64,000 nt of DNA. Source: Winogradskyella wandonensis (GTDB taxonomy: Bacteria > Bacteroidota > Bacteroidia > Flavobacteriales > Flavobacteriaceae). How positions within the stretch are numbered: position 1 is the first letter of the stretch; each line of letters starts with the position of its first letter. The position numbers and the translations under genes are program-made. Positions 1-64,000 of this stretch are shown here, piece by piece. The notes under the pieces were generated by a model. That model was given only the letters and a program-made list of their open reading frames with translations, had not been told where the DNA came from and ran no database searches. The stretch is taken from contig NZ_SMGI01000003.1 in NCBI RefSeq assembly GCF_004346845.1, positions 208,216 to 272,215 of the forward strand, given 5' to 3'.

Positions 1-3000
1 CGCATCTACGCCATTGCCATTATCTGCTATAACATCTACTGATACAGTAGCTCCTGGGGTGTTTGCTAAACTAGCATCATCCTGAGCTACTGGTGGAATA
101 GGTAACTCGATAAGTATAGTAGCTACTGCGGTATCACAAATTCTTTGATTAGGAGCATTTAAGCAAATCTGATAGGTTACATTATATGTACCTGCTGGAG
201 TTCCTGGTGGAATATCAATTGTTCCATCGGTGTTAATTGAAACACCTGTCAAACCACCATTATTAGAAATCGTTATGGTGCCATCATCTATTAAGGCGTC
301 CGTTGCAGGTGTTGTGCCATCTGCATCATCATTTGTGAAAACTGTTGCTGTTGTTCCGCCTGCTGTTGCATCTATTGGTGATGCACTAAAATCATCATTG
401 TTTGCTGTAATCGTTGGTGTAGCAGCAACGACTATTGATACTTCTGCCGTGTCACAAATACTACTGTCTGCTTCTAAACAAATCGTATACTCAACTGTAT
501 ATGAACCTGGTGTTGAACCTGCTGGAATATCAATTGTTCCATCGGTGTTAATTGAAACACCTGTCAAACCACCATTGTTAGAAATCGTTATGGTGCTATC
601 ATCTATTAAGGCGTCCGTTGCAGGTGTTGTGCCATCTGCATCATCATTTGTGAAAACTGTTGCTGTTGTTCCGCCTGCTGTTGCATCTATTGGTGATGCA
701 CTAAAATCATCATTGTTTGCTGTAATCGTTGGCACTACACAAGCCAATGCATCCGTATCATCGGTAACCGCAGGAGCATTACCAGGGTAAGTTGCAGCTG
801 CATCTGCCACAGTACCATCTGCATTAATTCCGCCATTAGCTATTGTTAATGGCTCTGCATTAGTGTTTCCTGGATTAAAAACACCACCATCACCTCCATC
901 GGCATTAGCATCATTATAGGCTTCGTTTGCATCTGAACAGCCGTCTCCGTCTGAATCTAAATCAAAATAGTCAAAAATACCATCACCGTCAGTGTCGATA
1001 GGATTAGGTTGTATTTGCATACAAGTAGTTGCAGGATAGCCACCTACTGGTGGTGCAGTAGCAAAACAATAATCTCTAGAACTTAAAGATCCTGCAAATG
1101 TTAAGTTAAAGCTGGAGACTTGACCATAATACCAAGTAAATAAATCTTGAGAATTGTTATTACTTACAAACGTTGTAGTTCCATTTCCATTATCAGTTAT
1201 TGATGGACTGCCTTGCTGAAAAGCGTATCCTATTAATAAAGATTGTTCTAATATAACACCTTCGTTCAAATCAAAGTCATCCATGTTCAACCCAAAATTT
1301 ATGGTCACTGGATTTGATGTATTCGCTTCAAAAAATTCAAAAGAAAAGATATCATTTGGATCGGCATCATTTATGGCGAAACCATTATCACCAGAACAAT
1401 CAGCATTTCCGGGAGGATTAAATGAATATCCTGTAGCATTAACAGAAGTTATAATCATATCTATTAAGGTACCATCTGGTGTAGAACCAATATCCTCAAA
1501 TAACATTGTTCCGCCTAAAGCTCCATTATTATTTACAGTTGCATTGGCGGCTATAAAATCATATTCAGGAAATACTCCTGTATCGTCGAAGACAGGACAC
1601 GCAAAGACTTGTCCTTCATCGATGTCTGTGATGCCATCATTATCATCATCTAAATCGCAAACATTATTTATACCATCTGCATCTGGGTCGTTTGCTGTTA
1701 CAGTTCCAGGAATTGCCCCATCCGTGCAAGGGTCTGGCGGTCCTGTTACTGTTAAAATACCAGATCTAACCTCATTGATACAAACATTTGCATCGTGAGT
1801 TATTTCTAAAATATAGGTTGTACCATCTAATGCAGCAGAGGTTATAATATCTAAGGACTGCGTATCTGTACCAGTATAAACGGCATCGTCACTTAGTGCA
1901 TTTCCTGGTGCTATGCTACCTATATACCATTGGTAATTAAGACCGGAGTCTGCATTACCTGGCGTACCATATATTGGTGTACCTGATGAATAGCTCGTTG
2001 CATTATCTGCTGATGTTGTGACAGTAAACGTAGCTGTATCTCCTTCTACCACAGTTTGATTACCAGGCTCTGAAGGTGCAATAGTTACCTGAGTAGCTAA
2101 TGTTTCATTTCCTGTAGTGCCATTGTAACCACCCGTTGCATTGGTTCCTGTGACCTGACCATCTGTATTATAACTATAAGGCGCTTCTCCTAAGATACCA
2201 TCATTATCTGAATCACTTCCACCAGATTCTACTACATCGTTACATCCATCATTATCACTGTCTGAGTCCAAGTAATCGAAGATTCCGTCACCATCAGTAT
2301 CTATGGAACAAAAAGTTGGCTGAATGTACCTTATCGATGATGCTGCTATATGCCTGTATCTTATTTCAATTCGGCTTACTTTATCAGGAAAAAAGAAAAC
2401 AATCGAACCTACTGGATCACTAGACGGATTATTTCCATCAACATTTCCATTAATTGATAAATTTTCTTGAAATTCATTTCCAGTTTGAATAATTCGACTA
2501 CCAACACTTGAGATACCTTCGACCGTCAAATCATAAAGCACATTATTTTCGTCATAAACATTTATTTCATAATTCTCATTTTCATCAAAATCAGTGATTT
2601 TAAAACTTAATTTTCCGACTGGATTTGTAAATGTTGTAATTAAAGTACCTTCGAAATTACCACCACCACCAGTCCTTTGCAACCTTATTGCACTTCCATT
2701 TGAGCCTGCTGTATAACCATAAATCTGTCCTGTTCCTGAAACGGAAGTGATATTATATCTTACATTAGTTCCATTTAAAGGAAACTCATCGCCATCATTA
2801 ACAGGAAAACCAGTTCCACTAACACCAATTGTACCGGCAATATTTGTATTATTATTACATCCTTCTTGATTATCTAAAATACCGTCGTTATCATTGTCTA
2901 AATCTGTTGCATCAGGAACACCATCCATATCAGAATCAGGTACAAATACGGTATAAGAAAGTCCCTCTAGTACTATACCGAATGGATCTGTCGAGCCATT

Positions 3001-3717
3001 TGTTGTATCTTATGCAATATCATCGTAAGTAAATGTTATTTGAGAAAAAGGCGAAGTGCTAGAAATAGTTAGTTGTCCGCCTGCATCTGCATTGAAAGAA
3101 TTATCATTTGGCGCATAGATTGTTCCTACAGGAATAGTCGCAGCAGTAAAAGATCCAGAAGCTGGACTCTCTACGGATGTGGTTAATTTTGTGAAATGTT
3201 GATCATTTACACCTTCTGGACCTTCATTTACATATGTTAAACTTATTGTTCCAGAATTAACAGAAATATTATTTATACCCTCTAAACCTCTATCAAAAGA
3301 AGAGACATCATTATTATTAAAAAATCCGAAATCTAAAATTACTTCAGAAACACTTACAGGAAAACCAGAAGTTGCGTCTACGAATGAGATTGTGTAATTA
3401 ACATCACCATTTACCACTCCTGAAGCAGGTCCGTTATGACCGAGGCGATAGCCAACACCTAAAGCATCCGTTCCTTGTCCATTGGCCGAGGTTAACACCA
3501 CCTCAACATTATCATCTGGGGCATCAGCGGAATTAAAAACTGCAGGTGAACTCGTTCCTGCACCGAGTTGTGATGCTGTTATTGTCTGTCCAAAACTAAC
3601 AAACGCCATTAAAACAATTAATAGCGTCGCTAGGTAATACTGTTTAAAACCAAGTAAGTCTGTAATAAAATTACTGAAATTTGTTTTCAATACGGAAGGA
3701 ATGGTAGTTTTTCCCAT
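1..3717 (-). pseudogene. Large secreted cell-surface adhesin, interrupted by one in-frame stop; 3' end beyond window
   Basis: The gene starts at 3717 with a signal peptide (residues about 20-43, ending SFGQ) and runs to a TAA at 3012-3010. The same frame then stays open from 3009 to position 1, about 1000 codons, and the protein sense continues (..TYDDIA, stop, DTTNGSTDPFG..). Downstream are thrombospondin type-3 calcium-binding repeats (for example DSDMDGVPDATDLDNDNDG, DTDGDGIFDYLDSDSDNDG and DPDADGINNVCDLDDDNDG) and Ig/cadherin-like repeats of 105 residues near the left edge. This architecture is that of Bacteroidota type IX-secreted surface proteins; the sorting domain would lie outside the window. 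A single CAA-to-TAA change would explain the break. Alternatives are a sequencing error, readthrough, or a truncated 235-residue secreted product. I saw no start with a signal peptide after the stop. Confidence 0.75.
211..732. repeat. Tandem 315-bp repeat inside the adhesin gene
   Basis: Positions 211-417 and 526-732 match over 207 bp with only two mismatches that I could see, a period of 315 bp or exactly 105 codons. They encode two copies of an Ig/cadherin-like domain whose strands include DGTIDIPAGSTPGSYTVEYT and ATVFTNDDADGTTPATDALI. The intervening part of each unit is more diverged. Near-identity at the DNA level points to recent duplication or gene conversion. Confidence 0.85.
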
Positions 3718-4195
3718 AATTATTATTGGTTATTTTTCTTAAAATGATGTTGGCATAGTAATTTACATTCAAAACTGTTCTGACCGAAGGAAAAGTCAGT
3801 GAATACAGTATTTGAGAAAGCGTGTAATGATAAAGAAATCATTATAAAATTCTAAAAAGAACCATACAATCCTGCTAAAGCTGGTGTAATGATTAAATAT
3901 TAATAGCTTTTTGTTAAACAAAATATGTCATAAGGACGTCACTTCAAATTAACATATTTTAACATCAGAAATTTAGCAAAAATTAATTGTATATTGTTGT
4001 AGGAATTATTCTATTCTTTTTTTAATCGACAAAACTCACATATTGTCGTTTAAATACAATACACAATTACTTACAATAAAGCCTTATCTTTTAATGATAT
4101 TACGTCATAGGAAGTTTTGTTTAAAGGATAAACTAAAAAAATGTATCAGTTTACAGTTAAAACAATATTTTTGTGCTCTGCAAATTTTAGACTAA
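3718..4195. other. Intergenic region between divergent adhesin and prfC
   Basis: There is no credible gene in these 478 bp. Small palindromes are present: TAATGAT-N6-ATCATTA at 3825-3844 and TTTTGTT-A-AACAAAA at 3909-3923. I found no consensus -7 box for the adhesin. A candidate for prfC lies at the right end. Confidence 0.6.
4166..4173 (+). promoter_or_regulatory. Candidate flavobacterial -7 box for prfC
   Basis: TATTTTTG matches the Bacteroidota -7 consensus TAnnTTTG and lies 22 bases before the prfC start. I see no clear TTG element at the -33 position, so the call rests on one box in AT-rich DNA. Confidence 0.4.
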
Positions 4196-5785
4196 ATGAG
4201 TTTCTTATCAGAAATACAAAGACGCCGAACATTTGGGATTATTTCCCATCCAGACGCTGGTAAAACAACGCTGACAGAAAAATTACTTTTATTTGGCGGA
4301 GCCATACAAGAAGCTGGTGCTGTAAAAAGCAATAAAATAAAAAAAGGCGCTACTAGTGACTTTATGGAGATAGAGCGCCAGCGTGGTATTTCTGTTGCTA
4401 CGTCTGTTTTAGCTTTTGAATATAATGGTATAAAAATAAACATACTAGATACGCCTGGGCATAAAGATTTTGCTGAAGATACCTTTAGAACCTTAACCGC
4501 GGTCGATAGTGTTATTGTTGTTATTGATGTAGCAAAAGGTGTTGAGGAACAAACAGAAAAATTGGTAGAAGTTTGCCGTATGCGTAACATACCGATGCTT
4601 GTTTTTATAAATAAATTAGACAGAGAAGGTAAAGATGCTTTTGATTTACTAGATGAAGTTGAGCAAAAACTTGGTCTAACGGTTTGCCCGTTAAGTTTTC
4701 CTATAGGTATGGGTTACGACTTTAAAGGGATATATAATTTGTGGGAAAAAAACGTAAATATTTTTACTGGAGACCCTAAAAAAGACATTGAAGACACTGT
4801 AGAAATTAACGATTTAAACTCGCCAGAACTCGAAAAATTAATTGGAGAAAAGCATGCTAATGATTTACGTGATAATATTGAATTAGTTAATGGTATTTAT
4901 CCAGAATTTAATAAGGAAGATTACTTAAAAGGAATACAACAACCTGTATTTTTTGGCTCTGCCTTGAATAATTTTGGAGTACGAGAATTACTTGATTGTT
5001 TTGTGGAAATTGCACCAAAACCAAGGCCGAAACAAAGTGAGGAACGACTGGTTAAGCCAGAAGAAAAGGATTTTTCAGGATTTGTATTTAAAATTCATGC
5101 AAATATGGATCCTAATCATCGTAATCGTCTAGCCTTTGTTAAAATTGTATCAGGTGAATTTCACCGTAATAACCCATATCTACATGTTCGCAATGGCAAA
5201 AAGATGAAATTTTCTAGTCCTAATGCATTTTTTGCAGAGAAAAAAGAGATTATAGATGTGTCGTATCCTGGAGATATTGTTGGACTACAAGATAGTGGTA
5301 ATTTTAAAATTGGAGATACGCTAACTGAAGGTGAAATCCTTAATTATAAGGGAATTCCTAGCTTTTCTCCTGAACACTTTAGGTATATCAACAATGCTGA
5401 TCCAATGAAGTCAAAACAACTGTACAAGGGTATAGACCAACTTATGGATGAAGGTGTTGCACAATTATTTACTCTAGAGCTTAATGGACGAAAAGTAATT
5501 GGTACCGTTGGTGCCCTGCAGTATGAAGTAATTCAGTACCGATTAGAACATGAGTATGGTGCTAAATGTACTTACGAAAACCTTAATGTCCATAAGGCTT
5601 GTTGGGTTGACCCCGAAGATGCAAAAAGCGAAGAATTTAAAGATTTTAAGCGCGTAAAACAGCGTTTTCTGGCCAAAGATAAAAGTGGACAATTGGTATT
5701 TTTAGCAGATTCTATGTTTACCCTACAAATGACTGAGCAAAAATATCCTAATATTAAATTTCATTACACCTCTGAATTTGATTAA
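4196..5785 (+). CDS. prfC: Peptide chain release factor 3 (RF3)
   Basis: This cytoplasmic translational GTPase recycles RF1/RF2 from the ribosome after peptide release. At 529 aa it has the normal RF3 length. The G domain has G1 HPDAGKTT (18-25), a switch region with ERQRGISV, G3 DTPGH (85-89) and G4 NKLD (139-142). RF3-specific features follow: the insertion after G4 (GYDFKGIYNLW) and the C-terminal domain ending in FHYTSEFD. EF-G is excluded by length and by the N-terminal SEIQRRRTFGIISHPD pattern. The gene stands alone, divergent from the adhesin and convergent with the DUF3467 gene, with a strong hairpin after it. Confidence 0.97.
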   Translation: MSFLSEIQRRRTFGIISHPDAGKTTLTEKLLLFGGAIQEAGAVKSNKIKKGATSDFMEIERQRGISVATSVLAFEYNGIKINILDTPGHKDFAEDTFRTLTAVDSVIVVIDVAKGVEEQTEKLVEVCRMRNIPMLVFINKLDREGKDAFDLLDEVEQKLGLTVCPLSFPIGMGYDFKGIYNLWEKNVNIFTGDPKKDIEDTVEINDLNSPELEKLIGEKHANDLRDNIELVNGIYPEFNKEDYLKGIQQPVFFGSALNNFGVRELLDCFVEIAPKPRPKQSEERLVKPEEKDFSGFVFKIHANMDPNHRNRLAFVKIVSGEFHRNNPYLHVRNGKKMKFSSPNAFFAEKKEIIDVSYPGDIVGLQDSGNFKIGDTLTEGEILNYKGIPSFSPEHFRYINNADPMKSKQLYKGIDQLMDEGVAQLFTLELNGRKVIGTVGALQYEVIQYRLEHEYGAKCTYENLNVHKACWVDPEDAKSEEFKDFKRVKQRFLAKDKSGQLVFLADSMFTLQMTEQKYPNIKFHYTSEFD

Positions 5786-5866
5786 AAGTCCTAAAAATTA
5801 GCAAAAACTTATTTTTAAGCGATTTAAGCAATTTTTTATTTAAATACGGTAAATCACAAGAACAAA

Positions 5867-5907
5867 AAATAAAAAAGCATCCTAGAAGACTTCTAGGATG
5901 CTTTTTT
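5867..5907. terminator. Bidirectional intrinsic terminator between prfC and the DUF3467 gene
   Basis: A near-perfect hairpin, GCATCCTAGAAG / CTTCTAGGATGC (5877-5901), is flanked by an A-run on the left and a T-run on the right. It can therefore act for both convergent genes. Confidence 0.9.
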
Positions 5908-6025
5908 AATAGTTTAAATTTATAGCTAAATATTATAACTATAGAAAACAGATATGTTTCTATTTTAAAAATTATGTTATAAAATGGATATTTTTTAACT
6001 ATACATCTTGTAAATATTCTAAAAT

Positions 6026-6343
6026 TTACGCTTGACCTGTTGGCCCAAAATTAATTGGGACTTGAGGTTGCTCGTAATCTTTAATGGTGCCATGAGCGTT
6101 CTCAAAACGCTTTACATTTTCGCTTAGTGCTTTTACCAAACGCTTAGCATGTTGCGGCGTTAAAATAATACGCGATTTTACTTTACTCTTTGGCGTACCT
6201 GGCATAATATTTACAAAATCTATAACGAACTCAGATACGGAGTGGTTAATTATTGCCAAGTTAGAGTATGTACCTTGAGCTACTTGTTCGTCTAATTCTA
6301 TGTTGATTTGTCCCTGTTTTGGTTGCTTCTTATTATCTGCCAT
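6026..6343 (-). CDS. DUF3467 family protein
   Basis: This 105-aa cytoplasmic protein has no signal peptide or membrane segment. The pattern matches DUF3467: an N-terminal EL..Q.AQGTYSNLAIINHS stretch, then FVIDFVNIMPG, K.KVKSRIILTP and a helix HAKRLVKALSENVKRFE. Its biochemical role is unknown to me. Members usually sit beside rpoC in Bacteroidota, as here. It lies 219 bp downstream of rpoC beyond a terminator-like hairpin, so it probably has its own promoter. A 7-bp hairpin (TTTCCGT/ACGGAAA, 6360-6377) lies in its leader, with a near-consensus TATATTTA box further upstream. Confidence 0.85.
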   Translation of the reverse strand: MADNKKQPKQGQINIELDEQVAQGTYSNLAIINHSVSEFVIDFVNIMPGTPKSKVKSRIILTPQHAKRLVKALSENVKRFENAHGTIKDYEQPQVPINFGPTGQA

Positions 6344-6488
6344 TTTTAATTGGTTTAAGTTTCCGTGAAAACGGAAATCTAATTGTTTGATTTCTTTTGT
6401 AAATATACCGACTCACTCGTGAAAAACCTTGTTCTCCATACATTTTGTTTTATACATAACAAAACATTCGAACTGAAGTTTTAATAAT

Positions 6489-6526
6489 GGAAAAGCCTTC
6501 AAACTATAACAGTAAGAAGGCTTTAA
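6489..6526 (-). terminator. Terminator candidate of the rpoBC operon
   Basis: Read on the minus strand, AAAGCCTTC (6524-6516) pairs with GAAGGCTTT (6500-6492) across a 15-base loop and is followed by a short T-run. It lies about 40 bp after the rpoC stop. Confidence 0.65.
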
Positions 6527-6562
6527 ATTATACTCTCATTATCTTCGAGATAAGAGTCACTA

Positions 6563-9500
6563 CTAGTTGTAGTTCATCTCTTCTTTCTGCTTCATCATTT
6601 CATCAAATTCCGATTTAGATCCTACGATAATGTTATCGTAATCTCTAACACCTGTACCGGCAGGAATTCTATGACCAACGATTACGTTTTCTTTAAGACC
6701 CTCTAAAGTATCTACTTTAGCGCTTACCGCTGCCTCGTTAAGTACTTTTGTTGTCTCTTGGAAAGATGCCGCTGAGATAAACGACTTTGTCTGTAATGAT
6801 GCTCTAGTAATACCTTGTAAGATAGGCGTCGCTGTAGCTGGGCTCGCATCACGAGCTGTTACTAACTGCTTGTCTTCTCTTCTTAGCAATGAGTTTTCAT
6901 CTCTTAACTGACGCGTCGTAACAATCTGCCCTGATTTAAAGGTTTCCGAATCTCCAGCGTCTTCTACTACCTTCATTCCAAAAATCTTATCGTTTTCTTC
7001 GATAAAATCTGATTTATGGACTAACTGGTTCTCTAAGAAAATCGTGTCGCCAGAATCTATAATTCTTACTTTACGCATCATTTGTCTTACAACAACTTCG
7101 AAATGCTTATCGTTAATCTTTACACCTTGTAATCGGTAAACTTCTTGTACTTCGTTTACTAGGTACTGCTGTACCGCAGAAGGTCCTTTGATATTTAAGA
7201 TATCGTTTGGTGTTACAGAGCCATCAGATAAAGGTATACCCGCTTTTACATAATCGTTTTCTTGTACAAGAATTTGATTAGATAGTTTTACTAGGTATTT
7301 TTTAACTTCACCCAACTTAGACTCTACGATAATCTCGCGATTACCACGCTTAATTTTACCGAATGAAACAACTCCGTCGATTTCTGTTACAACAGCTGGA
7401 TTAGAAGGGTTACGTGCTTCGAAAAGCTCTGTAACACGTGGTAAACCACCTGTAATATCACCGGCCTTGGCAGATTTACGAGGAATCTTAACTAAGATTT
7501 TACCGATATCGATTTTCTCACCGTCATCAATCATAATGTGAGCACCAACTGGTAAGTTGTAAGAACGGATAGTTTCACCTTTCTTATCTTCAATCAATAA
7601 TGTTGGTATTAACTTCTTGTTTCTAGATTCCGAAATTACTTTTTCTTGGAAACCTGTTTGTTCATCAATTTCAACTTGGTAGGTTACACCTTGCTCGATG
7701 TTTTCATACTTTACTTTACCAGCAAATTCTGAAATAATTACACCATTGTAAGGATCCCACTGACAAACAACATCGCCATTCTTAAGTTTAGCACCTGGTT
7801 TTACATAAATAAATGAACCGTAAGGAATATTATTTGTACTAAGTACGATTCCTGTTTTAGCGTCTGTTAACTTTAATTCTGAGGTACGAGAAATAACTAC
7901 ATCTACCTCATTACCTTCATTATCTTTAGTTTTAACAGTTTTAAGATCTTCAATCTCTGCAATACCATCGAACTTAGCAACTAACTTATTCTCTTCAGAA
8001 ATGTTACCAGCAATACCACCTACGTGGAATGTACGCAATGTTAACTGTGTACCAGGCTCACCGATAGACTGAGCAGCTACAACACCAACAGCTTCTCCTC
8101 GCTGAACCATTTTACCTGTCGCAAGGTTACGGCCGTAACACTTCACACAAATACCTTTTTTAGCCTCACAAGTTAATGGCGAACGTACTTCGATAGTTTC
8201 AACTGGAGAATCACCAATTTTCTTAGCTGTTGCATCGTCAATGTGTGCACCTGCCTCAACTAACAATTCTTCAGTTAATGGGTTATATACATCGTTTACA
8301 GATGTACGGCCCACGATTCTTGCTTCTAATTTCTCTACAACTTCTTCGTTCTTCTTTAAAGCAGACACCTCGATACCTCTAAGTGTTCCACAATCTTCTT
8401 CGTAAACAATAACATCTTGTGAAACATCTACTAAACGACGTGTTAAGTAACCAGCATCTGCCGTCTTAAGAGCGGTATCTGCAAGACCTTTACGAGCACC
8501 GTGCGTTGAGATAAAGTATTCTAAAATTGAAAGACCTTCCTTAAAGTTAGAAAGAATTGGATTCTCGATAATTTCTCCACCACCTGCATTAGATTTTTTA
8601 GGCTTTGCCATTAATCCTCGCATACCTGTTAACTGACGAATCTGCTCCTTAGATCCACGAGCACCAGAATCTAGCATCATGAATACGGAGTTAAATCCTT
8701 GCTGATCTTCACGAATACGCTTCATAGACAGCTCGGTTAATTCTGCGTTTGTCGATGTCCAGATATCAATAACTTGGTTATAACGCTCGTTATTGGTAAT
8801 AAGTCCCATATTATAGTTGCCCATAATACCATCGACCTGTTTGTTAGCAGCATCAATCATTCCGTGTTTTTCTTGAGGAATAATAATATCGCCTAAACTA
8901 AAAGACAATCCACCTTGGAAAGCAAATTTATATCCTAAAGTCTTAATCTCATCTAAGAATTCAGCAGTTTCAGGAACTGATGTTACTTTTAAGATACCAT
9001 GAATAATATCTCTTAAAGATTTCTTAGTTAATACTTCATTTATGTAACCTGCAGCTTCTGGTACTTTTTCATTAAATAGCACTCTACCTACAGTAGTTTC
9101 AATAATTTGAGTTGTCAACTCACCATCTTCATTAAAGTCTTTTGTACGTACTTTAATTCCAGCATTCAAATCAACTTTCTTCTCGTTATAAGCAATAGTT
9201 ACTTCTTCTGGAGAATAAAATGTCAAGCCTTCACCTTTAACTGGTACTTCTTTAGTCGATTTTCTGTGCTTAGTCATATAATATAGACCAAGTACCATAT
9301 CTTGAGAAGGTACTGTTACTGGCGAACCATTTGCTGGGTTTAAGATATTATGAGAAGCTAACATTAATAATTGCGCTTCTAAAATTGCCTCTGGACCTAA
9401 TGGTAAATGTACCGCCATTTGATCACCATCGAAATCGGCATTAAATGCAGTACACACTAATGGGTGTAACTGAATAGCCTTACCTTCGATAAGTTTTGGC

Positions 9501-10864
9501 TGAAATGCCTGAATACCTAATCTGTGAAGCGTAGGCGCACGATTTAGTAATACTGGATGTCCTTTAAGAACATTTTCTAAGATATCCCAAACAACAGGCT
9601 CTTTTCTGTCTATAATCTTTTTAGCAGACTTTACCGTTTTTACTATACCTCTTTCGATTAACTTACGAATGATAAAAGGCTTATATAATTCAGCCGCCAT
9701 GTTTTTTGGTAAACCACACTCAAATAACTTTAATTCTGGTCCAACAACAATTACCGAACGTGCTGAATAATCTACACGCTTACCTAGTAAGTTTTGACGG
9801 AAGCGACCTTGCTTACCTTTAAGCGAATCTGATAATGATTTTAATGGTCTGTTAGAGTCTGTTTTAACTGCAGAAGACTTACGTGTATTATCGAATAAAG
9901 AATCTACTGACTCTTGAAGCATACGCTTCTCGTTACGTAAAATTACTTCTGGTGCCTTTATCTCTACCAAACGTTTTAAACGGTTGTTACGAATAATAAC
10001 ACGACGGTAAAGGTCATTTAAATCTGATGTCGCAAAACGACCACCATCTAAAGGAACAAGCGGACGTAATTCTGGTGGAATTACAGGAATAGCCTTCATA
10101 ATCATCCATTCTGGCTTATTCTCTCTATTTAAGTTAGAATCTCTAAATGCTTCAACAACTTGAAGACGCTTTAATGCCTCAGTCTTGCGCTGTTTAGACG
10201 TCTCGTTATTTGCCTTGTGACGTAATTCGTATGATAGCTCGTCCAAATCTATACGTGCAAGAATATCTATTAGACACTCTGCACCCATTTTAGCGATAAA
10301 CTTGTTAGGGTCTGAATCTTCTAAGTATTGGTTTTCTTGTGGAAGTGTCTCTAGAATATTTAAGTATTCTTCTTCGGTTAAGAAATCCATTTTTTGTAAT
10401 GGTTCGCCTTCAGCATTCATAGCAATACCTGGCTGAATTACTACGTAACGTTCGTAGTAAATAATCATGTCCAATTTCTTAGAAGGTAAACCTAATAAAT
10501 ATCCTATTTTATTTGGTAACGAACGGAAATACCAGATATGTGCAACTGGCACAACTAAGTTAATGTGACCAACGCGATCTCTACGAACTTTCTTTTCTGT
10601 TACTTCAACTCCACAACGGTCACAGACGATACCCTTATAACGTATTCTTTTGTATTTACCACAAGCACATTCAAAATCCTTAACAGGACCAAAAATACGC
10701 TCGCAAAACAAACCGTCACGTTCTGGTTTATGCGTACGATAATTTATAGTTTCTGGTTTTAATACCTCTCCACGCGATGCTGCTAAAACAGACTCAGGTG
10801 ATGCTAAACCAATAGAAATTTTGTTAAACTTCTGTACTGTATTCTTATCTTGTTTTCTTGCCAT
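6563..10864 (-). CDS. rpoC: DNA-directed RNA polymerase subunit beta'
   Basis: This is the largest subunit of the transcription core and carries the catalytic Mg2+ site. At 1433 aa it has the expected Bacteroidota length. The N-terminal zinc motif is [20 protein letters not shown], the active-site NADFDGD has aspartates D477, D479 and D481, and the second zinc-binding region is [13 protein letters not shown], followed by the trigger-loop region ([16 protein letters not shown]). Regions are conserved throughout with no frameshift. It is 72 bp downstream of rpoB, separated by a long hairpin. Confidence 0.99.
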
Positions 10865-10884
10865 TTTTCTTTAGTCTTAAGTCG

Positions 10885-10926
10885 CAGTCGCAGTACTCAG
10901 TAACTGTAAACTGAATACTGTGACTG
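10885..10926 (-). repeat. 17-bp-stem hairpin between rpoB and rpoC
   Basis: CAGTCGCAGTACTCAGT (10885-10901) faces ACTGAATACTGTGACTG (10910-10926). The arms pair with one G-T wobble and one mismatch around an 8-base loop. The arms are built from CAGT/ACTG units with about 7-bp spacing, like the short-period repeats found elsewhere in the window. It could act as an RNA-processing or pausing element in the rpoBC transcript. There is no T-run, so it does not look like a terminator. Confidence 0.75.
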
Positions 10927-10936
10927 TTAACTATTT

Positions 10937-13900
10937 TTACTCTTCTAATCTAATATCTAATCCTAATCCTTTCAATTCATGCATTAATACGTTGAAAGAT
11001 TCAGGTAGTCCTGGTTCTGGCATTGGCTCACCTTTAACGATAGCTTCGTAAGTTTTTGCTCTACCAATTACATCATCTGATTTTACGGTTAAGATTTCAC
11101 GTAAGGTACTTGATGCGCCATAGGCTTCAAGTGCCCAAACTTCCATCTCACCAAAACGCTGTCCACCAAATTGTGCTTTACCACCTAATGGCTGTTGTGT
11201 AATTAATGAGTATGGACCAATAGAACGTGCGTGCATCTTATCGTCAATCATATGCCCTAGCTTAATCATATAAATCACACCTACAGTAGCCGGCTGATCA
11301 AAACGATCACCAGTTCCACCATCGTATAGATATGTATGACCAAAACGTGGTACACCAGCTTCGTCAGTGAACTCATTAATTTGATCTAATGTAGCTCCAT
11401 CAAAAATTGGTGTTGCATACTTTCGACCTAATTTTTGCCCTGCCCAACCTAACACCGTCTCGTAAATCTGACCAATGTTCATACGGGATGGTACACCTAG
11501 TGGGTTTAGTACAATATCTACTGGAGTTCCATCTTCTAAGAATGGCATGTCTTCTTGACGAACAATACGTGCTACAATACCTTTGTTTCCGTGACGTCCT
11601 GCCATCTTATCTCCTACCTTAAGCTTACGTTTCTTAGCGATGTAAACCTTAGCTAATTTGATAATACCTGCTGGTAATTCGTCACCCACGGAAATTGTAA
11701 ACTTCTCACGACGTAAAGATCCTTGAAGGTCGTTTTCTTTAATTTTATAGTTGTGAATTAAGTCGGCAACCAACTCATTAGTTGCATCGTCTGTTGTCCA
11801 CTTACCAGAAGTTAAATGTGTGTAATCGTCAACAGCGTTTAACATCTTTAAGGTATACTTCTTTCCTTTAGGAATAATCTCTTCTCCTAAATCATTATAT
11901 ATGCCTTGAGCGGTTTTACCATTAACTATTGCAAATAACTTCTCTACTAAGATATTTTTTAAATCGTCGAAACGCTTATCGTAAGCATCCTCTAACTTTT
12001 CGATATCTTCTTTGTCTTGCGCTCTTTTACGCTTGTCTTTAATCGCTCTTGCGAATAACTTCTTGTCGATGACTACACCATTTAATGATGGTGAGGCTTT
12101 TAAAGAGGCGTCTTTTACATCACCAGCCTTATCACCGAAGATTGCACGTAAAAGTTTTTCTTCTGGAGTTGGGTCAGACTCACCTTTTGGTGTAATCTTT
12201 CCGATTAAGATATCGCCTGGCTTGATTTCAGCACCGACGCGAATCATACCATTTTCGTCTAAATCTTTAGTAGCTTCTTCAGAAACGTTAGGGATGTCAT
12301 TAGTTAATTCTTCATTTCCTAATTTGGTATCTCTAACCTCTAAAGAATATTCATCAATATGAATAGACGTAAATATATCGTCACGAACAACTTTCTCAGA
12401 AATTACAATCGCATCCTCAAAGTTGTAACCTTTCCATGGCATAAACGCCACTTTCATGTTACGACCAAGTGCAAGCTCTCCATTTTGGGTTGCATATCCC
12501 TCACAAAGTACTTGGCCTTTGGTAACCTTATCACCTTTCTTCACGATAGGCTTTAAGTTAATTGATGTACCTTGATTCGTTTTTCTGAATTTTACTAAAG
12601 GATATTCTTTGGTATCGCTATCAAAGCTTACCATAGCTTCTTCTTTAGTACGCTCGTATTTAATTACTATTTTTTCTGCATCAACATACTCTACTACACC
12701 TGCTCCTTCAGCATTGATTAATACTCTAGAATCTGAAGCAACTTGACGCTCTAATCCAGTACCAACTATTGGCGATTCTGGGCGTAATAATGGGACAGCT
12801 TGACGCATCATGTTAGATCCCATCAATGCACGGTTTGCATCGTCATGCTCCAAGAAAGGAATTAATGATGCTGAAATCGATGCGATCTGGTTAGGCGCAA
12901 CGTCTGTATAATTAATTTGTGACGGCTCCACTACTGGGAAATCACCCTCTTGACGAGCAATTACTTTATCGTGACTTACCTTTCCTTTGTCATCAACCTC
13001 GATTGTTGCCTGAGCAATCAACATGTCTTCCTCTTCCTCTGCACTTAAATAAGTAGGTGCATTTTTGATATCTACGACACCATTTTCAACTTTACGGTAT
13101 GGGGTTTCGATGAATCCCATAGAATTCACCTTCGCATAAACTGATAAAGAAGAAATTAAACCAATATTCGGTCCTTCTGGTGTTTCAATAGGACATAAAC
13201 GCCCATAGTGTGTATAGTGAACATCACGAACCTCGAAACCTGCTCTCTCTCTTGATAAACCTCCAGGTCCAAGAGCTGATAAACGACGTTTGTGAGTAAT
13301 CTCTGCTAATGGATTTGTTTGGTCCATAAACTGAGACAACTGGTTTGTACCAAAGAAAGAATTAATTACCGAAGACAAAGTCTTGGCATTAATTAAATCA
13401 ATAGGCGTAAACACCTCGTTATCACGAACGTTCATACGCTCACGGATAGTACGAGCCATACGTGCTAAACCAACACCAAACTGAGATGATAACTGCTCTC
13501 CTACTGTACGCACACGACGGTTAGATAAGTGATCTATATCATCAATCTCTGCTTTAGAGTTGATAAGCTCAATTAAATATTTTATTATGGTAATGATATC
13601 TACTTTGGTAAGTACTTGCTTATCCATTCCGATATCTAATCCTAACTTTTTATTCATTCTGTAACGACCTACTTCACCTAAAGAGTAACGTTGGTCAGAG
13701 AAGAATAATTTATCAATTATACCACGCGCTGTTTCCTCATCTGGCGGCTCAGCATTACGTAGTTGACGATAAATATGCTCAACAGCTTCTTTTTCAGAAT
13801 TTGTTGGGTCTTTTTGTAGTGTATTATGAATGATTGCGTAATCTCCTTGTTGTCCACTTTCTTTGTGAAGAAGTATGGTCTTCACTCCAGCTTCAAGGAT

Positions 13901-14749
13901 TTCTTCAATGTTATCTTTATCTATAATTGTATCACGATCTAATACAATTTCGTTACGCTCTATAGATACTACTTCTCCAGTATCTTCGTCAACAAAATCC
14001 TCATGCCATGTATTAAGAACACGCGCAGCAAGCTTACGACCAATAACTTTCTTTAATCCAGATTTAGAAACTTTAACTTCTTCTGCAAGATCAAATATTT
14101 CTAAAATATCTTTATCTCTTTCGAAGCCAATAGCTCTAAACAATGTTGTAACAGGAAGCTTTTTCTTTCTGTCGATGTAAGCATACATCACACTATTAAT
14201 GTCTGTAGCAAATTCTATCCAAGACCCTTTGAAAGGTATAACTCTTGCAGAATATAATTTTGTTCCGTTAGCATGAAACGATTGACTAAAGAATACACCA
14301 GGTGATCTATGTAATTGAGACACAACAACACGCTCTGCTCCATTAATACAGAAAGTACCACTTGGGGTCATGTAAGGAATTGTTCCTAAGTACACATCTT
14401 GAACAATAGTCTCAAAGTCCTCGTGTTCAGGGTCTGTACAATACAATTTTAAACGTGCTTTTAATGGCACACTGTATGTTAGTCCTCTTTCTATACATTC
14501 TTCGATTGAATATCTTGGAGGATCTATAAAATAATCCAAGAATTCTAATACGAATTGGTTTCTTGTGTCGGTAATTGGAAAGTTCTCCATGAAGGTATTG
14601 TAAAGCCCTTCGTTACCTCTTTGATCAGATTTTGTCTCTAATTGGAAAAAATCCTGAAAGGATTTAATCTGAATATCAAGAAAATCCGGATACTCAGTTC
14701 GGTTTACAATCGAGGAGAAATTTAATCTTTCAGCTTGTTTTGCTAACAT
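10937..14749 (-). CDS. rpoB: DNA-directed RNA polymerase subunit beta
   Basis: This is the second large core subunit, 1270 aa and full length. The rifampicin pocket is wild type at the usual resistance positions: D476 (E. coli D516), H486 (H526) and S491 (S531) within [17 protein letters not shown]. The conserved [11 protein letters not shown], the [10 protein letters not shown] core and the C-terminal [18 protein letters not shown] are present. It is cotranscribed with rpoC; the upstream rplL-rpoB gap contains a strong hairpin. Confidence 0.99.
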
Positions 14750-14824
14750 CGATGAACGCGTTTTTGATTAAAAATAATGTAATAAAGTGTACATACTATT
14801 TATATACACAAAATGGTCTAGGCA

Positions 14825-14850
14825 TTATCCCGCAACTTTTTGCGGGATAA
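14825..14850 (-). promoter_or_regulatory. Perfect 11-bp hairpin between rplL and rpoB (attenuator/processing candidate)
   Basis: TTATCCCGCAA (14825-14835) and TTGCGGGATAA (14840-14850) pair perfectly around a 4-base loop. Weaker complementarity flanks them (CCTAAACC on one side, GGTCTAGG on the other). There is no T-run on the minus strand. In E. coli the equivalent gap holds a partial attenuator and an RNase III site; the position matches, the function is inferred. Confidence 0.7.
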
Positions 14851-14883
14851 ACCTAAACCTTGTATTGTAGGTATTAGTTGGGC

Positions 14884-15261
14884 TTACTTAAGCTCAACCT
14901 CTGCACCAGCTTCTTCTAAAGATGCTTTTAAAGCTTCTGCTTCATCTTTAGCGATGCCTTCTTTGATAGCGCTTGGAGCGTCATCAACTAAGCCTTTAGC
15001 TTCTTTTAATCCTAAACCAGTTAATTCCTTAACTAATTTTACTACTGCTAGTTTAGAACCACCAGCTGCTTTAAGGATTACATCGAATTCTGACTTTTCT
15101 TCTGCAGCTTCACCACCAGCAGCAGCGCCACCAGCAGCAACAGCTACTGCAGCAGCAGCAGGCTCGATACCATATTCTTCTTTTAAAATATCAGCTAATT
15201 CATTAACCTCTTTTACAGTTAAATTAACTAATTGTTCTGCGAAATCTTTTAAATCTGCCAT
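14884..15261 (-). CDS. rplL: Ribosomal protein bL12 (L7/L12)
   Basis: The 125-aa acidic stalk protein binds translation factors through its C-terminal domain. The N-terminal dimerisation helices ([20 protein letters not shown]), the Ala/Gly-rich hinge (about 34-52) and the C-terminal domain ([12 protein letters not shown].. to AGAEVELK) are all present. It follows rplJ by 57 bp in the rplKAJL-rpoBC operon. Confidence 0.99.
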
Positions 15262-15318
15262 TTTTCTATCGTTTTAATAAGTGTGTTTTTATTTTAATTT
15301 TTAAGTGCGTACTTGTTT

Positions 15319-15840
15319 TTATCCTTCTTTTTCGGATAATGTTTTTAAGATACCTGCAATTGTTCCACCACCTGATTTAAGTGCTGAAATAACGTTCTTA
15401 GCAGGAGATTGTAATAATCCAATAATCTCACCAAGTAATTCTTCTCTTGATTTGATTTCTACTAAGGCATCTAATTGGTCGTCTCCTATGTAAATAGACT
15501 CTTCGATAAACGCTCCTTTTAACAAAGGCTTATTTGATTTTTTACGAAAAGCTTTAATTACTTTAGCAGGACCATTACCAGTTTCAGAGTACATTACCGA
15601 AGTGTTACCTTTTAAAGTCGATGGTAAATCTCCAAAATCTTTATCTGAAGCCTCCATGGCTTTTTCTAATAATGTATTCTTAACTACTGCAAGACTTACG
15701 TTAGCTTTAAAACAAGCACGACGTAGGTTTGAAGTATCAACTGCATTTAATCCAGATATATCTGTTAAATAGATATTAGTATTATCGGCTAATTGAGCAG
15801 TTAACTCTTCAATTACTAGGGATTTTTCTTCTCTTGTCAT
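15319..15840 (-). CDS. rplJ: Ribosomal protein uL10
   Basis: The 173-aa protein anchors L12 dimers to 23S rRNA to form the GTPase stalk. Its N-terminus (MTREEKSLVIEELTAQL) and RNA-binding core (NLRRACFKANVSLAVVKNTL) are typical, and the C-terminal helix that binds L12 is present. It begins 19 bp after rplA. I see no obvious autoregulatory leader in that gap; any L10 control site would have to overlap the end of rplA. Confidence 0.98.
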   Translation of the reverse strand: MTREEKSLVIEELTAQLADNTNIYLTDISGLNAVDTSNLRRACFKANVSLAVVKNTLLEKAMEASDKDFGDLPSTLKGNTSVMYSETGNGPAKVIKAFRKKSNKPLLKGAFIEESIYIGDDQLDALVEIKSREELLGEIIGLLQSPAKNVISALKSGGGTIAGILKTLSEKEG

Positions 15841-15859
15841 AATATTCTAAGTTTAACTA

Positions 15860-16549
15860 CTATCCTATTTTAGTATCAATTGCTATACTAGGACTCATTG
15901 TACTTGACATGTAAATGCTCTTCACGTAAGTACCTTTTGCAGCAGTTGGTTTTAATTTAATTAAAGTTGTAAGTAACTCGTTAGCATTACCTACCAATTT
16001 ATCCGCACTAAAAGATGCTTTACCAATTGGAGCATGAACGATACCAGTCTTATCAACTTTAAAATCTATCTTACCAGCCTTTACTTCACTAACCGCTTTG
16101 GCTACATCCATAGTTACTGTTCCTGTTTTAGGGTTTGGCATTAGACCTCTTGGTCCTAACACTCTACCTAACGGTCCTAACTTACCCATAATGCTTGGCA
16201 TCGTAACGATAACGTCAACGTCTGTCCAACCTTCTTTTATTTTTTGTAAGTATTCGTCTAATCCAACATAATCTGCGCCCGCCGCTTTAGCTTCGTCTTC
16301 TTTATCTGGAGTTACTAACGCAAGAACCTTCATATCTTTACCTGTACCATGTGGTAATGAAACTACACCTCGTACCATCTGATTTGCCTTACGCGGATCT
16401 ACGCCTAATCTTACGGCTAAATCTACTGAAGCATCAAACTTTGTGTATGTGATTTCTTTAAGTAAAGCTGAAGCTTCTTCTATAGAGTAAAGCTTGTTCT
16501 TATCAACCTTAGCTCTAGCTTCTTTTTGCTTTTTTGTTAATCTTGCCAT
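15860..16549 (-). CDS. rplA: Ribosomal protein uL1
   Basis: The 229-aa protein forms the mobile L1 stalk that helps release E-site tRNA. The signature [20 protein letters not shown] is present, as is the second-domain [18 protein letters not shown]. It begins 10 bp after rplK. Confidence 0.99.
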
Positions 16550-16559
16550 TTCAAAAATT

Positions 16560-17000
16560 TTAGTTCGGAGCTTCTCCTCCTTTAACTGTAATACCCATCG
16601 ATCTTGCTGTACCAGCTACCATTTTCATAGCCGATTCAATCTCAAATGCATTTAAATCTTGCATTTTGTCTTCTGCAATTGCTTTCACTTGATCCCAAGT
16701 TACTTTTGCTACTTTACGTCGGTTTGGTTCTCCAGATCCTTTCTTTACTTTGGCCGCTTCTAATAATTGTACTGCTGCTGGTGGAGTCTTGATTACAAAT
16801 TCAAATGATTTGTCTTTGTAAACAGAGATTACCACAGGTAAAACTTTACCTGGTTTATCTTGAGTTCTTGCATTAAACTGCTTACAGAACTCCATGATAT
16901 TAACTCCAGCGGCACCTAAAGCGGGTCCAACCGGTGGCGATGGATTCGCTGCACCTCCCCGAACTTGTAATTTAACTACTTTGTCTAGTTCTTTTGCCAT
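16560..17000 (-). CDS. rplK: Ribosomal protein uL11
   Basis: The 146-aa protein binds the GTPase-associated 23S rRNA. The N-terminal proline-rich switch ([15 protein letters not shown]) and the C-terminal RNA-binding domain (ending [16 protein letters not shown]) are intact. It is 70 bp downstream of nusG. Confidence 0.99.
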
Positions 17001-17070
17001 TTTAATTAAAATTGTGCACTAAATTTAAATTGGAAGCCTAAATCTCGTGCGATATATAATGTAACAATTA

Positions 17071-17628
17071 TTATACTTTTTCTACTTGCATATAGCTTAG
17101 CTCTAATGGTGTTTTTCTTCCAAAAATCTTTACCATTACTTCAAGCTTACGCTTTTCTTCATTTATCTTTTCAATAGTACCATCAAAACCATTGAAAGGT
17201 CCATCGATAACTTTTACAGTCTCACCAATTGTAAATGGTATAGCAACATTTGCATCCGCCTCGAGCGATAACTCATCTACTTTACCTAACATACGATTAA
17301 CCTCTGACTGTCTTAATGGAACAGGATCTCCTCCTTTAGTTTCTCCTAAAAACCCAATAACATTTGTTATTGACTTAATTATGTGAGGTACTTCTCCACT
17401 AAGATTAGCTTGTATCATTATGTAGCCAGGAAAATAAACACGTTCCTTATTTATCTTCTTACCATTGCGAATTTGAATTACTTTTTCAGTAGGTACTAAA
17501 ACTTGATCCACGTAATCACCTAACCCTAAACGCGAAATTTCGTTTTCGATGTAGGTTTTAATTTTGTTTTCTTGACCACTTACGGCTCTAACAACATACC
17601 ATTTTTTATTTCCGCTTTTTTCAGACAT
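17071..17628 (-). CDS. nusG: Transcription termination/antitermination factor NusG
   Basis: The 185-aa protein binds RNA polymerase and couples it to Rho or the ribosome. The NGN domain (KKWYVVRAVSGQENKIKTYI, later ERVYFPGYI) is followed by a C-terminal KOW domain (GETVKVIDGPFNGFDGTIEK). No extra domain or insertion is seen. It lies 15 bp after secE. Confidence 0.99.
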   Translation of the reverse strand: MSEKSGNKKWYVVRAVSGQENKIKTYIENEISRLGLGDYVDQVLVPTEKVIQIRNGKKINKERVYFPGYIMIQANLSGEVPHIIKSITNVIGFLGETKGGDPVPLRQSEVNRMLGKVDELSLEADANVAIPFTIGETVKVIDGPFNGFDGTIEKINEEKRKLEVMVKIFGRKTPLELSYMQVEKV

Positions 17629-17643
17629 AGATGATGTGTTGTA

Positions 17644-17838
17644 TTAATTAATTAGGCCAAAATATGCCTTAATAACTCTACTAAAAACTGTGTCAATTCC
17701 CCAAATAGCTAACGAAAATAAAATGGAAAAAACCGCTACTACAACAGTTAACCTTTGCGCCTCTGACCAAGGTGTCCATGTTACATTATTCTTAAGCTCT
17801 TCGAACGATTCTTTAACGTATGTTATTAATCCTGCCAT
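17644..17838 (-). CDS. secE: Preprotein translocase subunit SecE
   Basis: A 64-aa protein with an amphipathic N-terminal helix (YVKESFEELKNNVTWTPWSEAQ) and one transmembrane segment (about residues 29-50). This is the short single-span form of SecE that clamps SecY. It lies between tRNA-Trp and nusG, the usual bacterial position. Confidence 0.97.
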   Translation of the reverse strand: MAGLITYVKESFEELKNNVTWTPWSEAQRLTVVVAVFSILFSLAIWGIDTVFSRVIKAYFGLIN

Positions 17839-17924
17839 TTGTTATATTTTTTTAAGTACAGAAAACTAAATCCGTACAAGCTGAATAAGCTATAAATCTT
17901 ATTAGCTATTTTTTTTCATTATTG

Positions 17925-17997
17925 CACGGGTTGAGAGACTCGAACTCCCGACACCTGGTTTTGGAGACCAGTGCTCTACCAACTGAGCTAAACCCGT
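17925..17997 (-). tRNA. tRNA-Trp (CCA anticodon)
   Basis: A full cloverleaf of 73 nt: acceptor ACGGGTT/AACCCGT with discriminator G, D-arm TTAGCTCAGTTGGTAGAGC, anticodon stem CTGGT with loop CTCCAAA, and T-loop GTTCGAGTC. No CCA is encoded. It sits between tuf and secE and is probably cut from the same transcript. Confidence 0.98.
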
Positions 17998-18008
17998 AAA
18001 CATAAATC

Positions 18009-18036
18009 AAGGTATCCCGAAAAAACGGGACACCTT
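18009..18036 (-). terminator. Hairpin downstream of tuf
   Basis: On the minus strand AAGGTGTCCCG pairs with CGGGATACCTT around a T6 loop. It lies 21 bp after the tuf stop and just before tRNA-Trp. The following T-run is poor, so it may be a partial terminator or a processing/stability hairpin. Confidence 0.55.
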
Positions 18037-18057
18037 AATTGTTTATTTAGCTTAGTG

Positions 18058-19245
18058 TTAGTCTAAAATCTCAGTTACCTGACCAGCTCCAACAGTACGT
18101 CCACCTTCACGGATAGCGAAACGTAAACCTACGTTCATTGCAATTGGCTGAATTAAATCAACAGTAATTGTTAAGTTATCACCAGGCATTACCATTTCAA
18201 CACCATCAGGAAGCGCAATATTTCCTGTTACGTCAGTTGTACGTACGTAAAACTGTGGACGGTAGTTATTATGGAATGGTGTGTGACGACCACCTTCTTC
18301 TTTCTTAAGAATATATACCTCAGCTTTAAACTTCTGGTGCGGAGTTACAGAACCAGGCTTAACGATAACCATACCTCTAGAGATTTGAGTTTTCTCAATA
18401 CCTCTTAATAAGATACCAGCGTTATCACCAGCTTCACCTCTATCTAAGATTTGACGGAACATTTCGATACCTGTAATAGTAGAAGTTAACTTCTCAGCAC
18501 CCATACCGATAATCTCTACTGGGTCACCTGTGTTAGCCACACCAGTTTCGATACGACCAGTTGCAACAGTACCACGACCTGTAATAGAGAATACGTCTTC
18601 GATAGGCATTAAGAAAGGCTTATCCATATCACGAACAGGCTCTTCAATCCAGTTATCTACAGCTTCCATCAACTCCATTACTGTATCAACCCACTTTTGT
18701 TCACCGTTAAGTGCACCTAAAGCAGAACCAGCAATTACAGGACCATTATCACCATCGTACTCATAGAATGATAATAAATCTCTGATTTCCATTTCTACTA
18801 ATTCTAATAACTCTTCGTCATCTACCATATCCACTTTGTTCATGAATACAACGATACGAGGAATACCTACCTGACGTCCTAAAAGGATGTGCTCACGAGT
18901 TTGTGGCATTGGACCATCTGTTGCAGCAACAACCAAGATAGCACCATCCATCTGAGCAGCACCAGTTACCATGTTCTTTACGTAATCGGCGTGACCTGGA
19001 CAGTCAACGTGAGCGTAGTGACGGTTCGCAGTTGCGTACTCTACGTGAGATGTATTAATTGTGATACCTCTCTCTTTTTCTTCAGGAGCGTTATCAATTT
19101 GATCGAAGTCTTTTGCTTCAGATAAACCTGCATCAGCTAATACTTTAGTAATAGCAGCAGTTAAAGTTGTTTTACCGTGATCTACGTGTCCAATAGTACC
19201 TATATTAAGGTGTGGTTTTGAACGATCGAAAGTTGCCTTTGCCAT
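18058..19245 (-). CDS. tuf: Elongation factor Tu
   Basis: The 395-aa GTPase delivers aminoacyl-tRNA to the ribosome. G1 GHVDHGKT is at 19-26, followed by DCPGH near 81 and NKVD near 136. Domains 2 and 3 are complete and end in [11 protein letters not shown]. It is preceded by four tRNA genes and followed by tRNA-Trp and secE, the classic tufB-like location. It is the only tuf in the window. Confidence 0.99.
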
Positions 19246-19301
19246 GTTTAATTTATTTAATCTTAATTTATATTAGTGTTCAATTTTATATACACAAAAA
19301 G

Positions 19302-19373
19302 AGCCAATGACGAGATTTGAACTCGTGACCTCTTCCTTACCAAGGAAACGCTCTACCCCTGAGCTACACCGGC
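19302..19373 (-). tRNA. tRNA-Thr (GGT anticodon)
   Basis: A 72-nt cloverleaf with acceptor GCCGGTG/CATTGGC (two G-T pairs) and discriminator T. The anticodon stem TTCCT/AGGAA encloses a loop carrying GGT. It is the last tRNA before tuf. Confidence 0.96.
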
Positions 19374-19443
19374 GTAAAGATTTCTCTTTATTACCCTTTA
19401 TAAAACAAGGTAGTATTTCTGTAAAACAGAAATACTTTTCTTG

Positions 19444-19516
19444 AGCGGGAGACCGGGTTCGAACCGGCGACATTCAGCTTGGAAGGCTGACGCTCTACCA
19501 ACTGAGCTACTCCCGC
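19444..19516 (-). tRNA. tRNA-Gly (TCC anticodon)
   Basis: A 73-nt cloverleaf with acceptor GCGGGAG/TCTCCCGC-type pairing, anticodon loop CTTCCAA (TCC) and T-loop GTTCGAACC. It lies between tRNA-Tyr and tRNA-Thr(GGT). Confidence 0.97.
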
Positions 19517-19565
19517 TTTTAATTAATTAAGCCTATTAATTAATTATCAATATTTTTAAAAATTG

Positions 19566-19648
19566 TGGGGAGAGCAGGATTCGAACCTGCGAAGTTAAAA
19601 AACAACAGAGTTACAGTCTGTCCTCGTTGGCCGCTTGAGTATCTCCCC
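19566..19648 (-). tRNA. tRNA-Tyr (GTA anticodon)
   Basis: An 83-nt class II tRNA with a long variable arm, acceptor GGGGAGA/TCTCCCC with discriminator A, and anticodon loop CTGTAAC (GTA). Confidence 0.97.
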
Positions 19649-19734
19649 AAATCATCAATTTTTAAGGCTGCAAAAATACAGCTTTTTATTGATTATTCAT
19701 TCTTTTAAAGAACAATTTTTTCTTTCGAAAAATA

Positions 19735-19752
19735 AGAGCCAATGGAGGGACT
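19735..19752 (-). pseudogene. Fragment of a tRNA-Thr 3' end
   Basis: Eighteen bases match the 3' end of the neighbouring tRNA-Thr(TGT) (19850-19867) at 17 of 18 positions. They cover the acceptor 3' strand and the start of the T-arm, where the match stops abruptly. REP-like sequence begins a few bases later. There is no cloverleaf, so this is a decayed or truncated copy. Confidence 0.5.
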
Positions 19753-19754
19753 TA

Positions 19755-19788
19755 CTTCGACCATGCTCAGCATAAACTTCTCGTCCCA
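19755..19788. repeat. REP-like element within the tRNA cluster
   Basis: CTTCGACCATGCTCAGCATA and the following ACTTCTCGTCCC resemble the TTCGAC-N-GCTCAG units at 39378-39470. It interrupts the spacer between two tRNA genes. Confidence 0.4.
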
Positions 19789-19851
19789 GAAACTTTTATT
19801 TTTTAATAAAAAGATTCTTTTTCAACAAAAACTCAAAATTTCAAATCAAAG

Positions 19852-19925
19852 AGCCGATGGAGGGACTCGAACCCACGACCTGCTGATTACAAATCAGCTG
19901 CTCTAGCCAGCTGAGCTACATCGGC
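19852..19925 (-). tRNA. tRNA-Thr (TGT anticodon)
   Basis: A 74-nt cloverleaf with acceptor GCCGATG/CATCGGC, discriminator T, anticodon stem GCTGA/TCAGC and loop TTTGTAA (TGT). It is the first gene of the tRNA-tuf transcript. Confidence 0.97.
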
Positions 19926-19956
19926 TTTTCTTGCTTTTTTAAAGGCAATTTTACCC

Positions 19957-19986
19957 ATAAAAAAAGCCCGCTATTTCTAACGGACT
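19957..19986 (-). terminator. Terminator after hpf
   Basis: On the minus strand AGTCCG pairs with CGGGCT around a short AT-rich loop and is followed by eight T residues. It ends the xerC-hpf transcript about 50 bp after hpf. Confidence 0.75.
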
Positions 19987-19987
19987 G

Positions 19988-20016
19988 CAAATGTAATGCT
20001 TTATTTTTTTTTTCAA
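19988..20016 (-). promoter_or_regulatory. Promoter of the tRNA-tuf operon
   Basis: TTG (20016-20014), an 18-base spacer, then TACATTTG (19995-19988) on the minus strand. This matches the full flavobacterial consensus (TTG, 17-23 bases, TAnnTTTG) and is the best complete promoter in the window. Transcription would start near 19981, inside the hpf terminator hairpin. Confidence 0.6.
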
Positions 20017-20037
20017 AACATTTTTGAAAAAATTTTG

Positions 20038-20340
20038 TTAGGAATGAGAGCGCAACTTTTCTTTGCGTTTCTTTAATTGACGTTCTAGCGAAGCAGCAGC
20101 CAAATCCGCAGCCTCTTCGAAAGACTTTCCTTGTTTCTTAACTACAAATGTGTCGCCTGGTACTTTTAACTTAGCTTCAAATACTTTATTCTCCTTTTCA
20201 CTGGTATTTTCTACCTTAAGATAGACATCAGTTTGTATAATTTTGTCGTAAAAGAGATTTAATTTCTCTAAGCGTTTCTCTATAAAATTTTTCAATTTAA
20301 TATCGGCCACAAAATTGATTGATTGGGTGTTTACATCCAT
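20038..20340 (-). CDS. hpf: Ribosome hibernation-promoting factor (HPF/RaiA family)
   Basis: A short (100-aa) HPF/YfiA protein that binds the 30S decoding region to silence ribosomes in stationary phase. It has the beta-alpha-beta-beta-beta-alpha pattern with VYLKVENTSEKENKVFEAKL, FVVKKQGKSFEEAADLAAASLERQL and a basic tail KKRKEK. The C-terminal dimerisation domain of long HPF is absent. It lies 20 bp after xerC, so the two are probably cotranscribed. Confidence 0.92.
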   Translation of the reverse strand: MDVNTQSINFVADIKLKNFIEKRLEKLNLFYDKIIQTDVYLKVENTSEKENKVFEAKLKVPGDTFVVKKQGKSFEEAADLAAASLERQLKKRKEKLRSHS

Positions 20341-20360
20341 AAGCTAACTGATTTTAAAAA

Positions 20361-21251
20361 TTAATCGATATTTCTCGGATGAGCTTTAGCGTGAACTTTC
20401 TTTAATTCTGCAATACTACTATGCGTATAAATTTGCGTCGCAGCCAAGCTCGAATGTCCTAATAATTCTTTTACCGAATTTATATCCGCACCTTCATTAA
20501 GCAGATGTGTAGCAAATGAGTGTCTTATAACATGAGGGCTACATTTTGTTTTTGAAGACGCTTTACTAAAATACTTATTTATTATTCTATAAACAAGCGT
20601 CTCGTAGACTTTAAGACCTTTTTTAGTAAGAAAAAGATATTTTGAATCTTCTGTTATTGGTAGCTCCTCTCTAAACTGAAGGTAAACATCTAATGTTTTT
20701 AATACCGAACCAATTAAAGGAATAAAGCGCTCTTTGTTACGTTTCCCTAAAACCTTTAACGCACGATTACTTACATCAATATCTATCAGCTTAATATTTA
20801 TTAATTCTATACGCCTTATCCCTGTTGCATAAAATAGTTCGACGATTAATTTGTCTCTTACTCCTTCAAAATCATCAACCTTATTTAAATTTTCGATTAC
20901 ATATTCAAATTCTTTCTCTGAGAATGGGACTTGAATTTTCTTTTCGGTTTTTAAAGCTCTATGCGTTTTTAATGGATTGACCTTTAAATCACCTACTTTG
21001 ATTAAAAATTTATAATATGTATTAAGGGATGATATCTTTCTGTTAATGCTTCGGTTAGATAATTTGTTATTGACTAATGCCACAATCCATTGCCTTATTA
21101 GATTATAACTAGAATTTATGATTTCTTCTCCTGCATATTTTTCATTCAAATATGCTTGATATTGCTGTATATCTTTTATGTAGGCCGTGACAGTGTGTTT
21201 CGAATAGTTCTTTTCGAGCAATAAATAATCTGAAAACCGTGCTAGAGACAT
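20361..21251 (-). CDS. xerC: Tyrosine recombinase XerC/XerD family
   Basis: At 296 aa this is a typical Xer recombinase resolving chromosome dimers at dif. The N-terminal SAM-like core-binding domain (1-90) is followed by a catalytic domain with R146 (ATGIRRIEL), K170 (VLGKRNKER), H240-x-x-R243 (HVIRHSFATHLL), H266 (LGHSS) and Y275 (TQIYTHSS): all catalytic residues are present. The chromosomal housekeeping context (rpsU upstream, hpf downstream) argues against a phage or transposon integrase. XerC versus XerD cannot be settled here. Confidence 0.9.
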   Translation of the reverse strand: MSLARFSDYLLLEKNYSKHTVTAYIKDIQQYQAYLNEKYAGEEIINSSYNLIRQWIVALVNNKLSNRSINRKISSLNTYYKFLIKVGDLKVNPLKTHRALKTEKKIQVPFSEKEFEYVIENLNKVDDFEGVRDKLIVELFYATGIRRIELINIKLIDIDVSNRALKVLGKRNKERFIPLIGSVLKTLDVYLQFREELPITEDSKYLFLTKKGLKVYETLVYRIINKYFSKASSKTKCSPHVIRHSFATHLLNEGADINSVKELLGHSSLAATQIYTHSSIAELKKVHAKAHPRNID

Positions 21252-21308
21252 TTAGAATAATCTGTTGACTTAAATGTAAAGATTTTTTATCACTTAAAAA
21301 CTTTGATT

Positions 21309-21345
21309 AAAAAAAATCCCAATGAATTATCAGTGGGATTTTTAT
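21309..21345 (-). terminator. Terminator after rpsU
   Basis: AATCCCA (21315-21321) and TGGGATT (21334-21340) pair, with an A-run on the left that reads as a T-run on the minus strand. It ends rpsU and separates it from xerC. Confidence 0.8.
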
Positions 21346-21362
21346 TTATTTTCTTGACTTAT

Positions 21363-21557
21363 TTAGAACTGCTCTGCGTCTTTTAAACTTTGAATATATT
21401 CTGCCTTTTGCAATTGCGTTCTTTTAAGCTCTGAAGGTTTTGTATATTGTCTCCGTGACTGTAAATCACGTTTTATACCTGTTCTATTAAACTTGTTTTT
21501 GTAACGCTTTAAAGCTCTATCTATATTTTCGCCAGAATTTACTTCTATTTTTAACAT
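21363..21557 (-). CDS. rpsU: Ribosomal protein bS21
   Basis: A 64-aa basic small-subunit protein near the anti-Shine-Dalgarno end of 16S rRNA. The N-terminus (MLKIEVNSGENIDRALKRYK) and the basic middle (RDLQSRRQYTKPSELKR) are typical. In Bacteroidota the bS21/bS18/bS6 platform sequesters the anti-SD. The gene has a near-ideal Shine-Dalgarno upstream, which is rare in this lineage, and its own promoter and terminator, so it is a single-gene unit. Confidence 0.97.
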   Translation of the reverse strand: MLKIEVNSGENIDRALKRYKNKFNRTGIKRDLQSRRQYTKPSELKRTQLQKAEYIQSLKDAEQF

Positions 21558-21565
21558 AGGTCTTA

Positions 21566-21572
21566 ACCTCCT
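21566..21572 (-). promoter_or_regulatory. Strong Shine-Dalgarno sequence of rpsU
   Basis: AGGAGGT lies 8 bases before the ATG, within GAGAGGAGGTTAAG. Other genes in the window (tuf, rplK, rpoC, prfC, creD) have only AT-rich leaders. Published work on Flavobacterium ribosomes supports an autoregulatory reading: translation of rpsU when bS21 is scarce. Confidence 0.85.
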
Positions 21573-21594
21573 CTCTTTTAATTTTTTTGCGGCG

Positions 21595-21602
21595 CAAATA
21601 TA
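21595..21602 (-). promoter_or_regulatory. -7 box of rpsU
   Basis: TATATTTG matches TAnnTTTG exactly and lies 37 bases before the start. It gives a leader of about 30 nt that contains the Shine-Dalgarno sequence. Confidence 0.55.
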
Positions 21603-21640
21603 TAAACAATTTCTTCTTTTGGAAATAGAGATGTTGTTTT

Positions 21641-23071
21641 TTAATCTTTAAATAATGATGCGCGCTGAGAAAGGTCTTCTATGAGTTGTTCGTCTTCTTC
21701 ACTTTCTAGCAAGACGTTATAATTTTTCCAGAATGCTTTATTGTAAGGTCTTGGAATAAAAATATCCATATTCCATGGCTTGTTAATCAACTCTGATTGT
21801 ATTATTTCTTTATCTAATATAATTTCAGAAAATAAAATTTCTTGAACCGTAGAGTAATACCGCTCCTCTCTGTTGTATCTATCTATTTCTTTTTGAGACA
21901 CCCTTTTGTTAGTCTTAAGTCCAACATTAACCAACTTTGGTGTTTCGTAATAGATGTAATTAGGGTACATCTTATCATTGTACTCGTTATAATTAATGAT
22001 TAGCTTGTGGTTGGTTTGTGTTCCAAATAGGCGCTTACTTCTATCTTTTTGAATTTTTGAATTCGCTACCAACTCATACTCTACCTTTTTGATGGCATAG
22101 TTATCATAATAAATATATAACCAACCTTCTGCTCTGTAGCCGTCGTTATAAATTCCTTTGGTTTCTAGATTAATATCTTGAACGCTTTGGTCTATCTTAA
22201 TTTTGTAAATCTTTCTGCCGTTATCTACTAATATTGTATCTAATTTAAACTGGTGTGTTTTTAAAATATCCTCTCCAAAAAGAGCTTTTTTATCCTGGAC
22301 ATTTCTAAACATATTTAACTTTCCTTGAAAAATATTCTGAAGTCCATTGACTCTATTATCATTCCATTTAATAGCTTTTACCAATTGCGACGTTGCAACA
22401 TCTGACCTTTTAATGTCCTCTGCCCTTAACCTATCTCTACTTTTATTTCTATTTCGGTACGATACATAAGAAAAGATACTATCGACATCTCGTAAATCGT
22501 AGCTTTTACGCATCTCGTCTACATTGACTTTTAGATGCTCGGTGCTTTTACTAACATAGCCAGAATCGTAAACCGTAATTGCACTTTCTATAAGCCATTT
22601 AAACTCTAATTTATTTCGTTCTTTATGGCGCAAAAAACCACGTTGCAAATACGCAGAATCTGGTAATGTTTCAGGAAGTTTTTCTATGGCTTTGAGAACA
22701 ATACCATTTCCTGTTGTTGGTCTTGGGTCTGCTACTATAACAATTTCGTCTAAAGTTGCTACATCTTCTTCCAAAAGTATATCATTAGAACCATCGAACT
22801 GATTAACAGGAACTTTAAAACTTTTATAACCTATTGAAGAAACAATCAGGGTATCGCTTAGGTGCTTATTAGGGACGTTTAAAACAAATTTTCCGTCTGT
22901 ATTACTAATAGTACCTATAGTGGTGTTTTGAACATAAATACTTGCATTTTCAACGGGAAAAAGTAAATCTTTATCCACTAATTTTCCTTTGAGTTCTGTT
23001 TGAGAAAATCCAAAAAAGGCAGCAAAGAAAAAGACTAAAGTTAAATTTAGTTTAAGCTTATTTGAATACAT
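21641..23071 (-). CDS. Secreted protein with carboxypeptidase-like regulatory domain
   Basis: A 476-aa exported protein. A signal peptide (1-23, ending FFGFSQ) is followed by a CarboxypepD_reg-like beta-sandwich (about 24-115: LKGKLVDKDLLFPVENASIY, TISNTDGKFVLNVPN, SSIGYKSF). The remaining 350 residues are rich in beta strands and charged, and lack a TonB plug or a recognisable enzyme motif. It probably sits at the outer membrane or in the periplasm. It resembles short relatives of DUF5686-type proteins, but I cannot assign a function. It lies between rpsU and an acyl-CoA dehydrogenase and shares no obvious operon. Confidence 0.75.
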   Translation of the reverse strand: MYSNKLKLNLTLVFFFAAFFGFSQTELKGKLVDKDLLFPVENASIYVQNTTIGTISNTDGKFVLNVPNKHLSDTLIVSSIGYKSFKVPVNQFDGSNDILLEEDVATLDEIVIVADPRPTTGNGIVLKAIEKLPETLPDSAYLQRGFLRHKERNKLEFKWLIESAITVYDSGYVSKSTEHLKVNVDEMRKSYDLRDVDSIFSYVSYRNRNKSRDRLRAEDIKRSDVATSQLVKAIKWNDNRVNGLQNIFQGKLNMFRNVQDKKALFGEDILKTHQFKLDTILVDNGRKIYKIKIDQSVQDINLETKGIYNDGYRAEGWLYIYYDNYAIKKVEYELVANSKIQKDRSKRLFGTQTNHKLIINYNEYNDKMYPNYIYYETPKLVNVGLKTNKRVSQKEIDRYNREERYYSTVQEILFSEIILDKEIIQSELINKPWNMDIFIPRPYNKAFWKNYNVLLESEEDEQLIEDLSQRASLFKD

Positions 23072-23154
23072 TATAAGTCGATTATTTTGTTTTGATAATG
23101 GAATGGCAAATACTATTCCACAGTGTGTAAAACTCCAAAACTAATCAAATTATT

Positions 23155-24321
23155 TTATGTCGCAGGCTTATAATCCTTATTATCGATAACCATTTTAGCG
23201 ATAATCTCTCGAAGGATTTCGGACGTACCACCACCTATTGGTCCAAGACGACTATCTCTAAACATACGTGCTAGCGGATATTCTTCCATATATCCATAAC
23301 CTCCTAAAAATTGAAGACATTGATAAATAACATCGTCGGCCATTTTTGTAGATTGAAGCTTTGACATCGTCGCCTCCTTAACCACATAATCGCCCATATC
23401 TAATCGCTTTGCAACATAGTAGTTAAATTGTTTACAGATTTCCATTTGAGTTTCACAATCTGCATAGGTGTGTCTTAAAGCCTGAAATTTGTCTATAGTT
23501 TTACCAAAAGCCGTACGCTCTGACATATATTGTTTAGCATATTCTAAGGCATATTCTGCTCTAGCATGCGCATTAATTCCCATAATTAATCGTTCTAATG
23601 CAAAATGCTGCATGATATAAGGGAATCCTTGGTTTTCTTCTCCCATTAAATTTTCGGCAGGAATAACCACATTATCAAAGGCAATTTCACCTGTATCAGA
23701 AGCTCTCCAGCCTAACTTATCTAATTTAGTTGCAGAGATACCAGGCGTTTCTCTATCCATCACAAAAATGCTTATACCCTTATTTCCTAGTTCTGGATTG
23801 GTCTTAGCAGCTACTACTAAATAATCACTATAAACACCATTAGTAATAAATGTTTTAGAACCGTTGATTACATAAGTATCACCTTTTTTTATTGCGGTGG
23901 TTCGCATTCCTGCCACATCACTTCCACCAAAAGGTTCTGTTATACACAAGCATCCTATCTTATCCCCAGAGATACTCGGCGCTAGATACTCCTGCTTAAT
24001 TCTATCGTCTCCCTCTTTATTCAGATGTGTCATTGCCAAATAAGCGTGGGCCCAAATAGCTGCAGAAAAACCGCCAGAATTAATTCGTTGTAATTCTTCT
24101 AACAAAATTACTGTGTAGAACAAATCTAAATCTAGTCCACCGTAGGCTTCTGGATAGGCAAGTCCAAAATACCCCATGTCTCCAAACTTCTTCCAAATAA
24201 AGCGTTCTATTTGTCCTGTTTCTTCCCATTTTTCGATGTAGGGAACAACTTCTTTTTTCAGGAAATCTCTTAAGCTTTCTCGAAATAAATCGTGCTCTTC
24301 GGTAAAGTATAATTTTGACAT
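23155..24321 (-). CDS. Acyl-CoA dehydrogenase
   Basis: An FAD enzyme of 388 aa that oxidises acyl-CoA to enoyl-CoA. The N-terminal helical domain (FTEEHDLFRESLRDFLKKEV) is followed by the signature CLCITEPFGGSDVAGMRTTA, the FAD-contacting FITNGV, and the C-terminal QCLQFLGGYGYMEEYPLAR with an E in the GTSEILREII region. Start: an upstream ATG at 24393 exists, but a TATATTTG box at 24354-24347 places transcription start inside that extension, so the ATG at 24321 (MSKLYFTEEHD) is chosen. Substrate chain length is not deducible. Fatty acid or branched amino acid breakdown are both possible. Confidence 0.92.
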   Translation of the reverse strand: MSKLYFTEEHDLFRESLRDFLKKEVVPYIEKWEETGQIERFIWKKFGDMGYFGLAYPEAYGGLDLDLFYTVILLEELQRINSGGFSAAIWAHAYLAMTHLNKEGDDRIKQEYLAPSISGDKIGCLCITEPFGGSDVAGMRTTAIKKGDTYVINGSKTFITNGVYSDYLVVAAKTNPELGNKGISIFVMDRETPGISATKLDKLGWRASDTGEIAFDNVVIPAENLMGEENQGFPYIMQHFALERLIMGINAHARAEYALEYAKQYMSERTAFGKTIDKFQALRHTYADCETQMEICKQFNYYVAKRLDMGDYVVKEATMSKLQSTKMADDVIYQCLQFLGGYGYMEEYPLARMFRDSRLGPIGGGTSEILREIIAKMVIDNKDYKPAT

Positions 24322-24337
24322 TTTTTTAGCAATTTTT

Positions 24338-25210
24338 TTACAGAAACAAATATAATCTAATAATCTGTAATTTTTTGACAGGAAAATGTTCAACTTTTGT
24401 TAAATCATCAATACTAGAGAATCCTTCTCGTAGTGTTCTTTCTTCAATAATACTGTTTGCTATTTCGTAATCTATATATGGAATAGTAACTAATTCATCT
24501 CTCGTCACCACATTAAGGTTAAAGGTTTTAATTTTTCGAGGTGTTTTAACCACGAAATTTTCTTTTATCTTGACAATTACTTCGGGTGAAAGACCCCATA
24601 TTTCCGTTAACTCTTCTTCCGAAATAAAGCCTTCGTTTCTTTCTCTGTATTTAATAATATTTGCTGAAAGCTTTTCACCCACACCATAAATTTTTTGGAG
24701 TTGACTCGCAGTAGTCCTATTTAAATCTATCTTCTGATTGTAAGTTTTTTGCTTAGTAGAATTATTGAAAGAACCAGAAGAAAAGGGTTTAGACTTTTGA
24801 TTGATTACCCATTCTGGAAATTTGAAATAAGGTGAAATTGTATTTAATAAGGAATCTGAAACCTTAGTAACTTTTTGAAATTCTTTTGCAGAGTTTACCC
24901 ATTGATTTTTAGCTCTAAATTTGTGAAGCCTATCAATTTCTTCATTAGACATCCCAAGCGTGTATCCTTTGAAGTCTGTTATATAATTTGGATTAAAAGG
25001 ATAGATTTTAGGCTTTTGATTTTCTAAAGCAACCTTACGCAAAGAATCTACCTCTATTCTGTAAGTATTTAATTCTTCTTCAGAGATTGATTCTGTTAGG
25101 TCATTATTAAAATTATAAAACCAAAAGAAAGCTTGTACAATTATTATAAAAATAACCAACAAAAAAATCCCACTTCGGTTCTGTTTAGAAAACTTTAAGT
25201 GGGATTTCAT
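24338..25210 (-). CDS. Membrane-anchored helix-hairpin-helix (ComEA-like) protein
   Basis: A 290-aa protein with one N-terminal membrane segment (about 14-32) and a polar linker. Two helix-hairpin-helix regions follow in the C-terminal half (DLNRTTASQLQKIYGVGEKL, SANIIKYRERN; then FNLNVVTRDELVTIPYIDYE). HhH repeats bind DNA non-specifically. ComEA-like proteins act in DNA uptake, but ComEA has a different linker and length, so this is only a family-level call. The stop is close to the dehydrogenase start, and the gene follows the symporter by 16 bp. Confidence 0.8.
   Translation of the reverse strand: MKSHLKFSKQNRSGIFLLVIFIIIVQAFFWFYNFNNDLTESISEEELNTYRIEVDSLRKVALENQKPKIYPFNPNYITDFKGYTLGMSNEEIDRLHKFRAKNQWVNSAKEFQKVTKVSDSLLNTISPYFKFPEWVINQKSKPFSSGSFNNSTKQKTYNQKIDLNRTTASQLQKIYGVGEKLSANIIKYRERNEGFISEEELTEIWGLSPEVIVKIKENFVVKTPRKIKTFNLNVVTRDELVTIPYIDYEIANSIIEERTLREGFSSIDDLTKVEHFPVKKLQIIRLYLFL
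24347..24354 (-). promoter_or_regulatory. -7 box of the acyl-CoA dehydrogenase gene
   Basis: TATATTTG lies 26 bases before the start at 24321, within the last codons of the upstream helix-hairpin-helix gene. It decides the start of the dehydrogenase. Confidence 0.5.
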
Positions 25211-25226
25211 ATATCAATAAATGTAT

Positions 25227-26819
25227 TTAAGCTTTGTTCTCTTTTATCGCCTGCATATATCGTTTCAGTTCGTCTCTAACCTTTGGAGCAAGAATAACTA
25301 GACCAATCATGTTTGGTACCATCATTGCAAAAATCATAGCATCAGAAAAACCAATAACAGACCCCAAACTTGCAGCAGCACCTATTATCACGAAAATACA
25401 AAAGATAATTTTGTAAGTGTATTCCATTTTTTTGGAGCGTCCAAATAAATATGACCATCCTTGGAAACCATAATAAGACCATGAAATCATTGAGCTAAAT
25501 GCAAATAATACCACCGCAACAGTAAGCACATATGGGAACCAAGAAATCGCAGATTCGAAAGCTCCAGACGTCAACAAAATAGCTTGAGCGTCATTTAAAG
25601 AAGCATTGGCAGCTGTAACATTTCCGGTGATAATTAAAACTAAGGCTGTCATTGTACATACTAATACCGTATCGATAAAAGGTTCTAATAACGCTACCAT
25701 ACCCTCAGATGCAGCATACTTTGTCTTAACTGCAGAGTGTGCTATAGAAGCAGAACCTATACCAGCTTCATTAGAAAAAGCAGCACGCCTAAATCCTTGC
25801 ACAAGTACACCAACAGCACCACCTGCAACACCTTCTGGACTAAACGCACCTTCGAATATTTGAGCGAACGCTGCACCAATCATATCGTAGTTTACGAAAA
25901 TCACAAATAAAGACGCAGCAACATAAATCACAACCATAAATGGCACAATTTTATCGGTAACCTTAGCAATTGACTTTATACCTCCAATAATAACAATACC
26001 TACTAAAATTGCCATAACTAAACCAAAGGCCCAACCGTATCCATTTAAAAATGACTGTTCGCCACCAGTAATATTTTCTACAAGTTGAAATGCCTGATTT
26101 ACTTGAAACATATTTCCACCGCCAAAGGAGCCTCCAATTACGAATATTGCAAAAAGTACAGCAAGAACCTTTCCTAGCTTTTCTAATCCTTTAGATTTAA
26201 GACCTTTTGTTAAATAGTACATTGGACCACCGTAAACCGTCCCGTCCTCTTCTATATCTCTGTATTTAACACCCAAGGTGCATTCTACAAATTTTGACGC
26301 CATTCCTAAAAGTCCTGCTACAATCATCCAAAACGTAGCTCCTGCACCACCTATAGAAACTGCTATGGCAACACCTGCTATGTTACCCAAACCAACAGTG
26401 GCTGAAAGCGCCGCAGTTAAAGCCTGAAAATGTGAAACTTCTCCTTCATGGCCTTCTACAGCAATTGTTTCTATTGAATCTCCACCAGGTGTTGAATCAC
26501 CTGCTGCTATCATTGTTTCGTGATGATCAATATCATCATACTTACCTCTTACTATATTAATAGAAGTTAAAAAACCTCTAATATTAATTAGCTTAAAATA
26601 AAATGTAAAATATGTTGCTCCTATTATTAACGGGAATAAAACCCAGAAAACCTTAACACCTCCACCAAAATCTATTTGATAGAAAATAGCGTTTACAAAC
26701 CAACCAGTGGCATCTCCAAAAGCCTCGTCGATTCTTTGGTCCAGACCCTTCTCAACGTCTTGAGCTATGTTCAGTAACGGTAATAATAATGCAAAAATAG
26801 ATAGAAGATATTTCTTCAT
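25227..26819 (-). CDS. Sodium:alanine/glycine symporter (AGCS family)
   Basis: A multi-spanning inner-membrane transporter of 530 aa. AGCS hallmarks are LSATVGLGNIAGVAIAVSIGG, the substrate region VQGFRRAAFSNEAGIGSASI and GGPMYYLTKG. Start: the longer reading at 26891 adds 24 residues, whereas the ATG at 26819 gives a clean N-terminus (MKKYLLSIFALLLPLLNIAQ). That leader looks like a signal peptide, which is common in Bacteroidota members of this family. It is expected to import alanine or glycine with Na+. It is transcribed ahead of the HhH gene. Confidence 0.92.
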   Translation of the reverse strand: MKKYLLSIFALLLPLLNIAQDVEKGLDQRIDEAFGDATGWFVNAIFYQIDFGGGVKVFWVLFPLIIGATYFTFYFKLINIRGFLTSINIVRGKYDDIDHHETMIAAGDSTPGGDSIETIAVEGHEGEVSHFQALTAALSATVGLGNIAGVAIAVSIGGAGATFWMIVAGLLGMASKFVECTLGVKYRDIEEDGTVYGGPMYYLTKGLKSKGLEKLGKVLAVLFAIFVIGGSFGGGNMFQVNQAFQLVENITGGEQSFLNGYGWAFGLVMAILVGIVIIGGIKSIAKVTDKIVPFMVVIYVAASLFVIFVNYDMIGAAFAQIFEGAFSPEGVAGGAVGVLVQGFRRAAFSNEAGIGSASIAHSAVKTKYAASEGMVALLEPFIDTVLVCTMTALVLIITGNVTAANASLNDAQAILLTSGAFESAISWFPYVLTVAVVLFAFSSMISWSYYGFQGWSYLFGRSKKMEYTYKIIFCIFVIIGAAASLGSVIGFSDAMIFAMMVPNMIGLVILAPKVRDELKRYMQAIKENKA

Positions 26820-26915
26820 GAGTATAGTATTAGTTAGTATTTTTTCAAGTAGGCGACAAGATGCTAAAAAAAATTGAACTTTTAAAGCCAAAGACGTTAA
26901 AATGGAATTAAAAGA

Positions 26916-27938
26916 CTATCCAATATTAAATTCGGAATTTAGTTTGTGTATCTGCTCTGGGCGTCCTAGTACTACAATCTTCGACCCTGGAATTAAACGA
27001 GTTTCTGCACCAGGATTAATAGTATAATCCCCTTTTCCATCTTTAAAACCAATAACAGTGCATCCTGTTTTTCGTCTTAAATCTAATTCTCTAATGGTTT
27101 TAATTTTTGACGCATCATATAATTGTTCAACTTTAACTTCTTCTATGTTAATATTGCGCTCACCTACAATCCCTAAATTATCTATAAATTCTATTAAATC
27201 TGGAATAACAACTAAAGACGCCATATGATCACCACCTATACGGTCTGGTAGTATTACATTATTTGCTCCTGCTAGCTTTAGTTTGTTGTATGATGTTTCT
27301 TGGGAAGCGCGGCTTATTATTTTTAAATCTGAATTAAGTTGTCTTGCAGATAATACAACAAAAAGGTTGTCTGCATCCTCTGGTAATGCAGATATAAGTG
27401 TTTTAGCACGCTTGACACCTGCTTCTAATAATGTTTCATCCTCATTAGCATTCCCATAAATGAATGGAATTTCTTCTTCCTGAAATCGTTCAATTATTTC
27501 TTTGTCTTTCTCGATGATCACAAACGGTTTGTCATATGCTAATAACTTTTTAGCAGCTTGCTTACCATTTCTTCCGTAACCACATATAATGATATGATTA
27601 GACAAGGCATCTATTTTCTTCTGCATTTTTCGCTGTTTTATATTTTCAAAATTATTTTTACTCAGTATATATTCTGTTATGATAGAAATAGCGTATCCCA
27701 CGATTACAACACTAGATAGAATGAGAAATATTGTAAATATTTTAGATGAGGTATCTAGCGGATTTACTTCTGCAAAACCTACTGTAGTAATGGTAATCAC
27801 AGTCATGTAAGCGGCATCAATCCAAGAATACCCCGAGAAAAATCGGTATCCCAAAACGCCAATAAGCATTATACCTACAAGCATAATTAATGCTGTGTAT
27901 ATCTTTGACCTGAATAATCTTAATAAAGGATTTCCCAT
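26916..27938 (-). CDS. Two-helix potassium channel with RCK (TrkA-N) domain
   Basis: A 340-aa MthK-like channel: membrane helix 1 (about 13-31), pore helix and filter TTVGFAE (51-57), helix 2 (about 66-88). A cytoplasmic Rossmann RCK domain follows (IIICGYGRNGKQAAKKLL, about 113-230), then a TrkA-C domain (about 250-338). The usual filter is TVGYG/TVGFG; here the last glycine is alanine, which is unusual. It overlaps nothing and starts 3 bp after the PspC gene, so the two are probably cotranscribed. Confidence 0.9.
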   Translation of the reverse strand: MGNPLLRLFRSKIYTALIMLVGIMLIGVLGYRFFSGYSWIDAAYMTVITITTVGFAEVNPLDTSSKIFTIFLILSSVVIVGYAISIITEYILSKNNFENIKQRKMQKKIDALSNHIIICGYGRNGKQAAKKLLAYDKPFVIIEKDKEIIERFQEEEIPFIYGNANEDETLLEAGVKRAKTLISALPEDADNLFVVLSARQLNSDLKIISRASQETSYNKLKLAGANNVILPDRIGGDHMASLVVIPDLIEFIDNLGIVGERNINIEEVKVEQLYDASKIKTIRELDLRRKTGCTVIGFKDGKGDYTINPGAETRLIPGSKIVVLGRPEQIHKLNSEFNIG

Positions 27939-27941
27939 AGC

Positions 27942-28169
27942 TTATAAATCGAAAACTGAGCTTCTTTTTGTATATAAAATATCCTTTATACGAATCCAAA
28001 AGGCTAAAAATAGATATACTGCAAAACCAAATCCTAAGGTTACGAACGTTAGATACATAAAAGTCGTGCGAACAATTTTTGCACGAATCCCTAATCTATC
28101 TGCGATACGCTGACAAACGTAATAGCCTCGCTTCTGAAAATAAAGTAATAAACTATAAAATATATTCAT
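27942..28169 (-). CDS. PspC-domain small membrane protein
   Basis: A 75-aa protein whose RGYYVCQRIADRLGIRAKIVRTTF followed by a hydrophobic segment (about 36-60) is the PspC pattern. PspC proteins sense envelope stress in phage-shock systems, but no pspA/B neighbours exist here. It is directly upstream of the K+ channel gene (3 bp) and 9 bp downstream of DUF2851. Its association with the channel is an inference from spacing. Confidence 0.85.
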   Translation of the reverse strand: MNIFYSLLLYFQKRGYYVCQRIADRLGIRAKIVRTTFMYLTFVTLGFGFAVYLFLAFWIRIKDILYTKRSSVFDL

Positions 28170-28178
28170 ATGTCAAAG

Positions 28179-29453
28179 TTAGTAACTATTAGCGATTAAT
28201 TGGTTTCCTATGGCACATTGTAAACATTTATTTTTGTTGCAATAATTATTTTTTAGCTGAATTAAGCCTTGGGAAGTCATCGCTGTTGTTTTAAGTGCTT
28301 TTAAATCTAGAAACTTATCCACGACACTATTCTTTTCTATAGCGATTGATGTAATTAGGTCTAATATCTTCTTTTCTTCGTCCTTGCCTAATGATTTTGC
28401 ATAGCTAAATTTAAGTGGTAAAATGGTATTAATTAAAAGTAAATCAATAAATGATTTGCTAAGGTTCTTCTTTATTCTCTTTGATGTTTTAGAAAATGTA
28501 TAATGCGTCTCCCAAAACGCAGACGTGCAGATATTAAAAAACTCGTAGTAATCATCAACCGTCTCTAAATTCATTAGTTTAGAAAACAAATTGTCTTCTT
28601 TATTATAGACTTGTGCTAATTGAGAAAGGCGAATGGTCGGAAAATTTGGTGGACGTAATCTAAAAAACTGCAAGGGTAAGACTCCTTGATTAGCGAGATT
28701 AAATTTTTGTTTAAGATAGACATACCTCTTTTTTAAATCAAGAAAATAACCATCTTGAATATCATCGTTTAATAAGTTGCACTGTCCAAAAAATAGTGCT
28801 TCTAAATCTTCAAAACTGTGTTTTGTTTTTCGCACTACTGAAAACTCAACTGAGTTCGCTAAAGACAAAAAGGCTTGTCCGTTAACCTTTAACCCAAAAT
28901 TCTTGCAGAGCATTTTAAATAAAACTGCTTCCCAATTGTTTTTTGAAGCTGATAAAAGCGCATTAATAGATTTAGATTTTTGTTCTAATCGCTCAAAGTA
29001 CAATCGTTCTATCCAATTGTTCAATATAAAATCATCAACATTATGAAAATCCTTCTCGCAATTAATCCAAGATTTAGAGCTTAACAGGTTTTTGTAGTTA
29101 TTTAAAAGTTCTGCTTTTATGTATTGCTGAAGCTCCAACGTTGGAATAACGGAGTTGTCTTTTCTATAAATATCCGTATCATGTTCCCAAACGACGTGTA
29201 AAATTACGTTATCGTAAGCACTATCTTTTTCGTGATTATGCACATACCAGTCCGAAGACTTTAGATGTATTTCTACATTGCCTGCCCATTTTTGATTGTC
29301 AATTATTAGTTGCGCATTAAAAAAATCTGGACCAGCGTTATGATTGTGCTGGCCTAAATGTATTATGTGCACTGGCAAGCCTTCAACCGTTTTTAAATCT
29401 GCTGATTGAAACCTTTTGTACTTCCAAACAAAATGAAGAAAATCTTCTTGCAT
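28179..29453 (-). CDS. DUF2851 family protein
   Basis: A 424-aa soluble protein. The N-terminal part (FLHFVWKYKRFQSADLKTVEG, GPDFFNAQLIIDNQKWAGNVEIHLKSSDW, NVILHVVWEHD) is typical of DUF2851. Its charged residues recall the nuclease-like fold suggested for related families. The C-terminus has a cysteine cluster (CNKNKCLQCAIG) that may bind metal. The function is unknown to me. It is separated from the upstream CBS gene by a terminator and leads the PspC-channel group. Confidence 0.85.
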   Translation of the reverse strand: MQEDFLHFVWKYKRFQSADLKTVEGLPVHIIHLGQHNHNAGPDFFNAQLIIDNQKWAGNVEIHLKSSDWYVHNHEKDSAYDNVILHVVWEHDTDIYRKDNSVIPTLELQQYIKAELLNNYKNLLSSKSWINCEKDFHNVDDFILNNWIERLYFERLEQKSKSINALLSASKNNWEAVLFKMLCKNFGLKVNGQAFLSLANSVEFSVVRKTKHSFEDLEALFFGQCNLLNDDIQDGYFLDLKKRYVYLKQKFNLANQGVLPLQFFRLRPPNFPTIRLSQLAQVYNKEDNLFSKLMNLETVDDYYEFFNICTSAFWETHYTFSKTSKRIKKNLSKSFIDLLLINTILPLKFSYAKSLGKDEEKKILDLITSIAIEKNSVVDKFLDLKALKTTAMTSQGLIQLKNNYCNKNKCLQCAIGNQLIANSY

Positions 29454-29460
29454 ACTCTAA

Positions 29461-29491
29461 AATAAAAAATCCTGAGCAATACTCAGGATTT
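29461..29491 (-). terminator. Terminator after the cystathionine beta-synthase-like gene
   Basis: AAATCCTGAG (29467-29476) and CTCAGGATTT (29482-29491) pair perfectly around 5 bases and are followed by T residues on the minus strand. Confidence 0.88.
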
Positions 29492-29509
29492 AATTTTAAA
29501 CTATACGTT

Positions 29510-30868
29510 TTACAACGCACTTATAATATCGTGCTTTGTGATAATATGATGCTTTCCGTTATCTAGTTCTACAAGAACAGCATTATTATCTTTATTAATA
29601 AGTTTAGACAAGTCCTCTATTTTTGTGTTTTTATTTACAATTGGGAAAGGTGCACCCATAACATCTTTAATTGGTAAATCGGAGATATTCTTATCCTCAA
29701 CATAGCGCCTAAACAAATCTGTCTCGTCCACAGAACCCACAAATCCAGTAATGTCCTTTACTGGAATTTGAGAAATCTTATATTTTTTCATACGCTCTAT
29801 GGCATGCGATACTAGCTCTTCGGTTTTTACAGTAACTAATGGCTTGTCTGAGTGCTCTTTAATAAGGTCTGCTGCTAATGTAATTTCATCTTCAATAAAT
29901 CCACGCTCACGCATCCAATCGTCATTAAACATTTTACCAACGTAGCGGCTTCCATGATCATGAAATAATACAACGACGACATCTTCTGGCTTAAAGTGTT
30001 CTTTTAACTGCAACACGCCCTTTATCGCAGCACCAGCTGAGTTCCCTAAAAACATACCTTCTTCTTTAGCTAATTTTTGTGTGTAAACCGCAGCATCTTT
30101 ATCCGTGACCTTTGTAAACCCATCAATCACATCAAAATTTACATTGGCTGGTAGTATATCTTCACCTATACCTTCGGTGATGTAAGAATAAATTTCGTTC
30201 TCATCAAAAATTCCAGTCTCATGGTATTTTTTAAAAACAGAACCATAAGTATCAATTCCCCATACTTTTACATTAGGGTTTTTCATTTTTAAATAACTAC
30301 CAACACCAGATATTGTTCCGCCAGTACCAACACCAACCACAAAATGGGTGACCTTACCGTCAGTTTGTTCCCAAATTTCTGGACCTGTAGATAGAAAATG
30401 TGCCTTACAGTTACTCGGATTATCGTACTGATTAACGTACCACGAATTAGGTGTTTCTTCTGCCAAGCGTTTAGAAACCGAATAGTAACTTCTAGGATCT
30501 GTTGGCTCTACATCTGTTGGGCAAACTACGACCTCTGCACCTACTGCTCTAAGTATATCCATTTTCTCCTTAGATTGCTTATCGCTTAAGACAAAAATAC
30601 ATTTATAGCCTTTTACGATAGCCGCAAGTGCAAGTCCCATTCCTGTGTTACCAGAAGTACCTTCGATAATTGTCCCACCAGGTTTTAATCGCCCGTCTGC
30701 CTCAGCATCTTCTACCATCTGAAGCGCCATCCTGTCCTTTACCGAATTTCCTGGATTGAAGGTTTCGTATTTTGCCAACACCAAGCACGGTAAATCCTCA
30801 ACTAACTTATTCATCTTTACCATTGGTGTATTACCAATAGTACCTAATATATTTTCTGCGTAGTCCAT
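29510..30868 (-). CDS. PLP-dependent cystathionine beta-synthase/cysteine synthase with CBS pair
   Basis: A 452-aa enzyme. The PLP domain (1-320) has NPGNSVKDR with Schiff-base K44, GTSGNTGMGLA for the substrate carboxylate and GTGGTISG for the phosphate. Two CBS domains occupy about 335-452. This layout is that of cystathionine beta-synthase, which joins serine and homocysteine. Plain cysteine synthases lack the CBS pair, and no haem-binding N-terminus is seen. Start: a TACCTTTG box at 30894-30887 places transcription start near 30880, so the upstream ATG at 30889 is not transcribed and the ATG at 30868 (MDYAENILG) is used. Confidence 0.88.
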   Translation of the reverse strand: MDYAENILGTIGNTPMVKMNKLVEDLPCLVLAKYETFNPGNSVKDRMALQMVEDAEADGRLKPGGTIIEGTSGNTGMGLALAAIVKGYKCIFVLSDKQSKEKMDILRAVGAEVVVCPTDVEPTDPRSYYSVSKRLAEETPNSWYVNQYDNPSNCKAHFLSTGPEIWEQTDGKVTHFVVGVGTGGTISGVGSYLKMKNPNVKVWGIDTYGSVFKKYHETGIFDENEIYSYITEGIGEDILPANVNFDVIDGFTKVTDKDAAVYTQKLAKEEGMFLGNSAGAAIKGVLQLKEHFKPEDVVVVLFHDHGSRYVGKMFNDDWMRERGFIEDEITLAADLIKEHSDKPLVTVKTEELVSHAIERMKKYKISQIPVKDITGFVGSVDETDLFRRYVEDKNISDLPIKDVMGAPFPIVNKNTKIEDLSKLINKDNNAVLVELDNGKHHIITKHDIISAL

Positions 30869-30886
30869 AATCGTCTTTTGCGTGTG

Positions 30887-30894
30887 CAAAGGTA
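30887..30894 (-). promoter_or_regulatory. -7 box of the CBS-like gene
   Basis: TACCTTTG on the minus strand, 19 bases before the chosen start at 30868. A short leader of about 12 nt results. Confidence 0.5.
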
Positions 30895-30932
30895 AAACAA
30901 AAGTGGAGATTGAGATATTAAATGTGTGTTAC

Positions 30933-30988
30933 GATTTACGATTGAGGATTTACGATTGAGGATTTACGATTGGGGATTTAGGATTGGG
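30933..30988. repeat. Four tandem copies of a 14-bp unit
   Basis: The unit GATTTACGATTGAG occurs twice exactly, then as GATTTACGATTGGG and GATTTAGGATTGGG, in one 56-bp run. It lies 9 bp after the permease stop and about 40 bp upstream of the CBS-like promoter. The internal half-unit (GATTTAC/GATTGAG) gives an underlying 7-bp period. Confidence 0.95.
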
Positions 30989-30997
30989 AATTTCTAA

Positions 30998-32230
30998 TCA
31001 ATCAAACCGAATGGCTTTTACTGGAGAAATCTTTGAGATAATAACAGAGGGAATAAGTAGCATTAAAAGACAAATAACAAAAGTCCCAAGATTAAGTACT
31101 AAAATATAATCTAAACTAATATAAACAGGAGCTTCACTAACATAATAGGTTTCTGGGTTTAACGGAAAAAGTTTGAAATATTTTTGAGCAAACAAAATCC
31201 CTAAGCCAATTAAATTTCCCCATAAAAGCCCTAAGCCTATAAGATATGAAGCATTGTACAAAAATACCTTTCTCACCGACCAATCGGCTGTACCCAGAGC
31301 TTTTAAAATACCTATCATTTGCGTACGTTCTAAAATAAGGACTAAAAGCGCCGTTATCATATTTATGCCTGCCACTAAAATCATGATGGCAATTATACCG
31401 TAGGTATTATTATCAAAAATTTTTATCCATTCAAAAATGGAACTGTATTTTTTTGTGACCGTTGTGGATTTCATTAACGAAGGGATTTCTCTGTAAACAA
31501 GCTCTCCCGTTTCTTCAATTTTAGAAAAATCAGCGATAAATACCTCGAAAGCACCAACTTGGTCTTTATTCCATTTGTTTATCCGCTGAATATGCCTAAT
31601 GTCTGCAAGACAAAATTTTTCGTCCAACTCTTGAAAACCTGAATTGTAAATTCCTGTAATTTTGAATTTAACGATTCGCGGCGGACGTTCTAAATTCTCT
31701 CCGAATAACGCTTGAAATGTATCATTAATCTTAAATCCTAATCGATTCGCCTGATATTTAGAAATTAAAATTTCGTTATTTAATGCTTGCGTAAAATCTG
31801 GCAAACGCCCATCGACTAAAAATTCCTCAAAATAATTCCACTTATAATCTTTACCAACGCCTTTTATAACTACACCTTCAAAATCTGTTTCTGTGCGTAT
31901 TACAGCAAATTTATTGGCAGTACATTGGATATGAGTTATCCCTTCTACCGATTTAAATTCTGGATAAAACTCTTGATTTAAAGCTATAGGTACTTGGGAC
32001 TCGTCGGAAGAATTAGTGTCGTAATTATCAATAATTATGTGCCCGTTGAAGGACACCACTTTGTCTCTAATTTTTTGTTGTAAACCTAATCCCGTAGCTA
32101 TGGCAATAAGCATCACTACAATACCTATGGCAATAGCGGCAATTCCAATTTTAATTATTGGTGCCGAAACACTACTTTTATACGTTTTACTACCAATTAT
32201 ACGTTTGGCTATAAACAACTCGAAATTCAA
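30998..32230 (-). CDS. FtsX/LolC-E type ABC transporter permease
   Basis: A 410-aa inner-membrane protein with an N-terminal membrane segment (about 25-48), a large periplasmic MacB-like domain (about 50-265) and three C-terminal membrane segments ending in VIISKISPVKAIRFD. This is the LolC/LolE layout: extraction of lipoproteins from the inner membrane with an ATPase. No LolD-type ATPase is adjacent; the FtsE-like ATPase at 44.5 kb is more similar to cell-division FtsE. The start codon is only 20 bp from the divergent NamZ start. Confidence 0.85.
   Translation of the reverse strand: MNFELFIAKRIIGSKTYKSSVSAPIIKIGIAAIAIGIVVMLIAIATGLGLQQKIRDKVVSFNGHIIIDNYDTNSSDESQVPIALNQEFYPEFKSVEGITHIQCTANKFAVIRTETDFEGVVIKGVGKDYKWNYFEEFLVDGRLPDFTQALNNEILISKYQANRLGFKINDTFQALFGENLERPPRIVKFKITGIYNSGFQELDEKFCLADIRHIQRINKWNKDQVGAFEVFIADFSKIEETGELVYREIPSLMKSTTVTKKYSSIFEWIKIFDNNTYGIIAIMILVAGINMITALLVLILERTQMIGILKALGTADWSVRKVFLYNASYLIGLGLLWGNLIGLGILFAQKYFKLFPLNPETYYVSEAPVYISLDYILVLNLGTFVICLLMLLIPSVIISKISPVKAIRFD
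32200..32207 (+). promoter_or_regulatory. Candidate -7 box for the NamZ gene
   Basis: TACGTTTG lies 43 bases before the NamZ start and inside the 5' end of the divergent permease gene. Confidence 0.35.
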
Positions 32231-32250
32231 AATCTACTATGGGCTTTAAG

Positions 32251-33540
32251 ATGTTCAAAAATACAGTTTTATTTAAGATAACTATTGGGATTTTTTTGAT
32301 AGTTGCTGGTTGCGGAAATGGGAAGAAGATAGAAGCTGGAAGTGAGAAGCGGGAAGCAGGAAGCGAAAAAACTGAAATCATTGTTGGCGTCAACCAAACC
32401 GAACTCTACTTACCAATCTTAGAAGGAAAGCGTGTTGGTGTTGTGGCTAATCAAACCTCAGTGATTTTTAAGAAGTCATACTTTAATGAATATAACCGCT
32501 TCCATTTTGCTAGAGATAAAAATAATTATCGTACAAAACCTTACTCACATTTAGTTGATTCACTTATTAATTTAAATATTAATATCACTAAAGTATTCTC
32601 ACCAGAACATGGTTTTAGAGGAAAAGCTGATGCAGGCGAACATGTAGAAGACGGAATAGATAAAAAAACGGGGTTGCCTATTTTTTCGCTTCATGGAAAA
32701 AACAAAAAGCCTACGGCAGAACAGTTACGGGATTTAGATATTGTAGTTTTTGATATTCAAGATGTTGGCGTACGATTTTACACATACATTTCCACCTTGC
32801 ACTATGTTATGGAAGCCTGCGCTGAGCAGAACATTCCTGTTCTAGTTTTAGACCGCCCAAATCCTAATGGCTCATATATTGATGGCCCAACTTTAGAAAA
32901 AGAACACAGTAGCTTTTTAGGCATGCACACCGTTCCATTAGTACACGGTATGACTATAGGAGAATATGCGCAAATGATTAACGGTGAAGGTTGGTTGAAA
33001 AATAAAATTAAAGCCAATCTAACTGTGATTCCTGTTAAAAACTACAACACACAAATGAGCTATAGTTTACCCATTAGACCTTCACCGAATTTACCTAATG
33101 ACCAGTCTATTTTACTTTACCCAAGCCTTGGTTTATTCGAAGGCACTAATATTAATGCTGGTCGCGGCACGGAATTTCAGTTTCAGCGTTACGGAGCGCC
33201 TTTTTTAGATAGCAATCATTATCAATTCAACTATAAACCAGAACCTAATTTCGGTTCTAAACACCCAAAGCATAAAGGTAAAATATGTTATGGTGTAGAT
33301 TTATCAAATGCGCAAATTGAAAGAGGATTCACGCTTAAATATGTTATTGACGCATACACTAACTCTGTAGATAAAACTAAGTTTTTTAATACTGATAATT
33401 TTAGCAAACACGCAGGAACTGCTTTATTACAAGAACAGATTGAAGCAGGATTATCAGAGGATGACATAAGACAGTCTTGGAAACAGGATTTAGAAGCTTT
33501 TAAAAGAAAGCGTCAGAACTATTTAATCTACAGCAATTAA
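32251..33540 (+). CDS. NamZ-type exo-beta-N-acetylmuramidase lipoprotein (DUF1343)
   Basis: A 429-aa protein of the DUF1343 family, whose characterised member NamZ removes terminal MurNAc from peptidoglycan fragments. Family marks are KRVGVVANQTSVI, FSPEHGFRG, DIQDVGVRFYTY, VLDRPNPNG and SPNLPNDQSI. The start at 32251 gives a lipoprotein signal with lipobox VAGC (C21); the ATG at 32239 would add four residues. Directly after the lipid cysteine is a linker with two copies of EAGSEK, encoded by a 21-bp tandem repeat. It is likely periplasmic. Its 3' end overlaps the convergent gene by 18 bp. Confidence 0.9.
   Translation: MFKNTVLFKITIGIFLIVAGCGNGKKIEAGSEKREAGSEKTEIIVGVNQTELYLPILEGKRVGVVANQTSVIFKKSYFNEYNRFHFARDKNNYRTKPYSHLVDSLINLNINITKVFSPEHGFRGKADAGEHVEDGIDKKTGLPIFSLHGKNKKPTAEQLRDLDIVVFDIQDVGVRFYTYISTLHYVMEACAEQNIPVLVLDRPNPNGSYIDGPTLEKEHSSFLGMHTVPLVHGMTIGEYAQMINGEGWLKNKIKANLTVIPVKNYNTQMSYSLPIRPSPNLPNDQSILLYPSLGLFEGTNINAGRGTEFQFQRYGAPFLDSNHYQFNYKPEPNFGSKHPKHKGKICYGVDLSNAQIERGFTLKYVIDAYTNSVDKTKFFNTDNFSKHAGTALLQEQIEAGLSEDDIRQSWKQDLEAFKRKRQNYLIYSN
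32256..32263 (-). promoter_or_regulatory. Candidate -7 box for the permease gene
   Basis: TATTTTTG on the minus strand, 25 bases before the permease start and inside the first codons of NamZ. With the box at 32200-32207 it would make the two transcripts overlap at their 5' ends. Confidence 0.35.
32332..32373 (+). repeat. Two-copy 21-bp tandem repeat in the NamZ linker
   Basis: GAAGCTGGAAGTGAGAAGCG is followed by GAAGCAGGAAGCGAAAAAAC. Both encode EAGSEK plus one residue, between the lipid cysteine and the catalytic domain. The same purine-rich heptad style is seen in the intergenic repeats. Confidence 0.75.
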
Positions 33541-33906
33541 GGTTTCATCTACAGGCTTGGGAAACTCCTTTTCTACCTCAACCACAAAAACAATCTTTAA
33601 CGGAGACTGAATGGCTACTAAAACGTTACGGCCTTTTTTTAACTTATTAAGCGGTAATTTATATGTGTTACTATCTACCCTTACATTAATATCGTCTTTA
33701 GCTGAATGATTAGCGGTATACAAATAGTTAATTTTCTTATCACTCCTAAGGACTAGAGTATCTTTCGTCCTATTGAAATCGTGATACAAACCTGCTGCTT
33801 GAAAATTTTTATTCTTATAAATAGTTGCCTTTCCTTTTTGCGCAAATGCAAAATTCACGCATCCAAGGAAAAGCAACATTATGATACATCGGGGGAAAAT
33901 GTACAT
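33523..33906 (-). CDS. Small exported protein of unknown function
   Basis: A 127-aa protein with a signal peptide (1-22, ending FAFAQ) and a mature part that is mostly beta-strand (KATIYKNKNFQAAGLYHDF, KKINYLYTANHS, SPLKIVFVVEVEKEF). I do not recognise a family. It is convergent with NamZ and shares 18 bp with its end. Confidence 0.65.
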   Translation of the reverse strand: MYIFPRCIIMLLFLGCVNFAFAQKGKATIYKNKNFQAAGLYHDFNRTKDTLVLRSDKKINYLYTANHSAKDDINVRVDSNTYKLPLNKLKKGRNVLVAIQSPLKIVFVVEVEKEFPKPVDETLIAVD

Positions 33907-34069
33907 ACTTATACTTTAGTGTTTTTTAAAAGATGTCGCCTAATATACGTGTAAAATTGAATTTGTGGATGTCGTTCGTCGAATAGTCAAAACTTTTTTT
34001 TCAATGATTGTATTGATAATCCTTATTGAGAAATAACAATAAAACTGCAACTTACTGATAATGTTTATT

Positions 34070-34906
34070 TTACTTCTCTGAAGATAATGTCGGCTTCTCG
34101 TAAGGTTGAAATGGTTGTTTTAGCAATTCTGTGATACTTGTATTTTTCACCTCGTCTGGAAAAACATCCACACCATAAACTAGTTTTTCTCTTTCCATAT
34201 ACATATATGTACCAAATAGACGGTCCCAAACTGAAAAGATATTGCCATAATTAGAATCAGTATAAGGCAACCTGTAATGATGATGAATTTTATGCATATC
34301 TGGCGAAATAAACACATAACTTATCATTTTATCAATACGCTTTGATAACTTAATATTTGCATGTGTAAATTGACTAAACACAAGCGACAATGCTTGGTAA
34401 AGCATTACAATAGATATCGGTGTACCAACTACGAAAACGCCAAATAAAGTAAAGGTAAAACGAATAACACTTTCTATTGGGTGATGTCTATTAGCGGTGG
34501 TCGTATCTACATTATGGTCTGTATGATGCACTAAATGAACCATCCACAAAGGTTTTACTTTATGTTCTACGAAATGTGCTAAATATGCCCCAAAGAAATC
34601 GAGTAACAATACACCTAGCAAAATATAAGACCACAATGGCATTTCAGGTAACCAATTAATAATACCAAAATCATTTGCTTTTACCCAATCTGCAGACCAT
34701 AATAACAAAAATGCAAGTCCAAAATTGATGACAATTGTTGTTAGTGTAAAAAAGAAATTTGGTACAGCGTGTCTCCATTTCTTATAATTAAATCTAAATA
34801 ATGGTACAGCGCCTTCTAAAAGCCAAAATAAAGTAATACCCGAGACCAAAAGTAAACTTCTGTGTAATGATGGAATGGTCTCAAAATAATTATAGATTGT
34901 CTCCAA
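34070..34906 (-). CDS. Sterol desaturase / fatty acid hydroxylase family protein
   Basis: A 278-aa integral membrane di-iron enzyme. Histidine clusters HFVEH, HLVHHTDH and HKIHHH (about residues 112-205) supply the iron ligands, and four membrane segments flank them. Substrates in the family include sterols, sphingolipids and fatty acids; the substrate here is unknown, though hydroxylation of an envelope lipid is plausible. It is the last gene of a tight three-gene group with the Trx-like and YkgJ genes (gaps 2 and 4 bp). Confidence 0.9.
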   Translation of the reverse strand: METIYNYFETIPSLHRSLLLVSGITLFWLLEGAVPLFRFNYKKWRHAVPNFFFTLTTIVINFGLAFLLLWSADWVKANDFGIINWLPEMPLWSYILLGVLLLDFFGAYLAHFVEHKVKPLWMVHLVHHTDHNVDTTTANRHHPIESVIRFTFTLFGVFVVGTPISIVMLYQALSLVFSQFTHANIKLSKRIDKMISYVFISPDMHKIHHHYRLPYTDSNYGNIFSVWDRLFGTYMYMEREKLVYGVDVFPDEVKNTSITELLKQPFQPYEKPTLSSEK

Positions 34907-34908
34907 AA

Positions 34909-35814
34909 CTAACGGTTTATATTAACAATAAGTTGCGCTTGCTTCAAATTTAATAAAGAAATAGAACTTTCTAGTCGCTGAAATTTTTCTGTATCATTTA
35001 AAAGTCTAAAAGCGGTATAATACAAGAACGTTGCTAATGGCTCGTTGACTTTTTCAATCTCTAAATCGTCTATTTTTTTGAGTCTTCGAAGCACTTTTCT
35101 AGGGCGATTTTTAATTAATTCCTGCTTTAGTTTTAATAAATCAATCCGCTGAAGCTGAGCTTTGTCATCAGAACGGTTTTCGGATGATATAAAGTCCTTT
35201 GCTTCTGAAAAGTAAATATCTGAAAGGTCTAAAATCTCTGAACGAACCTTCTCGTTAACCAAAAGACTAAAATCTACATATTTTGAAGCTAAGTAAAATG
35301 CTGAATAAAAGTTCTTCTCTTGATGATAGTTTAATAACTCTTGTTTAATGTAAGATGTTTCAAAACCATACTTGGTAATAAACTTAGTTAAATCTAATAA
35401 TTCTGTGTAGGCACCAGATGTCCCCAAAATATTACCATTTACATCTATGACTTTTAATGAGTCGTCATTAAACTTATCGATATAAGCTTGGCTTCGTTTA
35501 TCTTTTATATCTAAGAACCAATCTGCATACGACTCATCTCCAACAACTACAGGGACAAAATACTGCCAAAGCAACTCATTAAGCTGAGGCGTTTCAAAAA
35601 GATTATCAATAAGAATATCTTTACCTCTTTCGTCTTTAATTAATACAGGCATCGGATACTCGGTTGCGCCTTCCCAAACCATTAGTATCATTTTGTTCTC
35701 ACTGCGCGCCTGAATTTTAGCTATAGGTAAGGATTCTACCCAAGGAATAATCTCCTGTGAAAAGGAATTATACCACACTAAAAACGCACATAAAATGACA
35801 CTTATTCTTTTCAT
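34909..35814 (-). CDS. Exported protein, thioredoxin-like N-terminal region without CxxC
   Basis: A 301-aa protein with a signal peptide (1-19, ending SFSQ). Residues about 35-145 (KMILMVWEGATEYPMPVLIKD, LLWQYFVPVVVGDESYADWF, DVNGNILG) have the order of strands of a thioredoxin-fold protein, but no CxxC active site is present. The C-terminal half is helical and charged. The function is unknown. It lies between YkgJ and the desaturase with almost no spacing, which implies a joint role or at least joint expression. Confidence 0.65.
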   Translation of the reverse strand: MKRISVILCAFLVWYNSFSQEIIPWVESLPIAKIQARSENKMILMVWEGATEYPMPVLIKDERGKDILIDNLFETPQLNELLWQYFVPVVVGDESYADWFLDIKDKRSQAYIDKFNDDSLKVIDVNGNILGTSGAYTELLDLTKFITKYGFETSYIKQELLNYHQEKNFYSAFYLASKYVDFSLLVNEKVRSEILDLSDIYFSEAKDFISSENRSDDKAQLQRIDLLKLKQELIKNRPRKVLRRLKKIDDLEIEKVNEPLATFLYYTAFRLLNDTEKFQRLESSISLLNLKQAQLIVNINR

Positions 35815-35818
35815 TAAA

Positions 35819-36313
35819 TTATAATTTTATTCTAGTTTTCATAGCTTCTACAATATTATATGCCGCAGGACAAATAGCCACGTTCTTTAAAGTAAGATTA
35901 GATATTTGCTGAAATTTTTTCCTATCGGTATGCGGAAATTCTCTACAAGCCTTTGGTCTTACTTCGTAAATAGAACAGTAATTATCTGCTCCTAAAAATG
36001 TGCAGGGAACAGATTGCAACACATAATCATTTTCTTCGTCTAGCCTCAAAAATTGTTCCGTAAACTGATGCGGCTTCATTTTGAAATGTTTGGCTATTCT
36101 CGTAATGTCTTTATCCGTAAATAAAGGTCCTGTGGTTTTACAACAGTTAGCGCACTCTAGGCAATCTGTTTTTTTAAACTCCGCTTCATGCAATTCCTGC
36201 ATGATGTAATCTAATTGCTTTGGTGGTTTTTTCTTAAGCTTGGTGAAAAACGTCTTGTTTTCCTTATGCTTATCTTTGGCTAGTTTTGAAAGATTATTGA
36301 TTTGGTCTTGCAT
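35819..36313 (-). CDS. YkgJ family cysteine-cluster protein
   Basis: A 164-aa cytoplasmic protein. Cysteines in DCLECANCCKTTGPLFT and CTFLGADNYCSIYEVRPKACREFPH form the metal- or FeS-binding pattern of the YkgJ/UPF0153 family. It is the first gene of the group with the Trx-like protein and the desaturase, and is divergent from the methyltransferase across about 56 bp that contain a REP-like palindrome. Confidence 0.88.
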   Translation of the reverse strand: MQDQINNLSKLAKDKHKENKTFFTKLKKKPPKQLDYIMQELHEAEFKKTDCLECANCCKTTGPLFTDKDITRIAKHFKMKPHQFTEQFLRLDEENDYVLQSVPCTFLGADNYCSIYEVRPKACREFPHTDRKKFQQISNLTLKNVAICPAAYNIVEAMKTRIKL

Positions 36314-36335
36314 AAAGTAAATATAATGAGAATGC

Positions 36336-36360
36336 GATGCTGAATCAAGTTCAGTACGAC
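36336..36360. repeat. Dispersed palindromic repeat (REP-like)
   Basis: GATGCTGAATCAAGTTCAG then TACGAC, with the inverted core CTGAA-N5-TTCAG. It matches the copy at 38775-38800 in outline. It encodes a false N-terminal extension (LNQVQYD) of the methyltransferase. Confidence 0.7.
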
Positions 36361-36369
36361 AAAAAAATT

Positions 36370-37074
36370 ATGGAAAAAGATATCTTTGGAAAAGCATTAT
36401 TAGATTATCAATTAGGAAATTATTCTGAAGATATTATCACTTGGACCAACATTTCCGATAAAGACGAATTGCCATTACCCTATTTATTTAGAGATTATTC
36501 TGAAATGCCTAAGTTGGAACGAAAAGCACTACAGCTCACTAAAGGAAAAGTTCTCGATGTTGGTTGTGGCTCGGGAAGTCATGCTTTGTACTTACAAGAA
36601 AAAGGATTTGAAGTGAAAGCTATTGATATCTCCCAAGGTGCTATTAAAGTGGCTAAACAACGTGGTGTTTTAGATACAGAATGTATCTCACTTCTAGATT
36701 ATTCTGAAGAACAATTCGATACGATATTACTTTTAATGAATGGTACAGGTATCTTTCAAGAAGTGCAACAAGTAGCATCATATTTAAAACATTTAAAATC
36801 GCTTTTAAAACCAAACGGGCAACTACTCATCGACTCATCTGATATTAAATACATGTACGAAGACGAAGATGGCGGAAGGTGGCTAAATTTAAGTGGTCGC
36901 TATTATGGCGAATTGGATTATTACCTCAGCTATAAAGGTGAAGAAGAGACACCTATGAAGTGGCTTTATCTGGATTTTGAAATGCTAAAAACAGCTTGCC
37001 TAACTGTTGGTCTCAATTGCGAAAAAGTTATGCATGGTGAGCATTTTGATTATTTGGTGAGGATAAAAAAATAA
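36370..37074 (+). CDS. Class I SAM-dependent methyltransferase
   Basis: A 234-aa Rossmann-type methyltransferase with motif I KVLDVGCGSGSHALYL (about 60-75), the acidic KAIDIS after strand 2 and motif II-like FDTILLLMNGTG. No substrate-specific domain is visible. Start: an earlier ATG at 36337 lies within a REP-like repeat, so the ATG at 36370 (MEKDIFGK) is preferred. Confidence 0.85.
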   Translation: MEKDIFGKALLDYQLGNYSEDIITWTNISDKDELPLPYLFRDYSEMPKLERKALQLTKGKVLDVGCGSGSHALYLQEKGFEVKAIDISQGAIKVAKQRGVLDTECISLLDYSEEQFDTILLLMNGTGIFQEVQQVASYLKHLKSLLKPNGQLLIDSSDIKYMYEDEDGGRWLNLSGRYYGELDYYLSYKGEEETPMKWLYLDFEMLKTACLTVGLNCEKVMHGEHFDYLVRIKK

Positions 37075-37075
37075 A

Positions 37076-37118
37076 AAGTATAAAGTAATTAGTTGTAAGT
37101 CACTAACACTTTACACTT
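37076..37118. terminator. Long AT-rich hairpin between convergent genes
   Basis: AAGTATAAAGTAATTAGT pairs with ACTAACACTTTACACTT over about 17 bp around an 8-base loop. It lies between the methyltransferase and amidohydrolase stops. Its TAAAGT-type units resemble the short-period repeats of this genome. Confidence 0.6.
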
Positions 37119-37141
37119 ATTACTATATACTCTAAACTAAT

Positions 37142-38761
37142 CTACTGTTTTTCTCCAGCTACATAAGTCCCAACAACTTTAGTTTCAGGAATAGCCTTTG
37201 TTTCAACTGACATGATATCTTTATCAAGAATAATAAAATCTGCGAACTTCCCAACTTCTATGCTCCCTTTTTCGTTTTCTTCAAAATTTGAGTAGGCTGC
37301 CCAAATGGTCATTCCACGTAAAGCTTCTTCTCTACTTAACGCATTTTCCATTTGAAAACCACTTTCAGGATATTGCTCTAAATCTTGTCTCGCCACCGCA
37401 GCATAAAACGTTAGCATTGGGTTGACACGCTCCACAGGAAAGTCTGTACCTAAGGCTACTTTTCCATATTGTTTTAGTAAATCTTTAAAAGCATATGCAC
37501 CTTTCATGCGTTTTTCTCCTATTCTATCTTCCGCCCAATACATATCACTCGTTGCGTGTGTTGGCTGAACCGACGGAATAATATCATTAAATTTTGGGAA
37601 ATCTTCTTGAGAAACCACTTGTGCGTGTTCTATTTTCCAACGACGATTTGGCTTTCCTTTTAATACGGCTTTGTAAGTATCTAAAACGGCATGGTTTGCA
37701 GAATCGCCAATGGCATGTGTATTCATTTGGTATTCGGAATTTGCAATGCGTTGTGCGGTTTCTTTTAAAGTTTTAATATCGTTAACCAACAATCCAAAAT
37801 GTCCTGGTTTATCGTTATATGGGTCACGCATCATAGCTCCACGAGAACCCAAAGCACCATCAGCATAAAATTTAAACGAGCGGACATTTAAATAATCAGT
37901 TTTTACAATGCCTTTATTGATGTAATAATCTAAATTTTTAGGTGTTGCCGACGCCATAGCATAAACACGCATTTTTAAGTCGCCTGTTTGTTGTAAACTA
38001 TCTATAAGTTCAATCGCTTCAATGCTTAAACCAGCATCATTTACTGTTGTTAAACCCAAATCGAAACACACGTCCTGCGCATCCATCAATGCCTGAATCG
38101 CTTCTTCTTTTGTGGATACTGGCCAGTGATTCATCACTAAGGATTCCGCGTTATCTATAAGCACACCGGTTACTTTTCCGTTTTCTAAAACCACTTCGCC
38201 TCCATCAATTTTACTTTCAGCGGTGACGTTTCCTAAATCTAGAGCAGCTTGATTTGCTAAAATGGCGTGGCCATCGACACGTGTTAAGGCAATTGGCGTA
38301 TCTGGAAATAGTTCGTCTAACTTCGCTTTATTTGGAAAACTTTTGTCTTCCCAATCGTTTTGGTCCCAACCGCGACCCATAATGTAATCAAGGTTTTTTT
38401 CTTTCTGAAAATCGACCACACGTTGCACCACCTCATCGTAGCTCTTGGTGCCCATTAGGTCTACTTGTTGCAAACCAATACCCAAGTTTAGAAAGTGACA
38501 ATGCGCATCAATTAATCCCGGAGTTACGGTTTGTCCATTAGCATCAACTGTATTTTCTGATTGGTATTTAGAAGTTATCTCTTCAGAAGTTCCAACAGCC
38601 AAAAACTTTCCATCCTTAATTGCAAATGCTTCCGCTTTACTGAAGTTATCGTCAACGGTGTATACATTGGCGTTTGTGACAATTACATCGGCTTGCTGTT
38701 TTTGGTCTTCGCAAGAGAAAATTAATACGATAGCTAAGAATAGGATTAGTTTTTTCATCAT
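37142..38761 (-). CDS. Amidohydrolase (YtcJ-like) lipoprotein
   Basis: A 539-aa metal-dependent hydrolase. The lipobox LIFSC (C17) predicts a lipoprotein; the metal ligands HCH are H87 and H89 (GLIDAHCHF), with later VDGHA, NTHAIGDSAN, KIEHAQVV and GTDFPVERVNP. The YtcJ/Nfd family includes N-substituted formamide deformylases, but the substrate here is unknown. Start: an ATG at 38815 would read through a REP-like repeat (CHAESISAS); the ATG at 38761 is preferred. Confidence 0.88.
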   Translation of the reverse strand: MMKKLILFLAIVLIFSCEDQKQQADVIVTNANVYTVDDNFSKAEAFAIKDGKFLAVGTSEEITSKYQSENTVDANGQTVTPGLIDAHCHFLNLGIGLQQVDLMGTKSYDEVVQRVVDFQKEKNLDYIMGRGWDQNDWEDKSFPNKAKLDELFPDTPIALTRVDGHAILANQAALDLGNVTAESKIDGGEVVLENGKVTGVLIDNAESLVMNHWPVSTKEEAIQALMDAQDVCFDLGLTTVNDAGLSIEAIELIDSLQQTGDLKMRVYAMASATPKNLDYYINKGIVKTDYLNVRSFKFYADGALGSRGAMMRDPYNDKPGHFGLLVNDIKTLKETAQRIANSEYQMNTHAIGDSANHAVLDTYKAVLKGKPNRRWKIEHAQVVSQEDFPKFNDIIPSVQPTHATSDMYWAEDRIGEKRMKGAYAFKDLLKQYGKVALGTDFPVERVNPMLTFYAAVARQDLEQYPESGFQMENALSREEALRGMTIWAAYSNFEENEKGSIEVGKFADFIILDKDIMSVETKAIPETKVVGTYVAGEKQ

Positions 38762-38774
38762 AGTAAATTTAATA

Positions 38775-38800
38775 GATGCCGAAATTGATTCAGCATGACA
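38775..38800. repeat. Dispersed palindromic repeat (REP-like)
   Basis: GATGCCGAAATTGATTCAGC then ATGACA, with inverted arms TGCCGAA/TTCAGCA. It has the same ends (GATGC... GACA) as the copy at 36336-36360. Confidence 0.7.
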
Positions 38801-38822
38801 ATCTTTGTTTGTCAAAAATAAG

Positions 38823-38850
38823 AAAAGCGTTCTGCATATAGAACGCTTTT
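38823..38850 (-). terminator. Terminator after the YCII-like gene
   Basis: AAAAGCGTTCT and AGAACGCTTTT pair perfectly around 6 bases, with T-rich flanks on the minus strand. Confidence 0.85.
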
Positions 38851-38880
38851 AAAATATCTAACCAAATATCTACTATTTGT

Positions 38881-39339
38881 TTACATTCCCACTTTCCAGA
38901 CTTTATCTGAAGCCTTCAAATACTCAGATAATGCTGCTGAACCATACCAAGGAAACAAATCGTAATCTAAAAACTTAGCTTTAATTGCTGGGTCGGTCGC
39001 CAATAGTGCTTTTGCCTTTTCCATGTCTGTCTCGTTAAGGATAAAAATACCACGGTAGTTTTTGTCATTGTCACCAATAGGACCTGCGACAATGAGCTTA
39101 CCATCTTCAACCATTTTGTCCATATTAGCCATATGGCCGTTAAAGGCTTTAGCAACTTCTGTTTTATCAGTAGATGTGTTTGTCCCTGTTTTGAGGATTA
39201 CAAAAATGTAGGACTTCATTCCGTAGTCATCGGCACCTACTTTCTTTGCTAACTCTGCATCATATTTTGGATTTGTGTTTTGAGCGCTTAAATGAAATGT
39301 GAATAGGCTGATAGCTATTAGAAAGATTGTATTTTTCAT
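38881..39339 (-). CDS. Exported YCII-related domain protein
   Basis: A 152-aa protein with a signal peptide (1-19, ending HLSAQ). The mature part has the YciI/DGPF-like alpha-beta ferredoxin fold: MKSYIFVILKTG, then HMANMDKMVEDGKLIVAGP and MEKAKALLATDPAIK. YciI domains usually occur in the cytoplasm, so an exported form is notable. Start: the ATG at 39363 adds eight residues ahead of the signal, and 39339 (MKNTIFLIAIS) is preferred. Confidence 0.8.
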   Translation of the reverse strand: MKNTIFLIAISLFTFHLSAQNTNPKYDAELAKKVGADDYGMKSYIFVILKTGTNTSTDKTEVAKAFNGHMANMDKMVEDGKLIVAGPIGDNDKNYRGIFILNETDMEKAKALLATDPAIKAKFLDYDLFPWYGSAALSEYLKASDKVWKVGM

Positions 39340-39377
39340 AATAATTGATTTTAAGTCTTCCAAATATACGTAAAAGA

Positions 39378-39470
39378 CTCTTCGACTGCGCTCAGAGTGA
39401 CAACGAGAACATTATTGAGACCCTAAAACAACACTTCGACTTTGTTTAGTGCATCGGTTCAGGGTGACGC
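39378..39470. repeat. Two REP-like units in a row
   Basis: TTCGACTGCGCTCAGAGTGA near 39380 and TTCGACTTTGTTTAGTGCAT followed by CGGTTCAGGGTGACGC near 39434. Both share TTCGAC...CAG-GTGAC. They fill the gap between the barrel gene and the YCII gene. Confidence 0.6.
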
Positions 39471-39476
39471 TACGCG

Positions 39477-41201
39477 TCAAAAATCAAATTGATAGGTAGC
39501 TCCAGCTAAAAACTGAATCCCTTGAACTGGGAAGTTTTGCCAGCGCTGATAATCTTGATTTGCTATATTATTTACTTTCCCATAAACCGAAAGGTAATCG
39601 GTTATTTTATAGCCCACATGCGCATTGGCATCAAAAAAGCTATCTAAAGTTACTGGTGTTCTCAGAGGTGGACCTAAAGTTCCGACTAAAGCGGATTCTT
39701 CTTTACGTTCTCCAGTAAAGAACACACTTCCACCCATAAACCAATGTCTGGATATCTGATAGTCTAAAAATACAGAACCTGTGACATTTGGTAGATTCCA
39801 AGCTTCTGCTTCTGCGCTAGTATTGTAATTAAAATATTCGCCTTTAATGGCTAATTTAAAGTTACGATTAACATCGATATTTAACTCACCTCCAACAGAA
39901 AAGGTTTTAACGTTATCATAAACCACGCCTACAGAATTACCAAATTGATAATCTTCAGTAGCAAAGCTTTGTGCATCGTTAGTTTTGAGCAATGCTTTGT
40001 TTTCCTCAGCAAAGTAGTTTCCGTTAATGTTATAACTCACGTTATTAGAAAGCTTTCCTTTTAAGCCAATAAAACCATGATATTGCTGGTCTGTTGGTGT
40101 TACCAATAATGTTGGAGACACAAACGGACTTTGATTAACAAAATCGTAATACGAATTCTGAATTAAATCTCCCGTAACACCTGCGTAACCTATCAAAATA
40201 TCGTTTACCAATCTGTACGACGCTACGATATTAGGGTATAAAAACAGTTTGTTCTCATTAAACTCGGTATCGTTTAAATAGGTTAATCGAATACCTAAAT
40301 CCACCGTTAAGTTATCTTCTTTTAATTGATACGTTGGTGATAAACTAAAGTTTACATTTCCGTAGTTGAGTTCTGCTATAGTATTGTAATTTCTATCAAA
40401 ACTTCCGCTTAAATAATCTACTCGCAACTCCGTTTCAATAATCTCATCTCTAATTGGCACATCGAAAGCAGCTTTAGCCACAAAACGGTTTTCGCCAGAA
40501 TCTCTATTGTCACCAAAACGTCTAAAGCGTACACTTCCGTTTTTGATAATAGCATTATCGAAATTTAGCTTTCCGCCAACATAAAAACTATTATATCTTA
40601 TTTTTGGGTCAATGGTATTCGCTTCAGTTTGTCCAAAAAACTGCTGAGGCAATCCGTACCAATTGTATGCCATAACATCTGCACCTAAATCTATTTTCCA
40701 AGAAAAATCATTCAGTTTTTGAGAATAGTTGACATTAATACCTGTTTTAGAAAAATCGTCATCTAACAACAAACCATCTATGCCACCTTGAGATGAGTGA
40801 TGACTTAAGTATCCGCCAACATTTTCTCCACTGCTGAGCTCATGATTCAAGTATACTTCTCCTAAAATTGTGGTGTAAGTCCCAAAGCCGAGCGATGCAT
40901 AATTATCGTATAACTTAATAGGTTTTGCCTTGTCTACATTAGCAGCCTTGCCTTTTGCTGGTGTAAATGTTGATGCCACCGGAATTGAAAAAATATTGTA
41001 TTTCACTTCCTTTTTAGTAATTGTGTTAGCATCCTCCGTTGATGGCTTATCCTTGACTTTAAATGCATCAGAGATTGTAGGCGTATATGGCTTTATAACA
41101 TTTACCGTCTGGTCATCAATAGTATCTTTTGTACGTTCTTGTGCAAATACAAAAGTTACAGTTAGCGCTAGTATTAGGGTTATATTGAATTTAATTTTCA
41201 T
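39477..41201 (-). CDS. Outer-membrane beta-barrel protein (TonB-receptor-like, no plug)
   Basis: A 574-aa protein with a signal peptide (1-20, ending FVFAQ), a short periplasmic N-terminus and a barrel of alternating strands from about residue 95 to a terminal aromatic (GATYQFDF). It has receptor-like strands and aromatic girdles but lacks the about 120-residue plug and TonB box. It may be a porin-like or assembly-related barrel. It lies 80 bp downstream of a 1007-aa TPR protein, and the pair probably forms one unit. Confidence 0.8.
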   Translation of the reverse strand: MKIKFNITLILALTVTFVFAQERTKDTIDDQTVNVIKPYTPTISDAFKVKDKPSTEDANTITKKEVKYNIFSIPVASTFTPAKGKAANVDKAKPIKLYDNYASLGFGTYTTILGEVYLNHELSSGENVGGYLSHHSSQGGIDGLLLDDDFSKTGINVNYSQKLNDFSWKIDLGADVMAYNWYGLPQQFFGQTEANTIDPKIRYNSFYVGGKLNFDNAIIKNGSVRFRRFGDNRDSGENRFVAKAAFDVPIRDEIIETELRVDYLSGSFDRNYNTIAELNYGNVNFSLSPTYQLKEDNLTVDLGIRLTYLNDTEFNENKLFLYPNIVASYRLVNDILIGYAGVTGDLIQNSYYDFVNQSPFVSPTLLVTPTDQQYHGFIGLKGKLSNNVSYNINGNYFAEENKALLKTNDAQSFATEDYQFGNSVGVVYDNVKTFSVGGELNIDVNRNFKLAIKGEYFNYNTSAEAEAWNLPNVTGSVFLDYQISRHWFMGGSVFFTGERKEESALVGTLGPPLRTPVTLDSFFDANAHVGYKITDYLSVYGKVNNIANQDYQRWQNFPVQGIQFLAGATYQFDF

Positions 41202-41229
41202 TATTTTGATTTTAAGTTGAATTAATTAT

Positions 41230-41270
41230 GAGATTTCTCAATCGAAACAAGTTTCTCATTTCGAAATGAC
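41230..41270. repeat. REP-like sequence between barrel and TPR genes
   Basis: GAGATTTCTCAATCGAAACA followed by AGTTTCTCATTTCGAAATGAC. The ends GAGATTTCTC/..GAAATGAC resemble intergenic palindromes of this lineage. Similarity to the other copies is weaker. Confidence 0.4.
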
Positions 41271-41280
41271 TCTTTCATAA

Positions 41281-44200
41281 TTAATTATCACCTGATTCGA
41301 TTGATGAATTTGTCTTTGCTTCTTCTGATTTTATTATATCGAGTTCTTGTTTTGCTTCTGCTACAACATCTTCGTATTCTGGGAAGCTAGAAATCACACT
41401 TTCTAAAATATAGGTCGCCTGAAATGCATCATCTAAAGCATAATAATTCTTTGCCATAACAACCAGGCCTTTGGCTGAGTAGAGCTTATAACTACTGTAA
41501 TCTTTAGCTAATTTCTGAATAACAGTATTTGAAGCCGCATACTTTCCATCTTTATTTTTGAAATACGCATTATAATACAAGGCCTCTGCTGCAACAATCC
41601 CTGAAGCTGTTTTTTGCACCTCAGCATAGGCAGATTTTGCTTTAGATTCGTTACCAGTTTCCCAAGCAGAACGTGCAATAATGAGTTGAGCATCATTTTT
41701 AACCTTACTATCTAAGTTAGATTTAGACAATACCTTTTCAGCATAACTTTCTGCCTCTGTAAAATCTTTAGTTTGGTAATAGGCATTCATTAGATTAGAC
41801 TGCGCGTAAATAATATTCTGAGGATAATCTGCCTCAGCTTCTAGCTGTTTTAAAACCAATATCGCCTCAGACCAATTTGAATCATTTAAGTATATTTCAC
41901 TAAGTTTTACAGTAGCTTGCTCTGTGTATTCACTCTTAGCAGCTTCTACAACGGCTTTGTAATGTGGTTTCGCATTATCGAATAATTCCTTCTTGTAGTA
42001 TAATTGGGCTAAATAAAAGTGAGATTTTACAGCGTGAATTCCGCTTGGAAAGGCATTAATATATTTATTGAACTGTGTAATGGCTGCATCTGTATTACCA
42101 TCTAAATATTGTTTTTCTGCTGCTAAATACGTGGTATTGTCCAATTCTGCATCGGTTACTTCAACATAATCCAACGTTTTTACCCAACGCGCATATTCAT
42201 CTACACGACCCAAATCTATATAAATCAATCGCGCAGTAGATACGGCTTGCACCGCTTCTTGCGAACCTGCATAATCATTAGCTACTTTTTTGAATTTATT
42301 CAACGCCAACTCATTCTCATTAGAGTTGTAATACACTAAGCCTTGACGCAGTAAGGACTTAGAAACAAAAGCACTTCGCTTGTATTCTGAGTTTAAACGG
42401 TCGTACATTTCCATAGCCTTATCCGTATCATTAGCTTTTACATAAGAGTTTGCTAACTCATACATGGCATCGTCTCGTAAGCCTGACTTTGGATATCCTA
42501 TTATAAATGTATTTAGTTCTTTTATTTTTGTAGACGCTTTCCCCATGTAACCATGACTCATGGCTTTTTGAAAAGCTGCATAGTCAGTTTCAATTTCATT
42601 GATACCAATGGCTTTATCGTAAGCTGAAATGGCCTTTGCGTAATCACTCGATACAAAATAGCCATCACCCAATCGTAGATATGCATCGTTAACCCTAAGC
42701 TTATCCTCTTTTGTTCTATCTATAAATAATTTGAAATAATTTGAGGCTTGACTGTAATCTTTCAGCTTAAAATAAGTGTATGCTAAATTATAGTCTAGAT
42801 TTTTGGTCTCGGATAATTCTGAAATTCCATCTTGTTGCTTGAATTGTTTAAACCCAATCAAAGCGTCGTTATAGTTGGTTAAGTTATAGTCCGTTTCCGC
42901 CTTCCAGAAGGTTGCTCTGGCCACAAATACATTATCTCTTGGTTCTGACAATGACTTTTCGAACATGTTTAGAGCTTCAGAATATTGGTCTTCATTGTAT
43001 AACTCTATACCACGATAAAAAGCCACTTTTTGATAAGCTACTTTATTCTCGAAACTCTTTCTGTTTTCTAATAGGTTTAAGGCTTCTTTATAATTTTTTG
43101 ACGTGATGTAAGAATCAATGAGTAAGGTTTCAATCTCTTCTTTATAAAGCGTTTTAGGGTATGCCTCCAGATAACCTGCTAACACTTGCGGTACGGATTG
43201 GTAAGGATTCCCTATTTCGTAACTCAACTTGGCATAGTTTAACCAAGCATCTTCTTTAATCTTGTCGTCAAACGGCATTTGTGACGCATTCCTAAAGGCA
43301 TTTAATGCTTCTGTTTTTTTATTGAGATTAATATAACTTTCGCCTAAATGATAATAGGCGTTTTGCGCTATGGAATTGTTTCCGTTTATAATTTTATTAA
43401 ACTCTGAAATTGCATTCTCAAAATCATCTTGCTTGTAATACGCATACCCCAATTGATAGAAGTCGGTATTATTCCAGCGTCCATTTTTACCGTTGTAATT
43501 TTTTAGATACGGAATTGCTTCAGCATATTTCTGAAGATTAAAATAACTCTCTCCTATAATTTTAGATAATTCTGACTTTTCTTCTTCATTGCTCTTTGGC
43601 AACTGTGCTTCTGCGAGTTCTATGGCTTTATCAAACTTTCCGAGTTTAAAATTCAAATCTGCTTGATAGTAGCTTAGCTTCTCTTTGTACTTTTCATTAT
43701 CAGAAACCGCTTCAAAATAGTCGTTCGCAGCATCATAATCATCGCCTTCGTAAGCCATATAGCCTAAATAATATTTGGCTTGCTCGGTGTATTCACCATT
43801 TTCTTTTACGCGATTAAGATATTTCTCTGCACCTGTTCTATTTTTGGTAGCATAAAGACTATAACCGTAGTTAAAATTATACTTGTCTTGCTCTGAGCGC
43901 GCAATACTATTTTCGTCTACTTTTTCGTACCATTTTCTGGCGCGGGAATAATCTGAATTTTCAAAATAAAAATCACCAACGTCCAAAAAAGCTGTATTTC
44001 GTTTAGTACTTGTTGGGTAGTCTTCTACAAAATCTTCGATTAAATCATCTGCATTTTTTTGATTGAGTCTTACTGCGCAATTGGCAATGTAGTAACTACA
44101 ATCAGACTTTAATAGGTCGTCTTCCGTATTGTATTTAATATCATCGAATAAAGATTGAGCTGCTTTGTATTGCTTATTATTATATAAGGTTAATGCTTTT

Positions 44201-44304
44201 TGATAGTCCTTAAACTGGCTTGTATAAATAGCGGTTTCTTGAGCAATAAGTAGTGAAGAAACACACAGAAAAAGACCAAGACTTATATTTTTTAGTAACG
44301 TCAT
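41281..44304 (-). CDS. Giant exported TPR protein
   Basis: A 1007-aa protein with a signal peptide (1-22, ending LLIAQ) followed by TPR-like helix pairs along the whole length (for example DYQKALTLYNNKQYKAAQSLF, SYARKWYEKV-type units, NYNDALIGFKQFKQ). No enzymatic domain is seen. TPR arrays in the periplasm scaffold protein complexes, including outer-membrane and secretion machinery. It is immediately upstream of a plugless barrel protein, so a role in assembling or serving that barrel is an inference. The ATG at 44304 gives the clean signal peptide; 44340 would add 12 residues. Confidence 0.88.
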   Translation of the reverse strand: MTLLKNISLGLFLCVSSLLIAQETAIYTSQFKDYQKALTLYNNKQYKAAQSLFDDIKYNTEDDLLKSDCSYYIANCAVRLNQKNADDLIEDFVEDYPTSTKRNTAFLDVGDFYFENSDYSRARKWYEKVDENSIARSEQDKYNFNYGYSLYATKNRTGAEKYLNRVKENGEYTEQAKYYLGYMAYEGDDYDAANDYFEAVSDNEKYKEKLSYYQADLNFKLGKFDKAIELAEAQLPKSNEEEKSELSKIIGESYFNLQKYAEAIPYLKNYNGKNGRWNNTDFYQLGYAYYKQDDFENAISEFNKIINGNNSIAQNAYYHLGESYINLNKKTEALNAFRNASQMPFDDKIKEDAWLNYAKLSYEIGNPYQSVPQVLAGYLEAYPKTLYKEEIETLLIDSYITSKNYKEALNLLENRKSFENKVAYQKVAFYRGIELYNEDQYSEALNMFEKSLSEPRDNVFVARATFWKAETDYNLTNYNDALIGFKQFKQQDGISELSETKNLDYNLAYTYFKLKDYSQASNYFKLFIDRTKEDKLRVNDAYLRLGDGYFVSSDYAKAISAYDKAIGINEIETDYAAFQKAMSHGYMGKASTKIKELNTFIIGYPKSGLRDDAMYELANSYVKANDTDKAMEMYDRLNSEYKRSAFVSKSLLRQGLVYYNSNENELALNKFKKVANDYAGSQEAVQAVSTARLIYIDLGRVDEYARWVKTLDYVEVTDAELDNTTYLAAEKQYLDGNTDAAITQFNKYINAFPSGIHAVKSHFYLAQLYYKKELFDNAKPHYKAVVEAAKSEYTEQATVKLSEIYLNDSNWSEAILVLKQLEAEADYPQNIIYAQSNLMNAYYQTKDFTEAESYAEKVLSKSNLDSKVKNDAQLIIARSAWETGNESKAKSAYAEVQKTASGIVAAEALYYNAYFKNKDGKYAASNTVIQKLAKDYSSYKLYSAKGLVVMAKNYYALDDAFQATYILESVISSFPEYEDVVAEAKQELDIIKSEEAKTNSSIESGDN

Positions 44305-44553
44305 TAGCGTCGTTTTTTGATTTGTATTTTGATGAAACACTTACACCCAAAATTAATTGAATGTGTTAATACTAACGTATAAAAACCGTGATAATTATGA
44401 ACTAAGTTATCAAATTCCTATTTGTTAATACGCTATTGATTTTCTACGTTAAGTAAAATGTACTGCCAATTATTATGCCACACTGAAAAACCTAAAATTG
44501 ATTTTTTTACAATACATTTATACCCATTAACGTTTTCAACTTTTAAAAAACTT

Positions 44554-45237
44554 ATGTCTAAAACTGTTTTACAGCTTAAAAATGCCAATATCTATCAGGG
44601 AAACAACTTAGTACTTACAGATGTAAATGTAGAATTACAAAAAGGCGATTTTGTATATCTAATTGGTAAAACAGGCAGCGGAAAAAGTAGTTTTATGAAA
44701 ACACTTTATGCCGATTTAGAACTCACAGAAGGTGAAGGTGAAATTGTAGACTTTAATCTTAAAGGCTTAAAAGAAAAGGATATTCCGTTTTTAAGACGAA
44801 AATTGGGAATTGTGTTCCAAGATTTTAAATTACTACCCGATAGAACCGTAAATGGCAACTTAGAGTTTGTTTTAAAAGCTACTGGTTGGAAAGACAAGGA
44901 CGACATAAAAGAACGTATTGATTCTGTTTTGAATAAAGTGGGAATGGGTACAAAAGGCTTTAAGTTTCCTCATGAGCTTTCGGGTGGCGAACAACAACGA
45001 ATTGCTATCGCAAGAGCCTTACTTAACGAACCAGAGCTAATTTTGGCAGATGAACCTACTGGAAATCTAGACCCACAAACAAGCATTGAGGTAATGGAGT
45101 TGCTACAAGACATTAACAAAAATGGAAATACCATTTTGATGGCAACACACGATTATGCCTTACTTTTAAAGTATCCAAGTAAAACCTTTAAGTGCGATGA
45201 GAATAAGGTGTTTGAGGTGGTGCAACGTAAAAGTTAG
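44554..45237 (+). CDS. ftsE: FtsE-like ABC ATPase
   Basis: A 227-aa ATPase with Walker A GKTGSGKSS (38-46), signature LSGGEQQR and Walker B LILADEPTGNLD. FtsE pairs with FtsX to control peptidoglycan hydrolases at division. FtsX is not adjacent. Lipoprotein-exporting LolD is a possible alternative. Start: an ATG at 44458 adds 32 unrelated residues, and the ATG at 44554 (MSKTVLQLKNANIYQ) is chosen. Convergent with the next gene, overlapping by 4 bp. Confidence 0.88.
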   Translation: MSKTVLQLKNANIYQGNNLVLTDVNVELQKGDFVYLIGKTGSGKSSFMKTLYADLELTEGEGEIVDFNLKGLKEKDIPFLRRKLGIVFQDFKLLPDRTVNGNLEFVLKATGWKDKDDIKERIDSVLNKVGMGTKGFKFPHELSGGEQQRIAIARALLNEPELILADEPTGNLDPQTSIEVMELLQDINKNGNTILMATHDYALLLKYPSKTFKCDENKVFEVVQRKS

Positions 45238-46340
45238 AGTAAATTCTCTACAATAATTTTGGCATTCTCTATGTCTTTATAATTAGCCAAAGCTACTTTT
45301 CGTTCTTCTGTAAGACTAAATTGTTTTGAAATTAGTTCTCTTACTGCGTTTTGGTAAGCTTTTTTTGTTTCTGCAACTTCGCAAACAGATAAGATTTTAG
45401 CATCGTCGACCATATTTTTATTCAAAATACAATGTCTGCCATTAAATAAGGCTGTAAAAACCTTAAGTTTAGTTCCAGACTCCTGAAAAGAATATAAGGT
45501 ATTAATGTGAGCATTCTCTATGAGTTTTGTAAGCTCCTCTTGTTCTGTGACTTTTACAAACGAAATAGTATTATATTTTTGGATAAGCTCTAATAGACTC
45601 TTAGGAAGGTTTGAACCAGCAATAACAAGCGGAAAATCTAAATCCTTAAATACTGTTATTAAAAACTGTGCGGATTTTAAATTATCTGCAGTAGTTAAAT
45701 CGCCGTGGTATAACGCGTATTCCCCACGACCAGGTTTTGATGTTATAGACTTGTAACCTTGAAAAGCAGGCAAAAAAACCGATTTAGGATTATACGTTTT
45801 AGAGAAATAAGCATGCTCACTATAAGAAATATTAAAAAGTAAATCGGCTTTGTTTAATATAGCTTCAAACTTTTTCTGTTTTTTACCTTCGATATAATGC
45901 GCTAATTTTCTAAGAGGATGGGTTTCGCTCTTAGATAAGCCCCAACTGTAATTATGCTCAATATTATGATTTCTTACAGCAACGTTCTGCTTAAAGTTGG
46001 CATTTATCAACATACCACAACAGCGCAACGATTCGATAAAAATTGGAGCTGCATTTGCTTTTAGTCTATCTACAAGTAATTGACTTTGCCTAGTTTTTAC
46101 AGAGAAAGGTAAAAACGAAAAGTGTTTTGCTATATGTTTTTGTCGTTTATACCTATAAATAGTTTCGCATAACGTTTCTAATTCTTCAAAGTTAGCCCTA
46201 TCATCATAAAACACATGTAAATCTATTTTAACACCTAACTGAGTTAGAGCCTTAATCTTATAAAACATATCTATAGCTCCACCAAAATTAGCTGGATAAG
46301 GATTATTGAAGGCTACAATTTGTATGCTTTTACTAGACAT
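45234..46340 (-). CDS. Glycosyltransferase (GT-B-like), surface polysaccharide cluster
   Basis: A 368-aa soluble protein with two Rossmann-type halves. The C-terminal half has YALYHGDLTTADNLKSAQFL, PLVIAGSNLP and ESGTKLKVFTALFNGRHCILN, as in GT-B enzymes. The N-terminus (QIVAFNNPYPANFGGAIDMF) is typical of group 1 enzymes. The acceptor and donor sugars are unknown. It is the downstream end of the cluster but is separated from the other minus-strand genes by a plus-strand glycosyltransferase. Confidence 0.75.
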   Translation of the reverse strand: MSSKSIQIVAFNNPYPANFGGAIDMFYKIKALTQLGVKIDLHVFYDDRANFEELETLCETIYRYKRQKHIAKHFSFLPFSVKTRQSQLLVDRLKANAAPIFIESLRCCGMLINANFKQNVAVRNHNIEHNYSWGLSKSETHPLRKLAHYIEGKKQKKFEAILNKADLLFNISYSEHAYFSKTYNPKSVFLPAFQGYKSITSKPGRGEYALYHGDLTTADNLKSAQFLITVFKDLDFPLVIAGSNLPKSLLELIQKYNTISFVKVTEQEELTKLIENAHINTLYSFQESGTKLKVFTALFNGRHCILNKNMVDDAKILSVCEVAETKKAYQNAVRELISKQFSLTEERKVALANYKDIENAKIIVENLL

Positions 46341-46424
46341 ATCACAAATCTATGGGATTTTAATTGTAAAGTCTAAAAACAAGCTTGAAATAAAAGATTA
46401 TTTTTACCCTAAATTCAATAGAAA

Positions 46425-47366
46425 ATGCCTCCGTTTTTTTCAGTAGTCATACCGCTTTATAACAAAGAAAAATACATTAAAAAAACTCTTGAAACTGTTA
46501 TTAATCAAACGTTTGAAGATTTCGAGGTTATTGTAGTTAATGATGGAAGCACGGATAATAGCGTTGCAGAAGTCAAAAAAATAGATGATTATCGTATAAC
46601 CATTTTTAATCAAGAAAACCAAGGTTTATCACACACAAGAAATAATGCCATATCGTATGCAAAAGCCAATTATATTGCCATGATTGACGCCGACGATTAT
46701 TGGGAGCCTAACCACTTACAAACACTATATGATTTAATTAAGGACTACCCAAATCAAGGTGCTTATTGTACGGGATACACGCTAAAAAAAACGGAGAGTA
46801 TTTATCATCGTGCAAATTTTAATGGATTAGAAAAAAACTTTAGAGACGTTGTTCCCGATTTTTTTAAACATTCCTTGGAGCATTGTATCGCCTGGGTTGG
46901 CTCTACATGTATTCCTAAATATGTTTTTGAAAAAGTTGGGAATTTTGACCCTGAAATATATTCAGAGCAAGATATCGATTTGTATATCAGAATTGCATTG
47001 AATTATAAGTTTGTGTTAGACAACAGTTCTGTAACCGCAATTTATAACAGAACAATGGATGATAACATGTCTAATTTTAACGAAAAAAAAGCGATTCCAA
47101 AATTTTTAAATAGCTATAAAAACGAAGAAAAACAGAATCCAAATCTAAACCGGTATATGGATTTAAATCGTTTTGCTACGCTCGTTTTTTTTAAGCTTTC
47201 CGGTAAAACAAATTTGGAAGAAGCGCTTTTAAAAGCTATTGATTTTAAAAACCTTACAGGCTATCAACGCCTTATTTTAAGATTACCCAATTCTGTTGTC
47301 CGCTGGTTATTTAAAATAAAAGACAGGTTAAAACTTAATCCTCATTTTATTTTTAAAGCGTCCTAA
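46425..47366 (+). CDS. Family 2 glycosyltransferase
   Basis: A 313-aa enzyme with the GT-A fold: SVVIPLYNKEKYIKKTLETV, VNDGSTDNS, AMIDADDYW (metal-binding DxD) and EQDIDLYIRIA. It is expected to add one sugar to a lipid-linked surface glycan. It is inverted within an otherwise minus-strand cluster, and its stop overlaps the next gene's stop by 4 bp. Confidence 0.92.
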   Translation: MPPFFSVVIPLYNKEKYIKKTLETVINQTFEDFEVIVVNDGSTDNSVAEVKKIDDYRITIFNQENQGLSHTRNNAISYAKANYIAMIDADDYWEPNHLQTLYDLIKDYPNQGAYCTGYTLKKTESIYHRANFNGLEKNFRDVVPDFFKHSLEHCIAWVGSTCIPKYVFEKVGNFDPEIYSEQDIDLYIRIALNYKFVLDNSSVTAIYNRTMDDNMSNFNEKKAIPKFLNSYKNEEKQNPNLNRYMDLNRFATLVFFKLSGKTNLEEALLKAIDFKNLTGYQRLILRLPNSVVRWLFKIKDRLKLNPHFIFKAS

Positions 47367-48418
47367 ACCTCGATTAAACTAATCCATTGCTGTAGCGCTT
47401 TTTCCTCTGTAAAGGGCGAAATGTAAGTTCTAAGATTTTGTGTTAGTGTATCGTAAAAATCGGTGTCTAAAAGTTTATTTAGTGCGTTGATTAATTCGTT
47501 TTCATCTTGATTTTTAACAAGCAGTCCATTTATGCCTTGCTCTATAATTTCTGAGGGGCCACTTTTACAATCAAAAGAAATCACTGGTGTTATTAACTGT
47601 ATAGCCTCGATAAGAACCATTGGAAAACCTTCGCTATGGCTTGACAAAACTAACGCCTTTGCCTTTTCTATAAAGCCAGCAACATTGGTATCGAATCCTT
47701 TTAAAAATACCAAATCACCGAGATGTTGTTCTTCTATTTGTCGATTTAAAGTATCACGTTCGGAACCTTCGCCGAAGATAAGCAGCTTAATATCATTTTC
47801 TGGTAGTCTTGATGCCTTATAACAGGTTATTAATACATCAAATTGTTTTATCTTTTCTAATCGACCAACAGCGATGACATAATCATAATCAACACTTATA
47901 GGTTTTGATTCGTTTATTATAGGGTAATTATAGATAACGAAACTATCTAGCCCCAGCTGCTTTTTAATTTCAGATTTAGCCAATTTGCTAACAACGATAA
48001 TTTCTCTATTCTTAACTAGGGTATATTTTGATAGAAATGGCATTGTAACTAACGGAAAATATAAAGACAAATCGTAATGATGCACACAATAAATGACCCT
48101 AGAATTTTTGAAAACAAATCTTGAAAAAATAAATTCTTTTAACCATTTTGTACGTACACGATGGTCTAAAATGACATCAAAACTTTGAGCACGAACATAA
48201 TTTTTAAATAATCTAAAAGCTTTTATTTTAGAGTGTTTAGACTTTATCTCACCAAAATTGTAAAGATTACCAGCATAATCGTAATCTATATGATTTTGCA
48301 TGATTATAGTTGTAACGTTGTATCCTAAAGCAACAAGAGATTTAGATAAATTTGCTGTCATCTTCTCAGCACCGCCAGAAGCTAATCTATCTATAAGTAA
48401 GCCTACTTTTTTAGTCAT
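47363..48418 (-). CDS. Group 1 glycosyltransferase (GT4)
   Basis: A 351-aa GT-B enzyme. RLASGGAEKMTANLSKSL (N-terminal nucleotide-loop type), VGRLEKIKQFDVLI, LLIFGEGSERDTL and SSHSEGFPMVLIEAI (the EX7E acidic pair) are seen. It overlaps the upstream phosphoethanolamine-transferase-like gene by 8 bp, so translation is coupled. Confidence 0.92.
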   Translation of the reverse strand: MTKKVGLLIDRLASGGAEKMTANLSKSLVALGYNVTTIIMQNHIDYDYAGNLYNFGEIKSKHSKIKAFRLFKNYVRAQSFDVILDHRVRTKWLKEFIFSRFVFKNSRVIYCVHHYDLSLYFPLVTMPFLSKYTLVKNREIIVVSKLAKSEIKKQLGLDSFVIYNYPIINESKPISVDYDYVIAVGRLEKIKQFDVLITCYKASRLPENDIKLLIFGEGSERDTLNRQIEEQHLGDLVFLKGFDTNVAGFIEKAKALVLSSHSEGFPMVLIEAIQLITPVISFDCKSGPSEIIEQGINGLLVKNQDENELINALNKLLDTDFYDTLTQNLRTYISPFTEEKALQQWISLIEV

Positions 48419-49970
48419 TTAAATCAGTACTATTAAAATAGGTGTCAAAATTTTTGTTTCCAACAACCATTCGCTTTTTAGGTGTATATGATTTACTAAA
48501 AACACTATTTTCTTTAGTCATGCTGGTGTGCATAATCCCGAATAGATGTCCTAAACTATCGTAAGTGAATTGTGATGTAAAAGGCATGTTTTTATTGTAT
48601 TCGAAGTCAATAGGTTTTTCAAACTCATCCGAAACCCATAATACAAAAGGAATCTCAAACATAGATTTTGTTAATATTTCTTCGTTTCTACCAAAAAAGT
48701 CGGTGCCCTCGTCATAAATATTTTCGCCGTGATCTGATATATAAACCATTGCACTTTTTTGATTTTTGGCCTTTAGTTTCGATAAAATCTCATGAACTAT
48801 AAAATCGTTATACAAAATAGCATTATCGTATTGATTTCTAAGTCTTTCTTTTTCTGAAATATTGGGGTTATTGTCAAATCGATTAAATGAAGCCGGATAT
48901 CTATTATCATAATCAAAGTGCGTCCCAATTAATCGTAACACAATTAGTTTTTTTCCAGGTTTATCCAATAGCTCTTCGTAATCAGGTAGTATTTCCTCAT
49001 CCAAAATTTTAGTATCTCTATCTATTAAATGATTATAAAATTTAAAACTCTTAGATTTTGAGGCTATTTTGCTAATGGCATTATCGTGATAGCTTATCGG
49101 TCGCTGATTAGATAGCCAGTAAGTGTCATAATCTGCCGCATTAAATACCTGAACAATATCTGTTAGATTTCCACTGGACATATCGCTTAAAGAGGTTAAA
49201 ATTTTGGGGACAGCTTTAAGTGTAAAAACATCAGTAGAGATAACATTGTTAAAGATATATAAGCTGTCTTTTATGGTATTTAGCAATGGTGTTGTTGGTT
49301 TATTATACCCATAGATTTGCATATGGCTTCTATTGGTAGATTCGCCCAGAACTAAAACTAGCACGTCATTATCTGCCGTGATTTGTAAATCCGCAGCCTT
49401 AATATTTGATGAAAGCTGCATTCCATTCTGCAAATCTACATAACCGTAAACTCCACGTACTGCATTATGATATGCATTACTTTCTATAAATCCTGTAAAT
49501 TTTAAAAACAACAAAATAACCAAAGCACCACTAAAACCAATGCTATTAGAATACTTAAAATCAACCTTAAAATTCACATTTCGCAATTTTAGAAACAATA
49601 AGCTATTAGCTAGAAATACCAGAAGTATTTTCCAATTAAAATAGCCTCCCGCAAATTCTTTTAGTTCAGAAGAACTTGACTCTAAAAGTAGATACATGTA
49701 GGATGATGAAAATGTCGAAGACACCGCCAAATACGATGTAGTTTCTAAAACAACATAAAAAATATAGACAAATAGTAAAAGATTATTAAATAGCTTATTT
49801 TGAAAAAACTGAATATGAATTAATAGCGAAACACTACAAAAAAATATGGCATCCTCAACTAAATCTTCGTGGTCGAAAACGCCCCAATCCACAAAGACTA
49901 GAAAAAACAGATATTTTAATATTAGCGGTGTTGCTAAAAGAAACAAATGTCTAATTAAGCGAAGAGTCAT
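48411..49970 (-). CDS. EptA-like phosphoethanolamine transferase (sulfatase superfamily)
   Basis: A 519-aa inner-membrane enzyme. Five N-terminal membrane segments (about 1-155) precede a periplasmic alkaline-phosphatase-fold domain with VLVLGESTNRSHMQIYGYNK, a putative nucleophile Thr in DVFTLKAVPKILTS, YWLSNQRP, GTHFDYDNRYP and YISDHGENIYDEG (metal ligands D, H). Relatives transfer phosphoethanolamine onto lipid A or surface glycans. Here it is inside a flippase/glycosyltransferase operon, so it probably decorates that glycan. Overlaps its neighbours by 8 and 20 bp. Confidence 0.88.
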   Translation of the reverse strand: MTLRLIRHLFLLATPLILKYLFFLVFVDWGVFDHEDLVEDAIFFCSVSLLIHIQFFQNKLFNNLLLFVYIFYVVLETTSYLAVSSTFSSSYMYLLLESSSSELKEFAGGYFNWKILLVFLANSLLFLKLRNVNFKVDFKYSNSIGFSGALVILLFLKFTGFIESNAYHNAVRGVYGYVDLQNGMQLSSNIKAADLQITADNDVLVLVLGESTNRSHMQIYGYNKPTTPLLNTIKDSLYIFNNVISTDVFTLKAVPKILTSLSDMSSGNLTDIVQVFNAADYDTYWLSNQRPISYHDNAISKIASKSKSFKFYNHLIDRDTKILDEEILPDYEELLDKPGKKLIVLRLIGTHFDYDNRYPASFNRFDNNPNISEKERLRNQYDNAILYNDFIVHEILSKLKAKNQKSAMVYISDHGENIYDEGTDFFGRNEEILTKSMFEIPFVLWVSDEFEKPIDFEYNKNMPFTSQFTYDSLGHLFGIMHTSMTKENSVFSKSYTPKKRMVVGNKNFDTYFNSTDLND

Positions 49971-51228
49971 CAGCTAAGAGATAGTTTTTATTCTTTGTAA
50001 ATATAATTAAACTAGTCACGATAAGATATAAGGATGTACTTAAGATATAAGCGTAGAATACACCGTCTAGATGTAGCGATTTTAAGAAATAGACACTAAA
50101 TGCATAAAACGAAAGATAAATTATAGCATCCGTTAAAAAATAATAAGCCACCATTTTTTTTGCATGAAACTGATAAGCTAATGAAAACCCTATTATCTTA
50201 AAGAAATCCCCAATAAATTGAAGAATAACGTACTTTTCTATAATTATAAACTCCTCAGTTAAAAACAATCGGATAACAAAAAAACGAATAAGATATAAAA
50301 CCACGAACATGGCAATTAACAACGGAATTAATCTACTGAAATAATAATTCATGATAGACTTGTATCCCTTCAATGTTGTATTTATGGAAAGTTTAGGCAA
50401 CAAATACAGTGTGAAAATTGAAGTGAAAAATATCATGTAAAACATAGATATCTTATTAACAGCCTCCCAGTAACCAGCAACAGCTTCACCTTCTACAGAA
50501 ATAATAGAATTTCGTATTAAAAGATAGGAGAAACTAAGTAAAATAGTAGAGTAAGTTGCCATGATTATATAGGTAGACATTGACTTTATAATCGCTACAG
50601 AAACATTTTTAAAAAGACTTAAAACATTAACAATAACTAATCGTACCGACTTTAGAAGTAAACTTACAATAAAAGTTACCGCAGAAGTAAAAACTATGGC
50701 TACAAGCGCACCTTTAAGATTATAGTTATATATCAATACTGCTGTTATAGCAGCATTTAAAACACTATACAATACAGACAACTTAGTATAACTCTTTAGC
50801 TCTTGAAGCCCATTTATAATGTATAAAACAATGAAATTTAAAGAGATTAAAGGCAATAACACAGCAAGTGAAACAAATACATCTGCATAGTCATTTGACT
50901 TAAAGACGTAATAACTTAAACTATTAGAAAATATTGAAAGCAGTACGCCAACGACTATCGATAAAGAAAGACTAAAGAAAATTATCGAGGAAACAACTTT
51001 AGAAAAATGTAAGGTATTGTTTTTGTTTTCCGCTATGTATCGTATTGTCCCACTCTGAAAGCCATTTGCCGTAACCCCAATTACAATTTGAAAGATATTT
51101 CTAAAATTACCAACCAAAGCATAGCCACTTGGCCCTAAGAAAATAGCACTAACCTTAGACACTACAAACGAAGATAAGAGCTTGAAAAATATAATAATGG
51201 AATTGTAGGAAAGTAGCCTAAGAAACAT
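49951..51228 (-). CDS. O-antigen translocase, Wzx-like (second copy)
   Basis: A 425-aa protein with about 12 membrane segments. KVSAIFLGPSGYALVGN, FQSGTIRYIAENKN, AGYWEAVNKISMFYM and GDFFKIIGFSLAYQFHAKKM place it with WzxE-type flippases that flip lipid-linked oligosaccharide. It is a paralogue of the next gene upstream, which has the same motifs in the same order. Overlaps the EptA-like gene by 20 bp. Confidence 0.9.
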   Translation of the reverse strand: MFLRLLSYNSIIIFFKLLSSFVVSKVSAIFLGPSGYALVGNFRNIFQIVIGVTANGFQSGTIRYIAENKNNTLHFSKVVSSIIFFSLSLSIVVGVLLSIFSNSLSYYVFKSNDYADVFVSLAVLLPLISLNFIVLYIINGLQELKSYTKLSVLYSVLNAAITAVLIYNYNLKGALVAIVFTSAVTFIVSLLLKSVRLVIVNVLSLFKNVSVAIIKSMSTYIIMATYSTILLSFSYLLIRNSIISVEGEAVAGYWEAVNKISMFYMIFFTSIFTLYLLPKLSINTTLKGYKSIMNYYFSRLIPLLIAMFVVLYLIRFFVIRLFLTEEFIIIEKYVILQFIGDFFKIIGFSLAYQFHAKKMVAYYFLTDAIIYLSFYAFSVYFLKSLHLDGVFYAYILSTSLYLIVTSLIIFTKNKNYLLADDSSLN

Positions 51229-51276
51229 GCAGTTTTAATTAAAACTTTTCCGAAATATATGTATTAGAATGCTATT

Positions 51277-52575
51277 TTATATAGTATCCTCTGGAATAAT
51301 TCTAAAAAGGGAACTACTAAAAATTAAAATAACGATACCAAAATGTAATAAGTGCGTAAGAAAATGCCCCATAACCGCACCTTCTAATCCATAGACATCA
51401 ATCAAATAAATACTAGACACGTATAGTGTTACAAACAAGAATATTTCTAGGATTATAAAATGGCTAAACATTTTCTTAGCCAAAAACTGGTAGGCTATTA
51501 CCATAGCTAAAACTCTAATAAAGTCTCCAAGAATCTGCCACAAAAATAATTCTCCTGTGGGTAAAAACTCTTCAGAAAAAATAAGACGAATTGCAAGGCT
51601 TCGAGCAAAATACAGAATAATTAAAATGCCAGCGAAGTACGGCATTAAACTCTTATAAAAGCTTAAAACTTCGTTTCTAAAATCGGTTTTAGTATCTATA
51701 GTTTTTAATTTAGGAACTAAATACAACGCTATTAAAGAATTAACAAACATCATATAATAATCTGAAATACGATTCATTGCCTCCCAATAACCAGCTTCCT
51801 TAATTCCAATTTCATCAATAATATAATTACGAATTAATATCATCACCACAGGTAGCGCGACCGCACTCGTTAGAGCCATTACAGAATACGGACTAAGTTT
51901 GTTTAGCATCGTGGACGAGACCTTTGTAATCTTAACAAAAGGCACAAGACTTGTTCTAAACAAAATGCCAACTAGTGTTATTAAAAAGATAAGTCCCGGC
52001 GTTATAGCTATAGCTATTAGAGCACCATCTATTCGGTCTTGCCAAATAAGAAGAAGTGTTATAAGCAGACCTCCGATTTGACCAATGATATTTATTATGA
52101 GTAAAAATTTGTATTTGGAGTATCCATTCATAATCGCAAAACAAAAGGCGTTTAGCGAATAAAGAGGAAGCACAAAAGCCAAAATTTCTATAACATAAGT
52201 ATAATCTGCGTCGCCGAATAAGAAGGTATTTACATAATCTGCAAAGTAATAACAAGAAAGGGCCGCCGCCATGGTGCTGATAAAACCAATGTAAAACCCT
52301 GTTGATAATACTTTACTTAAATCTTCCTCTTTTTCTTTAAATTCAGCGATGTATTTCACCAAACCCTTATAAAAACCTAGAGCTGAAAAAGACTGAATTC
52401 CCTTTAAAAAACTTGAAATATTCCCAACAAGAGCAAGACCTTCGGCACCGATAAAAATGGCGATAAATTTTGAAGTAAATAAACCAGCAATAATTTTTAA
52501 TCCAACTGTAAAAGAATTTAGGTTAGCTACATTAAATAGCACGTTGGAATTTATATACCTATTGAATTTTTTCAA
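51277..52575 (-). CDS. O-antigen translocase, Wzx-like (first copy)
   Basis: A 432-aa multi-spanning flippase. Hallmarks are FIAIFIGAEGLALVGNISSF, AGYWEAMNRISDYYM, RLIFSEEFLPTGELFLWQIL and GDFIRVLAMVIAYQFLAKKM, aligned with the paralogue at 49951-51228. The divergence is substantial, so the duplication is old or the two were acquired separately. It is probably the first gene of the operon wzx-wzx-ept-GT4. Confidence 0.9.
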   Translation of the reverse strand: MKKFNRYINSNVLFNVANLNSFTVGLKIIAGLFTSKFIAIFIGAEGLALVGNISSFLKGIQSFSALGFYKGLVKYIAEFKEKEEDLSKVLSTGFYIGFISTMAAALSCYYFADYVNTFLFGDADYTYVIEILAFVLPLYSLNAFCFAIMNGYSKYKFLLIINIIGQIGGLLITLLLIWQDRIDGALIAIAITPGLIFLITLVGILFRTSLVPFVKITKVSSTMLNKLSPYSVMALTSAVALPVVMILIRNYIIDEIGIKEAGYWEAMNRISDYYMMFVNSLIALYLVPKLKTIDTKTDFRNEVLSFYKSLMPYFAGILIILYFARSLAIRLIFSEEFLPTGELFLWQILGDFIRVLAMVIAYQFLAKKMFSHFIILEIFLFVTLYVSSIYLIDVYGLEGAVMGHFLTHLLHFGIVILIFSSSLFRIIPEDTI

Positions 52576-52658
52576 CTGGAGTTTGGGGAAATTTAGTTTT
52601 GAACAAATCTAATTTTTTCAAAGTAAATGACCAACTTAACACCATAAAATTTAAGACG

Positions 52659-52901
52659 TTACTGTTCTGAAGGTTTTAAAAGATAGTAAACGTTGACTAC
52701 CAAAATTGCCGCATTGGCAATTATTATAGGTAAACCCACACGTAATGTAGGCATTAAAAATCCATAGATTATAAACAACACACAGCCTGAAATATTAACC
52801 ATACGTAGTTTCTTTACGTTTTTCATCGTAAAGGACATTAACACCATAAATGATGCTAAATACCCTATATATTCTGTTCCAGTAATTCCAAATAATTCCA
52901 T
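52659..52901 (-). CDS. Small membrane protein (YgjV/SWEET-like)
   Basis: An 80-aa protein with three hydrophobic segments (YIGYLASFMVLMSFTMKN, MVNISGCVLFIIYGFLMPT, LPIIIANAAILVVNVYYLLK). The pattern of polar residues near G-Y-L and N-I-x-G resembles the PQ-loop/SWEET-like YgjV group, but the protein is short and the function unknown. It lies 84 bp upstream of the first flippase and may or may not belong to that unit. Confidence 0.65.
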   Translation of the reverse strand: MELFGITGTEYIGYLASFMVLMSFTMKNVKKLRMVNISGCVLFIIYGFLMPTLRVGLPIIIANAAILVVNVYYLLKPSEQ

Positions 52902-53007
52902 CTTATTTCCGCGAAATCGGTAATTTTCAATTAATAGTTAAGCTGAAAAAAGAGAAATTCTATTGCTAAAATTTCTCTTTTATATTTATGTTAGAATTTC
53001 TAAAATT

Positions 53008-54807
53008 CTAGTGAATCTTGTTACGCTTACGATCAACTTCCTTCAAGAAAATCTTACGTAATCTTAAGTGGTTCGGTGTCACCTCAACATATTCATCTTT
53101 CTGAATATACTCCAAAGCTTCTTCTAAACTAAACTTAATTGCAGGTACAATCTTAGCCTTATCATCTGCTCCAGAAGAACGTACGTTACTCAACTTTTTA
53201 GTCTTCGTTACATTAACTGTCATATCATCACCACGAGAATTTTCCCCAATAACTTGACCTTCATAAATATCTTCACCTGGATCTATAAAAAACTTTCCTC
53301 TTTCTTGTAATTTATCAATAGAATATGGTATCGCTTGACCATTTTCCATAGATACTAACGACCCATTCTGTCTTTCAGGAATTCCTCCTTTTAATGGTTG
53401 ATATTCTTTAAAACGATGTGCCATAATAGCTTCTCCAGCAGTTGCTGTTAATAATTGATTTCGTAAACCAATAATACCACGAGAAGGCACAATAAATTCA
53501 CAAACCATGCGGTCGCCTTTAGCTTCCATACTTAGCATTTCACCTTTACGCATCGTTACCATTTCAATAGCTTTACCCGAAACGTGTTCTGGTAAATCAA
53601 TAGTCATTTCTTCGAAAGGTTCACATTTTACACCATCAATTTCCTTGATGATTACTTGTGGCTGACCGATTTGTAGTTCGTAGCCTTCACGGCGCATCGT
53701 CTCGATTAAAACTGATAAGTGTAATACACCACGACCAAAAACCATAAACTTATCTGCACTATCTGTCTCTTCAACCCGTAATGCCAAGTTCTTTTCAAGT
53801 TCCTTAGTTAAGCGGTCTTTAATATGTCGAGAGGTTACAAATTTTCCGTCTTTTCCGAAGAAAGGACTATCATTAATTGTAAACAACATGCTCATCGTCG
53901 GCTCATCAATAGCGATGGTTTTTAAGCCTTCAGGATTTTCAAAATCGGCAACAGTATCACCAATTTCAAAACCTTCAAGACCTACAATAGCACATATGTC
54001 ACCAGCAACTACTTCGTCTACTTTCTTACGACCAAGACCTTCAAACGTATGTAATTCTTTAATCTTATTTTTTACAATAGAGCCATCACGCTTTACCAAA
54101 GATATCTGCTGATTTACTTTTAAGCTACCACGTGTTAAACGTCCAATAGCAATTCGTCCCGTAAACGAAGAGAAATCTAAAGATGTAATTAACATCTGTG
54201 TTGTGCCTTCTTCAATTTTTGGCTCAGGAATATGCTCAATCACCATATCTAATAATGGCTCGATATTTTCAGTTTGCTTCTGCCAATCCTCACTCATCCA
54301 ATTATTCTTTGCCGAACCGTAAACGGTTGGAAAATCTAACTGCCATTCTTCTGCACCAAGCTCAAACATTAAGTCAAACACCTTTTCATGCACCTCATCT
54401 GGTGTACAGTTTTCCTTATCAACTTTATTAATAACTACGCAAGGTTTCAACCCTAAATCAATCGCTTTTTGCAATACAAAACGAGTTTGTGGCATTGGCC
54501 CTTCAAAAGCATCAACTAATAAAAGTACACCATCAGCCATGTTTAAAACACGCTCTACTTCTCCACCAAAATCAGCGTGACCAGGCGTATCAATGATGTT
54601 AATTTTAGTGTCTTTATAGATTACCGAAACGTTTTTAGAAGTAATTGTAATTCCTCTTTCTCGTTCCAAATCGTTGTTATCCAAAATTAAATCGCCTGTA
54701 TTCTCGTTTTCACGAAATAACTGACAGTGATACATAATTTTATCTACCAAGGTGGTTTTACCGTGGTCAACGTGCGCAATAATTGCAATATTTTTAATAG
54801 TCGCCAT
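53008..54807 (-). CDS. typA: Ribosome-associated GTPase TypA/BipA
   Basis: A 599-aa translational GTPase with G1 AHVDHGKT (11-18), switch ERERGITI, G3 DTPGH (73-77) and G4 NKVD (127-130). The BipA C-terminal region (NQLLTATAGEAIMAHRFKEYQP.. and NVRSSGADDKAKIVP) distinguishes it from LepA and EF-G. It supports ribosome assembly at low temperature or under stress. A TATCTTTG box lies 24 bases upstream. Confidence 0.98.
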   Translation of the reverse strand: MATIKNIAIIAHVDHGKTTLVDKIMYHCQLFRENENTGDLILDNNDLERERGITITSKNVSVIYKDTKINIIDTPGHADFGGEVERVLNMADGVLLLVDAFEGPMPQTRFVLQKAIDLGLKPCVVINKVDKENCTPDEVHEKVFDLMFELGAEEWQLDFPTVYGSAKNNWMSEDWQKQTENIEPLLDMVIEHIPEPKIEEGTTQMLITSLDFSSFTGRIAIGRLTRGSLKVNQQISLVKRDGSIVKNKIKELHTFEGLGRKKVDEVVAGDICAIVGLEGFEIGDTVADFENPEGLKTIAIDEPTMSMLFTINDSPFFGKDGKFVTSRHIKDRLTKELEKNLALRVEETDSADKFMVFGRGVLHLSVLIETMRREGYELQIGQPQVIIKEIDGVKCEPFEEMTIDLPEHVSGKAIEMVTMRKGEMLSMEAKGDRMVCEFIVPSRGIIGLRNQLLTATAGEAIMAHRFKEYQPLKGGIPERQNGSLVSMENGQAIPYSIDKLQERGKFFIDPGEDIYEGQVIGENSRGDDMTVNVTKTKKLSNVRSSGADDKAKIVPAIKFSLEEALEYIQKDEYVEVTPNHLRLRKIFLKEVDRKRNKIH

Positions 54808-54830
54808 AATAGGTGCTGATTTTAAGCGTG

Positions 54831-54838
54831 CAAAGATA
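54831..54838 (-). promoter_or_regulatory. -7 box of typA
   Basis: TATCTTTG on the minus strand, 24 bases before the typA start; a leader of about 17 nt. Confidence 0.5.
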
Positions 54839-54880
54839 CGCTTAATAATTGGATATCTGTTTAACTTATTTCAGTATCTT

Positions 54881-55055
54881 TTTTGGGCGTTCCATCTTCC
54901 GCTAAAGCTTCAGATGACCGCGCTTTTCGCTGTATCTTTTTGGGCTTAATTTATTCATTTTCAGCAACTAAAAACTGTATAGGATTTTTAAGCAAGCATC
55001 AACTTTCTAAATGTAAGTGGACAAAAAGGATGCCGCTGCCATCGCTAACGCGAGC
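54881..55055. repeat. Structured intergenic element between typA and kdsA
   Basis: The left end is TTTTGGGCGTTCCATCTTCC followed by a GC-rich stretch and CGCTGTATCTTTTTGGGC. The right end is AAAAAGGATGCCGCTGCCAT then CGCTAACGCGAGC. The ends are partly complementary (ATCTTTTT with AAAAAGGAT), so a long-range stem is possible. Its GC content is higher than the surroundings and it encodes no credible protein. From memory it resembles an intergenic element repeated in many Flavobacteriaceae genomes, which I cannot check. Apart from this element and the two divergent promoters, the 54808-55123 gap holds nothing. Confidence 0.6.
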
Positions 55056-55091
55056 CTATCAACTTATGCTATTTAAACTCGAAACTTATGG

Positions 55092-55099
55092 TATATTTG
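55092..55099 (+). promoter_or_regulatory. -7 box of kdsA
   Basis: TATATTTG lies 24 bases before the ATG at 55124. An earlier in-frame ATG at 55088 is upstream of the box, so the start is 55124. Confidence 0.55.
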
Positions 55100-55123
55100 C
55101 ATCGTAATTTTAAAGGTTTCATC

Positions 55124-55942
55124 ATGGCACTTCAAAACATACCAAACATAAAACACGTAAATTCAGATAACTTCTTTTTACTCTGTGGCCCATGCGCAAT
55201 CGAAGGCGAAGACATGGCATTACGAATAGCTGAAAAAGTTATTTCTATTACAGATAAATTAGAAATTCCTTACGTGTTTAAAGGAAGTTTTAAAAAAGCC
55301 AACCGCAGCCGAATTGATAGTTTTACAGGAATCGGAAACGAAAAAGCACTAAAAATCCTTCGTAAAGTCTCCGAAACATTTAATGTGCCAACGGTAACTG
55401 ATATTCATGAAGCATCAGATGCCGCAATGGCTGCCGAGTATGTAGATGTACTTCAAATTCCTGCGTTTTTAGTTCGCCAAACTGATTTAGTTGTAGCGGC
55501 AGCTGAAACAGGAAAAACTGTCAACTTAAAAAAGGGGCAATTTATGAGTCCAGAAGCCATGAAGCATGCCGTACAAAAAGTAAAAGATGCTGGAAACGAA
55601 CACGCTTGGATTACTGACCGCGGTACCATGTTTGGTTACCAAGATATGATTGTAGATTTTAGAGGTATACCAACGATGCGTGAGTATGCGCCTACTGTTC
55701 TCGATGTAACACATTCTTTACAACAGCCAAATCAAAGTGTTGGTGTTACTGGTGGACGACCAGATATGATAGAAACGATTGCACGCGCTGGCGTTGTAAA
55801 TAACGTCGATGGTTTATTTATAGAAACGCATTTTGACCCAGCTAATGCAAAAAGTGATGGTGCTAATATGCTTCATTTAGATATTTTAGAAGGTTTGCTC
55901 ACTAACTTAACAGCGATTAGAAAAGTAGTCACTAATTTTTAG
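55124..55942 (+). CDS. kdsA: 3-deoxy-D-manno-octulosonate 8-phosphate synthase
   Basis: A 272-aa enzyme that condenses arabinose 5-phosphate with PEP in KDO synthesis for lipopolysaccharide. Signatures are LCGPCAIEGEDMAL, FKGSFKKANRSRIDSFTG, PTVTDIHE, IPAFLVRQTDLV and DVTHSLQQPN. The start after the TATATTTG box gives MALQNIPNIKHVNSDNFF. Its 3' end overlaps the convergent DUF1801 gene by 11 bp. Confidence 0.97.
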   Translation: MALQNIPNIKHVNSDNFFLLCGPCAIEGEDMALRIAEKVISITDKLEIPYVFKGSFKKANRSRIDSFTGIGNEKALKILRKVSETFNVPTVTDIHEASDAAMAAEYVDVLQIPAFLVRQTDLVVAAAETGKTVNLKKGQFMSPEAMKHAVQKVKDAGNEHAWITDRGTMFGYQDMIVDFRGIPTMREYAPTVLDVTHSLQQPNQSVGVTGGRPDMIETIARAGVVNNVDGLFIETHFDPANAKSDGANMLHLDILEGLLTNLTAIRKVVTNF

Positions 55943-56315
55943 CCTTACCTACTCTTGTAAGCTTAAATGGATTGGTATTAATGCGTAGTTGTTCTTCTAA
56001 AATATATTGAATAACCTCATCATTAATATCTTCAACCAATTTGTAACGCAATGAGGTTACGGACTTTCTGTTTTCGGTCACAAAATGTTTTCTATACTTA
56101 GTTAATTTATCGCCATGCCAAAATGCTAAATCTACATAGTTTTTTGATTGATTAAGATAACAAACAGGCAAATCGTTGTTGTAATAAAACGGAATCCTCC
56201 ACTTGTATAATAATTCTGGCTCAGGTAAAACAGCTTCAACAATAGACTGAAGTTGCAACAATATAGATTTAAAAGGCTCTTCCTGATTTAGTATATAGTC
56301 TTCAGCAGGTTTCAT
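55932..56315 (-). CDS. DUF1801 domain protein
   Basis: A 127-aa cytoplasmic protein with the SRPBCC-free DUF1801 (YdhG-like) pattern: an N-terminal YILNQEEPFKSILLQLQSIV, then LLYKWRIPFYYNNDLPVCYLN, DLAFWHGDKL and a C-terminal helix. The function is unknown. It is 7 bp downstream of the small membrane protein gene, likely cotranscribed, and convergent with kdsA. Confidence 0.82.
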   Translation of the reverse strand: MKPAEDYILNQEEPFKSILLQLQSIVEAVLPEPELLYKWRIPFYYNNDLPVCYLNQSKNYVDLAFWHGDKLTKYRKHFVTENRKSVTSLRYKLVEDINDEVIQYILEEQLRINTNPFKLTRVGKAKN

Positions 56316-56322
56316 TAGTGGT

Positions 56323-56658
56323 TTAGAACAGTCTTAAAATTCCAATTACTATTAAAGCAATTCCTACTATAGCCTTAAATGGCATAAGTTTGGCAGATAT
56401 TTTTTTAATAGATTCCACCTTAATAACGTGAGTTAATAACAATAATCCTCCAACAAGCTCTACAGCTGTATAAAGCAAATTACCCCAAAAATGCCATATA
56501 CCAAAGAAGATTAATGCACCACCAATTACGGTTTGAAACGGCACTAAATATCCTGCTATTTTATTAAAAAAATTAGCTTCTCCATCCCATTTATCTAATG
56601 TTGCTAATCCTAGTAAGATTCCACCTGAAATACATGCAATCGTTAAAAGTAATCCCAT
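56323..56658 (-). CDS. Small membrane protein with an internal duplication
   Basis: A 111-aa protein with about four membrane segments. The sequences YLVPFQTVIGGALIFFGIWHF (about 38-58) and KLMPFKAIVGIALIVIGILRL (about 89-109) are similar in length and pattern, so the protein is a duplicated two-helix unit. I do not recognise a family. Confidence 0.7.
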   Translation of the reverse strand: MGLLLTIACISGGILLGLATLDKWDGEANFFNKIAGYLVPFQTVIGGALIFFGIWHFWGNLLYTAVELVGGLLLLTHVIKVESIKKISAKLMPFKAIVGIALIVIGILRLF

Positions 56659-56742
56659 AATGTTTTTGATTTTAAAAGTTAGATACCTTAAAATTAGTTA
56701 AAATCTTCTGAAATAGATTTGTTAGTTCTATACTTTTTATTT

Positions 56743-56761
56743 TACTTTGTATTTCAAAGTA
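56743..56761. promoter_or_regulatory. Operator palindrome, copy 1
   Basis: TACTTTG-TATTT-CAAAGTA has perfect 7-bp arms and ends 8 bases before the start at 56770. Its sequence is the reverse complement of copy 2 at 57981-57999 (centre TATTT against AAATA), and ACTTTTA follows both. It overlaps the expected -7 and leader region, so a bound protein would block transcription. The likely ligand is the winged-helix regulator encoded at 57657. Confidence 0.75.
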
Positions 56762-56769
56762 CTTTTATT

Positions 56770-57381
56770 ATGAGCAACGAAGACTATCTAAAAGACATTA
56801 GTGAGATTAAAAATCTTATGAATAAATCATCCCGATTTATTTCACTCAGCGGTTTATCAGGAATATTAGCTGGTATTTATGCCTTAATAGGAGCAGCAGC
56901 AGCATATTGGCTAGTTGAAACTTACAGCAATGGTACATTGTATATTTTTCACGGCAAAGTATTTTGGTTATGTATGGCCATTTTAGCAGCCGTAGCCTTT
57001 TTCAGCATAGTCACAGGAATTATCTTAACAACAAGAAAGGCAAAAAAGAACAACGAAAAAATCTGGGATGGTTCCTCAAAACGGTTGCTTATAAATTTTT
57101 TAGTGCCTTTAGTTGTTGGCGGAATTTATTGCCTCATAATATTAAGCCAAGGAAGGTATGGACAAACAGCCGGATTAATGCTTATCTTTTATGGGTTGGC
57201 TTTAGTTAGCGCTTCTAAATATAGCATAGGAGATATAAGGTATCTTGGACATGTCCAACTAATTTTAGGTTTAATCGCAAGTTATTATCCTGGTTATGGA
57301 TTTTGGCTTTGGGTTTTAGGCTTTGGAATAATGCACATTATTTACGGTACTTGGATGTATTTTAAATATGATAGACGATGA
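56770..57381 (+). CDS. Membrane protein, first gene of the CreD module
   Basis: A 203-aa protein with about six membrane segments after a short polar N-terminus (MSNEDYLKDISEIKNLMNKS). The segments include LSGILAGIYALIGAAAAYWL, FWLCMAILAAVAFFSIVTGI and LLINFLVPLVVGGIYCLII. I do not recognise an enzymatic motif. A start at 56719 would put the operator inside the gene, so 56770 is preferred. The stop shares ATGA with the next start, so the two genes are translationally coupled. Confidence 0.75.
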   Translation: MSNEDYLKDISEIKNLMNKSSRFISLSGLSGILAGIYALIGAAAAYWLVETYSNGTLYIFHGKVFWLCMAILAAVAFFSIVTGIILTTRKAKKNNEKIWDGSSKRLLINFLVPLVVGGIYCLIILSQGRYGQTAGLMLIFYGLALVSASKYSIGDIRYLGHVQLILGLIASYYPGYGFWLWVLGFGIMHIIYGTWMYFKYDRR

Positions 57382-57599
57382 ATTCGAAATTGAAGATGAA
57401 ACTGAAAAAAAAATTATGGATTAGCTTTGCTGTTCTATTTTTTATTTTATCAAACTACACTGCTTTTTATAGAGCGAAAAGACAAGCCTACTTAGAGTGC
57501 ATAGATTTTAATGTTCTGTCAATTATTGATAATACAATTACTTTTGGGATATGCTTTACTTTATCTTTAATTGGTGTTTTGATTTTAAAACGTAAATAA
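57378..57599 (+). CDS. Small two-segment membrane protein
   Basis: A 73-aa protein with a basic N-terminus (MNSKLKMKLKKKL) and two membrane segments (about 14-31 and 47-69). No family recognised. ATGA overlap with the upstream gene; a repeat tract follows. Confidence 0.65.
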   Translation: MNSKLKMKLKKKLWISFAVLFFILSNYTAFYRAKRQAYLECIDFNVLSIIDNTITFGICFTLSLIGVLILKRK

Positions 57600-57609
57600 A
57601 AAAATTGAG

Positions 57610-57651
57610 CTGCCAACTGCTAACTGCTAACTGCTAACTGCTAACTGCTAA
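57610..57651 (+). repeat. Six tandem heptamers before the regulator start
   Basis: One CTGCCAA and five CTGCTAA units, perfectly in register, cover 42 bp and end five bases before the ATG at 57657. They replace the usual A-rich leader of the regulator. Copy-number change would alter the spacing between the upstream gene and the regulator start. Confidence 0.95.
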
Positions 57652-57656
57652 CTAAA

Positions 57657-57950
57657 ATGAGCATAATCACTAACATAAACAAACTATTTGACCATCGCAT
57701 TCGACTGGGTATAATGTCAGTGCTTATGGTGAATGAGTATGCCGATTTTAATACACTTAAAGACTTGCTTGGCGCCACAGACGGTAACCTTGCAAGTCAT
57801 ACGAAAGCCCTCGAGAAAGCGGAATATATTTTAATAGAAAAACAATTTATTGGCAAAAAGCCAAATACGCGCTATTCTGCTACAAAACTAGGAAAAGCCG
57901 AATTTAAAAAACATATTAATGCACTGGAAAAACTAATAAAAAAGACTTAG
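57657..57950 (+). CDS. Winged-helix transcriptional regulator (HTH_34-like)
   Basis: A 97-aa single-domain DNA-binding protein of the ArsR/PadR-like winged-helix type. The helices LFDHRIRLGIMSVLMVNEYA and FNTLKDLLGATDGNLASHTK (recognition helix) are followed by a wing IEKQFIGKKPNTRYSATKLG and a dimerisation helix. No metal-binding cysteines are present. Short relatives next to CreD are common in Bacteroidota. Two copies of the TACTTTG-N5-CAAAGTA palindrome flank the gene's operon, so it probably represses its own group and creD. Confidence 0.9.
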   Translation: MSIITNINKLFDHRIRLGIMSVLMVNEYADFNTLKDLLGATDGNLASHTKALEKAEYILIEKQFIGKKPNTRYSATKLGKAEFKKHINALEKLIKKT

Positions 57951-57980
57951 TAAAAACCGAAACCTATTTTTTTACGTATT

Positions 57981-57999
57981 TACTTTGAAATACAAAGTA
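57981..57999. promoter_or_regulatory. Operator palindrome, copy 2, upstream of creD
   Basis: TACTTTG-AAATA-CAAAGTA has perfect 7-bp arms, 26 bases before the creD start, followed by CTTTTAAT as in copy 1. It is in the gap between the regulator and creD. Confidence 0.75.
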
Positions 58000-58025
58000 C
58001 TTTTAATATTTAAATTTTTAATCAT

Positions 58026-59417
58026 ATGGAACAATCGAACACACCTCCGCAAGAACCAACAACACAAAACAAATTCACTAATTGGTTAAAAACGTCAATC
58101 ACCGCTCGTATGCTTATGGTTGGATTTTTAGTCATTATACTTCTGATACCTCTTTCATACATCAACAGCTTAATTAGAGAACGTTCCTACAGACAGTCTG
58201 ATGTCGTAAGAGAAATAAACGGAAAATGGGGAAACAACGTTTTAGTTTATGGCCCTATGCTCAAAATCCCCTATAAAACTTATACAGAGACCAAAACTTA
58301 TAACGAAACCACAAAGACTTATCTCACAGAAACTAAAACTTTTATTAAACACGCGTATATATTTCCCGAAAAACTTGACGCAGACGTTAATGTAAACTCT
58401 AAAACATTAAATCGAGGAAACTTTGAATCTGCTGTATTTACAACAAAAATGGATTTTTCAGGTCATTTTATTCCTACAGATTTAAGTTCTAAAGACATAA
58501 AAGAAGAGGATATCCTGTGGGAAAAAGCTACAGTTATCATAAAAACATCAAATCTTAAAGGTATTAAGAGCGAAATGGTATTGAAGTTAAATGACGCTTC
58601 ATACAGCTTTCAAACTAATTTCAATTCAGATAACTCAAATAAACAATCAAATTTAGATGTTTTAGAATCTGGATTTATAAATGCAAAACAACTTAGTGAT
58701 ACTAATGACGATGCTTTTAGTATTAGTATGGCCTTTAACGGAAGTGAACAAATAGACATCATTCCCATAGGAAAAACAACAACTATGTCCATGAGCTCTA
58801 ATTGGGCTGACCCAAGTTTTGTTGGCAATTACTTGCCTAATGACGAGACAAAAAAAATCACAAAAGATGGTTTTAAAGCCGATTGGAAAGTGCTTCAAAT
58901 CAATCGCGCTTTTTCTCAGCAACACTTAAATTCTATTCCAAACCTTAATCGTTTTGCTTTCGGCACAAAGTTTATGGTTATGGTTGATGAATACCAAAAG
59001 AGTGAACGCTCTGCCAAATATGGTTTTCTTGTTATTGGGCTCACATTTCTAATTTTCTTTCTCATCCAAACCATGAGCAAGATTCATATTCATCCTTTTC
59101 AATATTTAATGATTGGATTGGCTTTAACCATGTTCTACACATTATTAGTTTCCATTTCCGAGCATAGTAATTTCTTAAAAGCCTACTTAGTTGCAGGAGT
59201 TTCTGTAGTTGCATTAATCACTTTTTACTCAAAATCAATTTTAAAAAGTTTTAAGTTTTCAAGTTTTATAGGCATTTCTTTAGTGGCCTTATATGCGTTT
59301 ATATACGTAATAATTCAACTTGAAAATTATGCCCTATTGGTAGGAAGCGTCGGCCTTTTCTTAATTCTAGCAACAGTAATGTTTGTATCAAGAAAAATAG
59401 ATTGGCACAACGATTAA
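58026..59417 (+). CDS. creD: Cell envelope integrity protein CreD
   Basis: A 463-aa inner-membrane protein. An N-terminal membrane helix (SITARMLMVGFLVIILLIPL) is followed by a periplasmic domain (about 55-325, with YGPMLKIPYKTYTETKTY) and five or six C-terminal membrane segments starting at AKYGFLVIGLTFLIFFLIQT. In proteobacteria creD is under CreBC control and tolerates envelope stress and colicins. Here it follows a winged-helix regulator instead. The hairpin after it suggests an end of transcription. Confidence 0.93.
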   Translation: MEQSNTPPQEPTTQNKFTNWLKTSITARMLMVGFLVIILLIPLSYINSLIRERSYRQSDVVREINGKWGNNVLVYGPMLKIPYKTYTETKTYNETTKTYLTETKTFIKHAYIFPEKLDADVNVNSKTLNRGNFESAVFTTKMDFSGHFIPTDLSSKDIKEEDILWEKATVIIKTSNLKGIKSEMVLKLNDASYSFQTNFNSDNSNKQSNLDVLESGFINAKQLSDTNDDAFSISMAFNGSEQIDIIPIGKTTTMSMSSNWADPSFVGNYLPNDETKKITKDGFKADWKVLQINRAFSQQHLNSIPNLNRFAFGTKFMVMVDEYQKSERSAKYGFLVIGLTFLIFFLIQTMSKIHIHPFQYLMIGLALTMFYTLLVSISEHSNFLKAYLVAGVSVVALITFYSKSILKSFKFSSFIGISLVALYAFIYVIIQLENYALLVGSVGLFLILATVMFVSRKIDWHND

Positions 59418-59430
59418 TTAGTTGGTGGTT

Positions 59431-59475
59431 AGCCTCGTTCCGCTTTTGAATTACCAAAATGAACGAGGTTTAATT
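59431..59475 (+). terminator. Terminator after creD
   Basis: AGCCTCGTTC (59431-59440) pairs with GAACGAGGTT (59461-59470); an inner stem TTTTG/CAAAA lies in the loop. TTAATTT follows. It ends 12 bases before the next start. Confidence 0.7.
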
Positions 59476-59486
59476 TAAAACGCGAT

Positions 59487-59798
59487 ATGAAAAACAACAT
59501 CAATATTACCGGAAGACTAATTGCTTTACTCAGTTTTGTTATAGGCACAATGCTTTTAGCCTTTTATCTATATTTTGGAGAATCTACTGTACAAATACAT
59601 GTCGCTATTTTATTTATAGTGATAGCCTTTATTCTCAACACTATACTATTTGCGGTAATTCTTGGCGCTACACTACTTAATAAGACTAACAGAATTGAAG
59701 GCCTAAAAACCTTAGTCATTATGCTGTGCAATATTCCTATATCAATTCTATATTTCTATATGGTCATTACATTTCCTGGACATAAACTACTATTATGA
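59487..59798 (+). CDS. Small three-segment membrane protein
   Basis: A 103-aa protein with three hydrophobic segments (about 9-27, 36-60 and 74-95). The sequence NKTNRIEGLKTLVIMLCNIP lies between segments 2 and 3. No family recognised. Overlaps the following gene by 4 bp (ATGA), so the two are coupled. Confidence 0.65.
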   Translation: MKNNINITGRLIALLSFVIGTMLLAFYLYFGESTVQIHVAILFIVIAFILNTILFAVILGATLLNKTNRIEGLKTLVIMLCNIPISILYFYMVITFPGHKLLL

Positions 59799-60814
59799 AG
59801 CTGAAATTAAACTTACATTATCTCACATTTGCAATTACTCTATTTATAATCGAGGCTTGCATTGCTATCTTTCTTAAATCTGGATTTATAAGGCACACGT
59901 TTGGGGACTATCTCGTTGTTATCTTATTATATTGCGGATTAAGAGGAATCAGTGATTTAGGTGTTTGGCGGAGTGCTATCTTAGTCCTTATTGTTTCTTT
60001 TATAATTGAGTTTCTTCAACTCACTTCAATCTTAGCGGTACTTAATTTAGATAATAACAGCCTCGCAAAGTTAGTCTTTGGTACAACTTTTCAGTTTACA
60101 GATTTGATAGCTTACGCTTTAGGCATCGTAACTGTTTTGATTTTTGAACCTAAGCTTCGAGAAAAGATAAATTTTCGCCGTTTCTTCAAGATAAAATATA
60201 TAATTAGTCTTGGAGTTTTATTTGGACTTCTATGTCTTTCTATTCCTAATTACATCGTTGCAAAAACAGCTGAAAATAAAACGTTTTACAATATTAAAGA
60301 TATTCCAAAAAATAAAGTCGGACTCGTTTTAGGCGCAAACAAATACACATCTAACGGAAATATTAGCTTATACTATTTATACAGAGTTGATGCAACAGCT
60401 AAACTATTTCAAGCCAATAAAATTGAATACGTTTTAGTGAGTGGCGATAACAGTAGAAAGAATTACAACGAACCTAGTATGTTTAAAGAAGACCTAGTTA
60501 AGAGAGGAATTCCTGAAAATAAAATTTTCTTAGACTATGCAGGTTTTAGAACCTTAGATTCTGTCGTAAGAGCAAAGGAGATTTTTGGTCAACATAGTAT
60601 TACCATAATCTCACAACGTTTCCATTGCCAACGTGCCATATTTCTGGCAAATGCACATGATATAAAAGCTGTCGGTTTTAATGCCAAACACTATAAGAGA
60701 GCTCAATTTTTCAACAAACCATCAAGAGAATACTTGGCAAGAGCAAAAGCCGTTTTAGATGTCCTCACAGACAAGAAACCCAAATATTTAGGAAACCCAA
60801 TTGCAATACGATAA
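59795..60814 (+). CDS. DUF2809-SanA/YdcF (DUF218) fusion protein
   Basis: A 339-aa membrane protein in two parts. Residues 1-120 (LFIIEACIAIFLKSGFIRHT, FGDYLVVILLYCGLR, LAKLVFGTTFQFTDLIAYAL) match DUF2809, a small four-segment membrane family. After a further membrane segment (133-152), residues about 170-339 match SanA/DUF218: VGLVLGANKYTSNGNISLYY, LVSGDNSRKNYNEPSMF, FLDYAGFRTLDSVVRA and IISQRFHCQRAIFLA. SanA in enterics affects envelope permeability and vancomycin resistance. The fusion joins two envelope functions. Confidence 0.85.
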   Translation: MKLKLNLHYLTFAITLFIIEACIAIFLKSGFIRHTFGDYLVVILLYCGLRGISDLGVWRSAILVLIVSFIIEFLQLTSILAVLNLDNNSLAKLVFGTTFQFTDLIAYALGIVTVLIFEPKLREKINFRRFFKIKYIISLGVLFGLLCLSIPNYIVAKTAENKTFYNIKDIPKNKVGLVLGANKYTSNGNISLYYLYRVDATAKLFQANKIEYVLVSGDNSRKNYNEPSMFKEDLVKRGIPENKIFLDYAGFRTLDSVVRAKEIFGQHSITIISQRFHCQRAIFLANAHDIKAVGFNAKHYKRAQFFNKPSREYLARAKAVLDVLTDKKPKYLGNPIAIR

Positions 60815-60817
60815 CTC

Positions 60818-61474
60818 ATGAAACAGCTATTATTCAGAAAATTCGAAACTATATCTCTAGTATGTCCAGCAATTATAATGAGTAGCTTTTTACTTATACT
60901 TCGTGTTAAACTAAACAAGTCATTTTTCTACTTATTCCTAGTTTGGAATATTGTTCTAGCCATAGTTCCTTATGCTATAACTATGTATTTAAGCTCGGTA
61001 AAACTAAGTAGATTAAAACTAATATTATGGTTTTGTGTTTGGGTAGTATTTCTTCCCAACGCACCATACATCATAACAGATTTACTGCATTTACGAGTAA
61101 GCAATTCGCATATGCTATGGTTAGATATTTTAGTGATATTATCCTTTGCTGGTACTGGCCTATTGCTTTTCTTTTTATCTCTAAATGACATGAGACTATT
61201 ACTAAACAGTCACTTTAAAAAGCTACAAACAAAGTACTTCATGACTGCAATTGTATTTCTTTGTGCCTTCGGAGTTTATTTAGGAAGATATCTACGCTAC
61301 AACTCTTGGGAAATACTAAGTAAACCACAACGTTTATTTTCGGATATCTTAGAAATGATTACAAATCCTTTTAATAACTCTGAAGTTTGGTTATTTACAT
61401 TTGGATTTGGAGCTTTTTTGTATGTCGGGTTGAAAATATTTAATAAACTATCAAAAAAAGACGTCTTAGCATAA
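60818..61474 (+). CDS. DUF1361 membrane protein
   Basis: A 218-aa protein with six membrane segments and the DUF1361 signatures VFLPNAPYIITDLLHLR and FGVYLGRYLRYNSWEI. The function is unknown. It begins 3 bp after the fusion gene, so it is in the same unit. Confidence 0.88.
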   Translation: MKQLLFRKFETISLVCPAIIMSSFLLILRVKLNKSFFYLFLVWNIVLAIVPYAITMYLSSVKLSRLKLILWFCVWVVFLPNAPYIITDLLHLRVSNSHMLWLDILVILSFAGTGLLLFFLSLNDMRLLLNSHFKKLQTKYFMTAIVFLCAFGVYLGRYLRYNSWEILSKPQRLFSDILEMITNPFNNSEVWLFTFGFGAFLYVGLKIFNKLSKKDVLA

Positions 61475-61525
61475 TATGTAAGAAAATATAACTCATGTGA
61501 TTTTATCATTTTCTAATAATTTATA

Positions 61526-61552
61526 TTTTTAAGCTCAATATTAGCTTAAAAA
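61526..61552 (+). promoter_or_regulatory. Hairpin abutting the M48 peptidase start
   Basis: TTTTTAAGCT (61526-61535) and AGCTTAAAAA (61543-61552) pair perfectly around a 7-base loop. The ATG follows two bases later. It could mask the translation start, or be the end of the upstream operon (a terminator with a T-rich left arm). The near-consensus box TATATTTT overlaps its left side. Confidence 0.55.
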
Positions 61553-61554
61553 GA

Positions 61555-63645
61555 ATGACAACAAATTATTATCCAGCGAGTCCAACAAATGTTCCTAAAA
61601 ACTTAACAGCCTTGACTACGTCTTACCAAACCAGAGCGTTTCTAGCTATTTTAGCTATCATACTTTTCTTCGTTTTATATGGCGCTCTAGTTGTTGCGCT
61701 AGGGTATCTTGTCTATTGGGCGTTTACCTACGATATTGGACGCATAAATAAGTTAACTATCCTAGGAAAAGTTGGTGCTGTTGCAGGTACTGCAATGCTT
61801 TTCTTCTTCACTCTAAAATTTATCTTTAAACTTAAAAATCATAAGCCAGAGAATAGAATAAAACTAAAAAAAGAGGACTATCCCGAACTCTGGGATTTCA
61901 TTTTAAAAATTTGTGACGAAACTGGCGCACCAAAACCAAAAAACATCTATGCAGACCCTGATGTTAATGCCTATGTAGCTTACAGCAATATGTGGCTAAG
62001 TTTATTTCTTCCAGTAAAAAAAGAATTAACTATTGGTTTAGGTTTAGTGAGCTGTATTAATATGTCAGAATTCAAAGCAGTTATGAGTCATGAATTTGGT
62101 CATTTTTCGCAACGAAGTATGAAAATTGGAAGCTATATTATTTCAGCCAATACAATTATCCATGATATGATTTTCGCAAGAGATAAATGGGATGATATAT
62201 TAGACCAATGGCGTGCGTCTGATTTAAGGCTATCTTTTGCTGCTTGGGTAATAACACCAATTATATGGGTTATTCGTCAAGTACTTGCTCTATTCTATCA
62301 GTTTTTAAATATTATGTATTCCTCATTATCACGAGAAATGGAGTTTAATGCAGATAAAGTAGCCATCAGTACATCTGGAAGTGACGCTATTATATCTGGA
62401 CTTTGGAAACTAGATAGCGGTTTTACCAAATGGAATAGCACAATACAACATGCTTACCTGGCAGCTCCAAAAAAGATATTTACTAAAAATCTCTACACAC
62501 ACAACAATTTATCGATTTCAAAAGATAAAGATGAACAATTTGAAGCCCTATCGTCTCTGCCAAAAGACGAACGTGGCGGTAAAAAATTCTTTACCAGCTC
62601 GGAACATTCTAAGGTAAATATGTATGCCAGTCACCCACCAAATGATATGCGCCAAGACAATGCTAAAGTGCCTTACATAGATTGCCCGAATGACGAAACA
62701 TCGCCTTGGGTTTTATTTTCTAATGCTGAAAAGCTTCAGGAAGAAATGACGCAATTAATCTATAATCAATATTTGAATAAAACGCCTGAGAATTTTAGTG
62801 CCGTTGAAGATTTTGAAAATTTTATCACTACAGAAAATAAAGACAAAAAGCTACTAGAAGAGTATCAAAATACGTTTGAAAATCGCTACCTCAACATACC
62901 CGATTTAGATAAAATTGATAGCACTTCCAAAGAGATAAATGTTGATTCATCAAAACTAAAGACCTTAAAAGAGGAACTAACAAAACTTATGCAACCTGTA
63001 AAAGACATAGAGTTATTGATGGAAAAAGCCAATCAGATTGCTAGTGGTACAACTAAGGAAAAAACATTTGCCTTCAAAGAGAAAAGCTATACTAAAAAAA
63101 CATTACAAGAAGGTTATATGAACTTACTCTCCGAGCGCGAAAAAATACTAAATGAAAATTTTAAGGCGTGGGACACTGAGTTTTGCAACTATCATTATGC
63201 GTTAGCCAAACAGAAAAATAAGGCTTCAGAATTAAAGAAAATTTACAAACAGCACCAGTTATTATCAGATTTTTACAGAGCATCTGTAAACGTAAAAAAT
63301 ACAATTGTAAATGAACTCAATGCTTTACAATCAAGAGAAGTTACTGAAAACGACGTTAGACGTTTTGGCTATCGGGTTAACGACTTGGCCTTAAGTCTTA
63401 ATGCCGAGCTCGATAAATTTGATACTATGGAATTTGTTAGCCTTCCAAACATTGATACTATCCAAGAATTAAAAGAGGCTATTATCGAAGGTGGCGAATT
63501 CAAAAAACAAACAGGAAATATTTTTGAAAATGGTGGTTTTAATATACTGTATACAGCCGTTGAGAATGCTACAGTACATTGCCAAAGAATAGACCAAAAA
63601 AGCATTGGATTAATTCTTGACTTTCATAATCAATTACAGCGCTAA
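61555..63645 (+). CDS. M48 family metallopeptidase (membrane bound)
   Basis: A 696-aa zinc protease. Two N-terminal membrane segments (about 28-55 and 75-98) precede the catalytic domain with H179-E180-F181-G182-H183 and third ligand E263 (SREMEFNAD), followed by another hydrophobic stretch (about 228-248). Residues beyond 350 form a long charged, mostly helical extension absent from HtpX-like members. It is last in the CreD-associated plus-strand run and probably faces envelope substrates. Confidence 0.92.
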   Translation: MTTNYYPASPTNVPKNLTALTTSYQTRAFLAILAIILFFVLYGALVVALGYLVYWAFTYDIGRINKLTILGKVGAVAGTAMLFFFTLKFIFKLKNHKPENRIKLKKEDYPELWDFILKICDETGAPKPKNIYADPDVNAYVAYSNMWLSLFLPVKKELTIGLGLVSCINMSEFKAVMSHEFGHFSQRSMKIGSYIISANTIIHDMIFARDKWDDILDQWRASDLRLSFAAWVITPIIWVIRQVLALFYQFLNIMYSSLSREMEFNADKVAISTSGSDAIISGLWKLDSGFTKWNSTIQHAYLAAPKKIFTKNLYTHNNLSISKDKDEQFEALSSLPKDERGGKKFFTSSEHSKVNMYASHPPNDMRQDNAKVPYIDCPNDETSPWVLFSNAEKLQEEMTQLIYNQYLNKTPENFSAVEDFENFITTENKDKKLLEEYQNTFENRYLNIPDLDKIDSTSKEINVDSSKLKTLKEELTKLMQPVKDIELLMEKANQIASGTTKEKTFAFKEKSYTKKTLQEGYMNLLSEREKILNENFKAWDTEFCNYHYALAKQKNKASELKKIYKQHQLLSDFYRASVNVKNTIVNELNALQSREVTENDVRRFGYRVNDLALSLNAELDKFDTMEFVSLPNIDTIQELKEAIIEGGEFKKQTGNIFENGGFNILYTAVENATVHCQRIDQKSIGLILDFHNQLQR

Positions 63646-63651
63646 AAAACG

Positions 63652-64000
63652 CTACGCCTTACCATCTGCATAATCTTGAAGGTAACTGTAACGTTTAGTC
63701 AATTTACCGTCCGAAGTTGTCATTTTAGCGCGCTGTAAAATGCCATCTTTGTCGTCATTAAAAAAGGCAGGAATAACATGCTCTAAAAATGCATCTCCAA
63801 AACCTTCACTAGCGTCTTTTGGAAGTTCACATGGCAAATTATCTACTGCCATAACGGTGATTGCGCCATTGGCGTTAAAAGCAACTTCTGCTTCAGTTTG
63901 TGGGTTGTAACCATAAAAAGGGTCTGCAATTGTCGATGGGCGAATAGTACTTGCCACAGGACCATCAATATCGCAACTTACGTCAGCCACTAAATTGATT
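63652..64000 (-). CDS. C-terminal fragment of a saccharopine-dehydrogenase-like NAD(P) enzyme, 5' end beyond window
   Basis: A partial gene that enters from the right edge. The visible 115 or so residues (INLVADVSCDIDGPVASTIR, TIADPFYGYNP, FNANGAITVMAVDNLPCELP, TKRYSYLQDYADGKA) match the C-terminal part of the alanine-dehydrogenase/saccharopine-dehydrogenase family. A GTG at 63990 is an internal codon, because the frame runs on past the edge. The role, probably amino-acid metabolism, cannot be fixed from a fragment. Confidence 0.7.
   Translation of the reverse strand, partial: INLVADVSCDIDGPVASTIRPSTIADPFYGYNPQTEAEVAFNANGAITVMAVDNLPCELPKDASEGFGDAFLEHVIPAFFNDDKDGILQRAKMTTSDGKLTKRYSYLQDYADGKA

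Follow-up and report, generated by a model that had tools for sequence, protein, structure and literature searches.

What do two matching palindromes control when they stand on either side of a small regulator gene, the second of them directly before creD, and does the site they represent belong to creD or to the regulator? The window (by which we mean the whole 64,000-nucleotide stretch of Winogradskyella wandonensis DNA analysed) contains TACTTTGTATTTCAAAGTA at 56743-56761 and TACTTTGAAATACAAAGTA at 57981-57999; each fits TACTTTG-N5-CAAAGTA exactly and is the reverse complement of the other. A preliminary description had read these palindromes as operators of a local circuit controlling two membrane-protein units, and the palindromes themselves proved to be just as it said: a scan of the host genome (2,958,316 b, 99.8% complete) found 2 exact copies of the 19-mer, no copy with 1 mismatch beyond the exact pair, and 18 copies with 2 mismatches, no excess over the 23 matches of a reversed control pattern at up to 2 mismatches; this genome-wide search, set beforehand as a test that could overturn the idea, yielded no surplus copies. 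The ACTTTTA said to follow both copies is also present, its conserved portion being the CTTT immediately 3′ of the 19-mer. The 23-mer TACTTTGN5CAAAGTACTTT has 2 exact matches within the window, and 5 at up to 3 mismatches against 0.19 expected; two of those 5 are the same sites read on the reverse strand and one is at 56943. The twin palindromes are real and far beyond chance. As a separate feature, a 12-bp stretch, TACTTTGTATTT, is imperfectly doubled at 56731-56754, just 5′ of and inside site 1.

The two putative operators, both TACTTTG-N5-CAAAGTA-CTTT, frame a compact module in which they and all genes lie on the forward strand. Site 1 (56743-56765) is 5′ of the first gene, A_mem, and site 2 (57981-58003) is 5′ of creD; the regulator gene does lie between them, at 57657-57950, and creD comes next after the second site. 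A_mem (56770-57381; 203 aa, no Pfam family) is predicted to have an N-terminal helix and six long hydrophobic helices, and its start is best read as the ATG at 56770, the listed TTG start at 56719 falling upstream of site 1. Its structural model has a mean pLDDT of 89.8, a fold search of the PDB returned no match with E under 0.5, and a weak DUF308 match was seen in 17 of 56 relatives (best E 2.6e-5). A 73-aa ORF at 57378-57599, hydrophobic by eye and without a family, is inconstant among relatives. Between it and the regulator gene lies a heptamer repeat, CTGCTAA, at 57610-57653 (6.3 copies, 97% matches), which ends just before the regulator ATG; changes in its copy number could shift the spacing to that start codon. 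Downstream of site 2, creD (58026-59417) encodes a full-length family member (PF06123, E 2.8e-144, 481.6 bits, positions 2-428 of 428; NF008712 equivalog, 475 bits against a cut-off of 275) and is followed by a 103-aa ORF (59487-59798, hydrophobic by eye, no family), a single DUF2809-DUF218 ORF (59795-60814; SanA-like, its 175 bits to the NCBIfam SanA model being below the 363-bit cut-off), and a DUF1361 protein (60818-61474). All three are probably in the creD operon, the 103-aa ORF on grounds of spacing. The fusion of DUF2809 and DUF218 at 59795-60814 is matched by two separate ORFs in many of the relatives compared.

The regulator is a 97-aa winged-helix protein of the HTH_34 family (PF13601, E 1.2e-29), with 102.8 bits against a cut-off of 27 over profile positions 1-80 of 80. 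Its predicted structure (pLDDT 93.2) is a winged helix with a two-strand wing; the best PDB match is 1ub9 (PH1061) by both sequence (E 8.8e-8) and fold (TM 0.87), so that it has fold and family in common with PH1061-like regulators, and its next fold neighbors are PadR proteins, such as the PadR-family Rv3488, and MarR proteins, some of these neighbors having been solved with DNA. The copies in W. haliclonae and in an uncultured Winogradskyella are each 98% identical to it. T41, D42, and G43 do not vary across 35 diverse members, in which N44, L45, A46, and H48 are at least 90% conserved; the recognition helix would span approximately residues 42-54. We were unable to find any paper on HTH_34 or PF13601 in a literature search that mostly lay outside subscription journals, and so cannot point to an operator or regulon already described for this family.

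Comparison of sequences among relatives brought out the conservation of the site, its link to the regulator, the exchange of cargo behind it, and targets unlinked to it. To begin with the link, 397 Flavobacteriaceae genomes were each searched for the regulator, the exact motif, and CreD, a regulator match with an E of at most 3.4e-30 being scored as presence (189 genomes) and 19 weaker matches (E 1e-7 to 1e-15) as absence. The exact motif occurs in 161 of 189 genomes with the regulator and in 7 of 208 without it (Fisher p 6e-71, kinship ignored and the genomes not independent); the reversed control pattern is present in 19 of the 397. Six of the 28 regulator genomes that lack an exact site were inspected (G116, G118, G119, G217, G243, G318), and all have two sites at 1-2 mismatches. 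Divided by creD, the motif is found in 92 of 109 genomes with both regulator and creD, 69 of 80 with regulator only, 1 of 8 with creD only, and 6 of 200 with neither. We conclude that the motif follows the regulator rather than creD, which makes the regulator the best candidate binder.

These counts bear directly on a reading in which the palindrome is an operator kept for dedicated control of CreD, with the regulator a bystander. Such a site does stand before creD in the window, as it does in the creD-bearing cassette loci that were compared; the reading is nonetheless barely credible, because 69 of the 80 creD-less regulator genomes retain the motif and because the sole copy among the eight creD-only genomes (in L135) is not within 5 kb of creD. 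Nor do the creD-only loci (L135 to L142), whose CreD proteins are 30-48% identical to that of the window, have the motif in the sequence surrounding creD when as many as 2 mismatches are allowed. The expectation that the palindrome would recur at orthologous creD loci thus holds where the regulator is present and fails where it is absent.

How far the arrangement extends was followed in 180 loci, 80 of them from GTDB genome contigs (the best 80 of 464 relatives) and 100 from further genome stretches, many of which were picked for creD or motif status. A regulator match is present in 167, of which 160 remain after removal of 7 with identical regulator DNA; the 13 loci without a regulator, eight creD-only and five motif-only stretches, were included on purpose. 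A_mem lies upstream of the regulator in 149 of the 160 non-redundant loci, and site 1 (up to 2 mismatches in 14 positions) is present in 147 of these 149. For site 2, 123 of the 160 loci have a copy (up to 2 mismatches) no more than 150 nt from the stop codon of the regulator, and 20 additional loci have one farther downstream, to 1.9 kb (up to 1 mismatch). Both sites are present in 138 of 160: i) in 79 of 80 near relatives; ii) in every locus of two further Flavobacteriaceae sets (13 of 13 and 12 of 12); iii) in 25 of 40 loci that lie at the margin of the family or beyond it, as far as phylum level; and iv) in 9 of 15 extra loci. Among the 40 loci of other families, site 2 is absent or weak in 11, and A_mem or site 1 went undetected in 7. 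As a control, none of 1408 random 160-bp segments of the same loci, placed at random positions rather than at promoters, comes within 2 mismatches. The same arrangement recurs in distantly related bacteria of the phylum, and the local two-unit circuit with the regulator between its sites is strongly supported by this comparison.

Alignment of all sites reveals a longer directional element, TACTTTG-N5-CAAAGTA-CTTT, with CTTT toward the gene at both sites and conserved at each position in 97-100% of the 147 site-1 loci and 98-99% of the 143 site-2 loci; variation in the half-sites is mainly in the outermost base. That variation speaks to whether the palindromes could be RNA elements (a hairpin, attenuator, or weak terminator) rather than protein sites, as might be imagined from a transcript that could fold into a 7-bp stem closed by a 5-nt loop, with CUUU after it. 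Counted over both sites, the outer pair is broken in 77 cases (and 1 more with an N), kept by a one-sided change in 11, and restored by compensatory change in 4, so the outermost changes are mostly uncompensated and favor a DNA site over an RNA hairpin; the four inner T-A/C-G pairs are near-invariant and do not covary; transcription is expected to begin at site 1, whose hairpin would then not be transcribed in full; and the motif co-occurs with a DNA-binding protein. We consider the RNA reading very unlikely.

The sites also have a telling position relative to candidate promoters. The left half of site 1 is overlapped by a candidate -7 box, TTACTTTG, at 56742-56749 (TAnnTTTG with one mismatch), and a T stands at -1 of site 1 in 95% of 147 loci. 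In Flavobacterium psychrophilum, the -7 box has been mapped at -12 to -5 and reads TAnnTTTG (PMC9723704). Since the left half-site makes up most of this box, transcription would be expected to start in the right half; the ATG of A_mem follows 8 nt after the 19-mer of site 1 in the window. Farther upstream, a TTTG at 56718-56721, with 20 nt between it and the candidate -7 box, is a candidate -33 element. Among the 147 loci, 101 have a TTG whose first base is at -25, -24, or -23 relative to site 1, as against about 5 at other offsets, and in those 101 it stands 19-21 nt 5′ of T[T/A]ACTTTG. By sequence, then, an operator-like site lies at the putative promoter of the regulator's own operon, and its overlap with a Bacteroidetes-type promoter suggests autorepression.

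The resemblance of the left half-site to the -7 box raises the question of whether TACTTTG is simply the core promoter motif of the phylum, doubled by chance. We think this extremely unlikely: the full palindrome is exact only twice in the genome, the exact motif is found in just 7 of 208 genomes without the regulator, and hardly any variation is seen in the inverted right half or in CTTT.

Site 2 is built differently upstream. A TTG at the -33 position is found in only 1 of 143 loci, the candidate promoter there being without a -33 box, and a run of T (57967-57973 in the window, forward strand) stands directly 5′ of the site. At least 6 of 7 positions from -14 to -8 are T in 128 of 143 site-2 loci, compared with 1 of 147 at site 1. 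We considered the run as the tail of a terminator of the regulator gene and rejected this, since 123 loci show no general hairpin before it (mean z -0.34, median -1.7 kcal/mol); a hairpin does form in individual loci, L144 among them. The scarcity of the -33 TTG at site 2 (against 101 of 147 at site 1) and the conserved T-run of its own would suit a regulator that acts as activator or in a dual manner, recruiting polymerase at site 2 and repressing at site 1. We regard this as unlikely, although it merits more weight than the readings above, because both sites are alike in orientation, in the side that carries CTTT, and in overlap with the would-be -7 box, all of which fits blocking better, and because MarR/PadR-like proteins mostly act as repressors. 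Autorepression combined with repression of the cargo operon by the HTH_34 protein is the most likely reading.

We therefore favor, as quite probable, a model in which the palindromes serve as operators for the HTH_34 regulator whose gene lies between them. The regulator would bind the 23-bp directional site TACTTTG-N5-CAAAGTA-CTTT as a dimer; at site 1 it would block the promoter of the A_mem-regulator operon, repressing its own synthesis; at site 2 it would block the cargo operon, here creD-103aa-DUF2809/DUF218-DUF1361; and a membrane-derived signal, perhaps sensed by the co-encoded A_mem, would free the operators. What we infer is that this protein binds the sites, and as a dimer, that it represses and does not activate, that such a signal exists, and that A_mem has the part proposed. 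Being paired with the regulator, A_mem may be a sensor or an anchor. No single frame among 208 loci (L035 to L242) carries both A_mem and regulator domains, so this role draws no support from fusions; a 348-aa frame in L211 begins with Arg-rich readthrough, which we take to be out of frame, and was rejected as an A_mem-regulator fusion. The A_mem-regulator pair with its operators would constitute a conserved control cassette of the phylum, with CreD as one output and DUF4153, an unrelated membrane protein, as the other main one.

This exchange of outputs is the point at which the preliminary description has to be amended: the local circuit of two units stands, and the motif tracks the regulator, creD being only one of its cargoes. 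Within 5.5 kb after the regulator, CreD is found in 53, DUF4153 in 68, and both in 0 of the 160 loci. Of the 397 genomes, 58 encode the DUF4153 type whose frames measure 456-566 aa, and every one of them has the regulator; among regulator genomes this type is present in 2 of 109 with creD and in 56 of 80 without (p 4e-26, kinship ignored). A longer type (approximately 600 aa), found in two creD genomes (G032, G116), was excluded from this count. DUF4153 is within 4 kb of the regulator in 46 of the 50 genomes with a listed regulator position, the four exceptions being G156 and G337 (both also with creD), G130, and G284. Distant homology of CreD and DUF4153 was considered and rejected (hhalign probability 0.2%), and DUF4153 is not a Cache domain, as far as the available part of PMC4822843 goes.

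On a tree of the cassette proteins, the cargo slot switches at least 30 times over 120 loci, 25 of them within 101 Flavobacteriaceae loci, a count inflated by tree error because this is a quick tree of short proteins. The cassette proteins of W. pacifica (DUF4153, L063) and W. psychrotolerans RS-3 (CreD, L074) are 98% identical, and in this and four other pairs DNA homology spans the regulator and operator and stops 4-15 nt after the 19-mer; the alignment is unbroken through the operator in two pairs (L052/L069, L047/L067) and the operator forms a separate block in three. Homology resumes downstream in four of the five pairs, in L063/L074 at the DUF2809-like gene, and does not resume in L052/L069 within the compared stretch. 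As judged by sequence, cargo is exchanged with breakpoints just past the operator, and CreD is one cargo of several.

The same site also occurs away from the cassette. The 22-bp core ACTTTGN5CAAAGTACTTT (up to 1 mismatch) was found in 60 of 60 regulator genomes, picked across the phylum after the motif had already been seen in most of them, with 140 matches as against 12 for the control pattern; 33 of the 140 sit away from the main cassette. A genome-wide search revealed no such unlinked site in the genome of the window. We examined 24 of the 33, in 23 loci, together with 2 that flank a paralogous cassette. In 14 of the 23 loci, one of the first three downstream genes belongs to a cassette cargo family (six-helix protein, 414-aa membrane protein, DUF4153, Coq4-like, mpaB/Lcp-like, DUF2809, or three-helix protein), and in 9 none does; it was L235 that prompted the choice of the six-helix family, and the three-helix profile dates from after the reading of these loci, the count being 13 of 23 without that profile. 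Cargo-family matches make up 19 of 42 downstream ORFs, whereas among the remaining ORFs of those fragments they make up 2 of 151. The position of these 14 unlinked sites before cargo families suggests a dispersed regulon, mostly of membrane proteins. In L254, the mpaB/Lcp-like gene (2192-2956, reverse strand) is oriented away from the unlinked operator at 3001, and some sites may thus serve divergent genes. The proteins downstream in L231 and L258 are alike by eye, and both are presumably DoxX-like; in L237 (4437-4991, reverse strand; genome G259), an unlinked full operator lies immediately 5′ of a 185-aa protein that we assume to be exosortase-like.

The paralogous cassette (L263 2956-3918, reverse strand) is in G397, which encodes a second regulator, 43% identical to that of the window. 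This regulator has DGNLSVSLKKLEE in place of DGNLASHLKSLEK in its recognition helix, and is surrounded by its own pair of variant sites. These two are identical, and depart from the main site in the spacer and, within the right half, in the inner base. As a single case, this cassette hints at regulator-operator specificity, and is a natural test of it.

The type of circuit is familiar. PadR-type repressors of Listeria, in the available part of PMC6624303, are likewise small winged-helix proteins that control transmembrane-protein genes; the present regulator differs in family (HTH_34), phylum, and cargo, and no exchange of CreD and DUF4153 is noted in that part of the source. As far as the literature searched goes, the operator, the regulon, and the exchange of cargo seem not to have been described before: among the papers listed, again mostly from outside subscription journals, none dealt with the motif or with control of CreD in Bacteroidetes. 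The cre-tag of the CreBC regulon is TTCAC-N6-TTCAC; none is found at creD here, and the window has 2 one-mismatch matches (at 13.9 and 33.0 kb) where 4.66 would be expected by chance. Neither CreB nor CreC is among the nine proteins scanned around the twin sites, nor, in 6 of the 8 regulator-less creD loci, among the matches listed for nine neighbors; in L137, one of the regulator-less loci, a NarL-like response regulator and a kinase-like protein are near creD. CreD, the putative target here, is also a target in the proteobacterial CreBC-CreD system, where its loss impairs envelope integrity in Stenotrophomonas maltophilia (PMC4689548, as available in part), but CreBC is a two-component system, whereas the candidate controller here is a one-component winged helix with a different site and an exchangeable CreD. 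Control of CreD by a one-component regulator instead of CreBC is suggested; that this circuit replaces CreBC, as first proposed, goes beyond the evidence.

The analysis provides an operator with its promoter arrangement and a list of targets, probably those of an undescribed circuit for the control of membrane proteins in this phylum, and the 23-bp mark finds members of one probable regulon across the whole of it. Many genes in these loci have no assigned function: A_mem, DUF4153, DUF1361, DUF2809, the approximately 190-aa six-helix protein, and the 414-aa membrane protein. More tentatively, and with somewhat less than even confidence, the circuit could be an ancient envelope-homeostasis regulon of the phylum, composed of an HTH_34 repressor and an A_mem sensor, in which CreD and DUF4153 are equivalent, non-homologous outputs behind a fixed operator. 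If so, DUF4153 would do here what CreD does elsewhere, and is predicted to be able to substitute for CreD; and the 23-bp operator would flag further membrane-maintenance genes that have no assigned function.
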